Source: Chryseobacterium salipaludis (GTDB lineage: Bacteria > Bacteroidota > Bacteroidia > Flavobacteriales > Weeksellaceae). Taken from it: a stretch of DNA of 64,000 nt. Position 1 is the first letter of the stretch, and every line of letters starts with the position of its first letter. Both the position numbers and the translations under genes were made by a program. A model generated the notes under the pieces. It was given only the letters and a program-made list of their open reading frames with translations. It was not told where the DNA came from and made no database searches. This document shows positions 1-64,000 of the stretch, piece by piece. The stretch lies in NCBI RefSeq assembly GCF_022968825.1, contig NZ_JALHKS010000006.1:1-64000 (forward strand). Direction: 5' to 3'.

Positions 1-112
1 TTCACTGAACATCGACTACACCATCCCGGCTGAAAAAGCACAGACAGTCCTCTTAGGAAAACCGGAAGGGAAATACACCCAAACAGTAACCTATACCGCT
101 ACAACCAACTAA
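1..112 (+). CDS. C-terminal end of an unknown protein (partial)
   Basis: An open frame enters from the left edge and stops at the TAA at 110-112, giving about 36 residues ending in KYTQTVTYTATTN. The alternating Thr/Tyr/Val pattern looks like the last beta strands of a secreted or surface beta-sandwich protein. A strong terminator follows at once, which supports this as a real gene end. The family cannot be named from this fragment. Confidence 0.6.
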   Translation, partial: SLNIDYTIPAEKAQTVLLGKPEGKYTQTVTYTATTN

Positions 113-154
113 TTCCTCCGGCGTTGAGCCTCTCGGCGCTCAGGAAAAATACCC

Positions 155-187
155 AAAAAGGTCCGGCACTCCAGCCCGGACCTTTTT
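155..187 (+). terminator. Rho-independent terminator after the partial gene
   Basis: AAAAAGGTCCGG and CCGGACCTTTTT form a 12-bp perfect stem around a 9-nt loop, with a T-rich tail on the plus strand and A's on the other side. It can serve the partial gene that ends at 112 and could work in both directions. Confidence 0.85.
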
Positions 188-189
188 CT

Positions 190-800
190 TTTCTTCTGCC
201 TTTCTCACGAAGCACCTCGCAACCCGCAACCCGCAACCCGCACCTTGCACCTTGTCAGTTCGAGTGTTTTTCCGAAGCGCAGCGTAGGAACAATCACCGA
301 CAACCGACAACCAACCACCGACCACTCACCACTCGCAACCCGCAACCCGCAACCCGTACCCCCGTCATTGCGAGGAGGCGCCAGCCGACGAAGCAACCCC
401 CTGAACGGCAGCGCTCCTTTGAAAACCCGCAATCACTCAATTACTCCCCACTCCTCTCCTCTGACCACCCACTCCTCACTTCCGATCACCGGCCACCCGC
501 CACCGTTCACCGTTCACCGACCACCGATCACCGACCACCTCGCAACCCGCAACCCGCAACCCGCACCTTGCACCTTGTCAGTTCGAGTGTTTTTCCGAAG
601 CGCAGCGTAGGAACAATCACCGACCACTGACCACCCCGCAACCCGCAACCCGTACCCCCGTCATTGCGAGGAGGCCTCAGCCGACGAAGCAACCCCCTGA
701 ACGGCAGCGCTCCTTTGAAAACCCGCAACCCGCACCTCGCAACCCGCAACCCGCACCTCGCAACCCGCAACCCGCAACCCACACCCTGCGCCCCGCACCA
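190..800. repeat. Low-complexity and dispersed repeat field, no gene
   Basis: The gap is built from short units: CGCAACC runs, GCACCTTGCACCTTG, and ATCACCGACCACC runs. A block beginning TCAGTTCGAGTGTTTTTCC occurs twice (about 277 and 577). A dispersed unit beginning CGTCATTGCGAGGAGG and continuing to a GCAGCGCTCC motif occurs at about 363-425 and 659-720. The same units recur at 27.3, 44.2-44.7, 47.2-47.5, 48.8-49.0 and 49.6-50.9 kb. Open frames across this field are repeat translations and not genes. Confidence 0.8.
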
Positions 801-810
801 AAAAAATCCG

Positions 811-818
811 TAACTTTG
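811..818 (+). promoter_or_regulatory. -7 box of the capsule operon promoter
   Basis: TAACTTTG matches the Bacteroidota -7 consensus TAnnTTTG. It lies 78 nt before the Wza-like start codon, just where the repeat field ends. I see no clear TTG at the -33 position. Confidence 0.55.
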
Positions 819-895
819 CCCCGCAAAAACACATTTTTCCACCGCGCCTCTGCCTTCCTCACCCCTGCAGCCGCCGGTTTATAAATGAACACAAC

Positions 896-1717
896 ATGAT
901 CCCGACTACAATACAATCCTGGCTTCGGCGCCGCACCGCCGCCCCCTTGGCTGCCGTTCTGATCCTGACCCTCTGGGCCTGTGGCCCCAAAAAAAACATG
1001 GTCTATCTGGAGAAAAATGACTACCAGCAGGCCGTGTCCCAGGCCGTCTATCAGGGAACCCGCCTCCAGACCGGCGACCTGCTCGACATTAAAGTCTCCG
1101 CTTTTGATGAATTTGCCGTTCGCCCCTTCAACCAGGCCACCATGTACAAAACAGCCAGCCCAAATGAAGTGCTGAATAATACCACCAACCAGAATGCTCC
1201 CCAAGGTTACCTCGTGGATGCCGATGGCTATATTAGTTTCCCGGTCCTGGGGCGCCTCCACGTCGCCGGCCTCGGCCGCCAGCAGCTCCAGGAAGACCTC
1301 GAAGGACGCTTAAAAGCCTATCTGACGGATCCCATGGTCACCGTGCGTCAGCTCAACTTCAATGTCACCGTTCTCGGCGAAGTGAACAAGCCCGGCCAGT
1401 ATACCAGTGATAATGAGAAAATTAATCTCTTCCAGGCCTTGGGCCTTGCCGGTGACATGACCCAATACGGTGATCGCACCAATGTTAAGCTCGTGCGCAA
1501 CGTCAATGGCACGGAGCAGACCTATACCCTCGACTTTACCGATGCGGGCCTTACCAAATCGCCCGTCTATTATTTGCAGCAGAATGATGTGCTCTACGTC
1601 CAGCCGGATGAAACCAAAAAAGTCGTTGCCAATACCAATCCCAACCGCACCCTCGTTCTCTCGCTCGTCGGTGTCGGTATCACCCTCGCTTCACTCTTAA
1701 TCAATGCCTTCAAATAA
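896..1717 (+). CDS. Wza-like polysaccharide export lipoprotein
   Basis: 273 residues. A signal peptide ends in a lipobox with the lipidated Cys at residue 29 (LTLWAC), so the protein should be anchored in the outer membrane. A Poly_export domain (about 50-155, GDLLDIKV onward) is followed by an SLBB-type region (VTVLGEVNKPGQY) and a C-terminal hydrophobic helix at about 248-268. Wza-family proteins form the outer-membrane channel for capsular or exopolysaccharide. The next gene is the partner tyrosine kinase and overlaps it by 14 nt, which suggests translational coupling. Family assignment is firm; the polymer exported is unknown. Confidence 0.93.
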   Translation: MIPTTIQSWLRRRTAAPLAAVLILTLWACGPKKNMVYLEKNDYQQAVSQAVYQGTRLQTGDLLDIKVSAFDEFAVRPFNQATMYKTASPNEVLNNTTNQNAPQGYLVDADGYISFPVLGRLHVAGLGRQQLQEDLEGRLKAYLTDPMVTVRQLNFNVTVLGEVNKPGQYTSDNEKINLFQALGLAGDMTQYGDRTNVKLVRNVNGTEQTYTLDFTDAGLTKSPVYYLQQNDVLYVQPDETKKVVANTNPNRTLVLSLVGVGITLASLLINAFK

Positions 1718-4058
1718 CCGCATGGAGATGGACTTCCTCCCGGAACACCAGCCGGAACAAAAAATTGATCTTAAAAAAGTAATCGGCCGCTACCGCAAGA
1801 AATGGCCGTGGTTCCTGGGCTCATTGTTATTATGCTTGGTCGCTGCCTGGCTCTACCTGCGCTATGCACCTGTCATTTATCAGACCCGCGCTTCTGTTTT
1901 TGTGGCCAAAGCTTCCAAGAAAGGAGGCTCCGGCGGCCTCACCGATCTGCAAAACATTTCCCTCACCGGCGGCCTCAGCGAAACCGATATCGAAGACGAA
2001 ATTTCCATGCTCAAAGCAAAGCCGCTTATGCTGCGTGTGGTCAAAGAACTGAACCTCGATATGCAGTTTATTTATGAAGGAAATGTGCGCACCAACGAAC
2101 TCTTTTCCGACGGGCCGCTCGACGGCAAGGTTACCCACCTGCGCGAACCCCGGAAATTTAAACAGCAGGCCTACACGATCCGTCCGGCCAGCAATACCAG
2201 CTTTAAACTCAGTGCCGAAGGAAAGCCGGACCGTATTTTCCGTTATGATGTTCCCGTGCAGGAAGAGTTTGGAACTTTTGTCGTGTCACGACACCCGGCC
2301 GTAGAATTCAAAAGCCCGCTAAAATTAGTAGTGCGCAACGCCGCTTTGGCCGCCGAAGACTTGGAGCGCAGCCTCACCTTGGGCGTACCCGGCAAAAACT
2401 CCGCCGTCATCGAAATGTCGCGCAATGGTGAAAACCCCGATAAATCGGAAGCGGCCCTCAACGAGCTGATCCGCCAGTTCAACCTCGATGCCATTGAAAA
2501 CAAAAACCAGGAAGCCGAAAATACCGCCAAGTTTATCGATGAGCGCCTCGACCTCATTACCCGTGAACTGGGGACCATTGAGAGCCAGAAGGAAGCCTTC
2601 AAACGCTCCAACCAGATCACCGATCTTGAGACCCAGGCCAAACTCTCCGTTGAAAATGCCAACGAAGCCACCAAAAAGATCATGGACGTCGGCACCCAGC
2701 TCGAGATGGTCAACTCTGTCCTGGCCTTTGCCAACTCCGCCAACAATGAACAGCTGCTGCCTTCCAATATGGGCATGCCCGCCGGTCTGGACCAGCTGAT
2801 CTCCGACTATAACCAGCTCGTCCTCACCCGCAACCGCACCCTGCGTCAGGCCACCCCGGCCAACCCCGCCGTCCAGCAGTTCAACCGTGATATTGCCGCT
2901 ACGCGCAATTTGGTGCGCGACAACCTCGTGAAGACCCGCGCTACGTTGCAGAATACCTTGTCTGATTTGCAGGCGCGCGTCACTGAATCCCGTGAAAGCA
3001 TCACCAAATTCCCGGGTCAGGAGCGCCAGTTCCGGAACATTGACCGCCAGCAAAACATTAAGGAAGCGCTTTACCTCTACCTCTTACAGAAACGCGAAGA
3101 GACATCCATCTCTTTGGCTGTTACGACTCCGAAGGCGCGTGTTGTCAATCCGGCCTATACTGTAGCACAGCCGGTCGCTCCTAAAAAACAGATCATCTAT
3201 CTTGGCGGCTTCCTGCTCGGCCTGCTGTTGCCCTTCCTTGGTTTCTATGGCTACTTTGCCTTTGATACCAAAGTGAAAACCAAAAAGGATCTTTCTGATG
3301 CCCTGCCTGATGTGCCCGTCCTGGCGGAGGTACCCACCGTGGGGAAGGATGACTCTGACCTCATGGGTAAAAATGACCTTTCCGTCTATGCTGAAGCCTT
3401 CCGCATCCTGACCGCCAACCTGAAGTTCATGCTCACCAAAATCTCGGGCACCGCGCCGGTCATCCTCTTCACCTCCTCCGTGAAAGGCGAAGGCAAAACC
3501 ACCGTGTCGGTGAACTCCGCGCTCAGCCTGGCCAGTACCAAAAAAGTACTCCTCATCGGCGCCGACCTCCGCAACCCGCAACTGGAACGCTATATTGTTC
3601 CCGGCCCGCAAGGCCTCTCCGATTACCTGGCAGATGCCACCGTCCATACCGATGATATCATTCACCCGTCCGGCCTCACCCCGAATCTGGACACCATCAG
3701 CAGCGGTACCATTCCGCCGAATCCAACCGACCTGCTGGAAGACAGCCGCCTCGCGGACTTGCTCACTGATTTGCGTCAGCGCTATGACTACGTCCTCATC
3801 GACTCCGCCCCGCTCATGATGGTCAGTGATTCCTTCCACATCCTGCGTCATTCCGATGTCCTGGTGTACGTCGTCCGTGCCCGCTACACCGAAAAAGAAC
3901 TGCTCGATTATGCCGGCACCGTCGCCAAAGACGACAACGTTTCCCGCATGGCCCTCGTCCTTAACGATGTCGATAAAGATGAAATGCGCTACGGCTACGG
4001 TGGCAAATACGGCTACGGCTACCACGACGAAACCAAAAAACCCTGGTGGAAATTTTAA
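1704..4058 (+). CDS. Wzc-like polysaccharide co-polymerase / bacterial tyrosine kinase
   Basis: 784 residues. There is an N-terminal Wzz-type domain with a membrane helix at 36-52, a long coiled-coil periplasmic part (about 250-470), a second membrane helix at about 497-520, and a cytoplasmic BY-kinase domain. The kinase shows Walker A SSVKGEGKTT (591-600), a Walker A' segment LLIGADLRNP near 615, and Walker B YVLIDS with D700. The C-terminus carries a tyrosine cluster (YGYGGKYGYGYH), the usual autophosphorylation tail. It should control chain length and export together with the Wza-like protein. Met7 at 1722 is an alternative start just beyond the overlap. Confidence 0.94.
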   Translation: MPSNNRMEMDFLPEHQPEQKIDLKKVIGRYRKKWPWFLGSLLLCLVAAWLYLRYAPVIYQTRASVFVAKASKKGGSGGLTDLQNISLTGGLSETDIEDEISMLKAKPLMLRVVKELNLDMQFIYEGNVRTNELFSDGPLDGKVTHLREPRKFKQQAYTIRPASNTSFKLSAEGKPDRIFRYDVPVQEEFGTFVVSRHPAVEFKSPLKLVVRNAALAAEDLERSLTLGVPGKNSAVIEMSRNGENPDKSEAALNELIRQFNLDAIENKNQEAENTAKFIDERLDLITRELGTIESQKEAFKRSNQITDLETQAKLSVENANEATKKIMDVGTQLEMVNSVLAFANSANNEQLLPSNMGMPAGLDQLISDYNQLVLTRNRTLRQATPANPAVQQFNRDIAATRNLVRDNLVKTRATLQNTLSDLQARVTESRESITKFPGQERQFRNIDRQQNIKEALYLYLLQKREETSISLAVTTPKARVVNPAYTVAQPVAPKKQIIYLGGFLLGLLLPFLGFYGYFAFDTKVKTKKDLSDALPDVPVLAEVPTVGKDDSDLMGKNDLSVYAEAFRILTANLKFMLTKISGTAPVILFTSSVKGEGKTTVSVNSALSLASTKKVLLIGADLRNPQLERYIVPGPQGLSDYLADATVHTDDIIHPSGLTPNLDTISSGTIPPNPTDLLEDSRLADLLTDLRQRYDYVLIDSAPLMMVSDSFHILRHSDVLVYVVRARYTEKELLDYAGTVAKDDNVSRMALVLNDVDKDEMRYGYGGKYGYGYHDETKKPWWKF

Positions 4059-4062
4059 CAAA

Positions 4063-4350
4063 ATGCAAATTCGCAAATATGCAGATCTGCAAATACGCAA
4101 ATAAGCAAATCAGCAAATCAGCCAGATATAAATAAAATAAGTTAAAACATAAAAGCAAATTCGCAGATATGCAGATTCGCTTAATCAAGACTAAATATAC
4201 GAGAGTAGTTAAAGCGGAACGAGGCAAATTCGCAGATCCGCAAATCCGCCCCGTTAGAAATAAGATAAGTTAAAACGTAAAAAACAAATACGCAGATACG
4301 CAAATACGCGAATAGGCAGATATGCAAATATGCAGATTCGCAAATCCGCC
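4063..4350 (+). repeat. Degenerate 8-9 bp repeat field (CAAATACG / CAGATATG type)
   Basis: Almost 300 bp made of variants of CAAATTCG, CAGATATG, CAAATACG and CAAATCAG, including AGCAAATCAGCAAATCAG near 4104. No gene is seen. The same CAAATCAG-type unit occurs inside the glycosyltransferase coding sequence at about 15132-15165, on the other side of the AT-rich cassette. Confidence 0.75.
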
Positions 4351-4359
4351 CTGTAACAC

Positions 4360-4719
4360 ATGACTGTCCAAACTTATAGAGAGCTCGACGTCTGGAAAAA
4401 TTCCATGACACTTGTTGAAGATATATACAAAATGTCTTTTGGCTTCCCTAAAGAGGAAATGTATGGCTTAACTTCTCAAATACGCCGGTGCGCTGTTTCA
4501 ATTCCTTCAAACATTGCCGAAGGTTTTATGCGCAGGAGTACCAAAGAGTTTATGCAATTTATTTATATTGCGCTTGCCTCCCTCGGAGAACTGGATACGC
4601 AATTGGAAATTGCGGTGCGTCTGCAATATCTCGAACGGGCTGCAGCTATCCTGCAAAACATCGAAATAATAAGAAAACAGTTATATGCTTTAAACAGATC
4701 TTTGAAAGCAAAACTTTAA
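4360..4719 (+). CDS. Four-helix-bundle protein (TIGR02436 / S23-like family)
   Basis: 119 residues, the family's full length. It shows the typical motifs YRELDVWKNSM near the start, FPKEEMYGLTSQIRR (about 29-43), SIPSNIAEGF (47-56) and the LGELDTQLEIA helix. Members are small four-helix bundles first noticed as reading frames in 23S rRNA intervening sequences; in Bacteroidota they are common beside polysaccharide genes and mobile repeats. The biochemical role is not established. It sits between two repeat fields in the capsule operon and may be a passenger rather than a sugar gene. Confidence 0.88.
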   Translation: MTVQTYRELDVWKNSMTLVEDIYKMSFGFPKEEMYGLTSQIRRCAVSIPSNIAEGFMRRSTKEFMQFIYIALASLGELDTQLEIAVRLQYLERAAAILQNIEIIRKQLYALNRSLKAKL

Positions 4720-4727
4720 CCCATCAC

Positions 4728-4820
4728 CAACCACCGACCACCGACCACTAATCACCGACCACCAACTCCATGAACCAATCACCGACCACCGACCACCGAC
4801 CACCGACCACCGACCACCCA
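4728..4820 (+). repeat. CACCGACCACC repeat spanning a gene start
   Basis: Runs of ACCACCGACCACCGACC and ATCACCGACC cover the gap between the four-helix-bundle gene and the epimerase, and continue into the epimerase reading frame up to about 4819. The same unit is present at about 300-340 and 460-540. Confidence 0.8.
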
Positions 4821-5807
4821 CTACTCAATAAAAAAATTCTCATCACCGGCGGCGCCGGCTTCATCGGCTCCAACCTCACCGAAAAGTTCTTAGAGCTGGG
4901 AGCGGTCGTTACCTGTCTGGACAACTTCGCTACCGGCCATCGCCACAACATTGCGCCTTTCCTCAGCAATCCGAACTATACCTTGATCGAGGGGGACATC
5001 CGGAATCTGGATACCTGTCGGGAGGCATGCAAAGATCAGCAATTTGTCCTGCACCAGGCTGCTCTTGGCTCCGTGCCTCGCTCCATTAACGATCCGATTA
5101 CGAGCAATGAGGTGAATGTGAGCGGCTTTCTCAACATGCTCGTCGCGGCACGTGATGCCAAAGTCAAGCGTTTCGTCTATGCCGCCAGTTCCAGCACCTA
5201 CGGAGATTCTACAAGCCTGCCCAAGGTGGAAGATGTGATTGGCAAACCGCTCTCGCCCTATGCCATCACCAAGTATGTCAATGAACTGTACGCGGATGTC
5301 TTTGCGAAAACCTACGGAATGGAATGCATAGGCCTTCGGTACTTCAATGTCTTTGGCCGCAGACAGGATCCCAACGGCGCTTATGCCGCCGTCATCCCCA
5401 AGTTTGTCATTCAACTCATGAACCATCAAAGTCCGACCATCAATGGCGCCGGCGATTACTCACGAGACTTTACTTATATCGACAATGTCATCCAGATGAA
5501 TCAGCGGGCCATGCTGACAGAAAATCCGGCTGCCGTCAATACGGTATATAATACCGCTGTGGGCGACCGTACTACCATCAAAGACATGGCCCAACTCCTT
5601 AAGCAGTATTTAAGCGAATACGATCCGGCCGTCAGCGACGTAGAAATCTTGCACGGTCCTGTTCGTGCAGGTGACGTGCCCCACTCCAAAGCCAGTATCG
5701 CAAAAGCCCGGGATTTACTGGGTTACGAACCCAGTCACATATTTGCACAAGGGCTCAAAGAAGCCGTAACATGGTACTGGGAAAACCTTAAAAGCACAAG
5801 ACAGTAA
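4770..5807 (+). CDS. UDP-N-acetylglucosamine 4-epimerase, WbpP-like (SDR family)
   Basis: 345 residues. An extended SDR epimerase: nucleotide-binding GGAGFIG at 27-33, active-site SSSTYG region, and catalytic YAITK with Tyr164 and Lys168. Segments such as ALGSVPRSINDP and LRYFNVFGRRQDP resemble WbpP-type enzymes that interconvert UDP-GlcNAc and UDP-GalNAc. The following dehydrogenase gene fits the same pathway to a uronic acid precursor. Residues 2-16 are encoded by the CACCGACCACC repeat, and there is no ATG, GTG or TTG between 4770 and the Rossmann motif, so the only normal start codon lies in repeat DNA. Confidence 0.9.
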   Translation: MNQSPTTDHRPPTTDHPLLNKKILITGGAGFIGSNLTEKFLELGAVVTCLDNFATGHRHNIAPFLSNPNYTLIEGDIRNLDTCREACKDQQFVLHQAALGSVPRSINDPITSNEVNVSGFLNMLVAARDAKVKRFVYAASSSTYGDSTSLPKVEDVIGKPLSPYAITKYVNELYADVFAKTYGMECIGLRYFNVFGRRQDPNGAYAAVIPKFVIQLMNHQSPTINGAGDYSRDFTYIDNVIQMNQRAMLTENPAAVNTVYNTAVGDRTTIKDMAQLLKQYLSEYDPAVSDVEILHGPVRAGDVPHSKASIAKARDLLGYEPSHIFAQGLKEAVTWYWENLKSTRQ

Positions 5808-5836
5808 AAACAGATAAAAAAACACAAACATATATT

Positions 5837-7156
5837 ATGACTCACAAAATTGCCGTCATCGGCCTTGGTTATGTAGGCCTTCCCCTTGCAAGGTTGTTTG
5901 CCACAAAATTTCCTGTAGTGGGATTTGACATTAATACCAAAAGAGTAGCCGAACTCAATGCTGGCCACGACGACACCCTTGAAGTATCAGATGAGCTGTT
6001 GCAGTCGGCGCTTGTTGCGGTCAATCCCTTTGCTGATCTAAATGCAGGAGAGGGACTGTATTGCTCTGACAATCTTGACGATATTGCTGATGCTAATATT
6101 TACATTATTACGGTACCTACGCCTGTAGATAAGAACAACAGACCGGTATTGACTCCGCTTATAAAGGCAAGCGAAACCGTAGGACAGGTTATTAAGAAAG
6201 ATGACATCGTCATTTACGAATCTACCGTTTATCCAGGCGCGACGGAGGACGACTGTATTCCTGTTGTTGAGAAGGTAAGCGGGATGACGTATAATGTAGA
6301 CTTTTTTGCAGGATATTCGCCGGAGCGTATTAACCCGGGAGATAAGGAGCATACCGTAGAGAAAATTAAAAAAGTGACCAGTGGTTCCACACCTGAAATC
6401 GGTAAAGTAGTAGATGATCTTTACAGCTCTGTTATAAGTGCCGGCACCCATCTGGCTCCGACGATTAAAGTGGCCGAGGCTGCCAAGGTGATCGAGAATT
6501 CCCAGCGCGACATCAACATCGCTTTTGTCAATGAGTTGGCCAAGATATTCAACCTTATGGACATCGATACCCATGCGGTGCTCGAAGCAGCCGGGACCAA
6601 ATGGAATTTCCTTCCCTTTAAACCGGGCTTGGTAGGCGGTCACTGTATTGGCGTGGACCCGTACTACCTCGCGCAGAAGGCGCAGGAGTATGGCTATCAT
6701 CCGGAAATCATTCTGGCCGGTCGTCGCCTGAATGACTCTATGGGTAAATATGTTGCAGAACAAGTACTAAAGGCCATGATCAGAAAAGGCATTAATCCGT
6801 GTGGCGCTAAAGTGCTAAATTTAGGAATTACCTTTAAGGAAAACTGCCCAGATGTACGAAATACCAAGGCTGTCGATGTAATTCGAAACTTAGAAGCGTA
6901 CGGCTTAGAGGTAACTACATTTGACCCATGGGCGGATCCCGACGAGGTAATGCATGAATATGAGATTATTTCTCATTCACAATTTAAAACGGAGCACTTA
7001 AAACCATCAAGAAAATATGATGTAATCATAATAACAGTCGCGCATGATGCCTTTAGAAAATTAAATTTATTAGAATATCTTAAAGAGATAAATATTATAT
7101 ATGACGTCAAGGGTATTATAGAATCAACGGCTGAGAAAACATCTATAAGATTATAG
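5837..7156 (+). CDS. UDP-N-acetyl-D-galactosamine dehydrogenase, WbpO/TviB-like
   Basis: 439 residues. The N-terminal Rossmann motif is VIGLGYVGLPLA (about 6-17), and the central catalytic motif is GGHCIGVDP with the nucleophile Cys270. The overall length and the start KIAVIGLGYVGLPLARLF match the WbpO/TviB branch, which oxidises UDP-GalNAc (or UDP-GlcNAc) to the uronic acid with NAD. It lies 29 nt after the epimerase. Codon use changes along the gene: the start and end are AT-rich, while about 6480-6740 is distinctly GC-rich, which hints at a mosaic gene. Confidence 0.92.
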   Translation: MTHKIAVIGLGYVGLPLARLFATKFPVVGFDINTKRVAELNAGHDDTLEVSDELLQSALVAVNPFADLNAGEGLYCSDNLDDIADANIYIITVPTPVDKNNRPVLTPLIKASETVGQVIKKDDIVIYESTVYPGATEDDCIPVVEKVSGMTYNVDFFAGYSPERINPGDKEHTVEKIKKVTSGSTPEIGKVVDDLYSSVISAGTHLAPTIKVAEAAKVIENSQRDINIAFVNELAKIFNLMDIDTHAVLEAAGTKWNFLPFKPGLVGGHCIGVDPYYLAQKAQEYGYHPEIILAGRRLNDSMGKYVAEQVLKAMIRKGINPCGAKVLNLGITFKENCPDVRNTKAVDVIRNLEAYGLEVTTFDPWADPDEVMHEYEIISHSQFKTEHLKPSRKYDVIIITVAHDAFRKLNLLEYLKEINIIYDVKGIIESTAEKTSIRL

Positions 7157-7182
7157 ACAAAACTTTTCTTTAGCTCCCACAA

Positions 7183-8637
7183 ATGGATATTAGAAAGACT
7201 GTAGTATCAGGTATCAAATGGTCCTCAATAAGCAATATTGGGCTGGCAATACTGCAGTTGATACAAATCAGCATTCTTACTAGGTATTTACCAAAGGAAG
7301 ACTTTGGTTTATTAGCAATCGCAGTCTTTTCTGTTAATTTTACGAACATCTTTGTTGAAATGGGTATTTCAACTGCCATTTTATTTAAGCAAAATATTAC
7401 CCAGAAGCAATACAGCAGCTTATATTGGCTAAATAATTTTATCGCGATAATATTATATATATTTATATATACCGCTTCACCTTTAGTTGCACAATTTTAT
7501 AATCAACCAAAAGTCGAAAACATAATTAGAATATTAGCTTTTAATATCATTTTAATGGCTATCGGACAACAACACAGAGTTATACTTCAAAAGAAGTTAA
7601 TTTTTCATACCCTGGCAAAAGTTGATCTGATCGCATATACCGTAGGCTTAATTACTGCAGTAACTATGGCAATATCTGGTTACGGAGTCTACAGTTTGGT
7701 ATTTTCCACAATTAGCACTTCGGCAATTTCGTCATCACTGCTGATATATATTCGCAGAAAACAGGAACCGATTTTACTACATTTCAAAATGAGCGAAATC
7801 AGAGATTTTTTGACAATCGGAACTTATAGTCTAGGTAGCAACATATTAGATTTTCTCTCGAGGGAAATAGATCTAATTTTAATAGGTAAATATTTTGGCC
7901 CACGCACCTTGGGCATTTATTCGTTGGCTAAACAAATAAGCTTAAAACTATATTCAGTTGTTATTCCTATCGTATTTAGTGTTTTTAATCCTCTGCTAGC
8001 TTCAATGAACCGCGAGAAAAAAAAGGTTGAATACTATTATCTTAAAGTTTTGCACATGATTTCCCACACTACAATACCATTCTACTTAATTGTCGCACTA
8101 TGCTCTCGCGAAATTCTGACGATATTATATGGGAAAGAATATGAAACAGCTTATTATATCTTGGCTTGTTTAGCAATTTTTCAAGCATGCTTTACACTCG
8201 TAAAACCAGCTGGCAGCCTTCAAATTGCCACTGGTAGAACTGATGTAGGTTTCATATGGACGATCATCAGAAATGTTTTAACAGTAACAGTTTTACTCTT
8301 CGTTATTAAAAGTGAAAATATCGACGCAGTAGCAACATCTTTAGCAGTTTTAAGCTGCGGATTTCTATTTCTTATGTACAGGTTGCAAATAAAAAGAATG
8401 ACCAAAATTACATTCAGAACATATTTACAGCAATTCCTCTCTCCTTTATTATTACTTGTTACTATAACAACTTTAAATCTTTTCTGGATAGATGGATATA
8501 CTATTTCAAACAATATTTTTATCAGCTTAATAATTAAAATTATGACAGGTTTGATAACTTATTTCGCAGTCTTATTTATGATAGGAGAATTAAAAATAAT
8601 TAAAATAAAAGCGCTTTTTCGAAATGAAAATAGGTGA
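7183..8637 (+). CDS. Wzx-type oligosaccharide flippase (PST/MOP family)
   Basis: 484 residues, strongly hydrophobic, with about 12-14 predicted membrane helices. The N-terminus (VVSGIKWSSISNIGLAILQLIQ, then LTRYLPKEDFGLLAIA) is typical of polysaccharide-transport flippases. It should move undecaprenyl-linked repeat units across the inner membrane. It overlaps the next gene by 14 nt. This is the first gene of the strongly AT-rich cassette centre. Confidence 0.9.
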   Translation: MDIRKTVVSGIKWSSISNIGLAILQLIQISILTRYLPKEDFGLLAIAVFSVNFTNIFVEMGISTAILFKQNITQKQYSSLYWLNNFIAIILYIFIYTASPLVAQFYNQPKVENIIRILAFNIILMAIGQQHRVILQKKLIFHTLAKVDLIAYTVGLITAVTMAISGYGVYSLVFSTISTSAISSSLLIYIRRKQEPILLHFKMSEIRDFLTIGTYSLGSNILDFLSREIDLILIGKYFGPRTLGIYSLAKQISLKLYSVVIPIVFSVFNPLLASMNREKKKVEYYYLKVLHMISHTTIPFYLIVALCSREILTILYGKEYETAYYILACLAIFQACFTLVKPAGSLQIATGRTDVGFIWTIIRNVLTVTVLLFVIKSENIDAVATSLAVLSCGFLFLMYRLQIKRMTKITFRTYLQQFLSPLLLLVTITTLNLFWIDGYTISNNIFISLIIKIMTGLITYFAVLFMIGELKIIKIKALFRNENR

Positions 8638-9853
8638 TATAAATTCCTTTTTGTATTTGGGTTATTTTTTAGATTTTCAGAATTCTAAAAACATAATTGA
8701 AACAGGAGACTTTTCCAGTAAACAGAATGAGTTATCAAAATTGGATGAAAATGATCTTCTTAGCTTAGCAAAAACGGCATGGTTTAGAACTTTCGAAGAA
8801 TTGTTCTCCAATAAAAGTTTAAACGTTGTACCAATTAGCGGCGGTATAGACAGCAGGGCAGTTCTTGCAACTCTTCAGGAGTTTACTGAAAGTTCTAATA
8901 TATATACATATACATTTGGGACCGAAAACACTTTAGATTTTGAAATTGGAAATTTAGTTGCTAAAAAGCTCCAAACCAAACATAGAACTTTTTCTTTTAG
9001 TAATTACAAATTTTCTACGCAAAAAGAAATAGAAATTTCTAAGAGAACGCATCATCAGACATTTTTATTTCATCATCCGCCTTTAGAAGAACTGGATAAA
9101 CTTTATTATGGCGCAAACATCTGGTCTGGTTACATGTTAGACTGGATAGCAGGTTCTCACTTACCTGCTAAGGGAGCTGAAACACCAACGGCTGCGAGAG
9201 AAAAAGTATTAAAAAAAGAACGGTTTGTAAAATCTGCAAATCTTACTTGCGCAACCGAATCACAAATAGCAGCATTATACGATCTGCCTGATCGTAATCC
9301 TGGCATTTCATACGAAGAATTAATAGAAGTTTATAACAGATACCCGAAATATATAGCACCAAATATCTTATATGAAGGTTACCAATTTATTCTGCCAGGC
9401 AATAGTCGCAATCTCTTTAATTTTTACTTTAATTTGCCAAACAGATATAGAAGAAACCAGACACTATATAAAAAATTTGTTTTCACCGAGTTTCCAAAAA
9501 TATTTGCATTACCTTTAAAGCAGTTTCATGGCTTGCCGAGCGACCATAGTATGTTAAGGCTTAATTATGCTCGCCTTAAGAATAAAATCAGAAACAAAAT
9601 GAACCTGCTAAATCGAACCTCAATCAATCCACAAATAAATTATATGGATTTCAACACAGGAATTCGCCAAAGAGAGGATTTAAGAACTACAATTCATGAT
9701 AATTTGATGGATTTAGCAAAAAGGGATATTGTACCTTGGATTGATTTGCCACAGATTTATAATGATCATATTAACCAGAAGGGTAATTATGCTGATGCCC
9801 TCATAACTCTCGCATCCCTTGAGATTCATATAAAAGCCGGAAAACAATTATGA
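8624..9853 (+). CDS. Asparagine-synthase-like protein without glutaminase domain
   Basis: 409 residues. It has an ATP pyrophosphatase PP-loop, PISGGIDSRA with SGGIDS at 72-77, as in the synthetase half of asparagine synthase B, but it lacks the N-terminal Cys-nucleophile glutaminase domain. Such proteins occur in polysaccharide loci and in lasso-peptide or other amide-forming pathways. Here it could amidate a uronic acid made by the upstream dehydrogenase; that is inference. It overlaps both neighbours (14 nt with the flippase, 4 nt with the next glycosyltransferase). Confidence 0.8.
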   Translation: MKIGDINSFLYLGYFLDFQNSKNIIETGDFSSKQNELSKLDENDLLSLAKTAWFRTFEELFSNKSLNVVPISGGIDSRAVLATLQEFTESSNIYTYTFGTENTLDFEIGNLVAKKLQTKHRTFSFSNYKFSTQKEIEISKRTHHQTFLFHHPPLEELDKLYYGANIWSGYMLDWIAGSHLPAKGAETPTAAREKVLKKERFVKSANLTCATESQIAALYDLPDRNPGISYEELIEVYNRYPKYIAPNILYEGYQFILPGNSRNLFNFYFNLPNRYRRNQTLYKKFVFTEFPKIFALPLKQFHGLPSDHSMLRLNYARLKNKIRNKMNLLNRTSINPQINYMDFNTGIRQREDLRTTIHDNLMDLAKRDIVPWIDLPQIYNDHINQKGNYADALITLASLEIHIKAGKQL

Positions 9854-10941
9854 CAAAGATTCTATACTTATCAGGCTCACAAATCCCATCAAAATCGGCA
9901 AATAGTGTACACGTGATGAAGATGTGCCAAGCCCTAGCTAATGAAGGATGCACTGTTAAACTCACTGGTATGGGAACAAGTAAGGAAGATCTGTACAAGT
10001 TTTATGATGTCGCAGCTAAATTCAAGACAGCAGTAAGTTCACCACAAAGAAATAATATTTTACGTTTCTTCGCTTACAATTGGTTATGTTTTAAGGAAAT
10101 TGCACAAAGTCGTAATACAGTAGTTTATCTTAGATACTTCTATCCCCTATTATGGTGTATAATATTTAGGAAAAAAGTAATAGTTGAATTCCATGGGATA
10201 TCGCATAATAGATTTATAAAGTGGCTTATTAATATCTTATTACGTTCAGAAAAACTTGTAACTGCGGTCTTCATTACCGAAAAACTACTTCTCGAGTATC
10301 AAAAAATGTTTAAACTCGAGCAAGAGCGATGTCTAATTCTATCTGATTGTGCAGACAAAGTAGACGTTCCTGAAAATGGAACAAATCGTAAAAATATAGG
10401 ATACGTTGGTCATTTATATGGTGGCAGAGGAATTGAGATAATCATTGAGGTTGCAGTTCTTTTGCAAAATTATACGTTTCACATAATAGGTGGACATCCG
10501 GGTGATGTTGAAAAGTACCGTGCAATATCTCCTACCAATATAAAATATTATGGTTTTAAAACTCAGGCAGAACTCAAGGAAGTTTACAAGCACTTTAGTA
10601 TAGCGCTTGCTCCTTACCAAGAAAAGGTCAGCATTGAAAAAAAAGGTGCCGATAATGCTAGATGGATGTCACCAATGAAAATATTCGAATATATGGCAAA
10701 CAAAAAAGTTATAATTATGTCCGATCTCCCGGCTTTACGAGAAATTGGATTACACACTAAAGATTTCTTAATGGTGGACGCTAAAGATTCTAGTCAATGG
10801 AAGAAGGCAATCGAAACGCTTAATAATGATTCTGATTTATTTGATGACATAAGGGAACATTCCTATAAAACTTTCCTAGCAAAATATACTTGGAGTTCAC
10901 GTGCAAAAAGAATAACTGACGCGATAAGTTTGAAAAAGTGA
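9850..10941 (+). CDS. Glycosyltransferase family 4-like protein
   Basis: 363 residues, GT-B fold. The C-terminal half has the typical NIGYVGHLYGGRGIEIIIEV nucleotide-sugar domain start (about 177-196) and a GADNARWMSPMKIFEYMANK segment (about 263-282), equivalent to the E-x7-E region of family 4 enzymes. It probably adds one sugar of the repeat unit on the cytoplasmic face. It starts 4 nt inside the preceding gene and overlaps the next by GTGA. Donor and linkage cannot be told from sequence. Confidence 0.85.
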   Translation: MTKILYLSGSQIPSKSANSVHVMKMCQALANEGCTVKLTGMGTSKEDLYKFYDVAAKFKTAVSSPQRNNILRFFAYNWLCFKEIAQSRNTVVYLRYFYPLLWCIIFRKKVIVEFHGISHNRFIKWLINILLRSEKLVTAVFITEKLLLEYQKMFKLEQERCLILSDCADKVDVPENGTNRKNIGYVGHLYGGRGIEIIIEVAVLLQNYTFHIIGGHPGDVEKYRAISPTNIKYYGFKTQAELKEVYKHFSIALAPYQEKVSIEKKGADNARWMSPMKIFEYMANKKVIIMSDLPALREIGLHTKDFLMVDAKDSSQWKKAIETLNNDSDLFDDIREHSYKTFLAKYTWSSRAKRITDAISLKK

Positions 10942-12221
10942 ATATATTTCTCTTATTATACCTCCTTCTGTTACTTATAACAGTAATACAACTGAATTAC
11001 AATCAAAACCGCACCTTCTATATAAGGATCGGATGGTTTTTCTCTATTCTAACTTTTCTTTATTACGCGCTACCCATACTAATAGTATTATATCTTCCTG
11101 CTACCGTACAACAAATAACTTCACGGGATTTCACTGCGGATCTGATTTTACACATATCGCAGATATTAGTTGTTGCACAGTTTTCATTTTTATTAAGTGA
11201 AGCCGTATGTGCATATTCTTTTAAAAACGCGAAAACAACAATAAAAGCTTATCCTTACAGCAATTATATTCTATTACTTTTACTAATAACTGGTTATTGC
11301 CTCTTCTTTTATAGATGGACTTCCGTTGGAGGCTACGGAGCCATACTGCAGATGGCCAGAGCAGAATATATAAACGAAGTTGCCGCTGAAAGCAGCTTAC
11401 TATCTCGCTACGACATTATAATAACGATTCTGTCGGTATTGCTAGCTTATAATATTGCGGTTGACAAAACTTATTTAAGAAATAATAACGCACTAATATT
11501 CTTCTATTTTATATTTTTATTGTTAACCTTATTGATGGGAACAAGGTTAAATTTAGTAAATTACCTATTAGGTTTCTTTGGAACTTTTTTTATACTCAAC
11601 AAAAACTTTTTATTAAAAAACAGAGGTAAACTCACGGTAGCAGCTTCTGCAATTATTCTATTTTTGACTATTTATCAAACTGTGCGTGGCGATATTGCTA
11701 ACTATTTTGCTACGGATTCGTTCAGTATAAGTAGAGAAAACATTACTCTTGTCCCCACTGAATTTTTTACAGGTATACTATCAGAAAGCCATTTGAGCGT
11801 TATCCCAGATATAAATAATGAACACTCTTATTTTACTCGCCTGCTTCCAAAATCGATTAAAAATTTTCTCCAACTTGAGAATTACGACACATATGCAGTC
11901 GAAATTGCTTCTAAGTCCCGTTTTTCCAGTGGAAATGTCGTGTATACCGTGCCTTATGCGACCGACGTTTTTCACGGCTCTGCAGATGATTTATTTCTAT
12001 TCCTAATAACCAGTACAATAATATATATTACATTCTCATATATTGCCCATGCATTCAGCAAAACAAATTTAATGTGCTTAGTGCTTTTATATTTCATAAT
12101 TTATAATGTGTTTCGGGCTGAAGGTCCGATCTGGTTTTCTAAATTTTATTTAAATTACTTTTTACTATATTTAATAACTCTGCTTATTGGCAAACGCAAT
12201 GTTATTACAACAAATTCTTAA
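10938..12221 (+). CDS. Wzy-type O-antigen / capsule polymerase
   Basis: 427 residues with about 10-12 predicted membrane helices and a large external loop (about 250-350), the usual shape of a Wzy polymerase. The start is GTG at 10938, overlapping the previous stop as GTGA. Conserved-looking segments include RAEYINEVAAESSLLSRYD and LLMGTRLNLVNYLLGF. Wzy proteins have little sequence identity, so the call rests on topology and on the flippase and glycosyltransferases around it. Confidence 0.78.
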   Translation: MNIFLLLYLLLLLITVIQLNYNQNRTFYIRIGWFFSILTFLYYALPILIVLYLPATVQQITSRDFTADLILHISQILVVAQFSFLLSEAVCAYSFKNAKTTIKAYPYSNYILLLLLITGYCLFFYRWTSVGGYGAILQMARAEYINEVAAESSLLSRYDIIITILSVLLAYNIAVDKTYLRNNNALIFFYFIFLLLTLLMGTRLNLVNYLLGFFGTFFILNKNFLLKNRGKLTVAASAIILFLTIYQTVRGDIANYFATDSFSISRENITLVPTEFFTGILSESHLSVIPDINNEHSYFTRLLPKSIKNFLQLENYDTYAVEIASKSRFSSGNVVYTVPYATDVFHGSADDLFLFLITSTIIYITFSYIAHAFSKTNLMCLVLLYFIIYNVFRAEGPIWFSKFYLNYFLLYLITLLIGKRNVITTNS

Positions 12222-12232
12222 TATAAAAATAA

Positions 12233-13273
12233 ATGAAGCAAAATTTAACAGTTAATTTACAAGGATTACTTGTTATTACCATAGATTCCGGCTTGGAAAT
12301 CACAAATCGAATTGATGAATTTTTACGAAGTTTCGACTCTAAGGAAAAATCAGCATATCAGAGGATAACCATTAAAAAAGTACAAGCATTACCGACTTCA
12401 TTACATAGAGAATATTCAGATAATATTTATATTAATTCCGAATCTTTAATAGACCTTAATTATGGCATTGAGGTTATATTAAAAGAAAATGAAATTATTT
12501 TAAACACTAAGTATAGATATATTGAATGGTTAATGTATATGATTCAGATAGCTCTTTTAAGAACAGACAGCGTATTAATACATGGTGCTGCTGTCGCCAA
12601 AAATGGAAAAGCAATTCTTTTCCCTTCTTGGGGAGGAGTAGGTAAGACGGCCATTCTTAATGATTTTGTAAAGAAATACAACTACCAAGTAATCGGAGAT
12701 GATTTATTTATTCTTACAAAGAATGGAAAAATACTATCCTTCCCTAAGCCTATGGTATTATACCCGTACCATAAAAATCTTTTTCCTGACTTATTTAAAA
12801 AATCTCCGACATTACTTCCCGACGCTCTAAATAAAACAGTATCTAGGCTAGTTCCTAAGATTAAAAAACTTCTTTCTCCTTTCCCGATTTTAATGAATTT
12901 TGCACGTAATAATAACCCACAAGTGAAATGGGCGTTGCCAACGGAAGTATTTGGCGTTGAAAATATTGCTAATGAAACTGACGTTGAGAGAGTGTATTGG
13001 TTAGAACGTTTTAAAGGTGAAACCGTAAGGAATGACTGCAACGATGCTATATTTTCTCAAATTTTAGGAAGTACTGTTAACGAGTTTGATCAGAGAGTAG
13101 TATTCTGCGTAAATATTTTAATGGGACTTGGCGTGCTCGATAACAAAGTATATCTAATTAAGTGGGATCAGGTATTGCGAAATGGTTTAGAAAAAGCAAA
13201 AAAAGGTAAAATAAATATTAGTAGTGAGGTTAGTATTGATGAAATAGGCTCACTTGTTCACCAAATGCTCTAG
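12233..13273 (+). CDS. HprK-like P-loop protein of the capsule locus
   Basis: 346 residues. The middle of the protein reads LIHGAAVAKNGKAILFPSWG followed by a P-loop, WGGVGKT (133-139), then VIGDDLFIL, a pattern seen in HPr-kinase/PEPCK-like proteins found beside asparagine-synthase-like enzymes in lasso-peptide and polysaccharide clusters. It probably binds and perhaps transfers phosphate from ATP; the target is unknown. It lies 11 nt after the polymerase in an AT-rich context. I recognise the fold family with moderate confidence but not a precise function. Confidence 0.65.
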   Translation: MKQNLTVNLQGLLVITIDSGLEITNRIDEFLRSFDSKEKSAYQRITIKKVQALPTSLHREYSDNIYINSESLIDLNYGIEVILKENEIILNTKYRYIEWLMYMIQIALLRTDSVLIHGAAVAKNGKAILFPSWGGVGKTAILNDFVKKYNYQVIGDDLFILTKNGKILSFPKPMVLYPYHKNLFPDLFKKSPTLLPDALNKTVSRLVPKIKKLLSPFPILMNFARNNNPQVKWALPTEVFGVENIANETDVERVYWLERFKGETVRNDCNDAIFSQILGSTVNEFDQRVVFCVNILMGLGVLDNKVYLIKWDQVLRNGLEKAKKGKINISSEVSIDEIGSLVHQML

Positions 13274-13295
13274 TCAATTTTATAACTCATTGCAA

Positions 13296-14462
13296 ATGGA
13301 AAAAATTCCCTTACTCCTAGCGACCGAAAAAAGATATTTTCTCAACAACGACGACGACATTGTAGATATTGACAATACTAGATCATATCAGTTTTGGGCA
13401 AGATATTTACAGGTCTTTAATCACGTAATCGTTATTGCGCGAGTTAGCGCAAAAGTTGTTGATAGAGCACCAAACGTTGAAGGCGAAGGCGTTAGCATCT
13501 TTCCGTTGGAAGACTTTCAGGGTCTAAAAGAAACAGCGATTACATACAGGAAAACATATCTACGAATTCAGCAACTTTTACTAAATCTAAACCACGCTGC
13601 GATATTGCTCAGATTACCAGGAACAATTGGCAATATAGTAGCAAGCCTCTGCATTAAGAATAATCTTAAATACTCTGTGGAATTAGTAGGAGATCCTTAT
13701 GAGGTTTTTCGCGCAAAAGACAACCTGTTATTTAAAGCATTAGCATATTATCAAAAAATTAAACTTCGAAATATTATACGGAATTCCTCAGGCGTATCTT
13801 ATGTAACTCAGTACTATTTACAGAACGTTTATCCCTGTGCTGGTTATCAGACACATTATTCAAGTATACAACTTAATAGGAGTTTTTTGCAAGTTAAACA
13901 GCAGTCCAGTAATTCTAAACTTTTACTGATCGGCGTAGGCTCTCTCGAATTTAGGTATAAGGGTGTTGATGTGTTACTCCACGCTTTGAAGATGTTAAAG
14001 GATGAAAATATTGATTTTTCTTTGGTATGGTTAGGTGATGGAAAATTGCTCAGTGAATACCAAGGTTTAGCAAATAGATTAGAACTCGACGATAAAATTA
14101 AGTTTGAGGGTAGTGTAGATAATGCGTTAATACCGAAATATTTAGCAGCAAATAATATTTTTGTTATGCCAAGTTTGTCGGAAGGGTTGCCCCGGGCATT
14201 GATCGAAGCGATGGCCTCAAGCCTTATATGTATTGGATCAAATGTTGGAGGAATTCCAGAATTACTATCAAAAACTTGTCTTTTTGAACCAGGAAAAAGC
14301 CTGTCATTGTTTTCAAAACTAAAAGAGGTAAAAACAGATTATTACTATTTCCTCCAAACTTCTCATCGGAACTATGAAATAGCGATGGAATATTTACCTG
14401 AAAAATTAAATGAGAGGAGAATAAAATTCTTTAAATCGATCAATGTAAATACCTTAAAGTGA
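13296..14462 (+). CDS. Glycosyltransferase family 4-like protein
   Basis: About 388 residues from the ATG at 13296 (MEKIPLL), 22 nt after the preceding stop. An upstream TTG at 13254 would overlap the previous gene and is less likely. C-terminal GT-B features are clear: LIGVGSLEFRYKGVDVLLHA, then MPSLSEGLPRALIEAMASS with the EGLPRALIEAMA motif. It is expected to add a sugar to the lipid-linked repeat unit. It overlaps the next gene as GTGA. Confidence 0.86.
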   Translation: MEKIPLLLATEKRYFLNNDDDIVDIDNTRSYQFWARYLQVFNHVIVIARVSAKVVDRAPNVEGEGVSIFPLEDFQGLKETAITYRKTYLRIQQLLLNLNHAAILLRLPGTIGNIVASLCIKNNLKYSVELVGDPYEVFRAKDNLLFKALAYYQKIKLRNIIRNSSGVSYVTQYYLQNVYPCAGYQTHYSSIQLNRSFLQVKQQSSNSKLLLIGVGSLEFRYKGVDVLLHALKMLKDENIDFSLVWLGDGKLLSEYQGLANRLELDDKIKFEGSVDNALIPKYLAANNIFVMPSLSEGLPRALIEAMASSLICIGSNVGGIPELLSKTCLFEPGKSLSLFSKLKEVKTDYYYFLQTSHRNYEIAMEYLPEKLNERRIKFFKSINVNTLK

Positions 14463-15640
14463 GAATAATCAGGACTTCCACTGTTCCTTTATCATTAAAT
14501 GCTCTGCTAGGTGGGCAGCTCAAATTTTTGAGTAAGCACTTTGAAGTGATAGGCGTTTCTTCACCCGGTCTAAATCTTGATCTTGTTAAAAACAGAGAAG
14601 GTTGCCGTGTTATTGCTGTTGAAATGCAGAGAAATATTTCTCCGCTTAATGATGTGATTGCCCTGTATAAGCTATTTTGCATCTTAAAAGTCGAGAAACC
14701 TGTCCTAGTGCATTCTATTACACCAAAAGCTGGCTTGCTAACTATGCTTGCCGCTCGGCTTTCTGGTGTGCCAATTCGTGTTCATACATTTACAGGACTT
14801 ATATTTCCTACTCGGCAGGGATTTGTTCGACGTTTGCTTATATTAACAGACAGAATTCTTTGCTGGGCCGCTACTAATATATACCCTGAGGGACAGGGAG
14901 TAAAAGATGATTTGCAAAAGTTTGAAATAACAGAAAAACCGCTTAATGTGCTAGCTAATGGAAATGTTAACGGGATCGACACCACTTATTTTTCCACTAC
15001 CACTATTGAAGAACAATCGGCAGCGCAGTTAAAAGCAGAGCTCGGAATTTCCTCAGAAGATTTTATCTTTATCTTCGTTGGCCGTCTTGTAGGTGACAAA
15101 GGGATCAACGAACTCATTACCGCTTTCTCAAAAATCAGCAAATCAGCAGATCAGCAAATCAGCAACAGTTGCAAGCTTCTCCTCGTAGGGCCGGTAGAGG
15201 CCAAACTAGATCCCTTGCTGCCCGAAACGCTGAACCACATTGAAATTAATCCGAATATTATTTCCGTCGGCTTTCAACAGGATGTCCGCCCTTACTTTGC
15301 CATCGCTGATGCCCTGGTGTTCCCCTCCTATCGCGAAGGTTTTCCTAATGTCGTCATGCAGGCCGGTGCTATGGAATTGCCGGCTATTGTAACCGATATC
15401 AACGGCTGCAATGAAATTATTATCCATGGAAAAAATGGTCTCATCATCCCGCCGAAAGATTCAAATGCACTTTTCAACGCGATGCTGCAACTATGGGAAG
15501 ATAAAACTCTATACGCGCAATTAAAGCGAAACGCAAGACCTATGATTACGAGCCGGTACGAACAGCAAGTGGTCTGGGATGCTTTATTGGCAGAATACAA
15601 TCGCTTGATCTTAGAATATAAAAATAAAAAAGGTGTATAA
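14459..15640 (+). CDS. Glycosyltransferase family 4, PglA/EpsD-like
   Basis: 393 residues with a GTG start overlapping the previous stop. [20 protein letters not shown] and [13 protein letters not shown] near the N-terminus and [19 protein letters not shown] near the C-terminus resemble PglA-type enzymes, which add the second sugar to an undecaprenyl-linked first sugar. That fits its place directly before the initiating transferase. The first two thirds are AT-rich and the last third is GC-rich; the change falls at an in-frame repeat (15132-15165) coding [10 protein letters not shown], which looks inserted into the loop before the LLLVGP strand. Confidence 0.88.
15132..15165 (+). repeat. In-frame CAAATCAG repeat inside the glycosyltransferase gene
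   Basis: AAATCAGC and AGATCAGC units are repeated about four times within the coding sequence. They match the unit of the 4063-4350 field (AGCAAATCAGCAAATCAG near 4104). The repeat keeps the reading frame and marks the point where base composition changes from AT-rich to GC-rich. Confidence 0.75.
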
Positions 15641-16238
15641 AATAGTGTTCAAAAGAGTAATGGATTTCCTGTTTGCCCTCTTGGGCCTCATCCTCCTCAG
15701 CCCCATTTTCCTAGTGATAACCATTGCCTTAACCCTTGCCACCGCCGGCCAGCCCTTCTTCTTCCAGGCCCGCCCCGGCCTGCACGGACGCATTTTTCGC
15801 ATCGTTAAGTTTAAAACTATGAACGATAAAAAAGATAGAAACGGTCATCTGTTGCCGGATGCAGACCGGCTCACCGCTGTCGGCAGTTTTGTGCGAAAAA
15901 CCTCCCTCGATGAAATCCCCCAACTGCTCAACGTCCTCAAAGGCGATATGAGCCTGGTGGGACCCCGCCCGCTCCTGCCCCAGTACCTGCCGCTCTATTC
16001 AGCGGAGCAGGCGCGCCGCCATGAAGTGCGGCCGGGCATTACTGGCTGGGCCCAGGTCAATGGCCGCAATGCCATCAGCTGGCAACAGAAATTCGACTTT
16101 GATGTCTGGTATGTGGACCACCTCTCCTTCCTGCTGGACCTGAAAATTATGTGGCGGACCCTGAAAAAAGTAGTCGTGCGGGAAGGAATTTCCCAGGAAG
16201 GCCAGGCTACCATGGAAGCTTTTAAAGGAAACGTATGA
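15633..16238 (+). CDS. Initiating phosphoglycosyl transferase, PglC/WcaJ-type
   Basis: 201 residues from a GTG start that overlaps the previous gene by 8 nt. It has one N-terminal membrane (re-entrant) helix (about 10-32) and the sugar-transferase core: [20 protein letters not shown], then [25 protein letters not shown] and [14 protein letters not shown]. These short monotopic enzymes put the first sugar phosphate onto undecaprenyl phosphate. With the PglD-like acetyltransferase next door the first sugar may be an acetylated aminosugar, but no aminotransferase is present in this window. Confidence 0.93.
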
Positions 16239-16828
16239 TACTCTACGGCGCCAGCGGCCATGCGAAGGTCGTACTTGATATATTGCAGCAGAACGGCATC
16301 GTGCCCGAGCTGATTATAGATGATAATCCAGCCCTTCAGCAACTGGACGGCATACCGGTAACCACAGATCGAACCGCTCTTGTATCGGGTCACCAGGCCA
16401 TCATCACCATCGGCAACAATCACATTCGCAAAAAGGTTTCAGCACAACTGCCACTTGCCTTTGCTACTGCCATTCATCCTGCCGCTGCCGTCGCCGCATC
16501 CGCATTTATAGGTGCAGGCACCGTAGTCATGGCGCAGGCTGCCGTCAACCCCGCTGTTACCATTGGCAATCACTGCATCATCAATACGGGCGCAACCATT
16601 GACCATGACTCTATTTTAGAGGATTTTGTCCACATTTCCCCGAATGCTGCCTTAGCCGGAAATGTAACCGTCGGCGAAGGAACCCATATCGGTATTGGCG
16701 CCTGCGTGATTCAGGGAATTCAGATTGGCGCCTGGGCAACTATCGGCGCCGGTGCCGTCATCATCCGCGATGTTCCGGCGGGCGCGACCGTCGTGGGCAA
16801 TCCAGGCCGGATTATTAAAGTGCAATAG
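16235..16828 (+). CDS. PglD-like sugar O/N-acetyltransferase (left-handed beta helix)
   Basis: 197 residues. The N-terminal domain begins [16 protein letters not shown], the small Rossmann-like nucleotide-sugar domain of PglD/NeuD proteins. It is followed by hexapeptide repeats ([47 protein letters not shown]) with the usual His in DHD. It should acetylate an aminosugar precursor. ATGA overlap with the preceding transferase suggests one operon. Confidence 0.9.
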
Positions 16829-16834
16829 AGCCTT

Positions 16835-17089
16835 TTGCGCCTTCGTTTCATTCTGCACGTTTTCTTCCGACAAGGAATTGTAAATCTGAATTCTATAAAG
16901 TGGATACCGCACTCCTCATTCTTTGCCCTCCTGCTCGCCCTATTCTTTCTTCCCGTTCTGGTGATCTATTATATTTTTGAGAAAAACGGACGAAAGCACA
17001 TAGTAAAAGTAATTCTGCTGACCGCTTTGCTGTATGCCACAGTGCTGTACCTTATATTTCAAGGTCTGGCGAATTATCAGGAAAGTTGA
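16835..17089 (+). CDS. Small membrane protein, unknown
   Basis: 84 residues if the TTG at 16835 is the start; no ATG is available nearer. Two hydrophobic segments are visible (about 27-46 and 58-76) separated by FEKNGRKHIVK. It starts 6 nt after the acetyltransferase on the same strand, so it may be the last gene of the capsule operon. The uncertain start and lack of a recognised family keep confidence low. Confidence 0.4.
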   Translation: MRLRFILHVFFRQGIVNLNSIKWIPHSSFFALLLALFFLPVLVIYYIFEKNGRKHIVKVILLTALLYATVLYLIFQGLANYQES

Positions 17090-17221
17090 AAAACAATGCG
17101 TAGCCACCTACCTTTCAAAAGGGTGATTACCTAAAATCAAATACTCCAAGACTTAAATAGGGTATAGAGCCTGATTCAAAACAATAAAAACAAAAAAAAT
17201 TACCCTAAGACTATCACAGCA

Positions 17222-17398
17222 TTATTTACCAAGATGTTTTTTCACTGCAGCGGCGGAAGTGCCTGCGGCCTTAACTGCAGCTTTCAATTGTAATGGGGTT
17301 ACACCAAATTTATCTGACCAATATTTTAACTCCCAGCTTTCGTTCACATTTATTTTCGATGCATCTTGCGGTCTTCTTTTATTTAAATCATCACTCAT
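17222..17398 (-). CDS. DUF3606-type small protein
   Basis: 58 residues, too short for a usual length cut-off but clearly coding: ATG at 17398, stop at 17222. It begins MSDDLNKRRPQDASKINVNE, continues with WELKYWSDKFGVT and ends with AAVKAAGTSAAAVKKHLGK. This order (DxxKRxPQD, I-x-x-x-E-x-W-E-x-x-YW, F-x-V-x-x-x-x-L, A-x-x-x-V-G-x-x-x-x-x-V-x-x-x-L) is typical of DUF3606, a small cytoplasmic family with no established function. It stands alone, opposite in strand to its neighbours. Confidence 0.85.
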   Translation of the reverse strand: MSDDLNKRRPQDASKINVNESWELKYWSDKFGVTPLQLKAAVKAAGTSAAAVKKHLGK

Positions 17399-18110
17399 AA
17401 TTGCATAGTTATGTATTAATAAAAGTAAATGTAAGAAATATTTACCCTTATCAAATTATGGCTTCCCCCAAAACTTAAAAAAAGAGTCTTTTCACCTTTT
17501 ATTATGAAGCACACATTTCAATTCTCATTGATATGTACGTTACAGTTGTTGGCTTTTCATACCCATCGAAAGCCTGATTACTGTCTGCCAACACCACACG
17601 CGACATGCAGGCCAGGCTTCCAATTAGATCTTAGTCTGTTTTCACCCCACGGCTGTCATGCCGTTCTTTTTCTCTAAATTTAATAGCGTTAACCTTACTG
17701 ATGCTTCGCTGAAAAATTCATTTTCACATTACTTATTAATATCATTTCGCTTACTTTAAAACTTTGCCATATCTGTCTTCAGCACAACGCAGCCCCTAAA
17801 ACACCGAATCAATGGCGCTTCTAACTTTCTTTTAAAATACAACTACGGCAAAACCCAAAAAAATTGCCATACTTATAATACATCCCGTATCGCTTCCTCA
17901 GCAGCGGTCTCGTCCGCATCCACCCTCCCAGATCTGCATTTCAACCATGCCCGTCGCTTTATTCATAGGCACTTCTCCCGAAATATGAAAAAAAACAAAC
18001 TTTTAATTTGCCGCTTCAAAATAATTCTTAAGTTTATCACCTGCTAAACAGTCGGTTGCAACGCTAAATAGCACACCGGGCTGCCAGCCTTAAAACAAAA
18101 CAACACAAAT
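17399..18110. other. Gap of about 700 bp with no gene seen
   Basis: AT-rich non-coding sequence between the DUF3606 gene and the SH3-domain gene. I see no reading frame with coding character, no recognisable RNA and none of the dispersed repeats found elsewhere. It must hold the promoters of both flanking, divergently oriented genes, but I cannot mark them. Confidence 0.5.
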
Positions 18111-18641
18111 ATGAAAACACTTGTATCCTTACTCTTAGGCAGCGGCCTGCTCGTAGCTTCCTACCTGACGATCTTTACACCAAATGCCCTAAAAGCCGAG
18201 ACCGCCCGCTGCACCGGTTCAGCTTCCTGCTCAGCCTGTACCAATTGTTCCCGCTGCGGCCATTGTGGCGCCGGCGGCAGCTGTGGCGTTTGCCGGGGAA
18301 GTTCCTCCGGCCGCCAGGCCTACTCTTACGGAACGAATACCTCCGCACGAAAAAGATCATCCGCCGCGGCCTACACTTCTTCCCGCAGTATAGCGCATCG
18401 GTCCTCTGCCCCCTCCTCTCGGACTAAAACGATAGACCGTCCGCTCACCATAGGTACGGCCCTCTACCCTGTCAACGAAATCATCAACGTCCGCAAAGGT
18501 CCCGGCACGCAGTATCCCGTCCTTGAAAAAGTAACGCCGCAGTCTGAGCTAATACTGTTGCAGGTTCACCAGGGTTGGTATAAAGTCGAGGTTTCTGCAA
18601 CCGGCACCGTTGGCTATGTCTTTGCGAATGGCGTTCGCTGA
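18111..18641 (+). CDS. Secreted SH3b-domain protein with a Cys-rich segment
   Basis: 176 residues. A signal peptide (about 1-29) is followed by a short segment with eight cysteines (CTGSASCSACTNCSRCGHCG and CGVC, about 34-60), a Ser/Arg-rich linker, and a C-terminal bacterial SH3 domain (about 113-176: PVNEIINVRKGPGTQYPVLE, then GWYKVEV and GYVFANGV). SH3b domains bind cell-wall peptides or other ligands. The Cys-x2-Cys pattern suggests metal binding or several disulfides. No operon partner is evident. Confidence 0.75.
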   Translation: MKTLVSLLLGSGLLVASYLTIFTPNALKAETARCTGSASCSACTNCSRCGHCGAGGSCGVCRGSSSGRQAYSYGTNTSARKRSSAAAYTSSRSIAHRSSAPSSRTKTIDRPLTIGTALYPVNEIINVRKGPGTQYPVLEKVTPQSELILLQVHQGWYKVEVSATGTVGYVFANGVR

Positions 18642-18716
18642 TTCACACTTCGATCACCGAAAAGACTTTCGTACACCCGAAACCCTTACTATTAATTATA
18701 AATTAACGCAACACGT

Positions 18717-19118
18717 ATGAAAAAACTATTTATTTTTTCCCTGCTCTTCCTCGGCACTATGGGCTTCGCGCAGAAAAAAGAGTACGACCCCAAAATGATG
18801 GGCTGTTACAAGGGTTCCGAAGCTAATCAGCAGGTGGACGGCATTTCAAAATATTGGGTCTCCTGCCGCCTGGACAAAGGTAAAAGTGTGTTGCTGTTCG
18901 TAGCCATCGACCATGGCCGGGTACAGCAAACCACCGAAAACGGTACCTGGTGGACCGGCAATGGAAAATACTACGAACTGCACAAATATGATAACGTGAC
19001 CGATGTCTATAATTATGAAGTCCTGAGCAATGGTGATGTCCGCTTCAGATCAATCGAACTCATGGGGCAACAGGACGACACCTACGAGTTTACGGATTAT
19101 AAGATCGCAGAGGATTAA
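18717..19118 (+). CDS. Secreted hypothetical protein
   Basis: 133 residues with a clear signal peptide (KKLFIFSLLFLGTMGFAQ, cleavage after about 19). The mature part is rich in aromatic and charged residues and reads like a small lipocalin-like beta barrel (WVSCRLDKGKSVLLFVAI, NGTWWTGNGKYYELHKYD). I do not recognise the family. It lies 75 nt after the SH3-domain gene on the same strand. Confidence 0.65.
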   Translation: MKKLFIFSLLFLGTMGFAQKKEYDPKMMGCYKGSEANQQVDGISKYWVSCRLDKGKSVLLFVAIDHGRVQQTTENGTWWTGNGKYYELHKYDNVTDVYNYEVLSNGDVRFRSIELMGQQDDTYEFTDYKIAED

Positions 19119-19548
19119 AAAATGTGAAAATCAGGCAGTGGGCATGACTGCAAATCATTTCTCTTGTTTTTACAAAGGGTATCTGGCCCTTGACTTTAAA
19201 TGAGCGTTTTTTCTTTTATGACCACATAGGAAGCGTTTAAATATCTTGCAGGTTTAAAACGGTTCGACAACAAAATAATTTTAAATGAAGTCAGAAGGCG
19301 CCGGCACGCCGCACGGCGAAATACAGAAAAGCAGGTGCCGGGATGGCGCAATATAAGTTTGGCAAATAGACCTTGAGCGCTACATCTTAAGGCTAGTTCT
19401 GCTGAGTGATAATTCATTATAGCATAATGTATATCCGACAAAAGTGTAAGGTGTAAGCTCAAAAAAAGATATGTATATTTGGAAGAGTCATCCTCCGCAA
19501 AACGCTGGCCGCGAAATAAAAACCCAACTGTTAATTTGTACATAGCCG
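19119..19548. other. Gap of 430 bp before the DarTG genes
   Basis: No gene with coding character is visible. The only feature I can mark is the -7 box at 19474-19481. Confidence 0.45.
19474..19481 (+). promoter_or_regulatory. -7 box for darTG
   Basis: TATATTTG matches TAnnTTTG and lies 67 nt before the DarT start codon. Confidence 0.45.
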
Positions 19549-20172
19549 ATGCCCGATTTGAGTAAAACCTTTCTTTTCAGAATGACTCATATTGAGAACA
19601 TTCCTCACATTCTTCAATATGGCATCACCCATGCAACCTCAGAAAATGCCAACCCCGCTTTTGTTCCGATAGGCGACAGCACTTTAATTAATGCACGGAA
19701 TAACTTTTTACTAAATAATGGCCGACGCTTGGGAGCGTACATTCCGTTTTATCTTGGGGTCAGAACGCCAATGCTGTATGTGGTACAACACGGCTTCAAT
19801 ATGGTAGCACCCACACCAGCTGAAAACATTGTGTATTGTGTAACTTCTGTTCAGAAAATTATTGACTTGGGTTTGAACTATATGTTCACCGACGGGCATG
19901 CCGTGGATCGCTTCAGTTCACAATACACCGCAGCCAATCTTCAGGATATAGATACAATTCTGGACAAGGCAGCCATTAAGGCCAAATATTGGAAAGATGA
20001 ATACGATTTGGACAAAAAACGAAGAAAGGAAGCAGAGTTTTTAGTTGCAGGAGATATTGCACCGCAAGCTATTTTGGGCTTTGTAACTTACAATCAAATA
20101 GCAAAGGATAAAGTTGTTAACTTTGGTGCACAAGAAGCAAAGGTTTACATTGACCCCAATTATTATTTTTAG
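19549..20172 (+). CDS. darT: DarT-type ssDNA thymidine ADP-ribosyltransferase toxin
   Basis: 207 residues, the usual DarT (DUF4433) length. Family landmarks are present: FRMTHIENIPHILQYGI (10-26), the YIPFYLGVRTPMLY segment (64-77) with the conserved Arg, and RRKEAEFLV near 158-166, where Glu163 is the expected catalytic glutamate. DarT uses NAD to ADP-ribosylate thymidine in single-stranded DNA, blocking replication, and acts as a toxin in phage defence. The DarG gene follows 3 nt downstream in the normal toxin-antitoxin arrangement. Confidence 0.95.
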   Translation: MPDLSKTFLFRMTHIENIPHILQYGITHATSENANPAFVPIGDSTLINARNNFLLNNGRRLGAYIPFYLGVRTPMLYVVQHGFNMVAPTPAENIVYCVTSVQKIIDLGLNYMFTDGHAVDRFSSQYTAANLQDIDTILDKAAIKAKYWKDEYDLDKKRRKEAEFLVAGDIAPQAILGFVTYNQIAKDKVVNFGAQEAKVYIDPNYYF

Positions 20173-20175
20173 GAA

Positions 20176-21210
20176 ATGATACACTACAAAACAGGAAACC
20201 TGCTGGACAGCGAAGCAGAAGCATTGGTCAATACCGTGAATACCGTTGGGGTGATGGGTAAAGGAATTGCTTTGCAGTTTAAGAACAGGTTTCCCAACAA
20301 CTTTAAATTGTATGCCAAAGCATGCAAGAACAAGGAACTGAACGTGGGCCAACTGCTGGTAACTGAAGAAGAAGATTTGCTGTCCGGCAAAAAAATCATC
20401 ATCAATTTTCCGACAAAAACCACTTGGCGTCTGCCTTCCGAATACCAGTATATTGAATCAGGCCTCACTGCATTAGTGAAGGTAATTGAGGAGAAAAATA
20501 TTAAATCAATTGCGATTCCGCCTTTGGGTGCAGGCAATGGCGGCCTCGATTGGAACAGGGTAAAGCCGATTTTAGAAAAACAATTGGCAGCAGTTGATAG
20601 TGACATTTACATTTATGAACCAAATGCGGCTATACAGGAAGTGCTGAAAAAAGAGAGAGTGAAGCTCACGCCTGCCCGGGCCATGCTGCTTTCTGTTCTA
20701 TATGAACTGGTTCGAAACGGCGAGTTTGTCTCCGAATTTTCAGCCGAAAAAATTGCGTATTTCCTACAGCGTTTTGGCGCAAAGGAAACCTTTAAGCTGG
20801 AATTTCAGCCTAATTTTTACGGGCCCTATTCAGGCAAAGTAAAACACGTACTATATTATCTGAATGGCAGCTACCTGATGGGCTACAGTTCCAAAGATAA
20901 AAAACCATTTGAGGAACTGAGCTTAATTACTGATACTGAAGCGGAGGTAGAAGCATTTTTAAATAAGCCCGAAAATGCAGTTCACAAAAAAACAGTAGAA
21001 AAAACAAAAGCATTCCTGTCTGGCTATTATTCTCCATTTGGCTTGGAACTGCTGTCAACCATCGACTACATCATTTCTGAGAAGAACACGCGAAATCCTG
21101 AAGCAATTACACGGGAACTGGAAAACTGGAGCGGCCGTAAAAAAACCTTATTTACCAATCCGAAATTTGTCGAGATCGCAATTGATAGTCTGGAGATGCA
21201 TCTTGATTAA
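20176..21210 (+). CDS. darG: DarG-type macrodomain antitoxin
   Basis: 344 residues. The N-terminal macrodomain (about 1-155) shows GNLLDSEAEALVNTVNTVG, GVMGKGIALQF and PPLGAGNGGLDW, the ADP-ribose-binding loops; it should remove ADP-ribose from DNA. The C-terminal part (about 160-344, starting KLTPARAMLLSVLYELVRNG) is the DarT-neutralising domain. Its pairing with the adjacent toxin makes the assignment secure. Confidence 0.95.
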   Translation: MIHYKTGNLLDSEAEALVNTVNTVGVMGKGIALQFKNRFPNNFKLYAKACKNKELNVGQLLVTEEEDLLSGKKIIINFPTKTTWRLPSEYQYIESGLTALVKVIEEKNIKSIAIPPLGAGNGGLDWNRVKPILEKQLAAVDSDIYIYEPNAAIQEVLKKERVKLTPARAMLLSVLYELVRNGEFVSEFSAEKIAYFLQRFGAKETFKLEFQPNFYGPYSGKVKHVLYYLNGSYLMGYSSKDKKPFEELSLITDTEAEVEAFLNKPENAVHKKTVEKTKAFLSGYYSPFGLELLSTIDYIISEKNTRNPEAITRELENWSGRKKTLFTNPKFVEIAIDSLEMHLD

Positions 21211-21385
21211 TGGCAGGATAATACTGAAAGCCGCTTGCAGAGATACCCTATATTACTCTTTCTACTTTATCTTTCGGTCAGAGTCCAATTATTGAACTTC
21301 TATACTGTAAATACATATTTAAATATACTCTTCATCTTGTGCAAATTTCAACAAGACACACAGTATAAACATACAATTAAGAAAC

Positions 21386-21733
21386 ATGGTTGAAGCAACT
21401 TTTAGAGGTACGGGGCAATTAAATGGTCCGGTCCCCATTAATAAAACTATTGAAGTAGACGAACAAACTGCTAAAGATTTAGGAAGCTTAAAAAGAGATG
21501 AAGTTAAACTTGCAATTCTGGCAATGCATTATCCGGGTGTAAAAGTTAATCCTCGAAACATTTCCGTAAATATAAAGCGAATTAATAAAAAAGAAGACTA
21601 TAATGTTTATGGGAAATTTGTAAAAAGGAATAGTCCAAAATCTTTCAGCATCTTAAATATACTTTCTTGGATTGTGTTCTTACCCTTCAAATTGGCGTGG
21701 TGGTTATTAAAAAGCATCTGGAAAAATGGATAA
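21386..21733 (+). CDS. Hypothetical protein with C-terminal membrane segment
   Basis: 115 residues. The N-terminal 80 residues look like a small beta-rich domain (MVEATFRGTGQLNGPV, then NISVNIKRINKKED). The C-terminus has a hydrophobic, Trp-rich stretch (ILSWIVFLPFKLAWWLL, about 93-109). It lies 15 nt before the candidate nuclease on the same strand and may be its partner. No family is recognised. Confidence 0.55.
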   Translation: MVEATFRGTGQLNGPVPINKTIEVDEQTAKDLGSLKRDEVKLAILAMHYPGVKVNPRNISVNIKRINKKEDYNVYGKFVKRNSPKSFSILNILSWIVFLPFKLAWWLLKSIWKNG

Positions 21734-21748
21734 TTACATTTACGCTAA

Positions 21749-22348
21749 ATGGCAGATATGAGATATGAACTTAAATATACAGAACTGATTTTCGAAATTA
21801 TAAATTCAGAAAGATTTAAAAACGGCTTAGAAATAATTAACACCTCCTATCCCAATTTAAAACAGGAAGCACTAATAAGAAATTTAATCCTTGAGGAATT
21901 AAACAGTCGCTTTCTTTCAGCAGGAATCACTAATCTGAAGGCATTTGCTGAACATCCAAGAGTTAAAGGGACAAGAATAGACTTATCAATTGTAGATGTA
22001 GACACTATCGAAAGCCCTTTTAAGATCGAATTTAAATACCAGTTTTCCAAGGATTGTAACAACATGAAAGATTACTGGAAAGTTGTTGACAGGGATTTCG
22101 AAGTTAGAGTAAGTGATCTGTTTATTTTAATAATATCTGATTGGGATGTTCAGGAAAAGAGTTATTTTGACAGTCAATGGGGAATAACTTCGAATTTGTC
22201 CAGATACGTTTCAAAAAAAACGGATTGGAAAGCAAATATTATTCAGAACTTTAAGAGATTCGAAAAAGCACAACTTAAAGAGTGTGAAACAATATCAGTA
22301 AAAAATCCGTATAGAACTCAATATTATTTTTATCTTCTTTCCAGATAA
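21749..22348 (+). CDS. Candidate PD-(D/E)XK nuclease-like protein
   Basis: 199 residues. An N-terminal helix with Glu (LKQEALIRNLILEELN, 37-52) precedes a strand-turn-strand TRIDLSIVD with Asp78 and KIEFKYQ with Glu94-x-Lys96. That is the order and spacing of a PD-(D/E)XK active site. The rest reads as alternating strands and helices (DLFILIISDWD). The nuclease call is a motif-level inference. The position next to DarTG supports a defence role. It is AT-rich compared with the capsule ends. Confidence 0.55.
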   Translation: MADMRYELKYTELIFEIINSERFKNGLEIINTSYPNLKQEALIRNLILEELNSRFLSAGITNLKAFAEHPRVKGTRIDLSIVDVDTIESPFKIEFKYQFSKDCNNMKDYWKVVDRDFEVRVSDLFILIISDWDVQEKSYFDSQWGITSNLSRYVSKKTDWKANIIQNFKRFEKAQLKECETISVKNPYRTQYYFYLLSR

Positions 22349-22558
22349 CGGCTCCTGTGACACAACAGTATTTTGAAATCTGGAATTTGACTTGAAAGCT
22401 GATGTGTGATGAGATTACTTAGTGTCCTCGCAATGCAGAAGCTGTTTTTTAAGGCTAGCTGAGTCTCTATGGGCAATCCTTACCAACCTGCAAATATCTT
22501 TTGTGTCTGGCCGAAGAAACATCCAGCCGGACGTACGAGTGATGCTTCAGCAGTTTTG

Positions 22559-23719
22559 TCATTCATCAATTAATTGCTCATCTTTCGTTTCACTGTCTTC
22601 GGTGCCATGGCTTTGCTGTTGGGAAGTTTTGTATTCTGCAAAAATTAAACTAAAGAGCACCATAAGTCCAAACATCAGTACTATGACAATCCACCACTTT
22701 AAGATATTAAATATCCATAAATAAGGCAAACACGCAACAATTATAAAAAGTATATTTTCCTTCCGTACCCTTGAAAACTGACCCGATAGTAAATTTTTAA
22801 AAAGCTCGTTTAACAGCACTATAAGTGTCCAACCAAAGAAGACAAAAATAACTTTTCGCAGCCAGGTTGACAGGTAGGGGCGTTCATCAATAAATAATGT
22901 ACTGAATGTTAAAACGATTGCAATGACAGAAAGCGTGTTAATAATTACGGAAAAGCTTTTAGCTCGAACTGTGCTTTCTTTTTTCTTATATATGTAGGAG
23001 AGATTCAGGTTAAGAATTCGATCTCTTTCGAGCACCATATTATCCCCGGGAATATCCCTGACTATAGTTTCATCAGAAGTCTTACTTCGTACATATTTTT
23101 TAACATCCGATAGAACAATGGTCTGCAGCATAAAATTTTCGGAAGATGTGAAATAGCCATCTACTTTTCCAGAATATAAGATAGTATTTTCTCCACCATC
23201 GATGAGAACGTCTGCCACAGTATAAGAATAAGTAAGTGTATCGTCGGTATTGCTGCTATACTGGCCTGTTATCAGTCCTTCCCAATAATTTTCATATTTG
23301 AAAATACCCAAAACCCGAAAGAGGGAGGTCTTTGTAAATCTGTAGAAAAGATACCCAAAAAAAATTGAAATCAGATAAACACATGACGTAAGAAGAATGA
23401 TATCAGCAAATAATTCTTTATCGTAGTCTGGAATTTTGTTATTAGAAAGCTGTGTGAAATTTTGTGAGATCTTGTTGTAGGTCAGATTTTCCAATAGCCG
23501 TAAGCTAAAGACATTTTCAAGCGACCAAAAAATTAATCCGGAAAGGGCCAGCATCAGTACACTTGCCAATACGGTTAATACGGTTCTCTCGAAAAGATTG
23601 CCTCTCTCAAACTCTTTAGAATATTCTTTCCTAAATAAAAATTTCCGGAACAGAAAGCCCGGAAATATAAATATCATTACATAAAGAATAGTGTTTAAGG
23701 CAATATTAAGATCTCCCAT
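22559..23719 (-). CDS. Multi-pass membrane protein, DUF6338-like
   Basis: 386 residues. Two N-terminal helices (about 7-25, 45-70), one at about 108-128, a soluble middle region (about 150-260) with a small beta-barrel look (ADVLIDGGENTILYSGKVDG), then three to four C-terminal helices and a charged tail. This layout resembles the DUF6338 family, whose role is unknown; the match is from memory. The upstream small gene ends 4 nt before its start codon, so the two are likely co-transcribed. Confidence 0.6.
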   Translation of the reverse strand: MGDLNIALNTILYVMIFIFPGFLFRKFLFRKEYSKEFERGNLFERTVLTVLASVLMLALSGLIFWSLENVFSLRLLENLTYNKISQNFTQLSNNKIPDYDKELFADIILLTSCVYLISIFFGYLFYRFTKTSLFRVLGIFKYENYWEGLITGQYSSNTDDTLTYSYTVADVLIDGGENTILYSGKVDGYFTSSENFMLQTIVLSDVKKYVRSKTSDETIVRDIPGDNMVLERDRILNLNLSYIYKKKESTVRAKSFSVIINTLSVIAIVLTFSTLFIDERPYLSTWLRKVIFVFFGWTLIVLLNELFKNLLSGQFSRVRKENILFIIVACLPYLWIFNILKWWIVIVLMFGLMVLFSLIFAEYKTSQQQSHGTEDSETKDEQLIDE

Positions 23720-23723
23720 TGCA

Positions 23724-24077
23724 CTATTTTACTACGATAGTAATTTTTCTATCGGATAGATGAACAGTTTTGCTTTTTTCACCTTTTTTCTTTCTTAACT
23801 CTTCAACTGCAGAATTAATTAGCTGTCTGTCGTTTGGATTTTTAAAATCTTCCCGAAAGTTATTAATCGATCTGTCCTCCGCAGCAGTAACAAGCGTAGT
23901 AAAAAAGGAATTGATAAGATAAAACACATTTGATAAAATAACCATAGCTGTATTTTTTCTGTTAAGCAAATGTAAGAACAAAAACTTATCCACAACCATT
24001 GCACAGTATAAATTTTTGATTATTTTAACAGCTGTCCTAAAAAGTCCCTGCAGATAAAATATTGAATCCTGTGCCAA
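23724..24077 (-). CDS. Small hypothetical protein preceding the membrane protein
   Basis: Up to 117 residues from a TTG at 24077; internal ATGs (for example at MVVDKFLFLHL) give a shorter protein. The C-terminal half is charged (NDRQLINSAVEELRKKKGEK). It ends 4 nt before the membrane-protein start, which argues for a real gene, but the start is uncertain and no family is recognised. Confidence 0.4.
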   Translation of the reverse strand: MAQDSIFYLQGLFRTAVKIIKNLYCAMVVDKFLFLHLLNRKNTAMVILSNVFYLINSFFTTLVTAAEDRSINNFREDFKNPNDRQLINSAVEELRKKKGEKSKTVHLSDRKITIVVK

Positions 24078-24258
24078 TTGTGTTATTTCAGTGCCTTATA
24101 AACATACGCTCTTTAACGCCGACACTTGGAAACCATTCCTTCCAAAAGGTCTTGATGCGATCTATTAAGTTAGCAAAGTAAAATATCTTTACTAGCCATA
24201 TTATAGTCCCTTTTTGAATTGTTTTGCATAATCATAGAGCATAGGACGCTTAGCTTTT

Positions 24259-24858
24259 TTATTCCAACATAATCTCATACCTAATTTTAAGCTGTTTCAT
24301 ACATCCTGAACAAGTTCCACATGCATAGTTGGAAATATGGCATGAATGAGCGATACTGATGAGTTCAAGAGGAACATTATACTTCTGAACTAACTCATGA
24401 CTGTAATAATCCAATGTTGGACACTTTATCTTAATTTTCCCTTCTTGAAAAGATGTCAAATTATTAATCAATTTGTAAAATTCTTTTGTTCCATCAGTAT
24501 GGAATTGATCAGATTTAACCGACGCTAAGTAAAGTTCTGTAATTCCGTCTTTTATTCCTTGCATCGAAGCTAATGTGATCAACAATTGATTTCTAAATGG
24601 CCACCATTCCTCAGATGGGCCAATATCTATATTTTCAGAATTTGCTAATGTGCCTGATCCCAGATGTCTACAATCTACTTTAATAACTTTATGGTTAATC
24701 CCTAACTTCTCGCAGACAAACTTCGAAACATAAATCTCTCTCTCTGCTACAGTTTGGCCGTAATCAATCGTATAGGCCAAGTTAGGTCTCAATTTATAAG
24801 CGAGACAAATTGAGTCTACACCTCCTGATAATAATAACGCTCTTTTTACAGCTTCCAT
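24259..24858 (-). CDS. QueC-like enzyme (7-cyano-7-deazaguanine synthase family)
   Basis: 199 residues. The PP-loop is SGGVDS (11-16), followed by the QueC-type TIDYGQ (30-35), the FRNQ segment (88-91) equivalent to the GRN motif, and a zinc site C173-x6-C180-x2-C183-x2-C186. All key QueC residues are kept. Classical QueC makes preQ0 from carboxy-deazaguanine with ATP and ammonia for tRNA. No other queuosine genes are present here, and QueC homologues also occur in phage-defence systems (Qat, type IV CBASS). It overlaps the upstream kinase/transferase gene by 13 nt, so it belongs to that operon and is probably a specialised homologue. Confidence 0.85.
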   Translation of the reverse strand: MEAVKRALLLSGGVDSICLAYKLRPNLAYTIDYGQTVAEREIYVSKFVCEKLGINHKVIKVDCRHLGSGTLANSENIDIGPSEEWWPFRNQLLITLASMQGIKDGITELYLASVKSDQFHTDGTKEFYKLINNLTSFQEGKIKIKCPTLDYYSHELVQKYNVPLELISIAHSCHISNYACGTCSGCMKQLKIRYEIMLE

Positions 24859-26036
24859 ATAGTATGATATATAGCTGTTGTTAAGTGCTTAAAAATATCC
24901 ACATTTGCCGGCTTTAACATTAGAAGTTTATCATCAGTACAGGTGCGGTGATATGCTACCATCTTTTTACCCTTCGCCATAGAATATCCTGCTTCAATTA
25001 AAGTTCCTGAATCTAAATTGTCTAAAACAAGAAATATTATGTCAGAGTTTTCTATCGCTTCGAGATCTTTTTTAGCAATATTTGCATGATCACCAATTCC
25101 TATGTCATGAAACGGCGAAAATACATTTATTCCAAATGACAAAAAGGCGGATCGAACCTTTTCTATTAAAATCAAGTCAGATAAAGAAAAAAATGGTGAT
25201 GCTATGTATACCTGCATTTTTTCGAGCACCTCATGCTTGTATTCACGATATTTGAAGTTTTCTAATATTGAGGTATCAACGTAGGCTTTCAGATCGCAAT
25301 ATATGGCAGTTGATCTCGATGCGTATAGAGCCGCGTCTTCAATTGAAAGCTTTCTCTCCATCCAGTAATAACCAAAACTTCCTGTGAAAACATCACCTGA
25401 TCCGATCTTATTTACATTATATGTAATGTATGATGGAATGTTAACTATTTTGTCTTCTAAGTATAAGCTGGCACCGTACGGTCCATTCTTTATAATGAAA
25501 GCTGTTACAAGTTCTACCTGGAAAAAATATTTTATAATTTCGTCAATATTATCTGTACCGGCGATCGATTGGGCTTCCTTTTTATTTACTACATAAATCA
25601 GTTCTTCTGCTTTCCCAAACTCACTAAACTTTTCAGGTCTTTCTGCGGTTTGAGGGTCATATACAACTTTTTGTCCCTGTATGGAAAGAGCTGCTTCCAA
25701 CAATCCAAAGACTATAATATTATCTGAGCTTACATTCAGAGTTCTCAATCTTGAAATACACTGTAAACTTGGAATTATTTCTGGTTCATCTAATGAAAAA
25801 CAGTATTTGAATACTATCAGCTCATGATGCTCCTTACAATAAAATGAGAAATTTTTATAAGCTTTTTTATTTTCGTTAAGGTATGTAACGGTTTGACTAT
25901 TTCCTACAGTTGAGTATTTTGTAGGACAGTTGTTCTCTAGTAAGAACTTCGTTGCACGAAATCCGGACCCATATAGTTCAGTTGAAATATCGTCGTAATC
26001 TATTTCTAGATACGTTCCTCCTAATACATTAATCAT
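24846..26036 (-). CDS. PfkB-type kinase fused to nucleoside 2-deoxyribosyltransferase-like domain
   Basis: About 396 residues from the ATG at 26036, which overlaps the preceding stop by 8 nt; an ATG at 26060 would add eight residues. Residues about 1-270 are a PfkB/ribokinase-like domain starting INVLGGTYLEIDYDD and ending with the GSGD anion-hole/catalytic motif near 210. After a linker, MQVYIASPFFSLSDLILIEK begins a nucleoside 2-deoxyribosyltransferase-like domain (about 275-396) with LDNLDSGTLIEAGYSMAKG, where the Glu is the expected nucleophile. The fusion suggests nucleoside phosphorylation or cleavage chemistry. It sits between a small Gly/Ser-rich protein and the QueC-like enzyme. Confidence 0.82.
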   Translation of the reverse strand: MINVLGGTYLEIDYDDISTELYGSGFRATKFLLENNCPTKYSTVGNSQTVTYLNENKKAYKNFSFYCKEHHELIVFKYCFSLDEPEIIPSLQCISRLRTLNVSSDNIIVFGLLEAALSIQGQKVVYDPQTAERPEKFSEFGKAEELIYVVNKKEAQSIAGTDNIDEIIKYFFQVELVTAFIIKNGPYGASLYLEDKIVNIPSYITYNVNKIGSGDVFTGSFGYYWMERKLSIEDAALYASRSTAIYCDLKAYVDTSILENFKYREYKHEVLEKMQVYIASPFFSLSDLILIEKVRSAFLSFGINVFSPFHDIGIGDHANIAKKDLEAIENSDIIFLVLDNLDSGTLIEAGYSMAKGKKMVAYHRTCTDDKLLMLKPANVDIFKHLTTAIYHTIWKL

Positions 26037-26355
26037 TTTGTTTTTTTTGTATGTATACAATACAAGCTGGTGAATTTATGGATTTTATTTCAGCAGTATA
26101 AGACGTGCCATTTTTAATACACTCAATAATATCTACGGTATTCAAATGAAGAATGGTTCCTAGGATTTCACCATTCCGATCTTCCAAAATCAGGGTTTCA
26201 CTACTGGAAAGCATCACCTCTAAAACGTCTCTTACTTGATGCTTTTTGAGAACCATAATATCAATTGAAGAAACAGTCGTTGTCAATGTAGTTTTGTCGC
26301 AATCAAATTTGTTTCGTTGTGGCGCTACATAGCTACCCCCACCAGATCCACTCAT
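26029..26355 (-). CDS. Small Gly/Ser-rich protein of the QueC-like operon
   Basis: 108 residues. The N-terminus is MSGSGGGSYVAPQRNKFDCD, a flexible glycine-rich tail, followed by a compact beta-rich domain (LEVMLSSSETLILEDRNGE, then TSYTAEIKSINSPACIVYIQ). I recognise no enzyme motif. It is translationally coupled to the PfkB fusion. A flexible Gly-rich N-terminus next to a QueC-like enzyme makes it a possible modified partner protein, but this is speculation; after Met removal the first residue would be Ser, not Gly. Confidence 0.7.
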   Translation of the reverse strand: MSGSGGGSYVAPQRNKFDCDKTTLTTTVSSIDIMVLKKHQVRDVLEVMLSSSETLILEDRNGEILGTILHLNTVDIIECIKNGTSYTAEIKSINSPACIVYIQKKQND

Positions 26356-26441
26356 ATTATTTATATAATTAAATTGTGATGACTCAATGTTCAGTTCAGC
26401 AGTTTTATTGCATATGCTGTCAGAATAAAAATGATATATCT

Positions 26442-26750
26442 CTATTCATAATTTTTTCTTCTTATCTTGAATTCTTTCTTGAGGGTTATAATCTCATCTT
26501 GGAGATTCTTTAGTTCAACTGAGCTAAGTTTTTCAAATAATAACATAGGATTTATTTCTAAAAAATTACAGATCTTTATTACGTTGGCGGTAGTGAGGTT
26601 GGCTTCCCCTTTTTCAATTCTACCGATGTGATTTATAGAAAGTTCTATTTCGTTGGCAAGATCTTGTTGAGAAATCTTTTTGCGTAATCGGTTTACGTGG
26701 ATAATAATACCCATCTGTTTCAGTACATCAATTGGATTCCATTTATACAT
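26442..26750 (-). CDS. XRE-family helix-turn-helix regulator
   Basis: 102 residues. The HTH_3 domain is clear: GIIIHVNRLRKKISQQDLAN, then SINHIGRIEKGEANLTTANV, with a C-terminal coiled coil (VELKNLQDEIITLKKEFKIR). It reads in the same direction as the small protein, PfkB fusion and QueC-like genes, 86 nt upstream. It is the likely regulator of the operon. Palindromes lie just upstream of its start. Confidence 0.85.
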   Translation of the reverse strand: MYKWNPIDVLKQMGIIIHVNRLRKKISQQDLANEIELSINHIGRIEKGEANLTTANVIKICNFLEINPMLLFEKLSSVELKNLQDEIITLKKEFKIRRKNYE

Positions 26751-26785
26751 TCAATAAAAATTGAAATTTTATTCAAAATTCATCA

Positions 26786-26799
26786 ACACATATATGTGT
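26786..26799. promoter_or_regulatory. Candidate operator palindrome upstream of the XRE gene
   Basis: ACACATATATGTGT is a perfect 14-bp palindrome 35 nt before the XRE start codon. Slightly offset ATCAAC (26782-26787) and GTTGAT (26801-26806) arms flank it. The size and location suit a dimeric XRE repressor site. Confidence 0.45.
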
Positions 26800-26832
26800 A
26801 GTTGATAAATTATTCCTATATTTGTTTCAGAG

Positions 26833-26850
26833 TTACATCTGATGATGTAA
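26833..26850. promoter_or_regulatory. Second inverted repeat upstream of the XRE gene
   Basis: TTACATC and GATGTAA are perfect 7-bp arms separated by TGAT. It lies about 83 nt before the XRE start and may be a second binding site or a small hairpin. Confidence 0.3.
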
Positions 26851-27941
26851 TATTGCAATACTTGATTCAAGCTATTGCTTAGATTCTCGCATCAGGAAAT
26901 CGCCAACTTTCTACCGAATGCAACGAGAAAATAAGTAAAAGGCTCACGACTTTGGCGTGGGCCCACTTATAACTTCTGTTGCTGGCGTTTGGCGATGCCT
27001 CTGATGCAGATTGTGCGAGTGGGTTTCCACGCCGTTTTTATTTCGGGCAGTTTCCCAATTATAAGCACAAAGATCGCACGACGGTAACGGCGCTCACCCC
27101 GCCGGGGCAGCAATGCCTTTGGGAAACATTCATTTTTCATTTCACTGTTTAACAGCCGGTAGCGGCTGCCCACCAGAAGGCGGTCCCACAGAGCAGCCAA
27201 AAGGCGGCCCCTGAGCGGATCCGAAGGGCAGCCACCCACCGGTAAACAAAAAAGCAACGGCCTGATAAAACAACAAACATATCACCGCCCAACAACGGCA
27301 GCACTCCCGCGAGCACCAGCGTACCACCGTCATTGCGAGGAGCACGAAGTGCGACGAAGCAACCCCCTGAGCGGCAGAGCTCATCTGAACAGCAGCGCAC
27401 CCTGCACCTAATAACAAATAAACAGATAAACAACTAAACAACCTCCAACCCTCTAATTTCTAACCCTCTAATATCTAATATCTAGTAAAAAGATCCGCCC
27501 ACCACGGGAAAGCCGCACTTTCTTCATAATCACCAACGGCTTTCCCCAGGCAGATCGAGTAAGAAGTAGGGAGTAAGGAGTTCGGAGGAGTAGGGAGTGG
27601 GAGAAGAAAGAACAAAGAACAAAGAAGAAAGAAGAAAGAAGAAAGAGAAAAGAGATCAGATAACAGACTGGAAGATAACAAACTCATTCCTTCCCGCCTA
27701 TCATTATACTTTGTACATTATACAGAACCACCAAATGATCCTAAAAACTCAAACCTACCCGATGCCTATAGCGTACAGCATTTAGCGTAGAGCAGATAAC
27801 CACCAGCCTATCATGATACAGAATCACAAAACCACCAACAAAACCGAACACTATGAAAACCTAAAACCCAACCCCACTTAAGGCGTACAGCTTACAACCT
27901 CCGCCTATCATTATACATTGTACATAATACATAGTACAGCC
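26851..27941. other. Gap of about 1.1 kb with repeat fragments
   Basis: No firm gene. GGCTCACG and CGTGGGCC at about 26941-26963 form a hairpin with one G-T pair. A minus-strand frame at about 26967-27135 (ending ICIRGIAKRQQQKL) recurs, in my memory, near repeats of other Bacteroidota and may be a gene remnant. 27331-27385 is a copy of the CGTCATTGCGAGGAG dispersed unit. About 27540-27660 is purine-rich simple sequence (GAAGAAAGAAG). 27700-27930 has TATACATTGTACATAATAC-like runs. Confidence 0.5.
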
Positions 27942-28030
27942 AAAAAAAAGCCCTTTCTCCACAAGTTTAGCGACACAGGAGAAAGAGCCGTGTAATTAAT
28001 CAATAACTAATTAAAAACTTACACAAAACT
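27942..28030 (+). promoter_or_regulatory. L unit 0: hairpin leader of the SusC gene
   Basis: An A-run is followed by GCCCTTTCTCC (27950-27960), a 17-nt loop and GGAGAAAGAGC (27978-27988), an 11-bp stem with one mismatch. Then comes GTGTAATTAATCAATAACTA and an A-rich stretch that runs to the SusC ATG. Five near-copies of this whole leader, each ending in an ATG, occur at 51.8-53.6 kb. On the minus strand the hairpin would be followed by a U-run. Confidence 0.7.
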
Positions 28031-31000
28031 ATGAAAAAAAACCATAGTTGCTTCAGCGGCACCCTCGGTACCCTGATGCTCAGCGTCCTCATCTCCCATG
28101 TGCAGGCGCAAAACCACACCGTTTCCGGCACCGTCACCTATGCCGGCAAACCCCTCGCCGGCGTCACCGTTGCCGCCGATAACAGCTCCCAGCTCACCAC
28201 CACCGCCTCTGATGGCACCTGGCGGCTGCAGCTCCCTGTCGAAACCACCACCCTCCTCTTCCGCCATCCCCGCTTCGGCGAACGGCGCGAAGAAATCGAC
28301 GGGCGCACGGTCATCAACCTGGCGCTCGATGAAAAAGAAACCTCCATCGAAGAAGTCGTTCTCAATGCCGGCTACTATAAAGTCCGCGGCCGCGAAAGCA
28401 CCGGCAGCATCGCCAAAGTCTCCGCCAAAGACATCGAAAACCAACCCGTCACCAACGTCCTCTCCGCCGTACAGGGCCGGATGGCCGGTGTTAGCATTAC
28501 CCAAAACAGCGGTACCCCCGGCGGCGGCTATGACATCCAGATTCGCGGGCGTAATAGTCTGCGCAATGCCCTCAACAGCCTGACGGATGGGAATCAACCA
28601 CTCTTTATCATTGATGGGGTACCAATTTCCGGTGATGTCCCTTCTTTTAACAGTGCGGGACTGCTTCCTCTGAAAAGCATCAGTCCGCTCAACAGCATTC
28701 ATCCCAATGATATCGAAAGCATCGAAATCCTCAAAGATGCAGATGCGACCGCGATTTATGGCAGCCGTGGCGGGAACGGTGTCGTCCTGATCACAACAAA
28801 AAAAGGAAAGCCGTCACCTGTGCGGGTGACGGTCAACTCAAGCTATAGTCTCAGCAAAGTAGCAAGTCGGTTACAACTAATGAATACAGAGCAGTATCTT
28901 AAAATGCGTACGCAGGCTTATGAAAATGTGGGCCAGACAGCTTATCCTGCCAATGCCTATGACATCAACGGCGGCTGGGATCAGGCTCGCTCCGTAGACT
29001 GGCAGAAAGAACTGATCGGCGGGACGGCGGAAAATACAGGGCTGCAGGCGGCAGTGTCAGGAGGTAGCGACAAAAACAGCTTCTCTGTCAGTGCTTCACA
29101 TAACAATCATACTTCTGTCTTCCCGGGTGACTACCGCTACCAGGCAAATTCATTCACAGGCAATTTTAGTCATCAGTCACCGGACAACCGCTTTCGCCTG
29201 GGCTTTTCCAATATTTTTAGTTTAACTTCTCACGACGGACTGGAAACGGATTTTACAGGCCGGGCGTTGACCTTGGCACCTAATGCACCTCTTTTGTATG
29301 ATGCCGACGGCAATCTGAACTGGGAACAGGACACATTTGACAACCCTTTAGCCGCACTGAATGCACGCTACCAAAATAAAACACGTTTGCTCAATCAGAA
29401 TATTAATATCGACTATAAGCCGGTATCATCGCTAAGCTTAAAACTTAATGCAGGTCTCACCTTCCGCGATTTAGACGAATGGACTGTTACACCAAGTACT
29501 GTTTACAGCCCCGGTTCAGGTATGGGATCCAGTGCAGATTTTTCTTCTTCTTCCCGGGGAAATGCTTCTGCCTTTTCCTATCTGCTGGAGCCCCAGCTGG
29601 AATGGCATAAGAAAACAAAAATCGGCACTTGGAATGCAGTCGCGGGATTAACCTACCAACAGGCATTCTCAGAGTCGTCTGCTATGAATGGCTTTGGCTT
29701 TGCCAGCAATGCACTGCTTTATAATATTGCAGCCGCAAATTATGTAATGCTCCGACCTACTAAAGAAACGCAATATAAATACGCAGCCATCTTTAGTAGA
29801 ATTAATTATCAGTTGCGAAACCGTTATATACTGAATCTGACAGCACGCCGCGACGGCTCCAGCCGGTTTGGCCCTAATAAGCGTTTTGCTTCATTTGGCG
29901 CTGTAGGTGCTGCCTGGCTCATTTCTGAAGAACCCTTTTTAAAAAAAACATCCTGGCTGCCTTACGCAAAAATACGTGGGAGCTACGGTCGGACAGGTAG
30001 CGATGCTATTGGCGACCATCAGTTTACAGATACATACACCTTAGGGTATTATCAGTACAATGACCAGACAGGCTTATACCCCTCAAGATTGTATAATCCC
30101 GATTTCTCCTGGGAAAAAACGAATAAACTTGAGCTTGCATTAGAACTTTCATTCTGGAAAGAAAAAGCAAGTCTGACTGCTGCCTGGTACCAGAACAGGT
30201 CCACCGATCAGCTCATTGGTTTTCCGCTTCCGGCAACTACAGGGTTTGCATCTGTCTTGGCTAATTCTCCCGCCACCGTTCAGAACAGCGGTCTGGAACT
30301 GGAATTGCAATTGCATCCGCTTCGCACAAAAGATTGGAACTGGAAAGCCTCTCTTAACTTAACGCTTCCGGACAACAAGCTGTTGGCATTTCCGGGTTTG
30401 GAAACATCTACCTTTGCCAACCGCTATGTCATTGGCAAATCGATTTATGGGGTACGACTACTAAATTATGAAGGAATAGATCAGCAGACCGGACATTATC
30501 AGTTTACAGACCTAAATGCGGATGGAAAAATAACGTTGTCCGATGATGCAGCGGCCTTCTTGGATTTGGGGCCAAGTCTCTTTGGTGGCTTTCAGAACAC
30601 CTTGCAATATAAAAGTTTCTCTTTTTCGTTCCTTGTGCATTTTGTCAGGCAACAAGGCTGGAACTATATAAGAACAATGGGCGTTCCCGGAGCTATGGCC
30701 AACATGCCCGTCGAATTCCTTAATGTATGGTCACCAGAAAATCCGGCCGGCTTATTTATGCCTTACACACCGGGGACCAATGCTCTGACTAATGCTCTGA
30801 CAGACCATTACCGTAACAGTACGGCTGCTGTCAGTGATGCTTCCTTTCTCCGATTGAAGAATGTACAGCTCAATTACCAGCTGCCGCACTTAATATCAGG
30901 AGTACACAGCGCCAGTCTCTATATGCAGGGACAAAACCTGTGGACTTGGACCCGCTATTTCGGCTTGGATCCTGAATCAGTGACCAGCGGATATTTACCG

Positions 31001-31042
31001 CCATTAAAGACCCTTTCTCTGGGGATGCAACTTACCTTTTAA
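28031..31042 (+). CDS. SusC/RagA-family TonB-dependent outer-membrane transporter
   Basis: 1003 residues. Signal peptide (cleaved after about 26), then a carboxypeptidase-regulatory-like beta domain (about 30-105, VSGTVTYAGKPLAGVTV), a TonB plug (about 125-260) with the family signature GRMAGVSITQNSGTPGGGYD and IIDGVPI, and a 22-strand barrel ending in an aromatic residue (LGMQLTF). It imports large substrates in partnership with the SusD lipoprotein that follows 11 nt downstream. The substrate is unknown. The next two genes suggest peptides rather than glycans. Confidence 0.95.
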   Translation: MKKNHSCFSGTLGTLMLSVLISHVQAQNHTVSGTVTYAGKPLAGVTVAADNSSQLTTTASDGTWRLQLPVETTTLLFRHPRFGERREEIDGRTVINLALDEKETSIEEVVLNAGYYKVRGRESTGSIAKVSAKDIENQPVTNVLSAVQGRMAGVSITQNSGTPGGGYDIQIRGRNSLRNALNSLTDGNQPLFIIDGVPISGDVPSFNSAGLLPLKSISPLNSIHPNDIESIEILKDADATAIYGSRGGNGVVLITTKKGKPSPVRVTVNSSYSLSKVASRLQLMNTEQYLKMRTQAYENVGQTAYPANAYDINGGWDQARSVDWQKELIGGTAENTGLQAAVSGGSDKNSFSVSASHNNHTSVFPGDYRYQANSFTGNFSHQSPDNRFRLGFSNIFSLTSHDGLETDFTGRALTLAPNAPLLYDADGNLNWEQDTFDNPLAALNARYQNKTRLLNQNINIDYKPVSSLSLKLNAGLTFRDLDEWTVTPSTVYSPGSGMGSSADFSSSSRGNASAFSYLLEPQLEWHKKTKIGTWNAVAGLTYQQAFSESSAMNGFGFASNALLYNIAAANYVMLRPTKETQYKYAAIFSRINYQLRNRYILNLTARRDGSSRFGPNKRFASFGAVGAAWLISEEPFLKKTSWLPYAKIRGSYGRTGSDAIGDHQFTDTYTLGYYQYNDQTGLYPSRLYNPDFSWEKTNKLELALELSFWKEKASLTAAWYQNRSTDQLIGFPLPATTGFASVLANSPATVQNSGLELELQLHPLRTKDWNWKASLNLTLPDNKLLAFPGLETSTFANRYVIGKSIYGVRLLNYEGIDQQTGHYQFTDLNADGKITLSDDAAAFLDLGPSLFGGFQNTLQYKSFSFSFLVHFVRQQGWNYIRTMGVPGAMANMPVEFLNVWSPENPAGLFMPYTPGTNALTNALTDHYRNSTAAVSDASFLRLKNVQLNYQLPHLISGVHSASLYMQGQNLWTWTRYFGLDPESVTSGYLPPLKTLSLGMQLTF

Positions 31043-31053
31043 TACTCTACCTC

Positions 31054-32433
31054 ATGAAATTTACTACATATTTTACAAACGCAACTGCCTGCTTACTGCT
31101 GTTTTCAGCAGTTTCCTGCGAAAAAATGCTGGTCGTGGACGGCCCGGTTGAGCAGCTGAATACCCAGCAGGTTTTTGAATCTGTTTCCACCGCTGATGCG
31201 GCACTCAGCCACCTCTATAGCGAACTTCAGTCTGGCGGTTTTATCAGCGGTGGAAGTCTCGGAAGTGGTGCTGTGCTCGGTACATATACAGATGAACTGA
31301 TCAGCTACAGCAGCTCAATGCAGAATGCAACATATGATCTTTACAATAACGTACAGGGCAGTTCTAACCTTACTGTAAAAATGGTATGGGGCAACGCTTG
31401 GAGCCATATATACATGGCTAATGCTATTATCCATGGAATTAAAAACAGCAGTACAATTCCTTCCGATGACCAGCGTAGAATAAAAGGAGAAGCGCTGTTG
31501 GTGCGAACCCTCCTCTACTTGCAGCTCCTGCAGATCTTTGGTGATATTCCCTATACCACCACTACCGATTACCAGATAAATCAGCAGTTAAAAAAACAAT
31601 CTGAAACAGAAATACTCAGCTATCTCCGGCAGGATGCCGCAGATGCCGCCGAACTGTTGTCGGATGAGTACCGCAGCTATGAACGCATTTATCCCAACCG
31701 TAAAGTAGCGCAAATGATACACGCAACTGTTCTGTTGACTGCTGGTGATCCTGCCACAGCAGAAGGGGTGCTCCGCGATATCATTGCCAGCCCTTTGTAT
31801 GAAATGGAAACCAATCTGGAAGACACTTTTCAAAAAGAAGGTACTCATATCCTGTGGCAACTCAAACCACTCTATTTTGGCGAACCAACACAGGAAGCCC
31901 TTCTTTATTATTTCCAAAGCACGCTGCCGTCGTCTTTCACGTTGTCTGATGCCTTAGTCGATTCTTTCGCGCCCGGAGACCTGCGAAAGGAAAGATGGAT
32001 CTTGCCGCTCGCCGTCAATGGCAAGCAGTACTATCGTGCTGTTAAGTACAAAAATGTGGAAAGCAATACCGAAGAGTATTCGATTCTGTACCGCTTGTCT
32101 GAGGCATATCTGATGCTCGCGGAAGCGATGATACAGCAGGATAAGAAAAACGAGGCTTTGCCCTATCTTAATGCTGTGCGCCGGAAAGCCGGCTTGGAAC
32201 CTTTCCAAGCGGCTGGGTCAAAACAACAGATGCTTGATGATCTGCTTCAGGAATACAGGCATGAATTCTTTACCGAACGCGGCATCAGGTTCACTACCCT
32301 GAAAAGATTGGGACGTTTGGACGTTTTATCTTCCACTAAACCTGGTTGGAAAACTTTTCACCGCAGGTGGCCGCTTCCTTTTTCCGATCTCATGCTTAAT
32401 AATAATCTTAATCCGCAAAATGATGGGTATTAA
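31054..32433 (+). CDS. SusD/RagB-family lipoprotein
   Basis: 459 residues. The lipobox Cys is residue 22 (FSAVSC), so the mature protein is a surface lipoprotein. The N-terminal SusD-like segment (QQVFESVSTADAALSHLYSE) and the C-terminal RagB/SusD segment (RLSEAYLMLAEAMIQ, YLNAVRRKAGLEPF, EYRHEFFTERGIRFTTLKRL) are typical. It forms the lid of the SusC transporter. It overlaps the peptidase gene by 14 nt. Confidence 0.95.
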   Translation: MKFTTYFTNATACLLLFSAVSCEKMLVVDGPVEQLNTQQVFESVSTADAALSHLYSELQSGGFISGGSLGSGAVLGTYTDELISYSSSMQNATYDLYNNVQGSSNLTVKMVWGNAWSHIYMANAIIHGIKNSSTIPSDDQRRIKGEALLVRTLLYLQLLQIFGDIPYTTTTDYQINQQLKKQSETEILSYLRQDAADAAELLSDEYRSYERIYPNRKVAQMIHATVLLTAGDPATAEGVLRDIIASPLYEMETNLEDTFQKEGTHILWQLKPLYFGEPTQEALLYYFQSTLPSSFTLSDALVDSFAPGDLRKERWILPLAVNGKQYYRAVKYKNVESNTEEYSILYRLSEAYLMLAEAMIQQDKKNEALPYLNAVRRKAGLEPFQAAGSKQQMLDDLLQEYRHEFFTERGIRFTTLKRLGRLDVLSSTKPGWKTFHRRWPLPFSDLMLNNNLNPQNDGY

Positions 32434-34885
32434 AATTATAGTATTCCGCTTAATCGCCCTGCTCTTGATGTTTATAATTTGCGCGGAGCAAGTTTCCGCA
32501 CAAAAAATAAAAAAATATCCCGCTACCAGATATTTGCCGGTAGATGTGAAGGTTTCTCATGATAATAAATATCTGACTTTCCAAAAAAACCATGAGTACA
32601 GATCAGATACCTTAGTCTTGCTTTCTGTTGCCTGGCCGGAACAAATTTTATATCAGATGGGGGGCACTAATCCCGACAGTCTACATTTTCTCCCTGATGA
32701 ATTTTTATATGTGAACACGGGTTCAGTTGCAAATCTTTTGCATATTCCGACCCTTACTGTGAAAAAGTGGGAGAATGCAAAGAAGGCATTTTATTCGGTC
32801 CGACATCAACGGATATGTATCCTACGAAATAACACCCTTGAAATCTATGATTCGCATGGAAAACTTTTGTCCGCCATCGAAGAGGTAATAACCGTAGAAG
32901 AACAGGCACAGCGTATTCTGTATACCGTTAAAGAAAACAATAACTACCATTTAATGGAATGGATGCCTGGTAAGGTCGTCCGTCTATTTTCAGCTGATAG
33001 ACCCAATTTTCAGGTGTTCTACGCTACGCAAAAAGAGTTGATCATACAGCTACAAGAAGAGAATAAAGAACTGGCGCTGTTTTACGTGGGAAAATCAGGA
33101 GATCCGACTCCTGTTAGTATAAAGGAAATACCACGAACGTCTAATTTAGCCGCGGCTTCGGCCGTGGGTTCGGATAAAATTCTTTTGACCCTTTCCGTTC
33201 CTGATGAACAGCCAGATCTAGGTTCCACCGTGGATATATGGTATCCTAACGATCGGCAACTGGAAAAGAAAATACTTCCGGCCGAAAAACTGGTAAGTCT
33301 TATATTTAAGTCTGACTCCGGTCATTCAACTTTGCTGGATCATGCTAGTTTCGCCTATCATACCGCGATCGGAAACAGCCGTTATCTTTTGGCCTTAAAT
33401 CCACATCAAAATCGCGACTATACACGTGACTACATACAGCAGCCGGTGTTCAGGTATGATACAAAGACCGCCACATACAAAAATTTGGGTGTGGCTGGAT
33501 TAATTGCTTATTCGAGCTTAGATGGGAAGTATCTGCTGTCACATGACACCGCCAATTGGGTGCTTTTTGATATCAACTCGGGCACGCGTAGAGTAATACA
33601 GTATGAGCGGGAAACAGTACCGTACTTTTCTGACAATGGTAAACAAATCCTCTTTTTTGGCACTGGAAATATTAGTGCTTATGATCTTAGAACAGGTAGA
33701 CTGCATGCCACGAAACTTCCCGCTGGTTTTGTCGCCGAGGCTTTGGGTGGGAACCGAATAACGATACCTCTCCAAAAATTTATGTCGTGGACTTCCTACG
33801 ATCAGGATCTTCCTTTGATCTTGAGGATTCAGCATCCGGAAACCACGCAACAGGCGTTGGGTACCTACCAGCAGAACGCGTTTAGCGTGCTGACCAGCGT
33901 GGGCTTAGAGCAGTTTTCGCCTGTAAGCGCAGATCTGAAAAACAAGACGTACTTCTATACGGTTGCGGACTACAACCGTCCGCCTGAATTGTATATTCAC
34001 CAGCAAGGAAACACGCGCAAAGTGTTTCAGACAAATAAAGACGATAAAGACATTTCGCATTATCGTATGCAGAGGATTTCCTATACCAATTCGAAGAGTG
34101 TCCCACTGACCGGTTTATTGTATTATCCGCTTCACCACCAAGCCTCTCAGAAATACCCGATGATTGTCGGAATATATGAGAAACTACGATTCAAAGCAAA
34201 CCATTATTTACGCGATGGCTTTGCCGGGGTCGTTGAGGGATTTAATATCAGGTCTTATCTGGATGAGGGATATTTTGTATACTTGCCCGACATTGTCTAC
34301 GACAGTCGTGGCACAGGATGGTCCGCACTCGACTGCGTGGAGTCCGCCATGGATGCCCTCAAAAATAAACCCTCTGTCGACCTCACGAAAGTAGGACTGA
34401 TTGGCCACTCTCACGGTGGTTACGAAACCAATTTCATCGCCACACAAAGTCCTCGCTTTGCAGCCTTTGTCGCCGGTGCCGGAAACAGTGACCTGGTCAG
34501 GTCTTATCACTCTTTCAACTATAACTTCCTCAGTCCTTTCTTTTGGCAGTTTGAAGATCGGCAGTACCGCATGTTCACTTCTTTTGCTGATAATAAAGAG
34601 TTGTATATTTCCAACAGTCCGGTGTATCATGCTGAAAAAGTAAACAAACCGATTTTGCTCTGGACCGGCATGCTGGATCAGAATATTGATTGGAACCAAA
34701 CCATGGAATTTTATCTTGCTTTGCGGCGTAATCATAAAGAAGTGATTGCTTTGTTTTATAAAGACGAAGAACATAGTTTTTTAGACATAAAAAACCGTGC
34801 AGATCTTTTTAATCGGATAGCACAGTGGTTTGATCATCATTTGAAAGGGTACACGAGAGACTGGATAAGTGATATGAATAAGTAA
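32420..34885 (+). CDS. S9-family (prolyl oligopeptidase-type) serine peptidase, exported
   Basis: 821 residues with a signal peptide (about 1-27, ending VSAQ). A long N-terminal beta-propeller region precedes a C-terminal alpha/beta-hydrolase domain (about 570-821). The catalytic triad is visible: Ser664 in GHSHGGY, Asp753 in TGMLDQN and His785 in DEEHSF. It is expected to cut short peptides in the periplasm or at the surface. Co-expression with SusC/SusD (14-nt overlap) points to peptide uptake or processing. A terminator follows immediately. Confidence 0.93.
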   Translation: MMGIKIIVFRLIALLLMFIICAEQVSAQKIKKYPATRYLPVDVKVSHDNKYLTFQKNHEYRSDTLVLLSVAWPEQILYQMGGTNPDSLHFLPDEFLYVNTGSVANLLHIPTLTVKKWENAKKAFYSVRHQRICILRNNTLEIYDSHGKLLSAIEEVITVEEQAQRILYTVKENNNYHLMEWMPGKVVRLFSADRPNFQVFYATQKELIIQLQEENKELALFYVGKSGDPTPVSIKEIPRTSNLAAASAVGSDKILLTLSVPDEQPDLGSTVDIWYPNDRQLEKKILPAEKLVSLIFKSDSGHSTLLDHASFAYHTAIGNSRYLLALNPHQNRDYTRDYIQQPVFRYDTKTATYKNLGVAGLIAYSSLDGKYLLSHDTANWVLFDINSGTRRVIQYERETVPYFSDNGKQILFFGTGNISAYDLRTGRLHATKLPAGFVAEALGGNRITIPLQKFMSWTSYDQDLPLILRIQHPETTQQALGTYQQNAFSVLTSVGLEQFSPVSADLKNKTYFYTVADYNRPPELYIHQQGNTRKVFQTNKDDKDISHYRMQRISYTNSKSVPLTGLLYYPLHHQASQKYPMIVGIYEKLRFKANHYLRDGFAGVVEGFNIRSYLDEGYFVYLPDIVYDSRGTGWSALDCVESAMDALKNKPSVDLTKVGLIGHSHGGYETNFIATQSPRFAAFVAGAGNSDLVRSYHSFNYNFLSPFFWQFEDRQYRMFTSFADNKELYISNSPVYHAEKVNKPILLWTGMLDQNIDWNQTMEFYLALRRNHKEVIALFYKDEEHSFLDIKNRADLFNRIAQWFDHHLKGYTRDWISDMNK

Positions 34886-34886
34886 A

Positions 34887-34915
34887 GAGGATGCCCTTGT
34901 GGCATCCTCCTTTTT
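34887..34915 (+). terminator. Rho-independent terminator of the SusC-SusD-S9 operon
   Basis: GAGGATGCC, loop CTTGT, GGCATCCTC, then C and TTTTT. The stem is 9 bp and perfect, starting 2 nt after the S9 stop codon. Confidence 0.9.
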
Positions 34916-34918
34916 AAA

Positions 34919-35191
34919 TTAGGGTCTTTCAAACAGCTTAACTGCGCATGAAGTTCCATTAAGGTCGTATAGCTGCTGGCTCACACCACCTACGACCGCA
35001 GTACAGACGATAATGCCGTCTGTGTCGCACATTTTGCCGGACGGGATACATTTCGGAGTGTGATTGTTCTGAAATGCATAGCCCGGACGTAATGCTTTCC
35101 CCTCATTCTCTGCCGGATGCGTTGCATACGCACTGCCGGCTCCTGCTAACGCGATCAGCGCAGGTAACAGGATTTTTTTAAAATTTTTCAT
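34919..35191 (-). CDS. DUF6520-type small secreted protein
   Basis: 90 residues. It has a signal peptide (KKILLPALIALAGAGSAYAT) and a mature part of about 67 residues with four cysteines (CIPSGKMC, IIVC, TSCAV). The start pattern and position after a MauE gene match DUF6520 family proteins of Flavobacteriia, which have no known function. It is the last gene of a minus-strand operon with MauE, converging on the S9 terminator. Four Cys suggest two disulfides. Confidence 0.75.
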   Translation of the reverse strand: MKNFKKILLPALIALAGAGSAYATHPAENEGKALRPGYAFQNNHTPKCIPSGKMCDTDGIIVCTAVVGGVSQQLYDLNGTSCAVKLFERP

Positions 35192-35248
35192 AATAAAAAT
35201 GTTAAATTGGTAAATGCCTACTCTGGTCAGGGTTTTCGGCTCTCCCCT

Positions 35249-36736
35249 TTATCGTATTTTATCCGTGATAATTCGCTCCAGCCGGTACCGTACCAGCTCA
35301 TCGCCCGACAGGATAAAAAAGTGACTGCCCGTCACCAACATCTGGCGCATTTGGCTCTTTCCGCGGTGTTGCACATACATACTGCCGGCATACCCCGCCG
35401 GCGCGGTGGAATAGAGGTCCACCACTGCATTTTTTCGCCACATCTCCGAAGTTTCATAGCGACCGCGCAGGCCCGATTCTACGAACAGTAAGCCTCCGGA
35501 CGCTTCCATCGTACGGTTGGACACCATCGGCGGCGCAGCCAGCTTTCGCCTGCCGCCCGCCAGCGTGGTCACCTCCAGTTTTGCCTGCGACATCGTGTCA
35601 ATCGTTTTGAGCTGTAGTTGATTTTCCAACTCTGTATTCACCTGCAGAATCGGATTCTTATAATAGAAAAAGTAATAAACCCTATTTTGCCTGTCGTCAT
35701 ACACCAGCTGTCCGTCTGCGTCAAAGCCACCGTCTCTTTTCTTCGTAAGAAGATCGTCATTGATGACCACCGGCTGACGCATGCCGGGGTTCAGTACTGC
35801 CAGCGCTGTTTTTCCGCTGGCCTTGTCTTCTACCCTCAACATGAATTGGTCGCCCGGCAGATGGGTCAGTTGATCAAAATACACCTCTTGATGGCTGATT
35901 TCTCGCAACAACAAGTCTCGTGGAAGGTTATTCGCTTTGTAAATAACGGGTACGGTGCCATCAAACCCATATAGCTCCCCATGCTCAACCCGATATTGCA
36001 GATTGCGAAAGATATGATAGGTTTCCGGCCTCACCTCCAGCGTGTCAATACCACCTAACCCAAAGTCGATGGACAGCAGCCGGAAAGGGGTGCTGGGATT
36101 CCCTAAATAAAGTTTGCTCCCGTCGTGGCCCGCAAAGTAATAAGAATCGAAACCGAGGTCCAGTGTTTTCTCTTCCGTGATGGGATGTGGTGGAAAAATA
36201 CGTATGAAATTGTTTTCATTTCTAGTCATATGTTCAGATGTTCTTGCAAGCAGAAACACTCCTGCAAGGGTGGCCAGCCCCGTAAGTCCAAGCTGAAAGT
36301 AAAAAGAAGACGGCTTGGATTGTTTTTCGGGACTCATCAGGTAAAAACCTGCTCCGGCAAATAGGGTGGCTGCACTGTTAAAAATAAGGTGTTCAGTCCA
36401 GCCCATTTTTTCGAGAATACCACCGCAGGAGCAGGGAATAAAATAACTGTAATTCAGGATCAGCCAGACATAACCTGTAAAGGCTGTCATCAACACAAAA
36501 GACATCAGCAAACCAATCTTCCGCATCATCGGAAAAATAAGTAATGCCGAAACGGCCAGCTCAATGAAAATGACGCCATAAGAAATGAATCCGGTGTACG
36601 GACTGACCAGTGGCGACACGGCCAGCTGTTGTTGGAAATCCTCGAAACCTTTTATTTTACTCACAGCAGTATAACAGAATAAGAGAATGAAGAAACAGGC
36701 GGCTGCATAAGGCAGATATTGAGTTGCTTTTTTCAT
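35249..36736 (-). CDS. MauE/DoxX-like redox membrane protein with C-terminal sensor-like domain
   Basis: 495 residues from the ATG at 36736 (MKKATQYLPY); a longer frame from 36790 would overlap the neighbouring gene. The N-terminal third has four to five membrane helices with the MauE-type pattern (AVSKIKGFEDFQQQL) and a CSCG Cys pair in NYSYFIPCSCGGILEKMG. The C-terminal about 300 residues are soluble and beta-rich, perhaps a propeller. MauE proteins are tied to disulfide formation in exported partners. Here the partners could be the Cys-containing small proteins of the same operon. Confidence 0.8.
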   Translation of the reverse strand: MKKATQYLPYAAACFFILLFCYTAVSKIKGFEDFQQQLAVSPLVSPYTGFISYGVIFIELAVSALLIFPMMRKIGLLMSFVLMTAFTGYVWLILNYSYFIPCSCGGILEKMGWTEHLIFNSAATLFAGAGFYLMSPEKQSKPSSFYFQLGLTGLATLAGVFLLARTSEHMTRNENNFIRIFPPHPITEEKTLDLGFDSYYFAGHDGSKLYLGNPSTPFRLLSIDFGLGGIDTLEVRPETYHIFRNLQYRVEHGELYGFDGTVPVIYKANNLPRDLLLREISHQEVYFDQLTHLPGDQFMLRVEDKASGKTALAVLNPGMRQPVVINDDLLTKKRDGGFDADGQLVYDDRQNRVYYFFYYKNPILQVNTELENQLQLKTIDTMSQAKLEVTTLAGGRRKLAAPPMVSNRTMEASGGLLFVESGLRGRYETSEMWRKNAVVDLYSTAPAGYAGSMYVQHRGKSQMRQMLVTGSHFFILSGDELVRYRLERIITDKIR

Positions 36737-36747
36737 GGTATAAAGTT

Positions 36748-36912
36748 TTAACAGGCATATAAAAGCTGCCAGCGTACCGCTTTGCCGCAATAATCAGGCA
36801 TCGGCTTCCCTTTGATGACGGGCTGGGTCGTACTGACCGCTCCATCTACTTTCCAGATGCCGCTTACAGGGCATTTCGCGGAAGTTCGTGCAAAAACAGG
36901 CGTGGCTCGCAT
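36748..36912 (-). CDS. 54-residue Cys-containing protein overlapping the lipoprotein gene
   Basis: ATG at 36912, stop at 36748, in a different frame from the upstream lipoprotein, which it overlaps by 49 nt. The sequence starts MRATPVFARTSAKCPVSGIW and ends MPDYCGKAVRWQLLYAC. The CPxSGxW and KGxxMPDYCGKxVxW pattern reads like a conserved small family found beside MauE genes in Flavobacteriia (from memory). The next gene starts 11 nt downstream. It is short and easily missed, but the composition and spacing look real. Confidence 0.65.
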   Translation of the reverse strand: MRATPVFARTSAKCPVSGIWKVDGAVSTTQPVIKGKPMPDYCGKAVRWQLLYAC

Positions 36913-37133
36913 GCTTCTTTTTTAAGTTGTAAACTGTCCGTTCTCCAGTTATCACGGTCTCTGGGGACATCCTTCGGCGGGTCTTTTGTTTCGCTTTCTG
37001 CTGCAGTACTGTCAGTTACGATTCTTTGTGTGTTGGTGGCAGAAAACTCCTGCGAAAATTCTTCCGCCGCACCGAGTTCCCGGCAGGACGTAACCGCCAG
37101 TAAAGCGAGGGCAGCTAATAATACTTTTCTCAT
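36864..37133 (-). CDS. Small lipoprotein
   Basis: 89 residues. KVLLAALALLAVTSCREL is a lipoprotein signal with Cys17. The mature part is acidic and proline-rich (TKDPPKDVPRDRDNWR) with one further Cys near the end. It heads the minus-strand operon with the 54-residue protein, MauE and DUF6520. The function is unknown. Confidence 0.7.
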   Translation of the reverse strand: MRKVLLAALALLAVTSCRELGAAEEFSQEFSATNTQRIVTDSTAAESETKDPPKDVPRDRDNWRTDSLQLKKEACEPRLFLHELPRNAL

Positions 37134-37395
37134 GTGTTAGGATTTTGATTAGTAAAAAATCCCCGCGGGTATCATAGAATTCTGAGAACGAAGGTAGCTG
37201 CCAGCGTAACGCCTTCAAAACACTTGCAAGGGTAATTCCTGAAAATCCGGTGTGTTTTTCTTAAAAACACCATACATCATCTTGCTTCTATTATTTTGGT
37301 TATCATATATTTACATATCCGCCATGACCAGGGTGCCTATATTTAACAATTTCTGTGTTGCATCCTTCAGTTTTTGGTTATTTTAGTAAAATCAG
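37134..37395. other. Divergent promoter region
   Basis: 262 bp between the divergently read lipoprotein operon and the AraC-type regulator. It is AT-rich with no gene. It is the natural place for the regulator's control site, but no clear -7 box or operator stands out. Confidence 0.4.
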
Positions 37396-39084
37396 ATGTA
37401 TATGAGGACCCATTATTTACATTTCATCCCAATAATCCTGTTCCTGCTGACCACGTCAAACTCCATGTCCGCTCAGGATTTCAATAAATACAGGGAGCGG
37501 TACGAACATTTCGCTGAAAATGATTCAACTGCCTTTTTGCACCTCACTCCGTATATCCGACAGGCAAAGGCAGAGAAAAACAAAGTAGAGTTGGTGCAGG
37601 CCTACAAAGACGCCGTCAGCTTCAGTACCACGCGCAAACTGTCCTATGCGGACAGCATGTTGTGGGCTGCCTCGCAATCGGGGCGCAAAGACCTGCTCGC
37701 GCAGGCCCACCTTACGAAGGGTACTGTATATTATTTTAATTACCACAAGTTTCAGCCTGCCTTGGATGAATATTTGAAAGCGTGGAAAATAACCTCCACC
37801 GGAAGCGATCCGTATCTGCGCTACAAAAACCTGTATCATATCGGGGTCGTCAAAGCATATCTGGGCTACCATGCCGAAGCGCTGGACATATTTCAGCAGT
37901 GCCACCGCTTTTTTAACAAACCGCTGGAGGTCCCCGAACTGCCTAACAAGCGGTTTAACAGAATGAAAGGGTACCTCAATACCCTGCATCAGCTGTCGGG
38001 TTGTCTGCTGCATCTGGATCGTGATGAAGAAGCCCGCGCCCTCATCCTGGAAGGACTGCAGAAAACCGCCGGCACCTCCGACTTCTTTTTGGAACGGAGC
38101 TATTTCTTTAAACTGCAGGGCATCTACTTTTACAAAAAACAACAGTATCATGCATCCGGTGTCGCCTTGCATACCGCTTTACCGGGTCTGGAGAAAAAGC
38201 AGGACGCCGCCAATATAGCCTTGGTATATTATTATCTCGGGAATGGTCAGCAGCAGCTCGCTCAGCCTCAGCAGGCCGTTCATTACTTCACCGCTGTAGA
38301 TTCTCTTTTCCGCCATGCTGACTTTCTGCTGCCTGAGACCCGGCCGGCTCTGGAGTATCTGATCACCTTTCACCGTCAGGCAGGCAACCCTGCCCGCGAA
38401 CTGTATTTCACCACCCAGCTTCTCAGGGCAGACCGGCTCATTCTGGAAGATTACCGCCGACTGCCGCGTGGCATCCGTCAGCAGTACGACAAGGCAGACC
38501 TCCAGCTGGCACGGCAGGAGCTGGAAAGCGCCCTCTACCGCAGCCGCGTCCTGACAACTGTTTCTGCGATGATGGTGCTCGGCTTGTTTGGGTGGCTCTG
38601 GTACCGCCGGCGAGCTTCGGAACCCGTAACCGGTGAACCCTCTCTTCCGCTGGCGGCGGGCAGTGAGGAAGAACCGATAGCCACTCCCTCCGCGCTCAGA
38701 GCGGTACCCGATGCCGTGGTCGCTTCCGTGCTGCACCGCCTGCAGAAGTTGGAGCAGAAGCATTTCTATCTTCAGCCGCGCATGACCCTGAATAAACTCG
38801 CACCACTCGTCAAAACCAATACCTCTTATCTGAGCCGCATTATTCGGGACCATTACAATTGCAGCTTTACAGAATATTTGCGCAACAAGCGTATTGCCTA
38901 CCTCACCCAAATGCTGCACGAAAACCGGCAATGGCGCAATTATTCACTGGAACATCTTGCCGCTGAATGTGGCTTTCTCGAGCACAAAACCTTTTCAGCT
39001 GCCTTCCAGGCAGTCCACGGCGTCAAACCCCTCGACTATATCACGCAACTCGATCCGGACAAACCCGCCGCCACAGAAAAGTAA
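37396..39084 (+). CDS. TPR-sensor AraC-family regulator, membrane anchored
   Basis: 562 residues. A signal sequence (to about residue 26) leads to a periplasmic tetratricopeptide-like region (about 30-375), one membrane helix (about 385-402, VLTTVSAMMVLGLFGWLWYR), a linker, and a cytoplasmic AraC HTH domain (about 450-550, LNKLAPLVKTNTSYLSRIIR and LAAECGFLEHKTFSAAFQ). Such regulators are typical of Flavobacteriia and stand beside SusC/SusD or MauE loci. It probably controls the divergent operon and perhaps the SusC operon. Confidence 0.88.
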   Translation: MYMRTHYLHFIPIILFLLTTSNSMSAQDFNKYRERYEHFAENDSTAFLHLTPYIRQAKAEKNKVELVQAYKDAVSFSTTRKLSYADSMLWAASQSGRKDLLAQAHLTKGTVYYFNYHKFQPALDEYLKAWKITSTGSDPYLRYKNLYHIGVVKAYLGYHAEALDIFQQCHRFFNKPLEVPELPNKRFNRMKGYLNTLHQLSGCLLHLDRDEEARALILEGLQKTAGTSDFFLERSYFFKLQGIYFYKKQQYHASGVALHTALPGLEKKQDAANIALVYYYLGNGQQQLAQPQQAVHYFTAVDSLFRHADFLLPETRPALEYLITFHRQAGNPARELYFTTQLLRADRLILEDYRRLPRGIRQQYDKADLQLARQELESALYRSRVLTTVSAMMVLGLFGWLWYRRRASEPVTGEPSLPLAAGSEEEPIATPSALRAVPDAVVASVLHRLQKLEQKHFYLQPRMTLNKLAPLVKTNTSYLSRIIRDHYNCSFTEYLRNKRIAYLTQMLHENRQWRNYSLEHLAAECGFLEHKTFSAAFQAVHGVKPLDYITQLDPDKPAATEK

Positions 39085-39305
39085 CCCTCCCTGCGGCCAG
39101 CGCTCATTTTAAATTATTGCCACCTATTCCCCTCCTCCGGACAGGTGAGCCTTTTCACCGGAAAAGACTCGGGGTGGTTCCCTCTGACCTCTATATTCTT
39201 AAAGTCTATTGTCTTTTATCTTTCCACCTATTACAGAACATTTTTATGGTAATAAGCACGCCCGAAAACAAACGATCAATATAGAATCATGTTAACAATA
39301 AGCTT
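39085..39305. repeat. Repeat flank, first copy
   Basis: Contains a diverged copy of the CCCCTCC/GGAGGGG unit and then a segment (39170-39305: CTATATTCTTAAAG, AGCACGCCCGAAAACAAACG) that returns at 39952-40087. Together with the following S element it forms an approximately 340-bp direct duplication. Confidence 0.7.
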
Positions 39306-39506
39306 GGACACAGGAAACGGAGGCGATTAAAAATTGGAAATTATTTTGGTTAAAAAATTTACCTGTCCGAGTGGCGGCCAAAACGTATCATCGAAGAAAA
39401 ACTTTTATTTCCGCCCGAGTTTGGTAAATTTTAGAAAATAATTTTCGATTTCAGCCGAGTTTCCAGTCCTTGATCTTTTGGTCCGTTTGCATCAAGGCAA
39501 AAGGAC
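39306..39506. repeat. S element copy a (nested hairpin element)
   Basis: Starts GGACACAGGAAACGGAGGCG and ends with a tail GCATCAAGGCAAAAGGAC. Pairings: GGAC/GTCC and GGAAAC/GTTTCC (outer), AAATTATTTT with AAAATAATTT, TTTACC (39358-39363) with GGTAAA (39423-39428), and GGCGG with CCGCC at the centre. The tail can form CCTTGAT/ATCAAGG and CTTTTG/CAAAAG, which would cross each other as a pseudoknot. No 36-bp insert. Confidence 0.75.
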
Positions 39507-39562
39507 AAAGATTAAGAAAGGTAACTGCACCTAAATTCTCCCTCTATTGAGTCTTATTCAAA

Positions 39563-39780
39563 CCACCCCGTCCGTGCGCTCCGCGCACCGACACCCCTCC
39601 GAAGGAGGGGAATAACTTCGCTATTGTAGTGCATTTCTGCCAATAAGTAAAGAAATATCAGATTAAATCTTTTCAATAAAGGTTTTTCTGTGCCGTAAAG
39701 AGGTGTCGACCCGCGGACTAATCCCCAAAGCCTGGATTAACAGCGCCTTCACAGCAGCGCTTTTTCACATGAGCAAACCC
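39563..39780. repeat. Direct repeat, left copy, flanking the DUF559 gene segment
   Basis: About 218 bp starting CCACCCCGTCCGTGCGCTCC and containing AGTAAAGAAATATCAGATTA and GTAAAGAGGTGTCGACCCGC. The second copy is at 41278-41498 with a few mismatches. Confidence 0.8.
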
Positions 39781-39797
39781 CTTCAATCTGGCGTACT

Positions 39798-39960
39798 CCA
39801 TTCCCCTCCTTCGGAGGGGTGGGACTTTTCGTCAGAAAAGGCTCGGGGTGGTTCCCCTCCAACGGCTATAACCACATGAGCAAACCCCTTTCAATCTGGC
39901 GTACCCCATTCCCCTCCTCCGGAGGGGTGGGCCTTTTCGTTAGAAAAGGCTCGGGGTGGT
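39798..39960. repeat. CCCCTCC/GGAGGGG units, 108-bp spacing
   Basis: Two units beginning CCATTCCCCTCC at 39798 and 39906. Each has a CCCCTCC-GGAGGGG hairpin, then a TTTTC-GAAAA hairpin and GGCTCGGGGTGGTT. Confidence 0.8.
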
Positions 39961-40087
39961 TACCTCTGACTTCTATATTCTTAAACTCTATTGTCTTTTA
40001 TCTTTCTACCTATTACAGAACATTTTTTCGGTAATAAGCACGCCCGAAAACAAACGATCAATATAGAATCATGTTAACAAAGAGCTC

Positions 40088-40345
40088 GGACACAGGAAAC
40101 GGAGGCGATTAAAAATTGGAAATTATTTTCGTTAAAAAATTTACCTGTCCGAGTGGCGGCCAAAACGTATCATCGAAGAAAAACTTTTATTTCCGCCCGA
40201 GTTTTGGTAAATTTTAGAAAATAATTTTCGATTTCAGCCGAGTTTCCAGTCCTTGATCTTTTGGTCCGTTTGCATCAAGGCAAACCCGCCTTAGCGGGTT
40301 CGCTGATTCCTTTAAAAAAAAAATAAAAAGATGAAGCAAAAGGAC
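40088..40345. repeat. S element copy b
   Basis: Nearly identical to copy a over its first 200 nt, but the tail is interrupted by AACCCGCCTTAGCGGGTT (a small hairpin) and an A-rich stretch before the final CAAAAGGAC. Confidence 0.75.
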
Positions 40346-40439
40346 GTAATTTAAAAATCACCTGCAACCTTTTCTCCCCATTGCAATAAGCACGGCGAGG
40401 TGGCAGCCCTCTCAACGGAATGCTCCCTTCAAAATCAAT

Positions 40440-40720
40440 CCTTGCATTCCCTTGGGGGGGGATGGGACTTTTTGTTAGAAAAGGCTCGGGGTGGTTCCCC
40501 TCCAACTGCTATAACCACATGAGCAAACCCCTTCAATCTGGCGTACCCCATTCCCCTCCCACGGAGGGGTGGGACTTTTCGTCAGAAAAGGCCCGGGGTG
40601 GTTACCCTCCAACGGCTATAACTACATGAGCAAACCCCCTACAATCTGGCGTACTCCATTCCCCTCCTCCGGAGGGGCGAGACTTTTCGCCAGAAAAGGC
40701 TCGGGGTGGTTCAGCATCAC
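40440..40720. repeat. CCCCTCC/GGAGGGG units, 108-bp tandem
   Basis: Three units starting near 40440, 40548 and 40656, with linkers CTATAACCACATGAGCAAAC and CAATCTGGCGTACCCC. Confidence 0.8.
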
Positions 40721-40807
40721 TCTGTATCTACCTGTTGCTCAAGGCAAAATGTTGTAATACATACTTTATATATCATATAATACTATTATCTTTTCCTAAA
40801 ATCTAAA

Positions 40808-41242
40808 ATGACATCTTCAGCCGTTCCCGAACGTAAAATCCTGACCGTCATTAACGGTATCGAAATTAAAGAAAGGCGACTGGGGAGTTTGCCATATAAT
40901 TCGCGATTAAAGCAATTTGCAGTACAAAACAGACGTGCGGGCCATCTGTGTGAGGTTTTGTTTTGGAAACATGTGCGGAATAAATCTTTTCATGGGCTCA
41001 ACTTTGTGCGCCAGAAAATTATCGGATCTTATATAGTTGACTTCTACAACAAACCTTTGGGCCTGGCGATTGAAATTGACGGTTGGATACATGAATACCA
41101 GACAGAAAGCGATACCATAAGACAACTCAAACTTGAAAGAATGGGGGTCTGTATTTTTCGGGTGAACAATGAAGATGTTCTGTACAATATGCACTGGGTG
41201 CATCAGGAACTGGAAAATTTCATTATTGAAAATTTTAAATAA
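40808..41242 (+). CDS. DUF559 (Vsr-like endonuclease fold) protein
   Basis: 144 residues. Family features: LPYNSRLKQFAVQNRRAGHL, CEVLFWKHVRNKSFHGLNFV, RQKIIGSYIVDFYNKPLGLA with the conserved Asp, IEIDGWIHEYQTESD with Glu-x-Asp-Gly, and IFRVNNEDVLYN. DUF559 proteins have a very-short-patch-repair-like PD-(D/E)XK fold; their cellular role is not settled. It is the only gene in a 3-kb repeat field and is bracketed by about 220-bp direct repeats, so it may have been copied with them. Confidence 0.88.
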   Translation: MTSSAVPERKILTVINGIEIKERRLGSLPYNSRLKQFAVQNRRAGHLCEVLFWKHVRNKSFHGLNFVRQKIIGSYIVDFYNKPLGLAIEIDGWIHEYQTESDTIRQLKLERMGVCIFRVNNEDVLYNMHWVHQELENFIIENFK

Positions 41243-41277
41243 AAGGCAGATACAAGTGGTCTTTTCGACAAGTCCTA

Positions 41278-41498
41278 CCACCCCGTCCGTACGCTCCGCG
41301 CACCGACACCCCTCCGGAGGAGGGGAATAACTTCGCTATTGTAGTGCATTTGTGCCAATAAGTAAAGAAATATCAGATTAAATCTTTTCAATAAAGGTTT
41401 TTCTGTGCCGTAAAGAGGTGTCGACCCGCGGACTAATCCCCAATATCTGGATCAACAGCTCTTTCATAGCAGCGCTTTTTTTCACATGAGCACCCCCC
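41278..41498. repeat. Direct repeat, right copy, flanking the DUF559 gene segment
   Basis: Matches 39563-39780 with scattered mismatches (for example GTCCGTACGCTCC for GTCCGTGCGCTCC, and CCCCAATATCTGGATCAAC for CCCCAAAGCCTGGATTAAC). Confidence 0.8.
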
Positions 41499-41514
41499 TA
41501 CAATCTGGCATACA

Positions 41515-42000
41515 CCATTCCCCTCCTCCGGAGGGGTGGGACTTTTCGCCAGAAAAGGCTCGGGGTAGTACCCCTCCAATTGCTATAACCACATGAGCAA
41601 ACCCCTACAATCTGGCATACACCATTCCCCTCCTCCGGAGGGGTGGGACTTTTCGCCAGAAAAGGCTCGGGGTGGTTACCCTCCAACGGCTATAACTACA
41701 TGAGCAACCCCCCTTCAATCTGGCGTACCCCAATCCCCTCCTCCGGAGGGGTGGGACTTTTCGTTAGAAAAGGCTCGGGGTGGTTACCCTCCAACGGCTA
41801 TAACCACATTAGCAAACCCCCTACAATCTGGCGTACCCCATTCCCCTGCTTCGGAGAGTTGGGACTTTTCGTTAGAAAAGGCTCGGGGTGTTTCCCCTCC
41901 AACTGCTATAACCACATGAGCACCCCCCCTTCAATCTGGCGTACCCCATTCCCCTCCCACGGAGGGGCGAGACTTTTCGCCAGAAAAGGCTCGGGGTGGT
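41515..42000. repeat. CCCCTCC/GGAGGGG tandem array, 107-108 bp period
   Basis: Five units start at about 41515, 41622, 41730, 41838 and 41946. Because 108 is a multiple of three, a plus-strand frame stays open across the last copies, but it is a repeat translation and not a gene. Confidence 0.85.
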
Positions 42001-42174
42001 TATCCTATCCAGTCTCTATTCTCTCAAGTCTGTTATCTCAAAGCCTATCTTTTCTCTTTCTTCTGGCACCTTGCATCTCGCACCTCGCCCCTATCATAGC
42101 GATGAAATTTCAGCCCAATGACGATCCTTAACACCCAACCCACCCAAAAAATTCCTTATTTTATCCCCAAAAAA

Positions 42175-43023
42175 ATGAATGCATCTCAACTATTTCTCAA
42201 AACCCAACAGTTATACAGCACCCTCCTCGATACCCTGCAGCAGATAGAAAGCAGCAACACAGCAGGCCTGCCCCTGTATGAAAACTGCCTCATGGAAATA
42301 GACACAGCGATCCGGCAGGTAAAAACATGGCTCACGAACTGTACTTTTTCTTCTGCTGCTGAAGAAATTCGGTTCTTCAAAGAAATGAAACCTTTGTTTA
42401 TTGCCCAGTTTATCTACTATGCGGCCGTGCTCAGCATTGAAGCGTCTAAACCGAATGCGGGTCAGCAGGCTTTACGTGATTATTACAACCTTGAATTGCA
42501 CCAATTGCAGTCTTTTATCGATGAGCACAGCAGTTTTTATGACTATTACAGGCGCAAAGCCACCTATCTGGATGAGAAATATTTTACCCGGCGGCAGCTC
42601 GATTTTAAAATGGCGGTCGATCCTAATGTATACAGCTATGACGAAAATTTCAGCACCTCCCATGATCAGCTGGTGGCACGGATTATAGCAAATGACCGGC
42701 TCGAACGCTTTTTATTAAGTGCCGTTTACAATGTCGACGGATATTTTTTTGAAAAGTTTTCAGACAAATCTCCTGTCGCCTGGACAGGCTCCAAGGCAGC
42801 GTTGGTGGAGCTCCTGTACGCCTTGCATGCGATGAACTTTATTAATAACGGTACGGCTGACTTTAGTGAAATGGTAAAGTTTGCTGAAAAGACACTGAAC
42901 ATAAACTTGGGCAACTATTATAAAACACTGCACGAAATAAAAAACCGCAAAACAGGGCGTTCTAAGTTTCTTACGGGACTTGCAGAACAGCTGGAAAAAC
43001 ATTTTGATAATCAGGAGCAGTAG
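42175..43023 (+). CDS. RteC-like protein 1
   Basis: 282 residues from the ATG at 42175 (MNASQLFLKTQQLYS); the longer frame from 42118 starts in repeat-derived sequence. The RteC-domain signature is clear at the C-terminus: ALVELLYALHAMNFINNGTA, then LGNYYKTLHEIKNRK and FLTGLAEQLEKHF. RteC is known as a regulator in Bacteroides tetracycline-inducible conjugative transposons, but RteC-domain proteins are also widespread outside them, with unknown roles. A paralogue follows 257 nt downstream. Confidence 0.85.
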   Translation: MNASQLFLKTQQLYSTLLDTLQQIESSNTAGLPLYENCLMEIDTAIRQVKTWLTNCTFSSAAEEIRFFKEMKPLFIAQFIYYAAVLSIEASKPNAGQQALRDYYNLELHQLQSFIDEHSSFYDYYRRKATYLDEKYFTRRQLDFKMAVDPNVYSYDENFSTSHDQLVARIIANDRLERFLLSAVYNVDGYFFEKFSDKSPVAWTGSKAALVELLYALHAMNFINNGTADFSEMVKFAEKTLNINLGNYYKTLHEIKNRKTGRSKFLTGLAEQLEKHFDNQEQ

Positions 43024-43280
43024 CAGCACAGAATAAGCCAGTGTTTACCATTGTTGGCAAATTGCTCGCAGCCGGCAAAAGCAGCACAATCGCACGGTAT
43101 TACCGTGCACATACCGTATTCATTTGAAAACTTTTGTAAATCTTTGCTGCTGAGCGCGGTAGGAAGCAGCAGATGGGAACTTAGTGCGAAAAAGCCATTG
43201 CGTATTGGTAGAAGTAAATGGCAGAAAGATACATGGTAAAGTATGTCCATATTCTGAGAAACCCCCTTGATTACAACATA

Positions 43281-44129
43281 ATGGATTCCGATCAACTACT
43301 GCAGAATGCTGCCCTCTTATGGCAGGATTTGCAAAAGACAGAAGAGAAACTCGAAGCGGCTGACGTAGCACCACTGGAAGCTGCCCGCCAGTTGCTCGCC
43401 GCCACAGATGTTGCCTTTCGCACCCTGAAAGAATGGGTCATAAACCACCATTTTGACAGCTGCGTGGCAGAGATTTATTTTTTTAAATCCGTAAAGCCCA
43501 AATTTGCTGGCAAGTTAATGTGTCTCAGACGTATGATAGCGGTCTTATGCAGCATACCGGCCGCGGGAATAAAAAACCGGCGCCGGCATTATCAGAAAGA
43601 ATTTGAAAGCCATCTGACTTTTGCTGCGAACCACGCAGATTTTATTCAATATTACCGGCGTTCGGCAACAGGTATGGACGAGCGCTATTTCATCCGGTAT
43701 CGCTGTGATATTGAGACAGCTGTAGTTGACACCTTTTACAGTTTTGATGAACGTTTTGCGACTTCGCATGATCATTTGGTCGCGACAATTCTCGCAAATG
43801 ATGAATACGAGTTTTTCCTGAAAAAGCAGCTGCAGAGCCTGCAGGAGTCGGTAGTGTTGAAACACATTTCTGAAGAGCACTTATCCTGGACCGCTTCCAA
43901 AGCCGCCCTGACCGAACTCATCTTCGCCCTCCACCACAGCCGCGCCCTCAACAGCGGCACCGCCGACCTCAGCCAAACCGTGCGCTGGTTCGAACAGCAC
44001 TTTAACATCAGCCTCGGCAACTACCACAAAACCATGTCTGAAATCAACCTCCGCAAATCACACCGCACCAAATTCCTCCAACACCTCACCGAAAACCTCC
44101 ACACCTACCTCGACCACCTCAACGCCTAA
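43281..44129 (+). CDS. RteC-like protein 2
   Basis: 282 residues from the ATG at 43281 (MDSDQLLQNAALLW). It has the same architecture as the upstream gene: FFKSVKPKFAGKL, YRRSATGMDERYFIRYRCDI, FDERFATSHDHLVATILAND, ALTELIFALHHSRALNSGTA and LGNYHKTMSEINLRKS. The two probably arose by an old tandem duplication. No conjugation or integrase genes are nearby. The last 250 bp are GC-rich with a strong C-ending codon preference, unlike the first half. Confidence 0.85.
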   Translation: MDSDQLLQNAALLWQDLQKTEEKLEAADVAPLEAARQLLAATDVAFRTLKEWVINHHFDSCVAEIYFFKSVKPKFAGKLMCLRRMIAVLCSIPAAGIKNRRRHYQKEFESHLTFAANHADFIQYYRRSATGMDERYFIRYRCDIETAVVDTFYSFDERFATSHDHLVATILANDEYEFFLKKQLQSLQESVVLKHISEEHLSWTASKAALTELIFALHHSRALNSGTADLSQTVRWFEQHFNISLGNYHKTMSEINLRKSHRTKFLQHLTENLHTYLDHLNA

Positions 44130-44718
44130 CCTTCCTCCACAGCAGCGCTCCCTTTAAAATCTCTCTCAACGGCAGTGTGCTCTACTTTTTAAGCGTACAT
44201 CCGTCATTGCGAGGAGCACCCTACTGCGACGAAGCACCCCCTGAATAGCAGCATTCCCTTCAAATTATAATCCCCTCCATTCCCCTCCTCCGGAGGGGTG
44301 GGCCTTTTCATCAGAAAAGGCTCGGGGTGGTTTACCTCCCTGCAGCGTCCTCTACCTTTCCAGCTCACACCCGTCATTGCGAGGAGCACGTTAGTGCGAC
44401 GAAGCAACCCCCTGAACGGCATCGCTCTCTTCAAAATCCTCTCAACGGCAGCGTGTTCTTCTCTTAAGCGTACACCCCTCATTGCGAGAAGGCGCCAGCC
44501 GACGAAGCATCCCCCTGAATAGCAGCGTTCCCTTCAAATTATAATCCCCTCCATTCCCCTCCTCCGGAGGGGTGGGCCTTTTCATCAGAAAAGGCTCGGG
44601 GTGGTTTACCTCCCTGCAGCGTCCTCTACCTTTCCAGCTCACCCCCGTCATTGCGAGGAGCACGTTAGTGCGACGAAGCAACCTTCTTCAGCGGCATCGC
44701 TCCTTTGAAAAAAGCCGC
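44130..44718. repeat. Dispersed repeat field
   Basis: Copies of the CGTCATTGCGAGGAGCAC unit (about 44203, 44372, 44478, 44647) alternate with CCCCTCC/GGAGGGG units (44279 and 44552). The block 44264-44400 is repeated almost exactly at 44537-44675. No gene. Confidence 0.8.
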
Positions 44719-44813
44719 CCTCCTCCAAACAAAAAAGACCCCTTCAAAGGGGCCCTTCCTGCAATAAACATCACCTCCGTTTCCGGTAGCAGTACACCAA
44801 AAACTTAATCAAA
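44719..44813. repeat. 95-bp direct repeat: displaced copy of the 3' end of the 45332-45517 gene
   Basis: Matches 45280-45374 at all but one position. It carries the minus-strand terminator hairpin and the last codons of the small membrane-protein gene, but no complete gene. Confidence 0.88.
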
Positions 44814-44819
44814 CATTCT

Positions 44820-45230
44820 GACTTAGGAGCTTTTTGCGTTAAAAAAAATCACAGTTTCTTCAATCGTAGCTTTCCACCTAAAACAAAATAAAAATCCCCG
44901 CTGTTCGAGTGGCGGCTAAAATCTAACATCGAAGAATAATCTTCATTTCCGCCCGAAACCCAACGAAGTGGTTCGACGACCACCGGGAGTCAAACCTAAC
45001 GAAGTGGTTCGACGACCAACGGGAGTCAATTTCTTTAAGAAATTTTGATTTTTTAGCAAAAACGACGAAGGAGTTTCGCCGATTCTGCTAAAAACATGTA
45101 AAAGGATGAGGCAAAAGATCCAAGTCTTGACATCGTAGATGCAGCGTAGCTAAATCGCAGATTCGACGATTCCGCTGAAAAATAAAATCAGGGAGTTAAT
45201 TTTGCTTCTTTTGGTTCAAGCCAAAAGAAG
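44820..45230. repeat. S element copy c (class 2, with two 36-bp inserts)
   Basis: Begins GACTTAGGAGCTTTTTGCGT. The centre is TTCGAGTGGCGG with CCGCCCGAA; then two 36-bp units (CCCAACGAAGTGGTTCGACG, then GACCAACGGGAGTC) follow. The tail is CTTCTTTTGGTTCAAGCCAA. It lies exactly between the two 95-bp direct repeats. Confidence 0.7.
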
Positions 45231-45279
45231 AAGAAGAAAAAGGAGAAGAATAGTACATAGCAATAAGTCATTAGCAGCC

Positions 45280-45374
45280 CCTCCTCCAAACAAAAAAGAC
45301 CCCTTCAAAGGGGCCCTTCCTGCAATAAACATTACCTCCGTTTCCGGTAGCAGTACACCAAAAACTTAATCAAA
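45280..45374. repeat. 95-bp direct repeat: original copy at the gene end
   Basis: Includes the terminator and last part of the 45332-45517 gene. The second copy is at 44719-44813. Confidence 0.88.
45292..45313 (-). terminator. Minus-strand Rho-independent terminator
   Basis: CCCCTT and AAGGGG pair around a 2-nt loop; read on the minus strand the hairpin is followed by TTTTTT. It ends the four-gene cassette at 45332-46893. A copy sits at 44731-44752. Confidence 0.8.
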
Positions 45375-45517
45375 ACCGTCGCCAGGTAACTGGCAGCCCC
45401 TCCCAGGCCGGCCAGCACAATGGTCTTCACCAGTTCCTCCTGCTGCACCTGCAGCCACACCGTCAGGGTCATGCCCAACAGGGCGCACATGCGCTGTGAG
45501 GTATCGAAGTGCATCAC
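45332..45517 (-). CDS. Small membrane protein (holin-like size)
   Basis: 61 residues. One or two hydrophobic segments: MCALLGMTLTVWLQV and IVLAGLGGAASYLATVLIKF, then a basic end (YRKRR). It overlaps the next gene upstream by 4 nt and is last in the cassette. I recognise it only as a small protein that usually follows DUF5675 genes in Bacteroidota; a lysis-type role is a guess. Confidence 0.6.
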   Translation of the reverse strand: MMHFDTSQRMCALLGMTLTVWLQVQQEELVKTIVLAGLGGAASYLATVLIKFLVYCYRKRR

Positions 45518-45732
45518 GGCTGGTCTTCATTCTGGATCGCTGTCTGGCTGATCGCACTGGCAATGCCGCCGGCAATCGCCGTATAGCCTGCAAGAGTGAT
45601 CAGCACTGCCGGCAGCGCTACCGGCGCTGTGGTAATCACCGCGCTGATGCCGGTCAGCAGCAATCCGTAATTGCGGATCTTGCGGAAGAACCGGGGAGTC
45701 GGCTCCTGCATCCGCTGGAAAATCTGTTTCAT
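45514..45732 (-). CDS. Small membrane protein
   Basis: 72 residues. A basic N-terminus (MKQIFQRMQEPTPRFFRKIR) precedes two hydrophobic segments (NYGLLLTGISAVITTAPVAL and AVLITLAGYTAIAGGIASAI). It overlaps both neighbours by 1-4 nt. The gene order matches a cassette seen in other Bacteroidota; the function is unknown. Confidence 0.6.
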   Translation of the reverse strand: MKQIFQRMQEPTPRFFRKIRNYGLLLTGISAVITTAPVALPAVLITLAGYTAIAGGIASAISQTAIQNEDQP

Positions 45733-46133
45733 TAGATTTCTTTTAAAAGAGTGAGATAAACGGGGCGGCCGCTTTCCAGAACCGGAAAAACCGCCCGGGT
45801 CAGTCGTGCAAGCGCCTGCCGCGAGGCGGCGCCTTTGCCTTCACCGGTATGAACCGTAACCGGTGCAATACAGCCTTTCAGTTCCTTCAGCGCCTCATTG
45901 GCGGCGTGGAACAGGATCAGGCTTCGTCCGCGGACGCCCGTCACTTCCAGGTGCCATTGGTAGCGCTGGCTGAAACGTTTGCGCAGCGCGTAGCGCCCTT
46001 CCGGAATACACGAGATGCGCGGCGCGTTTCCGAGCCAGGGCAGCTCAATTGTCTTGCAGAGCTCCTGGCCATTCGCCAGCAGGCGGCCCTGGGTGCCTTT
46101 CGCCGCATAGCGGCGGTAGAGTACCAGTTCCAT
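45732..46133 (-). CDS. DUF5675-family protein
   Basis: 133 residues from the ATG at 46133 (MELVLYRRYAAKGTQGRLLA). The ORELPW-type motif ELCKTIELPWLGNAPRISCI and the PEGRYALRKRFS segment are typical of DUF5675, a family found in phages and in this type of Bacteroidota cassette. C-terminal ARLTRAVFPV and PVYLTLL are also typical. The biochemical role is not established. The start codon lies 1 nt from the upstream gene's stop. Confidence 0.8.
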   Translation of the reverse strand: MELVLYRRYAAKGTQGRLLANGQELCKTIELPWLGNAPRISCIPEGRYALRKRFSQRYQWHLEVTGVRGRSLILFHAANEALKELKGCIAPVTVHTGEGKGAASRQALARLTRAVFPVLESGRPVYLTLLKEI

Positions 46134-46134
46134 T

Positions 46135-46893
46135 TTACGGTGTTGCGGAAACCTGGACGATTTGCAGCGCGTTGTATCCGCCATTCTTCAGCGCATAGAA
46201 CGAACCGTTCACTTCCTGGAAAAACGAAATCCCCAGGACCACAAACAGCGGATGTGGCGACTCAGCCGGCAGCGTATGTTCCAGCCGGATAAGTTTCGTG
46301 GCCGCATTGCTGATCGGCAGCACCTGCGTTTCTGTCTTCTCACTCACAGATTTCTCCTGCGTAAAGTCCACCGCCATGGCAGCTGCCACCAGCTGGAAGT
46401 GCGTACAGCCGCTGGGCACACCGATGCTGTCGGCCGGTACAAACGGCTGCAGTTCCACGCTGGCGGTTCCGGCTGCGCGGTCAATCGTCGTTTCATACGG
46501 CGCAAAAAGGGTGGTACCCAGTTTCCCTGCGCTGTTGAACTCAAATCCCTGCAGCATTTCTGCTTCACCGTCGATCACGTTGCGCAGGCCGCGGGGGTTC
46601 ACTGCATCCATCTGCAGCACTTTGACCATTTCGCGTGTGAGCCTGGAGACCATCCGCGGGTCGGCCGCATTTTGCAGCAACGTCTGGATAGAGCGCCGCA
46701 GCGTTTTTCCCGCCCGGCCGGCGCGGCCAAACTCCGCTCCGTTTTCCCGGGTGCGCTGGAAAGCCGGGTCGTTCATAATACGGTCCGCAGATACCCCGCC
46801 GCGTTCTCTGGCCATATGGCCGTCACGGGTTTTGTAGAAGGTAATGTCTCCCAGGGTCCCCTGTAACTTAATAATACTGTTTTGTCTTGCCAT
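46135..46893 (-). CDS. Conserved Bacteroidota hypothetical protein of the DUF5675 cassette
   Basis: 252 residues. The N-terminus MARQNSIIKLQGTLGDITFY, followed by RDGHMARERGG and DPAFQRTRENGAEFGRAGRA, is a highly conserved start I recognise from many Bacteroidota genomes. The C-terminal half is beta-rich. It resembles a virion- or nanotube-type structural protein in composition, but no function is known to me. It is the first gene of the four-gene operon. Confidence 0.75.
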   Translation of the reverse strand: MARQNSIIKLQGTLGDITFYKTRDGHMARERGGVSADRIMNDPAFQRTRENGAEFGRAGRAGKTLRRSIQTLLQNAADPRMVSRLTREMVKVLQMDAVNPRGLRNVIDGEAEMLQGFEFNSAGKLGTTLFAPYETTIDRAAGTASVELQPFVPADSIGVPSGCTHFQLVAAAMAVDFTQEKSVSEKTETQVLPISNAATKLIRLEHTLPAESPHPLFVVLGISFFQEVNGSFYALKNGGYNALQIVQVSATP

Positions 46894-47577
46894 GATAATA
46901 AATTTTAAATAGCATTAAACAATTGGCAGCCTTCAGGTGGCCGCTTTCACCTTGTGATCACAGCACAAAGATGTATTCAAAAACCTGATTATCAAAGCAC
47001 TAACACCGGTTAGGCACCTTATTTCCGCCTTCTTCCGCCCCTTTCCGCCACGTGCACCTTTGCGCCGTTTACGCCCATTCCTGCCACCCGTACCACCAGC
47101 GAAAGCACCCATTTGAACAGCAGCACTCCCTGAAATAGAGATCCCCTCCATTCCCCTCCTCCAGAGGGGTGGGCCTTTTCGCCAGAAAAGGCTCGGGGTG
47201 GTTCACCTCCCTGCAGCATCCTTCACCTTTCCAGCGTACCCCCGTCATTGCGAGGAGGCGCAAGTGCGACAAAGCAACCCCTGAACGGCATCGCTCTCTG
47301 AAATAGAGATCCCCTCCATTCCCCTCCTGCGGAGGGGTGGGCCTTTTCGTTAGAAAAGGCTCGGGGTGGTTCACCTCCCTGCAGCATCCTTCACCTTTCC
47401 AGCGTACCCTCGTCATTGCGAGGAGGCGCCAGCCGACAAAGAGGTCCCTGAGCGTAGTCGAAGGGCACCCATTCGAACAGCATCACTCCCTACAGGACAC
47501 TGCACCACTCCTTCGCCACCTGATGAGATAAACAGCACCATCGATTAATATCTGACAGTCCGCCGAGTAATATTTAG
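46894..47577. repeat. Dispersed repeat field
   Basis: Two near-identical composite units (about 47137-47300 and 47309-47470), each with a CCCCTCC/GGAGGGG unit, then TCACCTCCCTGCAGCATCCT, then a CGTCATTGCGAGGAGGCG unit. No gene. A TAnnTTTG box for the next gene lies at its right end. Confidence 0.75.
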
Positions 47578-47585
47578 TATATTTG
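47578..47585 (+). promoter_or_regulatory. -7 box for the T9SS cargo gene
   Basis: TATATTTG matches TAnnTTTG and lies 21 nt before the ATG at 47607. Confidence 0.55.
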
Positions 47586-47606
47586 AAATACAATAAAAAC
47601 CTTTGT

Positions 47607-48710
47607 ATGAAATTACTATTACTTTGTGCTGGTTTCTTGTCTTTAAGCTTTATGGCAACGGCACAGGCAACCGGCTGTACTACGGCGCCAAACGGGCAAT
47701 ATCCCGATGGTATCTTTACACCTTCCTGTAACGGCAATGCTGAACTTATCGTTGACTATGCCTTTACGGGTGAATACTCTGTGGTGAAGGTGACTGAAGG
47801 AATTGAATACGAATTTATGGCTGACTCTGTTGAAGGCACACCGGCTTTCGTAACTATTGCTTCTCAGGACGGTAGTGTGTTGGCGTCAGGAACCTCAAAG
47901 GTAACCTGGACTCCTGCTGATGATATGGTGGTAAACTTTTATACCCATCTTTCGCAGAACTGCAGCTATAACGATTATGAATTCACAGCCAGACGCGTCA
48001 AATGCAGGCAGGGAGAACGCGATTCCTATTGTGAACCTACACTTAATTGTAGTGATGGTGCCGTCATTGAACAGGTGAAATTTGCAGATCTTAATAATGT
48101 TTCGGCCTGTAGTACAAACGGCTTTTCAGATTATACAGCGAAAATAGCAAATGTCGAAAAAGGCCGCACTTACAGTTTGGAGGTGAAAATCGGATATGGG
48201 TGGTTCGAGCAGTCAGTTTCGGTATGGATTGACTATAATAAGAATTTCCTGTTTGATACAGATGAGTTTGTTTACATCGGCACGGTCGATCAGGGAATCT
48301 TGTCTAAAAACATCACAATACCTTCAAATATTGCTGATGGTGATTACCGAATGCGTGTTCGTTTGGCGACAGTCGGGCAGGGAGCAGCCTCTGCGGGCAA
48401 CTCCTGCAACGTGGCCGATGGCTACGGCGAAACGGAAGATTATACCTTACGCGTTGGTACGGCTTTGGGAACATCCGAAACAACGAAGCCTGTCCTGACC
48501 GTTTCTCCGAACCCCACGAATGGTTTCGTAACGGTCAATAGTTCCGAAGCAATTGCATCAATAAGCGTCATCAGCACTTCCGGGCAAACGCTGCGTAGTA
48601 TTGCCGGGTCTTCCGGAATAGACCTGAAAGGCCTTTCAGCTGGCATTTATTTGCTGCAGATCACTCATAAAGACGGAACAACGGTAACACGAAAAATCAT
48701 CAAAAAATAG
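47607..48710 (+). CDS. Secreted protein with GEVED domain and T9SS type A sorting domain
   Basis: 367 residues from the ATG at 47607 (MKLLLLCAGF); a TTG at 47583 lies in the promoter box. Signal peptide to about residue 21. The middle holds a GEVED-type segment (VSVWIDYNKNFLFDTDEFVY, DYRMRVRLA, GYGETEDYTL). The C-terminal about 75 residues are a Por-type sorting domain (VSPNPTNGFVTV, SGQTLRSI, GLSAGIYLLQI, KKIIKK-like end). The type IX system should move it across the outer membrane. The ligand is unknown. Confidence 0.88.
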   Translation: MKLLLLCAGFLSLSFMATAQATGCTTAPNGQYPDGIFTPSCNGNAELIVDYAFTGEYSVVKVTEGIEYEFMADSVEGTPAFVTIASQDGSVLASGTSKVTWTPADDMVVNFYTHLSQNCSYNDYEFTARRVKCRQGERDSYCEPTLNCSDGAVIEQVKFADLNNVSACSTNGFSDYTAKIANVEKGRTYSLEVKIGYGWFEQSVSVWIDYNKNFLFDTDEFVYIGTVDQGILSKNITIPSNIADGDYRMRVRLATVGQGAASAGNSCNVADGYGETEDYTLRVGTALGTSETTKPVLTVSPNPTNGFVTVNSSEAIASISVISTSGQTLRSIAGSSGIDLKGLSAGIYLLQITHKDGTTVTRKIIKK

Positions 48711-48724
48711 CACCTATCCTGCTG

Positions 48725-48757
48725 ACTGTCCTCGCAAACGCGCGGACAGTTGTTTTT
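48725..48757 (+). terminator. Terminator of the T9SS cargo gene
   Basis: ACTGTCC (48725-48731) and GGACAGT (48744-48750) with an inner CGC/GCG pair, followed by TGTTTTT. Confidence 0.8.
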
Positions 48758-48769
48758 AACTCCCTTTCT

Positions 48770-49319
48770 TGCAAGGAAGGCTTTAGCCCGACGGAGTAAC
48801 CTCGTTACTGCGAGGAGCGCCCATCGCGACGCGACAACCCTGTCATTGCGAGCAGCGCAAGGGAGTAGTCCCTGAGCGCAGTCGAAGGGCACCCTCCCTG
48901 CGCAGCAGTGCCCCCCTTTCAATATAAAACCTCACCCGTCATTGCGAGGAAGCGCCAGCCAACGAAGGAACTATTACTGCGAGGAGCACATCGTGCGACG
49001 AAGCAGCCCCCCTTAACGGCAGCGCTCCCTTCAAATTACAATCCCCTCCATTCCCCTCCTGCGGAGGGGTGGGCCTTTTCGCCAGAAAAGGCTCGGGATG
49101 GTTCCCCTCCAACCTCAATTGTCCCCCAAGTCTGTTCTCTCAAAGTCTGTCATCTGAAAGTCTATTCTCTATCATCTTTCCTCCTTCCTCGCCACTCCTC
49201 CACTCCCCACTCCCCACTCCTCACTCCTCTCTGGGGATAACTTTTCCCGCCGGCATACCGCCCAACTACCGACCATCCCATCAGACGAAGCGCGAGCTTT
49301 ACGTCACAAATAAAAAGTC
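48770..49319. repeat. Dispersed repeat field
   Basis: Degenerate CGTCATTGCGAGGA units (about 48797, 48840, 48938), one CCCCTCC/GGAGGGG unit at 49046, and CACTCCCCACTCC simple sequence near 49195. No gene. Confidence 0.75.
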
Positions 49320-49523
49320 ATGAAAAAAAGAAATCAACGCCTCTGTGTCTATCCTAAAGACATTCAGCGCATTACCGGCCGCAGCGACCGCTACAGCCGT
49401 CAGCTGTTGCATACCATAAAAAATCACTTCGGCAAGCAGACCCATCAGGCGCTTTCTGCGGAAGAAGTCAGCACCTATCTCGGCCTGACCCTGGAATCCG
49501 TCCGCGAAGCCTTATCGCACTAA
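49320..49523 (+). CDS. Small conserved HTH-like protein
   Basis: 67 residues. MKKRNQRLCVYPKDIQRITG and a middle RSDRYSRQLLHTIKNHFGK, then LSAEEVSTYLGLTLESVREA, match a small family recurrent in Flavobacteriia (from memory). The two helical parts suggest a DNA-binding or excisionase-like protein. It stands alone between repeat fields, directly before a strong hairpin. Confidence 0.7.
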   Translation: MKKRNQRLCVYPKDIQRITGRSDRYSRQLLHTIKNHFGKQTHQALSAEEVSTYLGLTLESVREALSH

Positions 49524-49554
49524 CCCCTGTTAGCGCTCCAAGCGCTAACAGGGG
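49524..49554. terminator. 14-bp perfect hairpin after the small HTH-like gene
   Basis: CCCCTGTTAGCGCT, loop CCA, AGCGCTAACAGGGG, beginning at the base after the stop codon. The U-tract is weak (TCTCAT), so it may be a terminator or an mRNA-end stabiliser. Confidence 0.65.
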
Positions 49555-49599
49555 TCTCATACCGAATATCACCCTTTACCGTGCAACCTTGAAAACAAT

Positions 49600-50327
49600 G
49601 ATCTCACCGTCAATAAACTTTTCTCCTGTCTCCCCACTCAATTACTCAATCACTCAACAACCGTCCTCCGACTTCCGAGCCCGTACCCTGCACCTTGCGC
49701 CCTGCACCTTACACTCGTCAGTTCGAGTGTTTTTCCGCAGCAAAGCGCAGGAAAAATGTATCGAGAACCGCACCCTGCATCTTGCACCCTACACCTTGCA
49801 CCAACTAAACAACCTAATTAAAAATTAAAAAACGTCAGATCCCAAAACCCCGGACCTCGGACTTCCAAACTCCAACCTCTAACCTCTACATTCTAACATT
49901 CTAATTTCCAACCTCTCATGAATATCACATACCCTCCACATAAAAACGTCACCATTCCCCTCCGCCGGAGGGGTGGGCCTTCCGGTCACGGAAGGGTCGG
50001 GGTGGTTCCCGCAGATCCTGCACCTCGTCAGTTCGAGTGTCCGCCAAAGGCGGATGTATCGAGAACGACTGTGGTTACTGCATTTTCAGCAATCACTTCT
50101 CGATACACGCTCCTCTCGTCGCGCACTCGAAGTGACGCCCGCACCCTCCACCATCCACCCTCCACCATCCACCGTGCACCTCACACCACTCAATCACCCA
50201 ATCGCTCCCCACTCAATTACTCCCGACTCAATCACGCAATCACTCAGCAACCGTCCTCCGACTTCCGAGCCCGCACCCTCGCCTTACACCTGGCACCGCT
50301 CAATCCCTCAAACTACCAATAAGCCTC
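49600..50327. repeat. Simple and dispersed repeats, no gene
   Basis: CACTCAATCACTCAAC-type runs, ACCCTGCACCTTGCGCC runs, two TCAGTTCGAGTGT blocks, and one CCCCTCC/GGAGGGG-like unit at about 49952. A CCTCCACCATCCACC run lies near 50150. Confidence 0.7.
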
Positions 50328-50668
50328 GGACTCAGGAAACGGAGGCGATTAAAAATTTTAAATAAGTATCCGTTTAAAAATTCATCTGTTCGAGTGGCGG
50401 CAGTAATCTAGCATCGAAGACAAATTTTTATTTCCGCCCGAAACCCAACGAAGTGGTTCGGCGACCAGCGGGAGTCAGTTCATGAATTTTAGGATACGTT
50501 TTAAAATTTCAGCCGAGTTTCCAGTCCTTGATTTTTTGGTCCGTTTACTCATTCCTTTTCATTGTTTATTCGCATTCGTGATATGCTTCGCAATTGCATC
50601 AAGGCAAACCCGCGTTAGCGGGTTCGCTGATTCCTTTAAAAATAAATAAAAAGATGAAGCAAAAGGAC
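50328..50668. repeat. S element copy d (one 36-bp insert)
   Basis: Class 1. GTATCC (50366-50371) pairs with GGATAC (50492-50497), AAATTCAT (50378-50385) with ATGAATTT (50482-50489), TTCG-AGT-GGCGG with CCGCC-CGAA. The tail includes an AACCCGC-GTTA-GCGGGTT hairpin. Different stem bases from copy a, but still paired. Confidence 0.78.
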
Positions 50669-50921
50669 ATAATAGTAACGCACAGATTCCACAGATTTAC
50701 ACAGATCTTTCGTCCGCTCTGCATCCTGCGCTTGACATCTCCCACCGTGCACCCTGCATCCCGCACCCTGCACCACTCCGCACTCAATTACTTCCCACTC
50801 AATCACTCAATCATTCAATCACTCCCCACTCCATCTCCCACCTCCCGTTCTACGACTTCCGAGCCCGCACCCTCGCCTTATACCTGGCACAACTCAATCC
50901 CTCAAACTACCAATAAGCCCC
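50669..50921. repeat. Simple repeats between S copies d and e
   Basis: GCACAGATTCCACAGATTTA and CTCCGCACTCAATTACTTCC-type runs; its right end repeats the flank to the left of copy d (CCTCAAACTACCAATAAGC). No gene. Confidence 0.65.
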
Positions 50922-51226
50922 GGACTCAGGAAACGGAGGCGATTAAAAATTTTAAATAAGTATCCGTTTAAAAATTCATCTGTTCGAGTGGCGGCAGTAA
51001 TCTAGCATCGAAGACAAACTTTTATTTCCGCCCGAGTTAATGAATTTTAGGATACGTTTTAAAATTTTAGCCGAGTTTCCAGTCCTTGATCTTTTGGTCC
51101 GTTTACTCATTCCTTTTCATTGTTTATTCGCATTCGTGATATGCTCCGCAATTGCATCAAGGCAAACCCGCCTTAGCGGGTTCGCTGATTCCTTTAAAAA
51201 TAAATAAAATGATGAAGCAAAAGGAC
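50922..51226. repeat. S element copy e (no 36-bp insert)
   Basis: Class 1, same stems as copy d, with the 36-bp insert absent. Confidence 0.78.
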
Positions 51227-51354
51227 AAGCGAGATATCTGCAGCATCATCACTTCTTTGCACAAAGGAGGGCAGAACGCATGAAAAAAATATTGAGAACC
51301 GCACCCTGCACCTGGCAGCACTCAATCCCTCAGTCCTCAAACTACCATAACCCC

Positions 51355-51766
51355 AGACTCAGGAAACGGAGGCGATTAAAATTTTAAATAAGTATCCGTT
51401 TAAAAATTCATCTGTTCGAGTGGCGGCAGAAACTTACCATCGAAGACAAATTTTTATTTCCGCCCGAAACCCAACGAAGTGGTTCGACGACCAACGGGAG
51501 TCAAACCTAACGAAGTGGTTCGACGACCAGCGGGAGTCAAACCCAACGAAGTGGTTCGACGACCAACGGGAGTCAGTTCATGAATTTTAGGATACGTTTT
51601 AAAATTTCAGCCGAGTTTCCAGTCCTTGATCTTTTGGTCCGTTTACTCATTTCTTTTTCATTGTTTATTTGTATTCGTGATATGCTCCGCAATTGCATCA
51701 AGGCAAACGCGCCTTAGCGGGTTCGCTGATTCCTGTAAAAAAATTAAAAAGATGAAGCAAAAGGAC
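51355..51766. repeat. S element copy f (three 36-bp inserts)
   Basis: Class 1, same stems as copies d and e, with three tandem 36-bp units between CCGCCCGAA and the ATGAATTTT stem strand. Confidence 0.78.
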
Positions 51767-51795
51767 AAGAAAAAGACAAGAAAAGACAAGAAAAC

Positions 51796-51908
51796 AAAAA
51801 AAGCCCTTTCCCCAAAAGTTTAGCGACACAGGAGAAAGAGCCGTGTAATTAATCAATAACTAATTAAAAATAATCACAAAACCATGAACATCACCAATTC
51901 ACCTTAAT
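51796..51908 (+). repeat. L unit 1 (copy of the SusC leader)
   Basis: A-run, GCCCTTTCCCC hairpin arm, AAAAGTTTAGCGACACA loop, GGAGAAAGAGC arm, then GTGTAATTAATCAATAACTA and CACAAAACCATGAACATCAC. The ATG opens a seven-codon frame (MNITNSP) that stops at once. Confidence 0.75.
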
Positions 51909-52136
51909 GACCTAGGAGCTTTTTACGTCAAGAAAAATTAAAATTTCTTTTGTAACCGACTGTCCACTAGCACTTCCTAAAAATCCCCGCTGTTCGAGTG
52001 GCGGCAGGAATTGTGCTTCGAAGAGAAATTTCTCTTTCCGCCCGAGTTACGGGGATTTTATTAAAGAAATTTTGATTTTTTAGTAAAAAGATCCAAGTCT
52101 TGATTTTTTGGTCCGTTTGCATCAAGGCAAAAGGAC
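51909..52136. repeat. S element copy g (class 2)
   Basis: Starts GACCTAGGAGCTTTTTACGT. AATCCCCG (51982-51989) pairs with CGGGGATT (52050-52057); AAAAATTAAAATTTCTTT pairs over 18 bases with AAAGAAATTTTGATTTTT, with one G-T. Nearly identical to copy j. Confidence 0.8.
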
Positions 52137-52144
52137 ATATAAAT

Positions 52145-52251
52145 AAAAAAGCCCTTTCTCCAAAAGTTTGACGACACAGGAGAAAGAGCCGTGTAATTAA
52201 TCAATAACTAATTAAAAACATCACAAAACTATGAACAACACTCCATCTTAA
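52145..52251 (+). repeat. L unit 2
   Basis: Same hairpin leader; the ATG opens a six-codon frame (MNNTPS) ending in TAA. Confidence 0.75.
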
Positions 52252-52265
52252 CACTAAACAGTTCC

Positions 52266-52714
52266 GGACACAGGAAACGGAGGCGGTTAAAAATTGGGAA
52301 TTATTTTCGTAAAGAAATTTACCTGTCCGAGTGGCGGCCAAAACCTACCATCGAAGACAAATATTTATTTCCGCCCGAAACCCAACGAAGTGGTTCGACG
52401 ATCAACGGGAGTCAAACCCAACGAAGTGGTTCGACGACCAACGGGAGTCAAACCTAACGAAGTGGTTCGACGACCAGCGGGAGTCAAACCCAACGAAGTG
52501 GTTCGACGAACGAAGAGAGTCAATTCGGTAAATTTTGGAAAATAATTTTCAATTTCAGCCGAGTTTCCAGTCCTTGATTTTTTGGTCCGTTTACTCATTC
52601 CTTGTTATTGTTTATTTGTATTCGTGATATGCTCCGCAATTGCATCAAGGCAAACCCGCGTTAGCGGGTTCGCTGATTCCTTTAAAAAGAAATAAAAAGA
52701 TGAAGCAAAAGGAC
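52266..52714. repeat. S element copy h (class 1, four 36-bp inserts)
   Basis: Outer GGAC/GTCC and GGAAAC/GTTTCC stems, TTTACC/GGTAAA inner stem, and four tandem 36-bp units, the last diverged (CGACGAACGAAGAGAGTC). Confidence 0.8.
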
Positions 52715-52742
52715 AAGAAAAAGACAAGAAAAGACAAGAAAA

Positions 52743-52856
52743 CAAAAAAAGCCCTTTCCCCACAAGTTTGACGACACAGGAGAAAGAGCCGTGTAATTAA
52801 TCAATAACTAATTAAAAATAATCACAAAACCATGAACATCACCAATTCATCCTAAT
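52743..52856 (+). repeat. L unit 3
   Basis: Hairpin leader followed by an ATG with a short frame (MNITNSS). Confidence 0.75.
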
Positions 52857-53175
52857 GACCTAGGAGCTTTTTACGTTAATAAAATGCATGTTTCTTTTAT
52901 CGTACACTGACCTGTGTAGAACATCCTAAAAAAATCTCCAGTGTCCGAAGCGCGGGAAAAAATCAGGTTTAGAAGATCCAACTTACCTTCCGCGCAAGTT
53001 TGGAGAAACCTAACGAAGTGGTTCGACGACCATCGGGAGTCAATTTCTTGAAAAGAAACAGACATTTTTAGTAAAACGACGAAGGAGTTTCGCCGATTCA
53101 AATGAAAAAAATAAAATATGAGGCAAAAAGATCCAGTCTTGATCTTTTGCTTCTTTTGCATCAAGGCAAAAGAAG
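52857..53175. repeat. S element copy i (divergent class 2)
   Basis: Central stem GCGCGG (52950-52955) with CCGCGC (52990-52995) instead of GGCGG/CCGCC, and TCTCCA (52935-52940) with TGGAGA (53001-53006). One 36-bp unit. The tail is CTTTTGCTTCTTTTGCATCA. Confidence 0.75.
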
Positions 53176-53182
53176 TTAATAG

Positions 53183-53291
53183 AAAAGCCCTTTCCCACAA
53201 GTTTGACGACACAGGAGAAAGAGCCGTGTAATTAATCAATAACTAATTAAAAAGAATCACAAAACTATGAATATCAGCAATTCACCTTAAT
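53183..53291 (+). repeat. L unit 4
   Basis: Hairpin leader followed by an ATG with a short frame (MNISNSP). Confidence 0.75.
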
Positions 53292-53519
53292 GACCTAGGA
53301 GCTTTTTACGTCAAGAAAAATTAAAATTTCTTTCGTAACCGACTGTCCACTAGCACTTCCTAAAAATCCCCGCTGTTCGAGTGGCGGCAGGAATTGTGCT
53401 TCGAAGAGAAATTTCTCTTTCCGCCCGAGTTACGGGGATTTTATTAAAGAAATTTTGATTTTTTAGTAAAAAGATCCAAGTCTTGATTTTTTGGTCCGTT
53501 TGCATCAAGGCAAAAGGAC
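53292..53519. repeat. S element copy j (class 2)
   Basis: Nearly identical to copy g. With L unit 5 and copy k it repeats the g-L2-h block. Confidence 0.8.
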
Positions 53520-53526
53520 ATATAAA

Positions 53527-53634
53527 TAAAAAAGCCCTTTCTCCAAAAGTTTGACGACACAGGAGAAAGAGCCGCGTATTAATCAATAACTAATTAAAAA
53601 CATCACAAAACTATGGACAACACTCCATCTTAAC
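53527..53634 (+). repeat. L unit 5
   Basis: Nearly identical to L unit 2; the ATG opens MDNTPS and stops. Confidence 0.75.
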
Positions 53635-53647
53635 ACTAAACAGTTCC

Positions 53648-54058
53648 GGACACAGGAAACGGAGGCGGTTAAAAATTGGGAATTATTTTCGTAAAGAAAT
53701 TTACCTGTCCGAGTGGCGGCCAAAACCTACCGTCGAAGACAAATATTTATTTCCGCCCGAAACCTAACGAAGTGGTTCGACGACCAACGGGAGTCAAACC
53801 CAACGAAGTGGTTCGACGACCAACGGGAGTCAAACCCAACGAAGTGGTTCGACGAACGAAGAGAGTCAATTCGGTAAATTTTAGAAAATAATTTTCAATT
53901 TCAGCCGAGTTTCCAGTCCTTGATCTTTTGGTCCGTTTACTCATTCCTTTTCATTGTTTATTTGTATTCGTGATATGCTCCGCAATTGCATCAAGGCAAA
54001 CCCGCGTTAGCGGGTTCGCTGATTCCTTAAAAAAATTAAAAAGATGAAGCAAAAGGAC
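53648..54058. repeat. S element copy k (class 1, three 36-bp inserts)
   Basis: Nearly identical to copy h but with one 36-bp unit fewer; the last unit shows the same diverged end. Confidence 0.8.
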
Positions 54059-54300
54059 ATATTAGAAGCGCACAGATTCCACAGATTTACGCAGATCTTT
54101 CGTCCGCTCTGCATCCTGCGCTTGACATCTCGCACCATGCACCCTGCACCTTATAACCTAGCATCAATCGCCACTGAATCACTCCCCACTCAATTACTCC
54201 CCACTCAATCACGCAATCACTCAACTACCGCTCTCCGATTTCCGACCCCAAACCCAGCCCCCCTGCCCCAATATTTCTCCTATTTTCACAATCATAACAC
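54059..54300. repeat. Simple repeats, no gene
   Basis: Repeats the GCACAGATTCCACAGATTTA block seen at about 50680, followed by ACTCAATCACGCAATCAC-type runs. Confidence 0.6.
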
Positions 54301-54333
54301 ACAAAAGTATAACTCCATAAAACCGCAGAGCCG

Positions 54334-54341
54334 TATCTTTG
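54334..54341 (+). promoter_or_regulatory. -7 box of a possible small RNA
   Basis: TATCTTTG matches TAnnTTTG and lies about 90 nt before a strong terminator, with no good gene between. Confidence 0.45.
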
Positions 54342-54347
54342 CATATG

Positions 54348-54454
54348 AGAAGGTGCCGGTACGACAGTGCAGCAATACGCTCCCGGCCTGCACACTCTTT
54401 CAAAACACAAATTTCAGATAGTTTTCAGCCGGCGTTTTTAATGCCGGCTTTTTT
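54348..54454 (+). ncRNA. Candidate small RNA of about 105 nt
   Basis: Bounded by a TATCTTTG box at 54334-54341 and a terminator at 54428-54454. The only frame starts ATGAGAAGG and runs into the terminator, so it is unlikely to code. I recall similar short frames (ending KTQISDSFQPAFLMPAF) before terminators in other Bacteroidota, which suggests a conserved RNA. It is not a recognisable SRP, 6S or tmRNA. Confidence 0.35.
54428..54454 (+). terminator. Rho-independent terminator
   Basis: GCCGGC (54428-54433), loop GTTTTTAAT, GCCGGC (54443-54448), TTTTTT. Confidence 0.85.
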
Positions 54455-54630
54455 GCCGGCAACCTCCGGCTGATAAACAATTGTTCTTTAAAACTTTATA
54501 CCCGGGAAGCTTTATCGGTATAATTTCACTACGTTTTCTTAATATTTTTAGCATAGATGATAAAATTCAGTGTAATTTTGTTGCTGCGGTACTGCTTTTT
54601 AGCTAGCTTTATATACCTAACATATAGTCT

Positions 54631-55488
54631 ATGGTGAGAAAACAACTTTTTAACTGGGGACTTGCAACCGTTCGCCAGCCACTGCGAGTGGAAACCACAG
54701 GGGTGTATCCTGTCTTCCGTATTGTCTATAGCGGTACAGACACCATACACCTGACGCTGAATGGCAAAGAGCAGACCTTGCACCCCGAAACCTTCCTGCT
54801 GATTCACCCACAGGTCGAGGTATGTATTTCAAAACCAGGTGAAACCACAGTCCTGCTCTGGTTTACGCCGGAACTGATCGCAAATTACCCGCCGCGGGTT
54901 CACTATATCCACGAGAACTTTTTGTTTGCCAAAACCGAGGGTTTGCTGGTCAAAAATGAATTCGTGCTGTACGACGACCTGCGTCGGCAATACCTGCTTC
55001 CTTTCCTGGAGGCACTGCCGGGTGCAGGCTTTCGTAAAAACATCTTTATCAATTTTCTGGAGTACCTTCTGATACGTGTCGTGCTTGCCACTGATCCTTC
55101 CCTTCAGCATCAGCGAAATCATGCGTATGAAAAGAAAATTGCCGAGGACTTTAAGGACCTGTTGCAGAAAAACGCAGGACGGCAATATTCCATGGATCAG
55201 TACGCCTCTCTTTTGCACATCAGCAAGCGGACCCTGGACCGTGCCATGCAGGTCGTGTACGGCTGCACCGCGAAAAAATGGTGGGAAACCTATATCCTGG
55301 ACTGGGCGCGGCGTGACCTGGCACAGACCGATATTCCGGTTAAAAACCTGAGCCTGGAACTGGGCTTTTCACAGGATTCCAATTTTATTAATTTCTTTAA
55401 AAAACATACGGGATGGTCTCCCTCGCAGTACCGGGAACGCGCCAATCGAAAGGAAAAGACACAGACAGGCAGTTGCAATATAAGCTGA
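54631..55488 (+). CDS. AraC-family transcriptional regulator
   Basis: 285 residues. The N-terminal cupin-like sensor (about 15-100) is followed by a C-terminal AraC HTH domain (about 175-275): QYSMDQYASLLHISKRTLDR, then LSLELGFSQDSNFINFFKKH and TGWSPSQYRER. It is a soluble one-component regulator. No operon partner is adjacent; its target is unknown. Confidence 0.88.
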   Translation: MVRKQLFNWGLATVRQPLRVETTGVYPVFRIVYSGTDTIHLTLNGKEQTLHPETFLLIHPQVEVCISKPGETTVLLWFTPELIANYPPRVHYIHENFLFAKTEGLLVKNEFVLYDDLRRQYLLPFLEALPGAGFRKNIFINFLEYLLIRVVLATDPSLQHQRNHAYEKKIAEDFKDLLQKNAGRQYSMDQYASLLHISKRTLDRAMQVVYGCTAKKWWETYILDWARRDLAQTDIPVKNLSLELGFSQDSNFINFFKKHTGWSPSQYRERANRKEKTQTGSCNIS

Positions 55489-55753
55489 ACCAATACGCTA
55501 CACCTGGTTACAAATCCATTCTTGGTCCGGATTCCTTGCATAAAACCTGCGGCATCTCACCCTGCAGGACCGTGCGGATCAATCCGTTCTTGGAGGCGTA
55601 TCCCGCACAAATAAAATCGCGCTTCGCTGAGCGAAGCGACCTTGCGTTCTTAATTAATACGCAAAGCAATACAGTTTCTTTGCGTGCTCTGCATTAATAA
55701 AAGCAGTGTAATCCATCCAAACAACAGCCGTAAACACCTACAACACACGGCCC
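55489..55753. other. Gap with a palindrome
   Basis: 265 bp with no gene. CGCTTCGCT and AGCGAAGCG form a 9-bp hairpin near 55620-55640 without a U-tract. Confidence 0.4.
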
Positions 55754-56221
55754 TCACTGCACATCCTCACCCGCCTGCAGGATCAGCTCGTATTCAAATC
55801 CCCGGCCCAGCAGATATTTTACCGTCTTGGAGCGCCGCTGCCAGTCCTGAATGCCTTTGGTTTTTTCATAATAACTGCGGTATTGTTTCTCCAGTTCTTT
55901 GCGGTATTCCGGTTCATAAAGCTCATCAAAGGACTGATTGATCAGCTTTTCGGGCACACCTTTTTGTTTCAGGTGCATGCGAATTTTATTCCGGCCCCAG
56001 CCTTTGATATTGAATTTTCCGCGGATGTAACTTCGGGCAAACCTTTCCTCATTGAGGAAATTTTCCTGCATCAGGTACAACAGAATCTCTTCCTTCGCTT
56101 CCGGAATCAGCAGGAAATCCCGCATCTTCTGTTCCACTTCCTGGTGGCAGCGGTCCTGATAGGTGCAGTAATTCGCCATTTTCTGTTTGATCTCTTCGAA
56201 GGTATAGGATTTCTTTTCCAT
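55754..56221 (-). CDS. recX: RecX-family regulatory protein
   Basis: 155 residues, a normal RecX length. It is made of three-helix repeats: MANYCTYQDRCHQEVEQKMR, FLNEERFARSYIRGKFNIKG and WGRNKIRMHLKQKGVP, the RecX hallmark. RecX binds RecA filaments and limits their activity. recA is not in the window. The -7 box CAAAGATA (minus strand TATCTTTG, 56234-56241) lies 12 nt before the ATG. Confidence 0.9.
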   Translation of the reverse strand: MEKKSYTFEEIKQKMANYCTYQDRCHQEVEQKMRDFLLIPEAKEEILLYLMQENFLNEERFARSYIRGKFNIKGWGRNKIRMHLKQKGVPEKLINQSFDELYEPEYRKELEKQYRSYYEKTKGIQDWQRRSKTVKYLLGRGFEYELILQAGEDVQ

Positions 56222-56233
56222 AGCAGGTTTTTA

Positions 56234-56241
56234 CAAAGATA
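56234..56241 (-). promoter_or_regulatory. -7 box for recX
   Basis: TATCTTTG on the minus strand, 12 nt from the start codon. Confidence 0.55.
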
Positions 56242-56282
56242 AGGGTAGCGGACTTTTCATAACGCATACAATTGAACTCCGC

Positions 56283-56318
56283 AAAAAAAAGAAGCCGCTT
56301 CCCATCACAGGAAACGGC
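56283..56318 (-). terminator. Terminator of glyA
   Basis: GCCGCTTCC (56294-56302) pairs with GGAAACGGC (56310-56318) with one G-T; an eight-base A-run (56283-56290) gives the U-tract on the minus strand. Confidence 0.82.
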
Positions 56319-56341
56319 CTCTTTACATTAACTAAAAACTA

Positions 56342-57607
56342 CTAAAATGTGAATAACGGCTTACCGGCCATCATATCATTTACTTGTCGGCGCACGTTCA
56401 GTAAGACCGTTTCATCGTTCAGGTTGTCCACCACTTCACTGATGAATCCGGCCAGTGGCGCCATATCGGCTTCCTTCAGGCCGCGGGTCGTGATCGCTGC
56501 CGTACCGAGACGGATGCCCGAGGTGGTGAAGGCAGACTTATCATCGAACGGCACCATATTTTTATTGCAGGTAATATCTGCTTTTACCAAAGCTTTCTCC
56601 GTTTCCTTACCATTGACATTCTTGTTGCGCAGGTCCACCAGCATCAGGTGGTTATCCGTACCGCCGCTCACAATATCGAAACCGTGGCTGATCATAGCAT
56701 CAGACAGCGCCCGGGCGTTGGCGACGACCTGCTTCGCATACGTTTCAAACCGCGAATCCAGCGCCTCACCGAAAGCAACCGCTTTGCCCGCAATCACATG
56801 TTCCAGCGGGCCGCCCTGAACACCCGGAAATACCGCGCTGTCCAGCACCTGGCTCATCATCTTGATCTGTCCTTTGGGAGTTTTGTGGCCCACGGTATTT
56901 TCATAATCACGCCCCAGCATAATCAGTCCGCCACGCGGGCCGCGCAGGGTTTTATGGGTAGTCGTGGTCACCACATGGCAATGCGCAAACGGTGAACTCA
57001 GCAATCCTTTCGCGATCAGACCTGCCGGATGGGCAATATCCGCCCACAGCGTAGCACCCACTTCGTCTGCCACTTCACGGAAGAAGGCAAAATCAATATC
57101 ACGGGAATACGCAGAGTAGCCGGCAATAATCATCTTCGGTTTCACTTCCAGCGCTTTTTGGCGCATCGCTTCATAATCGATCAGTCCGGTTTCCTGAATT
57201 AAACCGTAGAAATGCGCCTCGTACTGAATCCCTGAAAAGTTGACCGGTGAACCGTGCGTCAGGTGGCCGCCCATCGAAAGGTCGAGCCCCAGGATTTTAT
57301 CGCCCGGCTGCAGCAGCGACAGATATACGGCTGCATTCGCCTGGGAACCGGAGTGCGGCTGCACGTTGGCGTACTCCACGCCGAACAGTTCCTTCGCCCG
57401 TTCAATGGCCAGCGTCTCCACTTCGTCCACCACTTCGCACCCGCCATAGTAGCGGCGGCCCGGGTATCCTTCTGCATATTTATTCGTAAGCACGCTGCCC
57501 ACTGCCTTCATGACTGCATCTGATACAAAGTTTTCAGAAGCAATCAGTTCCAGCCCGTGGGTTTGCCTGAGCCTTTCCTGCTCAATAAGGTCAAAAATCG
57601 GATCCAT
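56342..57607 (-). CDS. glyA: Serine hydroxymethyltransferase
   Basis: 421 residues, full length. Landmarks: [14 protein letters not shown] near the start, [43 protein letters not shown] and the PLP-binding [14 protein letters not shown] with Lys219. The enzyme converts serine and tetrahydrofolate to glycine and methylene-tetrahydrofolate. A minus-strand TAAATTTG box lies at 57642-57649. It is monocistronic, with a terminator before recX. Confidence 0.97.
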
Positions 57608-57641
57608 ACTTGTAAGTAAAATTCATTGTTGATTAGGGTAT

Positions 57642-57649
57642 CAAATTTA
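57642..57649 (-). promoter_or_regulatory. -7 box for glyA
   Basis: Minus-strand TAAATTTG, 34 nt before the glyA start codon. Confidence 0.5.
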
Positions 57650-57754
57650 GGCAAATTTTAGCAAAGAAATAAAGCGGTGAAGGCATCAATTACCTGATAT
57701 GTTTCCATAAATTTCGCCAATCGTTCACAATACCTGTAATCCCTTTCTATTTAG

Positions 57755-57762
57755 TATTTTTG
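57755..57762 (+). promoter_or_regulatory. -7 box for the Smr-domain gene
   Basis: TATTTTTG, only 5 nt before the GTG start at 57768, so the mRNA would be nearly leaderless. Confidence 0.5.
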
Positions 57763-57767
57763 CTTTT

Positions 57768-58274
57768 GTGAATAAAAAATGGCAGCCCGGTTCCGGAGTT
57801 TCGGTGGTGGATGAGGATCTGAAAGGAATCCTGGTTTCCATCAGTGAGGGCATGGCTGTGCTGGAAGACGTGCATGGTTTCCGGCATGAATATCCGCTGC
57901 ATAAGCTGGTGCCCGAGGACCGGGAACTGTACGATCACGTTCCGGTCCGGAAAAAGGCAGAGCCGCTGAAGACCCTGTCCAAAAAACATAACGAAAAACT
58001 GCTGAGGCTGGATTTACATTTTGAAAGGCTGGTGCGCAATCCGCAACAGTATTCATCCTATGAACGCCTGCTGATTCAGCGCGAACGCCTTTTGGACACA
58101 CTGGAATTCTGCCGCACCCACCGTTTGAAAAAACTGGAAATCATCCACGGTATTGGTGACGGCACCCTGCAAAAAATGGTGTATGACGTGCTGGAAAGTC
58201 AGCTCAACCTTGATTTTCATAATAATGAAATCCTGCACGACCAGTCCGGAACTGTACTTGTTTATTTAAAATAA
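57768..58274 (+). CDS. Smr-domain protein (MutS2-like C-terminal domain)
   Basis: 168 residues from a GTG start. The N-terminal 55 residues form a small beta domain (QPGSGVSVVDEDLKGILVSI). The C-terminal Smr domain has LDLHFERL near 81-88 and IIHGIGDGTLQKMVYDVLES, the HGxGxGxL motif slightly altered (HGIGDG). Smr domains bind or nick branched DNA or act on RNA. The -7 box overlaps the region just before the start. Confidence 0.82.
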   Translation: MNKKWQPGSGVSVVDEDLKGILVSISEGMAVLEDVHGFRHEYPLHKLVPEDRELYDHVPVRKKAEPLKTLSKKHNEKLLRLDLHFERLVRNPQQYSSYERLLIQRERLLDTLEFCRTHRLKKLEIIHGIGDGTLQKMVYDVLESQLNLDFHNNEILHDQSGTVLVYLK

Positions 58275-58279
58275 AAAAA

Positions 58280-58304
58280 CGCAGCCTTGCGAAAAGAGGC
58301 TGCG
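58280..58304. terminator. Bidirectional terminator
   Basis: CGCAGCCT and AGGCTGCG pair around a 9-nt loop. AAAAAAA on the left gives a U-tract for the minus-strand DUF6370 gene; TTGTCGTTT on the right serves the plus-strand Smr gene more weakly. Confidence 0.85.
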
Positions 58305-58330
58305 TTGTCGTTTAGTATAGAACGCGTCTG

Positions 58331-58636
58331 TTACTCGACATACTTAAAAGAAGTTGCATAGAATTTTCCTTTCTTGATTTCACCGCTCACCACCGCTTTC
58401 TTCGTCATTTTGCAATAGCCGTCTTCCGCATGCGCGTTCCCGAAAGTTTTCTTATCCAGGCCTTCCACGTGGTAGATCTTGTTGTCAATTTTAACTGCCA
58501 TGGCGCAGCCTTTATCTGTTTTTAATTTAAACTGGCACATCCCACAGCCGGCGTCCACCGTTTGGTTCTGAATTTTTTGCTGTCCGAAAACGGTTACCGA
58601 AAAAGTGAGCATCAGCAGCATAAATAGGTTTCTCAT
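58331..58636 (-). CDS. DUF6370-family secreted protein
   Basis: 101 residues. Signal peptide (about 1-18), then VDAGCGMCQFKLKTDKGCAM with three cysteines, and GNAHAEDGYCKMTKKAVVSG. This Cys pattern matches DUF6370, small periplasmic proteins of Bacteroidota of unknown role, perhaps metal binding because of the CGMC motif. Confidence 0.82.
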   Translation of the reverse strand: MRNLFMLLMLTFSVTVFGQQKIQNQTVDAGCGMCQFKLKTDKGCAMAVKIDNKIYHVEGLDKKTFGNAHAEDGYCKMTKKAVVSGEIKKGKFYATSFKYVE

Positions 58637-58764
58637 GGGCTTTGTTTTTTAGGTTTAATATCCTGTGAATTAATAAGGTAAAGGTACAGCAATTTACCGT
58701 GCGCACAAGATGATTATAATCAGGTGGACACGGCACTTCATTTTCAGCAGCCGCAAAATTTAAG

Positions 58765-58772
58765 TACATTTG
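58765..58772 (+). promoter_or_regulatory. -7 box for the DUF3822 gene
   Basis: TACATTTG, 11 nt before the ATG at 58784. Confidence 0.55.
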
Positions 58773-58783
58773 CGCCAGCAGTT

Positions 58784-59500
58784 ATGGAACAACTTCACTT
58801 ACTCTTTACGCGCGACGCCCTGCAGTACCAGAGCCGGCGCGGCCGCCAGGTCACTTCCGAAGAAAGCTTTGCCGGCGGAGAAAACACACCTTCTTTACTT
58901 GTGCGGCTCGAGCAGCTGCTGACCTCAAAAAAGTACAGCCATATTCAGGTTATTTCCGCACTGAACCATTTTACCATGATGCCGGAAGGGTTTCGCGAAC
59001 ACGAGCTTGGTTATGAACTGATTGCCTACAATGCCCCCGTGGTAAAAGAGCAGGAGGAACTGATGCTTTCCGTGAACAAGAAGTACGGCGTGCAGTTTTA
59101 TTACACCTTGCCCAAGAACGTGTATCAGCTGATCAAGCAAACCGGCACCGGCACCGCTTTCAATTTTTCCGGCGAGCAGTTTCTCTCCAGAATCAATCCG
59201 AAGAACCGAAAGGAAATTCACATCAACCTCTATGCACAGCAATGTGAGTTTTTTGCCCTGGATGGCCGGAAAGTAGTCTTGTACAATAATCTGGATGTAA
59301 GTTCAGAAGTTGATTTCCTGTATTTCATTATGTTTACTTTAAGTAAAATTGGTTTTGGTTCTCAGGAAACCTCTTTCTTTGTGTATGGCGAAACCACGGA
59401 AAATGAAACCTTTATTTCCGAACTGCGAAAGTTTGTGAAGAAACTTAAGATAAGTTTTGATAACATACCCAACCGGCATTTCCTGCTGAATACCAAATAA
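58784..59500 (+). CDS. DUF3822-family protein
   Basis: 238 residues from the ATG at 58784 (MEQLHLLFTRDALQY); the longer frame from 58724 runs through the -7 box. It reads like an actin/ASKHA-like fold (VISALNHFTMMPEGF, NLYAQQCEFFALDGRKVVLY). DUF3822 is a Bacteroidota-wide family with no assigned function, almost always next to rsmD, as here. Confidence 0.88.
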   Translation: MEQLHLLFTRDALQYQSRRGRQVTSEESFAGGENTPSLLVRLEQLLTSKKYSHIQVISALNHFTMMPEGFREHELGYELIAYNAPVVKEQEELMLSVNKKYGVQFYYTLPKNVYQLIKQTGTGTAFNFSGEQFLSRINPKNRKEIHINLYAQQCEFFALDGRKVVLYNNLDVSSEVDFLYFIMFTLSKIGFGSQETSFFVYGETTENETFISELRKFVKKLKISFDNIPNRHFLLNTK

Positions 59501-59578
59501 ACCGTTTGGTTTTCTGCCGGAAAGCGTACCTTTAACACAGCCGGCCGCTTTTATGGCTGACTACAAATATTTGCCTGT

Positions 59579-60172
59579 ATGTACAGAATCATCAGTGGCC
59601 AGTGGAAAGCCAAAAGAATTTCCGCACCGAAAAATTTCACGGTACGCCCGACGACTGATTTTGCAAAAGAAGCTTTGTTCAGCATTCTGGAAAACCGTTT
59701 TGATGTAGATTTCGCCTCCGCGGCAGCCCTGGATTTGTTTGCCGGCATTGGTTCCCTGTCACTGGAATTAGCCTCCAGAGGGTGCCAGGATGTCACCTCC
59801 GTGGAACTTAATCCGAAACATGCAGCCTTTATTACAACCACAGCAGAACAGCTCGATATGCGCAATCAGGTGCAGGTGCAGCGCGGTGATGTTTTCGACT
59901 GGCTGAAGAAAAACAAAGGCCGCCGTACGTTTTCATTAATTTTGGCAGACCCTCCCTTCTCTCTGGAAGAAGCAGAATACCAGCAGCTTATTAACAGTTT
60001 ACTGAAGCCCGGCGAGTTCCTTACCGAAAATGGCGTTTTGGTGGTTGAACATCAGAGCCGTAAAATTCCGGCACATCCTGCCCTGCTGGATACGCGCAAA
60101 TATGGAAACGTGAGTTTTTCTTTTTTCCGTGCCGAAGCAGCACCCGCCGAAGAACTGCAGGACACTTTATAA
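59579..60172 (+). CDS. rsmD: 16S rRNA (guanine-966 N2)-methyltransferase
   Basis: 197 residues. RIISGQWKAKRISAP and VRPTTDFAKEALFSIL are the RsmD N-terminus; ALDLFAGIGSLSLELASRG is SAM motif I; ADPPFS with Asp124-Pro-Pro-Phe is the catalytic motif. It methylates G966 of 16S rRNA in the small subunit. It lies 78 nt after the DUF3822 gene. Its end overlaps the convergent murI end by 6 nt. Confidence 0.94.
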   Translation: MYRIISGQWKAKRISAPKNFTVRPTTDFAKEALFSILENRFDVDFASAAALDLFAGIGSLSLELASRGCQDVTSVELNPKHAAFITTTAEQLDMRNQVQVQRGDVFDWLKKNKGRRTFSLILADPPFSLEEAEYQQLINSLLKPGEFLTENGVLVVEHQSRKIPAHPALLDTRKYGNVSFSFFRAEAAPAEELQDTL

Positions 60173-60997
60173 CACTTCCAGCTGCAGCGCAACCGAGTTG
60201 CCGAAGAAACGACGGGAAATTTTCTGGAAATTCTTAGTAATATCCGATAAATAAAATTCGCAGGACGGCTGCGGGTTGGCGCTGCGCAATAACTGGCTTT
60301 TATCTAATTCCATCCGGAGCTGGTTGGCCACAATGCCCGGCGAATCAATCACGCGTACGCGGTTGCCGTAAAAATGCCGGATTTCTTTGATAAGCAGTGG
60401 ATAGTGCGTACAGCCGAGAATTAAGGTTTCGATATTCTTCAGTTTATTGCTGCTCAGGTAATTATATAAAATAGCGTGCGTGATAGGATGATCCCGGAAA
60501 CCTTCCTCAATAGCCGGTACCAGCAGCGGTGTGGCCAGTTCATCCACATGCAGAAAACGGTTATGCTTCCGGATGGTTTTGCGGTACAAACCGGTGTTCA
60601 CCGTCGCTTTCGTTGCAATAACACCGACTGTATTGTGAATTTCATACGCTACCTTTTCGGCCACCGGATTAATGACATCGATCACCGGCACGCGGCCGTC
60701 GACCAGCGCAATAACTTCTTTCAGCGCATTGGCTGTAGCGGAGTTGCAGGCAATTACAATGGCTTTGCAGTTCTTCTTTAAAAGAAACTCCGTAATGCGG
60801 GTGCAATATCCTACAATGGCTTCCCGGGATTTTTCGCCGTACGGCAGGTGCTTGGTATCTCCAAAGTAAATAAGGTCCTCATTCGGAAGCAGCCTCCGGA
60901 TTTCTTTCGCGATGGTCAGGCCGCCCACCCCGGAGTCAAAAACACCAATGGGTTGCGAAGGAGAAAGATGGCTGTAATCAGGTTTCTTATTTTTCAA
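60167..60997 (-). CDS. murI: Glutamate racemase
   Basis: 276 residues from the TTG at 60997. The frame also has a TTG at 61018, but that codon lies inside the TATTTTTG -7 box, so transcription should begin downstream of it. Motifs: IGVFDSGVGGLTIAKEI, IYFGDTKHLPYG, catalytic Cys84 in IACNSATAN and Cys196 in LGCTHYPLL. The enzyme supplies D-glutamate for peptidoglycan. The non-ATG start is unusual but fits the promoter position. Confidence 0.93.
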   Translation of the reverse strand: MKNKKPDYSHLSPSQPIGVFDSGVGGLTIAKEIRRLLPNEDLIYFGDTKHLPYGEKSREAIVGYCTRITEFLLKKNCKAIVIACNSATANALKEVIALVDGRVPVIDVINPVAEKVAYEIHNTVGVIATKATVNTGLYRKTIRKHNRFLHVDELATPLLVPAIEEGFRDHPITHAILYNYLSSNKLKNIETLILGCTHYPLLIKEIRHFYGNRVRVIDSPGIVANQLRMELDKSQLLRSANPQPSCEFYLSDITKNFQKISRRFFGNSVALQLEVL

Positions 60998-61015
60998 AGG
61001 AGCAGAATATTTTTG

Positions 61016-61023
61016 CAAAAATA
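61016..61023 (-). promoter_or_regulatory. -7 box for murI
   Basis: Minus-strand TATTTTTG. It overlaps the upstream TTG and so decides for the downstream start at 60997. Confidence 0.55.
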
Positions 61024-61108
61024 AGAAAATGCAGTCGGACTTTTGCGTATCAACCGACCTGTCGATAGCAATATTCTCTTTCCAAAGCGGCTTCTTTTAC
61101 GTCCAGTT

Positions 61109-61325
61109 GTCATGCTGAAAGCATCTCAACGATGTTTCTCCATTGTCGAGATTCCTGCGCAACGACAACCGCCAACGTCCATTTGTCATGTTGAAAGCAT
61201 GTCAACGATGTTTATCCACTGTTGAGATTCCTGCGGAATGACAGACGCTAACGCCCAATTGTCATGCTAAAAGCATCTCAACGCTGTGATTGCCCGCTGT
61301 TTAGATTCCTCCGGAATGACAACCG
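61109..61325. repeat. Three tandem GTCATGCTGAAAGCATCTCA units, 76-bp period
   Basis: Units begin at 61109, 61185 and 61261. Each starts GTCATG and ends CGGAATGAC or similar, with ATCTCAAC facing GTTGAGAT inside, so each folds as an imperfect hairpin. This is a REP-like dispersed repeat; no gene. Confidence 0.85.
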
Positions 61326-61345
61326 CCTTCTCTTTTCTCTGCTCA

Positions 61346-62461
61346 TTAAACCACAAACAAATCCGAGGCAATCCCATCGGCTAAAAACCAATGTTTTTCC
61401 GGAATAGCCAGATAACCGTCCTTCAGCTGTAATTTTCCCTCCAACAAATACTGGTTTAGGACCATTCCCCATCTGCCGTCGCTCATCAGCTGCTGTAGTT
61501 TTGCAAAGTCAACACCCCGGCGCGTGCGCAGGCCAATCATCAGCATTTCATTATACCGGTCACGCGCAGACAGTTCTTCCGTTTCCAGTGGCAACTGATG
61601 CTGCTGCAAAGCGTCAATGTATTTTCGGTTATGGCTGACGTTCCAGCTGCGCTTTTGCCTGCCGTCGTAGGAGTGCGCAGACGGACCGATACCCAAATAT
61701 TCCTTATACTGCCAGTAGGCGCCATTATGGCGCGAGTGAAATCCCGGCTTCCCGAAATTGGAAATCTCATAATGCTCAAAACCCTGTGCCGCCAGAAACG
61801 AGGACATATAAAAGAAATCATCGTGCTGCTGCTGTTCCGCCGGCGCTTTCACTTTGCCCTGCGAAATCCAGGCATTCAAAGCGGTTTGCGGTTCCACTGT
61901 GAGCGCATATGCCGAAATATGCGGCACTCCTAAGCCAACTGCCTGGTCAAGATTGCGCTGCCACGTGTCCGACTCTGCCGTCGGTGTACCATAAATCAAA
62001 TCAATACTGATATTATGGAAGCCGAAATCCTGCGCACGCCGAATGGAATCCACAGCTTCCGCTCCGTTATGCGCACGGTTCATTAATTTCAGGTCAGCGT
62101 CATAAAAGCTTTGGGTGCCAAGCGAAAGGCGGTTTGCCGGCGAGGCAGATAGCCGTTTCAGAAAATCATCCGTCAGGTCATCCGGATTGGCCTCCACCGT
62201 AATTTCAATATCGTCTGAAAAAGAAAAATAGTCTGCCGTCTCTTCGATCAGCTGGTGCAGTTCCGCTGCCCCGAGCAATGACGGGGTGCCGCCGCCAAAA
62301 TAAACAGAGTTCAGCTGCCGGGACTGCAGTTCGCCTTGTCGAAGTTTCAGTTCCTTTTTCAGCGCCGCCAGCATCGGTTCCCGGTCGCGTAGGGACACCG
62401 AAAAATGGAAATTGCAGTAACTGCACTTCTGGCGGCAGAAAGGAATGTGGAAATAAATCAT
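61346..62461 (-). CDS. hemW: Radical SAM heme chaperone HemW
   Basis: 371 residues. MIYFHIPFCRQKCSYCNFHF carries the radical-SAM cysteines C9-x3-C13-x2-C16 followed by Phe. Further HemW segments are YFGGGTPSLL, ITVEANPDDLT, RLSLGTQSFYDADLKLMNRA and ISIDLIYGTP, and the C-terminal RTRRGVDF part of the HemN_C domain. HemW delivers heme to respiratory enzymes. A minus-strand TACCTTTG box (62469-62476) lies 7 nt upstream of the start. Confidence 0.94.
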   Translation of the reverse strand: MIYFHIPFCRQKCSYCNFHFSVSLRDREPMLAALKKELKLRQGELQSRQLNSVYFGGGTPSLLGAAELHQLIEETADYFSFSDDIEITVEANPDDLTDDFLKRLSASPANRLSLGTQSFYDADLKLMNRAHNGAEAVDSIRRAQDFGFHNISIDLIYGTPTAESDTWQRNLDQAVGLGVPHISAYALTVEPQTALNAWISQGKVKAPAEQQQHDDFFYMSSFLAAQGFEHYEISNFGKPGFHSRHNGAYWQYKEYLGIGPSAHSYDGRQKRSWNVSHNRKYIDALQQHQLPLETEELSARDRYNEMLMIGLRTRRGVDFAKLQQLMSDGRWGMVLNQYLLEGKLQLKDGYLAIPEKHWFLADGIASDLFVV

Positions 62462-62468
62462 GCGGCAG

Positions 62469-62476
62469 CAAAGGTA
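62469..62476 (-). promoter_or_regulatory. -7 box for hemW
   Basis: Minus-strand TACCTTTG, 7 nt before the ATG; the transcript would begin at or very near the start codon. Confidence 0.5.
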
Positions 62477-62523
62477 CTTTCTTTAAAGAAAAATCCCTGC
62501 GGTTGCTTTACAATAAATAACAG

Positions 62524-63468
62524 TTAATAGCGGAAGCCGCGGCTGTTGATAAAGTTTTCGAAGTTATAGCCGATGCTCAGCATAAAGCTGGAGCCCGCCT
62601 GCTGCTGAAAATCAGACATGCCAAAGTTGTAGGCCGCCCCGAAGAAAAACTGATTCACTGTCGCTTTAATCACCGGCGACAGCGTAACACTCTGGTTCCC
62701 GAACTTGCTGCTGGCCATGCGCAGGCTGGCACCGGCTGCAAAGGTGGCATTTTCACCGGTGGCGGTTCCCATGAGATTCACATCCACCAGTTTGGTAGAG
62801 TTGGTATTCAGGTTCACCCATACCGAGGGCGTCAGATAGACATCTTCCCCGAAATAGACATCATAACCGGCGTTCAGCATCACCTTGGTCGGCTCCGGCT
62901 CGACGCCGTTGACAATCGGAATATCGTTGCTTAAGGCAATGTCTTTCACAGAAACTCCCCCAAAAAAATTCCGGTAGGTTACCGCCATTCCCATGTCGGC
63001 GTAGAGCAGAAACATCGAATCAGCGCTGAGCAACGGATCATTCGGTTCCGACGGATTGAGCAGTGAAAGGTCAATATTCATATTATAAAAATTGACATTC
63101 GTACCAAAGGAAAACTGGCTTAAGCGCTCCCCGTCATCATCCAATGGAATAAAATAAGAAGCGCCGGCGGTAATTCCGTTTGAAGAAATAGGGCCGTTCT
63201 GATCCCGGAAAAAAGCCAGCCCCGCGCCCACACGGTCGAAGACATTGGCATGCAGCCCCACAGATTGCACATTGGGCGACTGACTGAAATTGGAGAACTG
63301 CTTCTGATAGTTTAAATTAAGTACCACATCGTCTGTCTGGCCATACAGGGCCGGATTGAAAAGGAATTCACCGTTCAGCAGATATTGCTGATAATACGGC
63401 AGCGTTTCCTGCGCCCGGACACTTCCGAAAAAGATGACCATAACGCAAAGCACATATATTTTTCTCAT
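62524..63468 (-). CDS. PorP/SprF-family type IX secretion membrane protein
   Basis: 314 residues from the ATG at 63468. Signal peptide (cleaved after about residue 20, VRAQ). The mature start QETLPYYQQYLLNGEFLFNP is the PorP/SprF signature; the rest is an outer-membrane beta barrel ending GFRY. Members are partners of type IX secreted or gliding adhesins. No large adhesin gene is next to it here. Confidence 0.92.
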   Translation of the reverse strand: MRKIYVLCVMVIFFGSVRAQETLPYYQQYLLNGEFLFNPALYGQTDDVVLNLNYQKQFSNFSQSPNVQSVGLHANVFDRVGAGLAFFRDQNGPISSNGITAGASYFIPLDDDGERLSQFSFGTNVNFYNMNIDLSLLNPSEPNDPLLSADSMFLLYADMGMAVTYRNFFGGVSVKDIALSNDIPIVNGVEPEPTKVMLNAGYDVYFGEDVYLTPSVWVNLNTNSTKLVDVNLMGTATGENATFAAGASLRMASSKFGNQSVTLSPVIKATVNQFFFGAAYNFGMSDFQQQAGSSFMLSIGYNFENFINSRGFRY

Positions 63469-63490
63469 TATTGAGCGCAAATTTTTGCTG

Positions 63491-63498
63491 CAAAGATA
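63491..63498 (-). promoter_or_regulatory. -7 box for the PorP/SprF gene
   Basis: Minus-strand TATCTTTG, 22 nt before the ATG. Confidence 0.55.
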
Positions 63499-63505
63499 AC
63501 GCTTT

Positions 63506-64000
63506 TTAGTCAGATGTACCGTTCATATATTGCTGCCAGCGCCCTAAAGCTTCCTGCATATCAGCCGGCATCGGGCTTTCGAAGTAAAGGTGTTCGCCGC
63601 TTACCGGATGTTCAAAACCCAGCGTATGGGCATGAAGTGCCTGACGTGGCAGGATTTCAAAAACGTTCTTTACAAACTGTTTATACTTCGGCAGGTTCTG
63701 GCCTTTCAGGATCTGGTCGCCTTCGTACCGCTCATCATTAAATAAAGGATGGCCGATGTGCTTGAAATGTGCCCGGATCTGGTGCGTTCGTCCGGTTTCC
63801 AGGCGGCACTCCACCCAGGTCATATATCTGAATCTTTCTTTAACAGTGAAATGAGTAACTGCGTGTTTGCCGGCGCTGCCATCTTCGTACACCGACATTT
63901 GTAACCGGTTTTTCGGGTGGCGGCCAATGTGCCCCGTAATGGTTCCCTCATCTTCAGCCAGATTGCCCCAGACAAACGCCCAGTAGAGCCGCCGGGTTTT
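63506..64000 (-). CDS. RluD-family rRNA pseudouridine synthase (partial, 5' end outside the window)
   Basis: The frame runs off the right edge; 165 residues are visible. YWAFVWGNLAEDEGTITGHI, then VTHFTVKERF, VECRLETGRTHQIRAHFKHI and GHPLFNDERYEG are typical of the C-terminal part of RluA/RluD enzymes. The catalytic Asp motif (HRLD) lies outside. An internal ATG at 63898 is not the start, because the conserved sequence continues upstream of it. Confidence 0.9.
   Translation of the reverse strand, partial: KTRRLYWAFVWGNLAEDEGTITGHIGRHPKNRLQMSVYEDGSAGKHAVTHFTVKERFRYMTWVECRLETGRTHQIRAHFKHIGHPLFNDERYEGDQILKGQNLPKYKQFVKNVFEILPRQALHAHTLGFEHPVSGEHLYFESPMPADMQEALGRWQQYMNGTSD

Follow-up and report, generated by a model that had tools for sequence, protein, structure and literature searches.

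What does a compact operon that combines a QueC-like enzyme, a small Gly/Ser-rich protein and a fusion of a PfkB-like kinase with a nucleoside 2-deoxyribosyltransferase (NDT)-like domain do in Chryseobacterium salipaludis? We analyzed this operon within a 64,000-nt stretch of contig NZ_JALHKS010000006.1 (the window) and in related loci. A sequence-only reading had proposed that it makes or attaches a modified nucleobase or nucleoside, or senses nucleotide changes, during phage infection.

Gene order and distribution

The four minus-strand genes of that reading, with their domains, were confirmed by ORFs and Pfam. The first encodes a 102-aa XRE-family regulator (26442..26750; HTH_3, 5.7e-10) and is followed by genes for the 108-aa small protein (26029..26355), the 396-aa PfkB-NDT fusion (24846..26036; PF05014, 3.4e-14; PfkB, 1.8e-9) and a 199-aa putative Cap9/QueC-like, presumably ATP-dependent, ligase (24259..24858; PF06508, the Pfam QueC family, 1.1e-19). 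The 13-nt overlap between the QueC-like and PfkB-NDT genes is seen directly. The longest PfkB-NDT ORF opens at a TTG at 26060; homologues begin near MI(I/N)VxGG, which points to the ATG at 26036 as the likely start, and with this start the fusion gene overlaps the small protein gene by the 8 nt previously claimed. A perfect 14-nt palindrome, ACACATATATGTGT, lies 5′ of the XRE gene (26786..26799, no strand assigned) and, from its position, is a candidate operator; it has one match in the window vs. 0.03 expected. The G+C content of the operon is 33.8%, compared with 44.8% for the window.

PfkB-NDT was used as the anchor for finding related loci because a plasmid tblastn search with the 108-aa protein as sole query gave no match. 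Among 102 loci collected via PfkB-NDT, the small gene adjoins PfkB-NDT in 98 and a QueC gene lies within 3 kb in 97. The 102 took in eight of 80 viral loci, the full-length matches L099-L106, the other 72 being partial-protein matches, and include near-identical loci (94 distinct small proteins among 97). The XRE protein has matches at E 0.01 in only five of the 102 and therefore lies outside the conserved core. The corresponding plasmid search with PfkB-NDT returned 39 records, eight of which were taken for inspection. The lineage is spread patchily over several bacterial phyla and haloarchaea: PfkB-NDT was found in 7 of 395 Bacteroidota genomes, and a small-protein profile, which itself includes the proteins of these seven, detected no further genome in a 390-genome Bacteroidota sample.

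The window family scans covered 10 ORFs at 19.5–26.8 kb and detected a DarT-DarG pair at 19549-21210. The claim of a defence island rests, for the window itself, on this DarTG, and draws its wider evidence from related loci. There, the expected enrichment was found: flank ORFs matched 261 PADLOC families and control ORFs 15 (118 ORFs each from 120 and 120 picked, two PurA genes having been removed from the cases and two control ORFs to match), a contrast that is inflated by redundancy among PADLOC families and by controls unmatched for taxon. With flanks this rich in defence genes, the neighborhood evidence suggests that the role of these loci is probably anti-phage. A 386-aa membrane protein (22559-23719) and an ORF at 23724-24077, considered as effector genes, had no match at E 0.01 among the ORFs of the 102 loci and were rejected.

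The small protein and the QueC-like enzyme

Structure prediction, which the sequence-only reading had suggested for the 108-residue protein, gives a floppy Gly/Ser tail followed by a HIRAN-like domain. The tail (residues 1–22, MSGSGGGS...; 26290..26355, minus strand), the proposed acceptor end, is low-confidence coil in the AlphaFold2 model, with a mean pLDDT of 60 for residues 1–10 and 72 for residues 11–20. The predicted domain (residues 20–108; 26032..26298, minus strand) aligns in VIA-align with 3k2y at Z 12.4 and with the HLTF HIRAN domain at Z 8.9–9.5 (RMSD 2.9–3.1 over 87 residues), and Foldseek gives E-values of 1.8e-4 and 3.7e-3; a Pfam scan of the window protein returned no family at E 0.1, HIRAN included. 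In 91 of the 93 QueC-bearing loci, the protein begins with M-[S/G/T/C]-G, although starts were picked with the motif in mind and only 50 of the 93 are longest-ORF starts (48 of these 50 carry the motif). The same start chooser yields M-[SGTC]-G in 30 of 508 neighbor ORFs, and the first ATG in 8 of 472. A small residue at position 2 is thus paired with a predicted flexible Gly/Ser tail, as in protein deazaguanylation systems.

Both the PP-loop (SGGVDS) and the cysteine signature CH(x)5CxxCxGCxK (CHISNYACGTCSGCMK in the window) are intact in the QueC-like enzyme, as had been read from the sequence. Across 93 QueC-like sequences, the four Cys and the Lys of this signature are invariant, and its His and the Gly before the last Cys are each present in 91. 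The Watson-Crick Asp, the Arg-Asn and the zinc Cys are each kept in 93/93, the window included. The sequence-only reading would have been abandoned had the genes been scattered or the enzyme been a housekeeping QueC; the genes stay together, and the window protein scores 63.2 bits on the canonical QueC NCBIfam TIGR00364, under the 150.3-bit cut-off. Its score on the PADLOC QueC model is lower still, at 55 bits (3.2e-15), which speaks against nearness to Cap9. The family profile has Cap9 (9nto, 4e-15) as its best PDB match, and the VIA structural Z is 22.0 for Cap9, 19.3 for QueC and 15.1 for QatC, while Foldseek ranks QueC 2pg3 slightly above Cap9 (3.9e-10 vs. 9.6e-10). The enzyme thus appears nearest to Cap9 by profile and structural Z, but the methods are not unanimous. 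QueC matches were present in 61 records of a phage collection; the 20 listed have 25–31% identity. The organism's own genome carries QueD-like and QueE-like genes. Supply of 7-carboxy-7-deazaguanine (CDG) was dropped as a supporting test: QueE-like genes occur in all nine family genomes tested, eight of them without any QueC, so it does not discriminate.

Known systems and variant loci

QueC-family Cluster 4, as described by Libby et al. (2026; PMC13329287), combines a QueC-like protein with PfkB-PF05014. It shares with the window the CH(x)5CxxCxGCxK signature, the PfkB-NDT fusion partner and a frequent HTH gene, and by sequence the window's QueC/PfkB-NDT pair belongs to it. YGQ is present in 93/93 of our sequences, with the invariant Glu following after five residues (alignment of 13 sequences), not six as in the Cluster 4 YGQ(x)6E. 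The earlier statement that the gene set matches no named system therefore fails for this pair. The main text of PMC13329287 contains none of the terms 'small protein', 'hypothetical', 'HIRAN', 'TIR' and 'adenylosuccinate'. That paper suggests purine salvage, whereas we propose protein modification. Among the open-access papers listed for HIRAN and for PfkB/NDT in defence, only PMC13329287 concerned this gene set.

In type IV CBASS, Cap9 is described as joining a deazaguanine to the CD-NTase N-terminus (PMC11996544; details via PMC13279940). The window resembles it in a Cap9-like QueC keeping the ATP, base-Asp and zinc sites, and in a partner with a short Gly/Ser-rich N-terminus. It differs in the predicted HIRAN-like acceptor, in NDT-PfkB in place of a TGT, in His for the stacking Tyr, and at position 2, which is Ser in the window small protein and Gly in the CD-NTase and QatB partners; neither a CD-NTase nor a TGT-like Cap10 was found among the 10 window ORFs scanned at 19.5–26.8 kb. 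Qat (PMC13279940) likewise pairs a QueC-family enzyme with a protein whose N-terminal tail is disordered and whose N-terminus carries a conserved motif (MGTS). However, QatB is helical, QatC carries extensions and has Thr/Thr as its base-site residues, and the QatA, QatB and QatD models had no match among the 10 window ORFs scanned.

Gene swaps occur within the lineage. In three loci a PurA-like gene replaces QueC, and the small-protein motif is missing in all three. No second PurA-type locus was found among 194 genomes of the Hymenobacter order. PurA-like matches on plasmids comprised 34 records, five of which were inspected, three without annotation and two annotated (L205, L208); in the latter, the two genes before purA match no PfkB-NDT, small-protein, QueC, Ogg or SagB profile. 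Type IV CBASS includes an Ogg-like gene, as do many of our related loci, one of which (L008) matches the PADLOC OGG model. Five TIR-type loci from the plasmid and viral collections (L015, L016, L106, L242, L243) resemble the window set in encoding QueC and a PfkB-NDT homologue, and have an Ogg-like or HhH gene, but in them the candidate acceptor is a TIR protein that begins MGG and sits after QueC in 5/5. In L016, profiles identify a TIR-TGT fusion and an Ogg gene, and the TIR protein is ThsB-like.

Proposed mechanism and its rivals

The best reading of the sequences, the models and the analogy is a QueC-based protein-deazaguanylation cassette, the third of its kind, whose acceptor is HIRAN-like and whose ligase would be an enzyme taken over from tRNA-base synthesis. 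We consider it fairly likely that the three genes after XRE form a patchy, probably anti-phage, protein-modification cassette performing Cap9-like ligation of CDG onto the acceptor's N-terminus. Nucleobase attachment in a defence setting, as first proposed, is thus upheld by comparison and sharpened to a small-protein acceptor and a Cap9-like QueC. Removal of Met1 would expose Ser2-Gly3; CDG would be made by host QueD/QueE; the Cap9-like enzyme would adenylate its carboxylate and join the activated CDG to the N-terminal amine, as Cap9 does to CD-NTase. The carrier's predicted HIRAN-like fold is of a DNA-binding type and may therefore take the tagged tail to DNA ends or to damaged DNA. PfkB-NDT, with both active sites kept, would act on or read the protein-borne base, the NDT domain filling the role of TGT-like Cap10, and the kinase may add a phosphate to a sugar that has been put on this base.

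A possible but less probable reading is that NDT-PfkB is a toxic effector and the QueC-modified HIRAN-like protein its sensor or inhibitor, with which the ligation step would be compatible. NDT-like genes are included among retron genes in PMC12548924, whose reference list names a paper on NAD+-hydrolysing filaments of Retron-Eco1, and a dGTPase group occurs in 15 of the 102 loci. In a residue alignment, the kinase GxGD and the NDT Asp/Glu positions are conserved; the latter are retained in 96 main-type sequences (Asp350 in 95) and in 3/3 PurA-type sequences and lost in the 3/3 TIR-type sequences examined, where the TIR could take over. Against an effector, GxGD is retained even where the NDT positions are lost, and the TGT domain of L016 fits a base-handling role as well.

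It is rather unlikely that the enzyme attaches another acid, or acts at a non-N-terminal residue, and so yields something other than a deazaguanine conjugate. In 88/93 QueC-like sequences, His stands in place of the base-stacking Tyr of QueC/Cap9, so the modified base may differ from CDG, and QatC shows that the family can alter base-recognition residues (PMC13279940). The canonical YPDC motif is absent, with H-x-D-G instead (His 88/93, Asp 93/93). On the other side, the Watson-Crick Asp is kept in 93/93, unlike in QatC, which is described as having Thr at both places.

We give little credence to a further elaboration, in which the cassette builds a protein-linked nucleotide via an oxazoline or oxazole and the nucleotide-tagged HIRAN-like protein is delivered to DNA 3′ ends. 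QueC would acylate the Ser2 amine with CDG and re-adenylate the amide, as in preQ0 synthesis; the Ser2 hydroxyl would close an oxazoline, which a SagB-like dehydrogenase, where present, would oxidise to an oxazole; NDT would then add deoxyribose to the protein-borne base and PfkB would phosphorylate it. A SagB-like gene group occurs in 76 loci, and 25/25 scanned members match the SagB family, one member inspected in full being below the family cut-off. Position 2 is Ser or Thr in 74/74 scored loci with this gene, which is missing from 5/5 Gly2 QueC loci (chance 1.3e-4, with kinship in the tree ignored; the Gly2 tips fall at four places in it). The position-2 table omits L039, which has a frameshift, and the diverged, two-copy L089; for L096, the first Met was chosen by hand. 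This association counts for the elaboration, and 11 Ser2 loci also without a SagB-like gene count against it. A genome search found no SagB match in the window's genome, so the product there would stop at the oxazoline or amide. Among the open-access papers listed for SagB and deazaguanine, none joined the two.

Purine or nucleoside salvage is improbable; on this view the substrates of the QueC-like enzyme, NDT and PfkB would be free small molecules, with the small protein serving as regulator or scaffold. In its favor, free nucleosides are common substrates of PfkB and NDT families, and salvage is what was suggested for Cluster 4 itself (PMC13329287). The patchy presence (7/395 Bacteroidota genomes), the low G+C of the operon, the defence-rich flanks and the N-terminal motif, missing where QueC is replaced in three loci, argue against it, and the TIR variant fits it poorly. 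A toxin-antitoxin or addiction module under the XRE regulator is very improbable: the operon is compact and the XRE protein shows below-cut-off similarity to antitoxin-type regulators, but this protein lies outside the conserved core, and enzymes with active-site residues kept throughout would be unusual for such a module.

Protein deazaguanylation has reportedly been demonstrated in one system and proposed for a second. If the deazaguanylation reading is correct, a third lineage with an acceptor of its own would establish it as a general modification in which both the base enzymes and the acceptors (CD-NTase, QatB, the HIRAN-like protein and the TIR protein) can be exchanged. Cluster 4, an orphan in the literature, gains a proposed acceptor and a chemistry that can be tested, and the associations with PurA and SagB hint that there may be base-protein bonds beyond the amide.

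The cassette and its QueC-like enzyme

All four minus-strand ORFs proposed in the sequence-only reading were confirmed: an XRE regulator (26442–26750), a 108-residue small protein (26029–26355), a PfkB-like kinase fused to a nucleoside 2-deoxyribosyltransferase-like domain (PfkB-NDT, 24846–26036) and a 199-residue QueC-like protein (24259–24858). The overlaps of 8 and 13 nt proposed with them hold if PfkB-NDT begins at the ATG at 26036, the start we prefer because it agrees with homologues. The operon is AT-rich (33.8% G+C vs. 44.8% for the window), and the region upstream of XRE contains a perfect palindrome. Pfam recognized QueC, NDT plus PfkB, and HTH domains among the cassette proteins.

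The known neighbour of the cassette in the window is a complete DarT-DarG toxin-antitoxin pair (19549–21210), detected in Pfam, PADLOC and NCBIfam scans and oriented toward the cassette. The ORF at 21749–22348 (199 residues) has no Pfam match; by eye, a D...ExK-like stretch is suggestive of a nuclease fold. At 22559–24077, a 386-residue ORF with the appearance of a membrane protein and a weak DUF6338 match is preceded by an ORF of at most 117 residues, and no counterpart of either was found in related loci. A DUF805b RNA (Rfam RF02914, 41.2 bits) lies at 35215–35249.

The QueC-like protein is distinct from canonical QueC, scoring 63.2 bits against a canonical NCBIfam model whose cut-off is 150.3. 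A PDB search with a profile of 13 relatives returned Cap9 (9nto), the QueC-like enzyme of type IV CBASS, as the top match (4e-15, in two stretches), with QueC (2pg3) at 1.4e-13. The AlphaFold2 model (pLDDT 94.6) aligned most closely with Cap9 (Z 22.0, rmsd 2.1, 174 residues), followed by QueC (Z 19.3 and 18.1) and QatC, the QueC-family enzyme of Qat (Z 15.1), while Foldseek E-values ranked QueC 2pg3 narrowly above Cap9. All 93 QueC-like sequences, the window's among them, retain YGQ, PxRN, the zinc cysteines and the Asp that recognises the base, and the PP-loop is conserved apart from Asp to Glu in three and Gly to Ser in one. At the position of the Tyr that stacks on the base in QueC and Cap9, according to the available text of PMC13279940, 88 of the 93 have His. 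Qat is also treated there, and a term search of the same text returned neither PfkB nor HIRAN.

A HIRAN-like small protein beside PfkB-NDT

The QueC/PfkB-NDT pair has been described as Cluster 4, with a proposed role in purine salvage; the terms small protein, hypothetical, HIRAN, TIR and adenylosuccinate are absent from the main text of that paper (PMC13329287). PfkB-NDT is present in 7 of 395 Bacteroidota genomes, with no match in the same-genus genome G281. A small-protein profile, built including proteins from those seven genomes, matched exactly these seven among 390 scanned, each time beside PfkB-NDT. Our 102 loci, some near-identical, comprise the best 80 of at least 379 relatives (from at least 593 stretches) in the named genome collection, 6 from Bacteroidota, 8 from plasmids and 8 full-length from the viral collection. 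The small gene adjoins PfkB-NDT (≤300 nt, same strand) in 98, and QueC lies within 3 kb of it in 97. No small protein was found in three TIR-type loci or in L064, where the PfkB frame is shortened; no QueC was found in three PurA-type loci or in two at contig ends.

Against Pfam, PADLOC and NCBIfam, the small protein matched nothing at E 0.1. In its AlphaFold2 model (pLDDT 89.7), some 20 tail residues are of low confidence, and the beta-rich domain could be aligned to 3k2y (Z 12.4) and to HIRAN domains of HLTF (Z 8.9–9.5); Foldseek likewise gave HIRAN-like matches (E 1.8e-4 and 3.7e-3). HIRAN domains bind DNA 3' ends, DNA complexes appear among the titles of similar structures, and the small protein may likewise bind DNA. 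In the haloarchaeal locus L014 (6339–6998), it apparently comprises two domain copies, with an MCGGG start.

The small proteins of QueC loci begin M-[S/G/T/C]-G in 91 of 93 cases, with starts picked with the motif in mind; the exceptions are L039, with MSGSGG in a different frame, and L089, a diverged double locus. Restricting the count to the 50 whose picked start is also that of the longest ORF leaves 48 with the motif. Among neighbouring control ORFs it occurred in 30/508 by the same start chooser and in 8/472 by first ATG.

Accessory genes, variant loci and defence context

Accessory groups, named from representatives, recur across the 102 loci: Ogg-like (84), an after-QueC group (76), D12 methyltransferase (41) and dGTPase (15). 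All 25 after-QueC members scanned matched a model for peptide dehydrogenases of the SagB family, with 1.2e-18 for the best and the sole member displayed in full being under the model's cut-off, and PDB matches were CyaGox (6.7e-19), BmdC and McbC. Position 2 is Ser in 71, Thr in 3 and Gly in none of the loci with this SagB-like gene, and Ser in 11, Cys in 1 and Gly in 5 of the QueC loci without it, a few of these negatives being less secure because the contigs are short. All four groups are absent from the window, and SagB had no match at E 0.01 in its genome. In L046, the SagB-like gene adjoins an extra QueC-like ORF (3040–3609) and not the first QueC.

In the PurA-type loci (L077, L093, L098), a PurA-like gene occupies the QueC position and the small-protein N-terminus is altered. 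The starts are MSKRK, MSKRN and MKGGN, none with M-[S/G/T/C]-G, and in the tree the PurA type requires two changes. The L093 gene matches PF00709 (1.7e-41), the other two sharing 46–47% identity with it; the PurA-like proteins are possible purine-protein ligases.

No small gene was found in TIR-type loci L015, L016 and L106, where QueC is followed by an ORF for a TIR protein that begins MGG, from an internal Met of a longer ORF in the case of L106. L242 and L243, which lay outside the small-gene scan, share this gene order in their annotation, with MGGG starts. L016 carries a TIR-TGT fusion and an Ogg-type gene, and its QueC matches the PADLOC QueC model at 1.7e-28. The NDT Asp/Glu positions are conserved in 96 main sequences (Asp350 missing in one) and 3/3 PurA-type sequences, and lost in 3/3 TIR-type sequences; the kinase GxGD is conserved in every main, PurA and TIR sequence examined. 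Given this loss and the TGT fusion in L016, NDT and TGT look like alternative base-handling domains. By eye, an unannotated ORF (3257–3661) starting MGSTGSGS precedes the NDT gene and diverged QueC of the diverged plasmid locus L240.

At 1e-10, 118 flank ORFs of the loci matched 261 PADLOC families and 118 control ORFs matched 15 (one of these six times), which gives a direction and not a ratio because PADLOC families are redundant and the taxa unmatched. The control ORFs came from 20 stretches that we chose in 13 genomes bearing the system. Among the flank matches listed are GajA, pAgo, a CBASS cyclase, QatA, JetD and AbiEii. Loci L099 and L100 have the three-gene core with all four accessory groups absent; the L099 core adjoins phage CI and CII genes, a setting like that in P2-like prophages.

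Substrate supply and a proposed mechanism

We consider it probable that the QueC-like enzyme acylates the N-terminus of the HIRAN-like protein with an acid resembling 7-carboxy-7-deazaguanine (CDG). CDG is likely available to the cassette: the window's genome carries a PTPS gene of the QueD family, plus a gene resembling QueE (75 bits, TIGR04508 cut-off 240) whose QueE motifs are visible by eye. Beyond the window gene, PF06508 gave only two weak partial matches there, of 23.5 and 22.7 bits, both within longer frames. Of the 21 genomes examined for it (18 QueC-type, 3 PurA-type), 20 have a QueE-like match, above cut-off in one, and all nine genomes of the window genome's family (G000, G281, G012, G095, G210, G265, G277, G308, G331) have one as well. 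No canonical QueC was found in any of these nine, and no QueC at all in the eight other than the window's; because QueE-like matches occur in those eight too, CDG presence does not test the model.

The steps proposed to follow acylation, among them NDT/PfkB action on the protein-borne base and possibly oxazole formation, are inferences; for this second half, the main alternative is that NDT-PfkB is a toxic effector.
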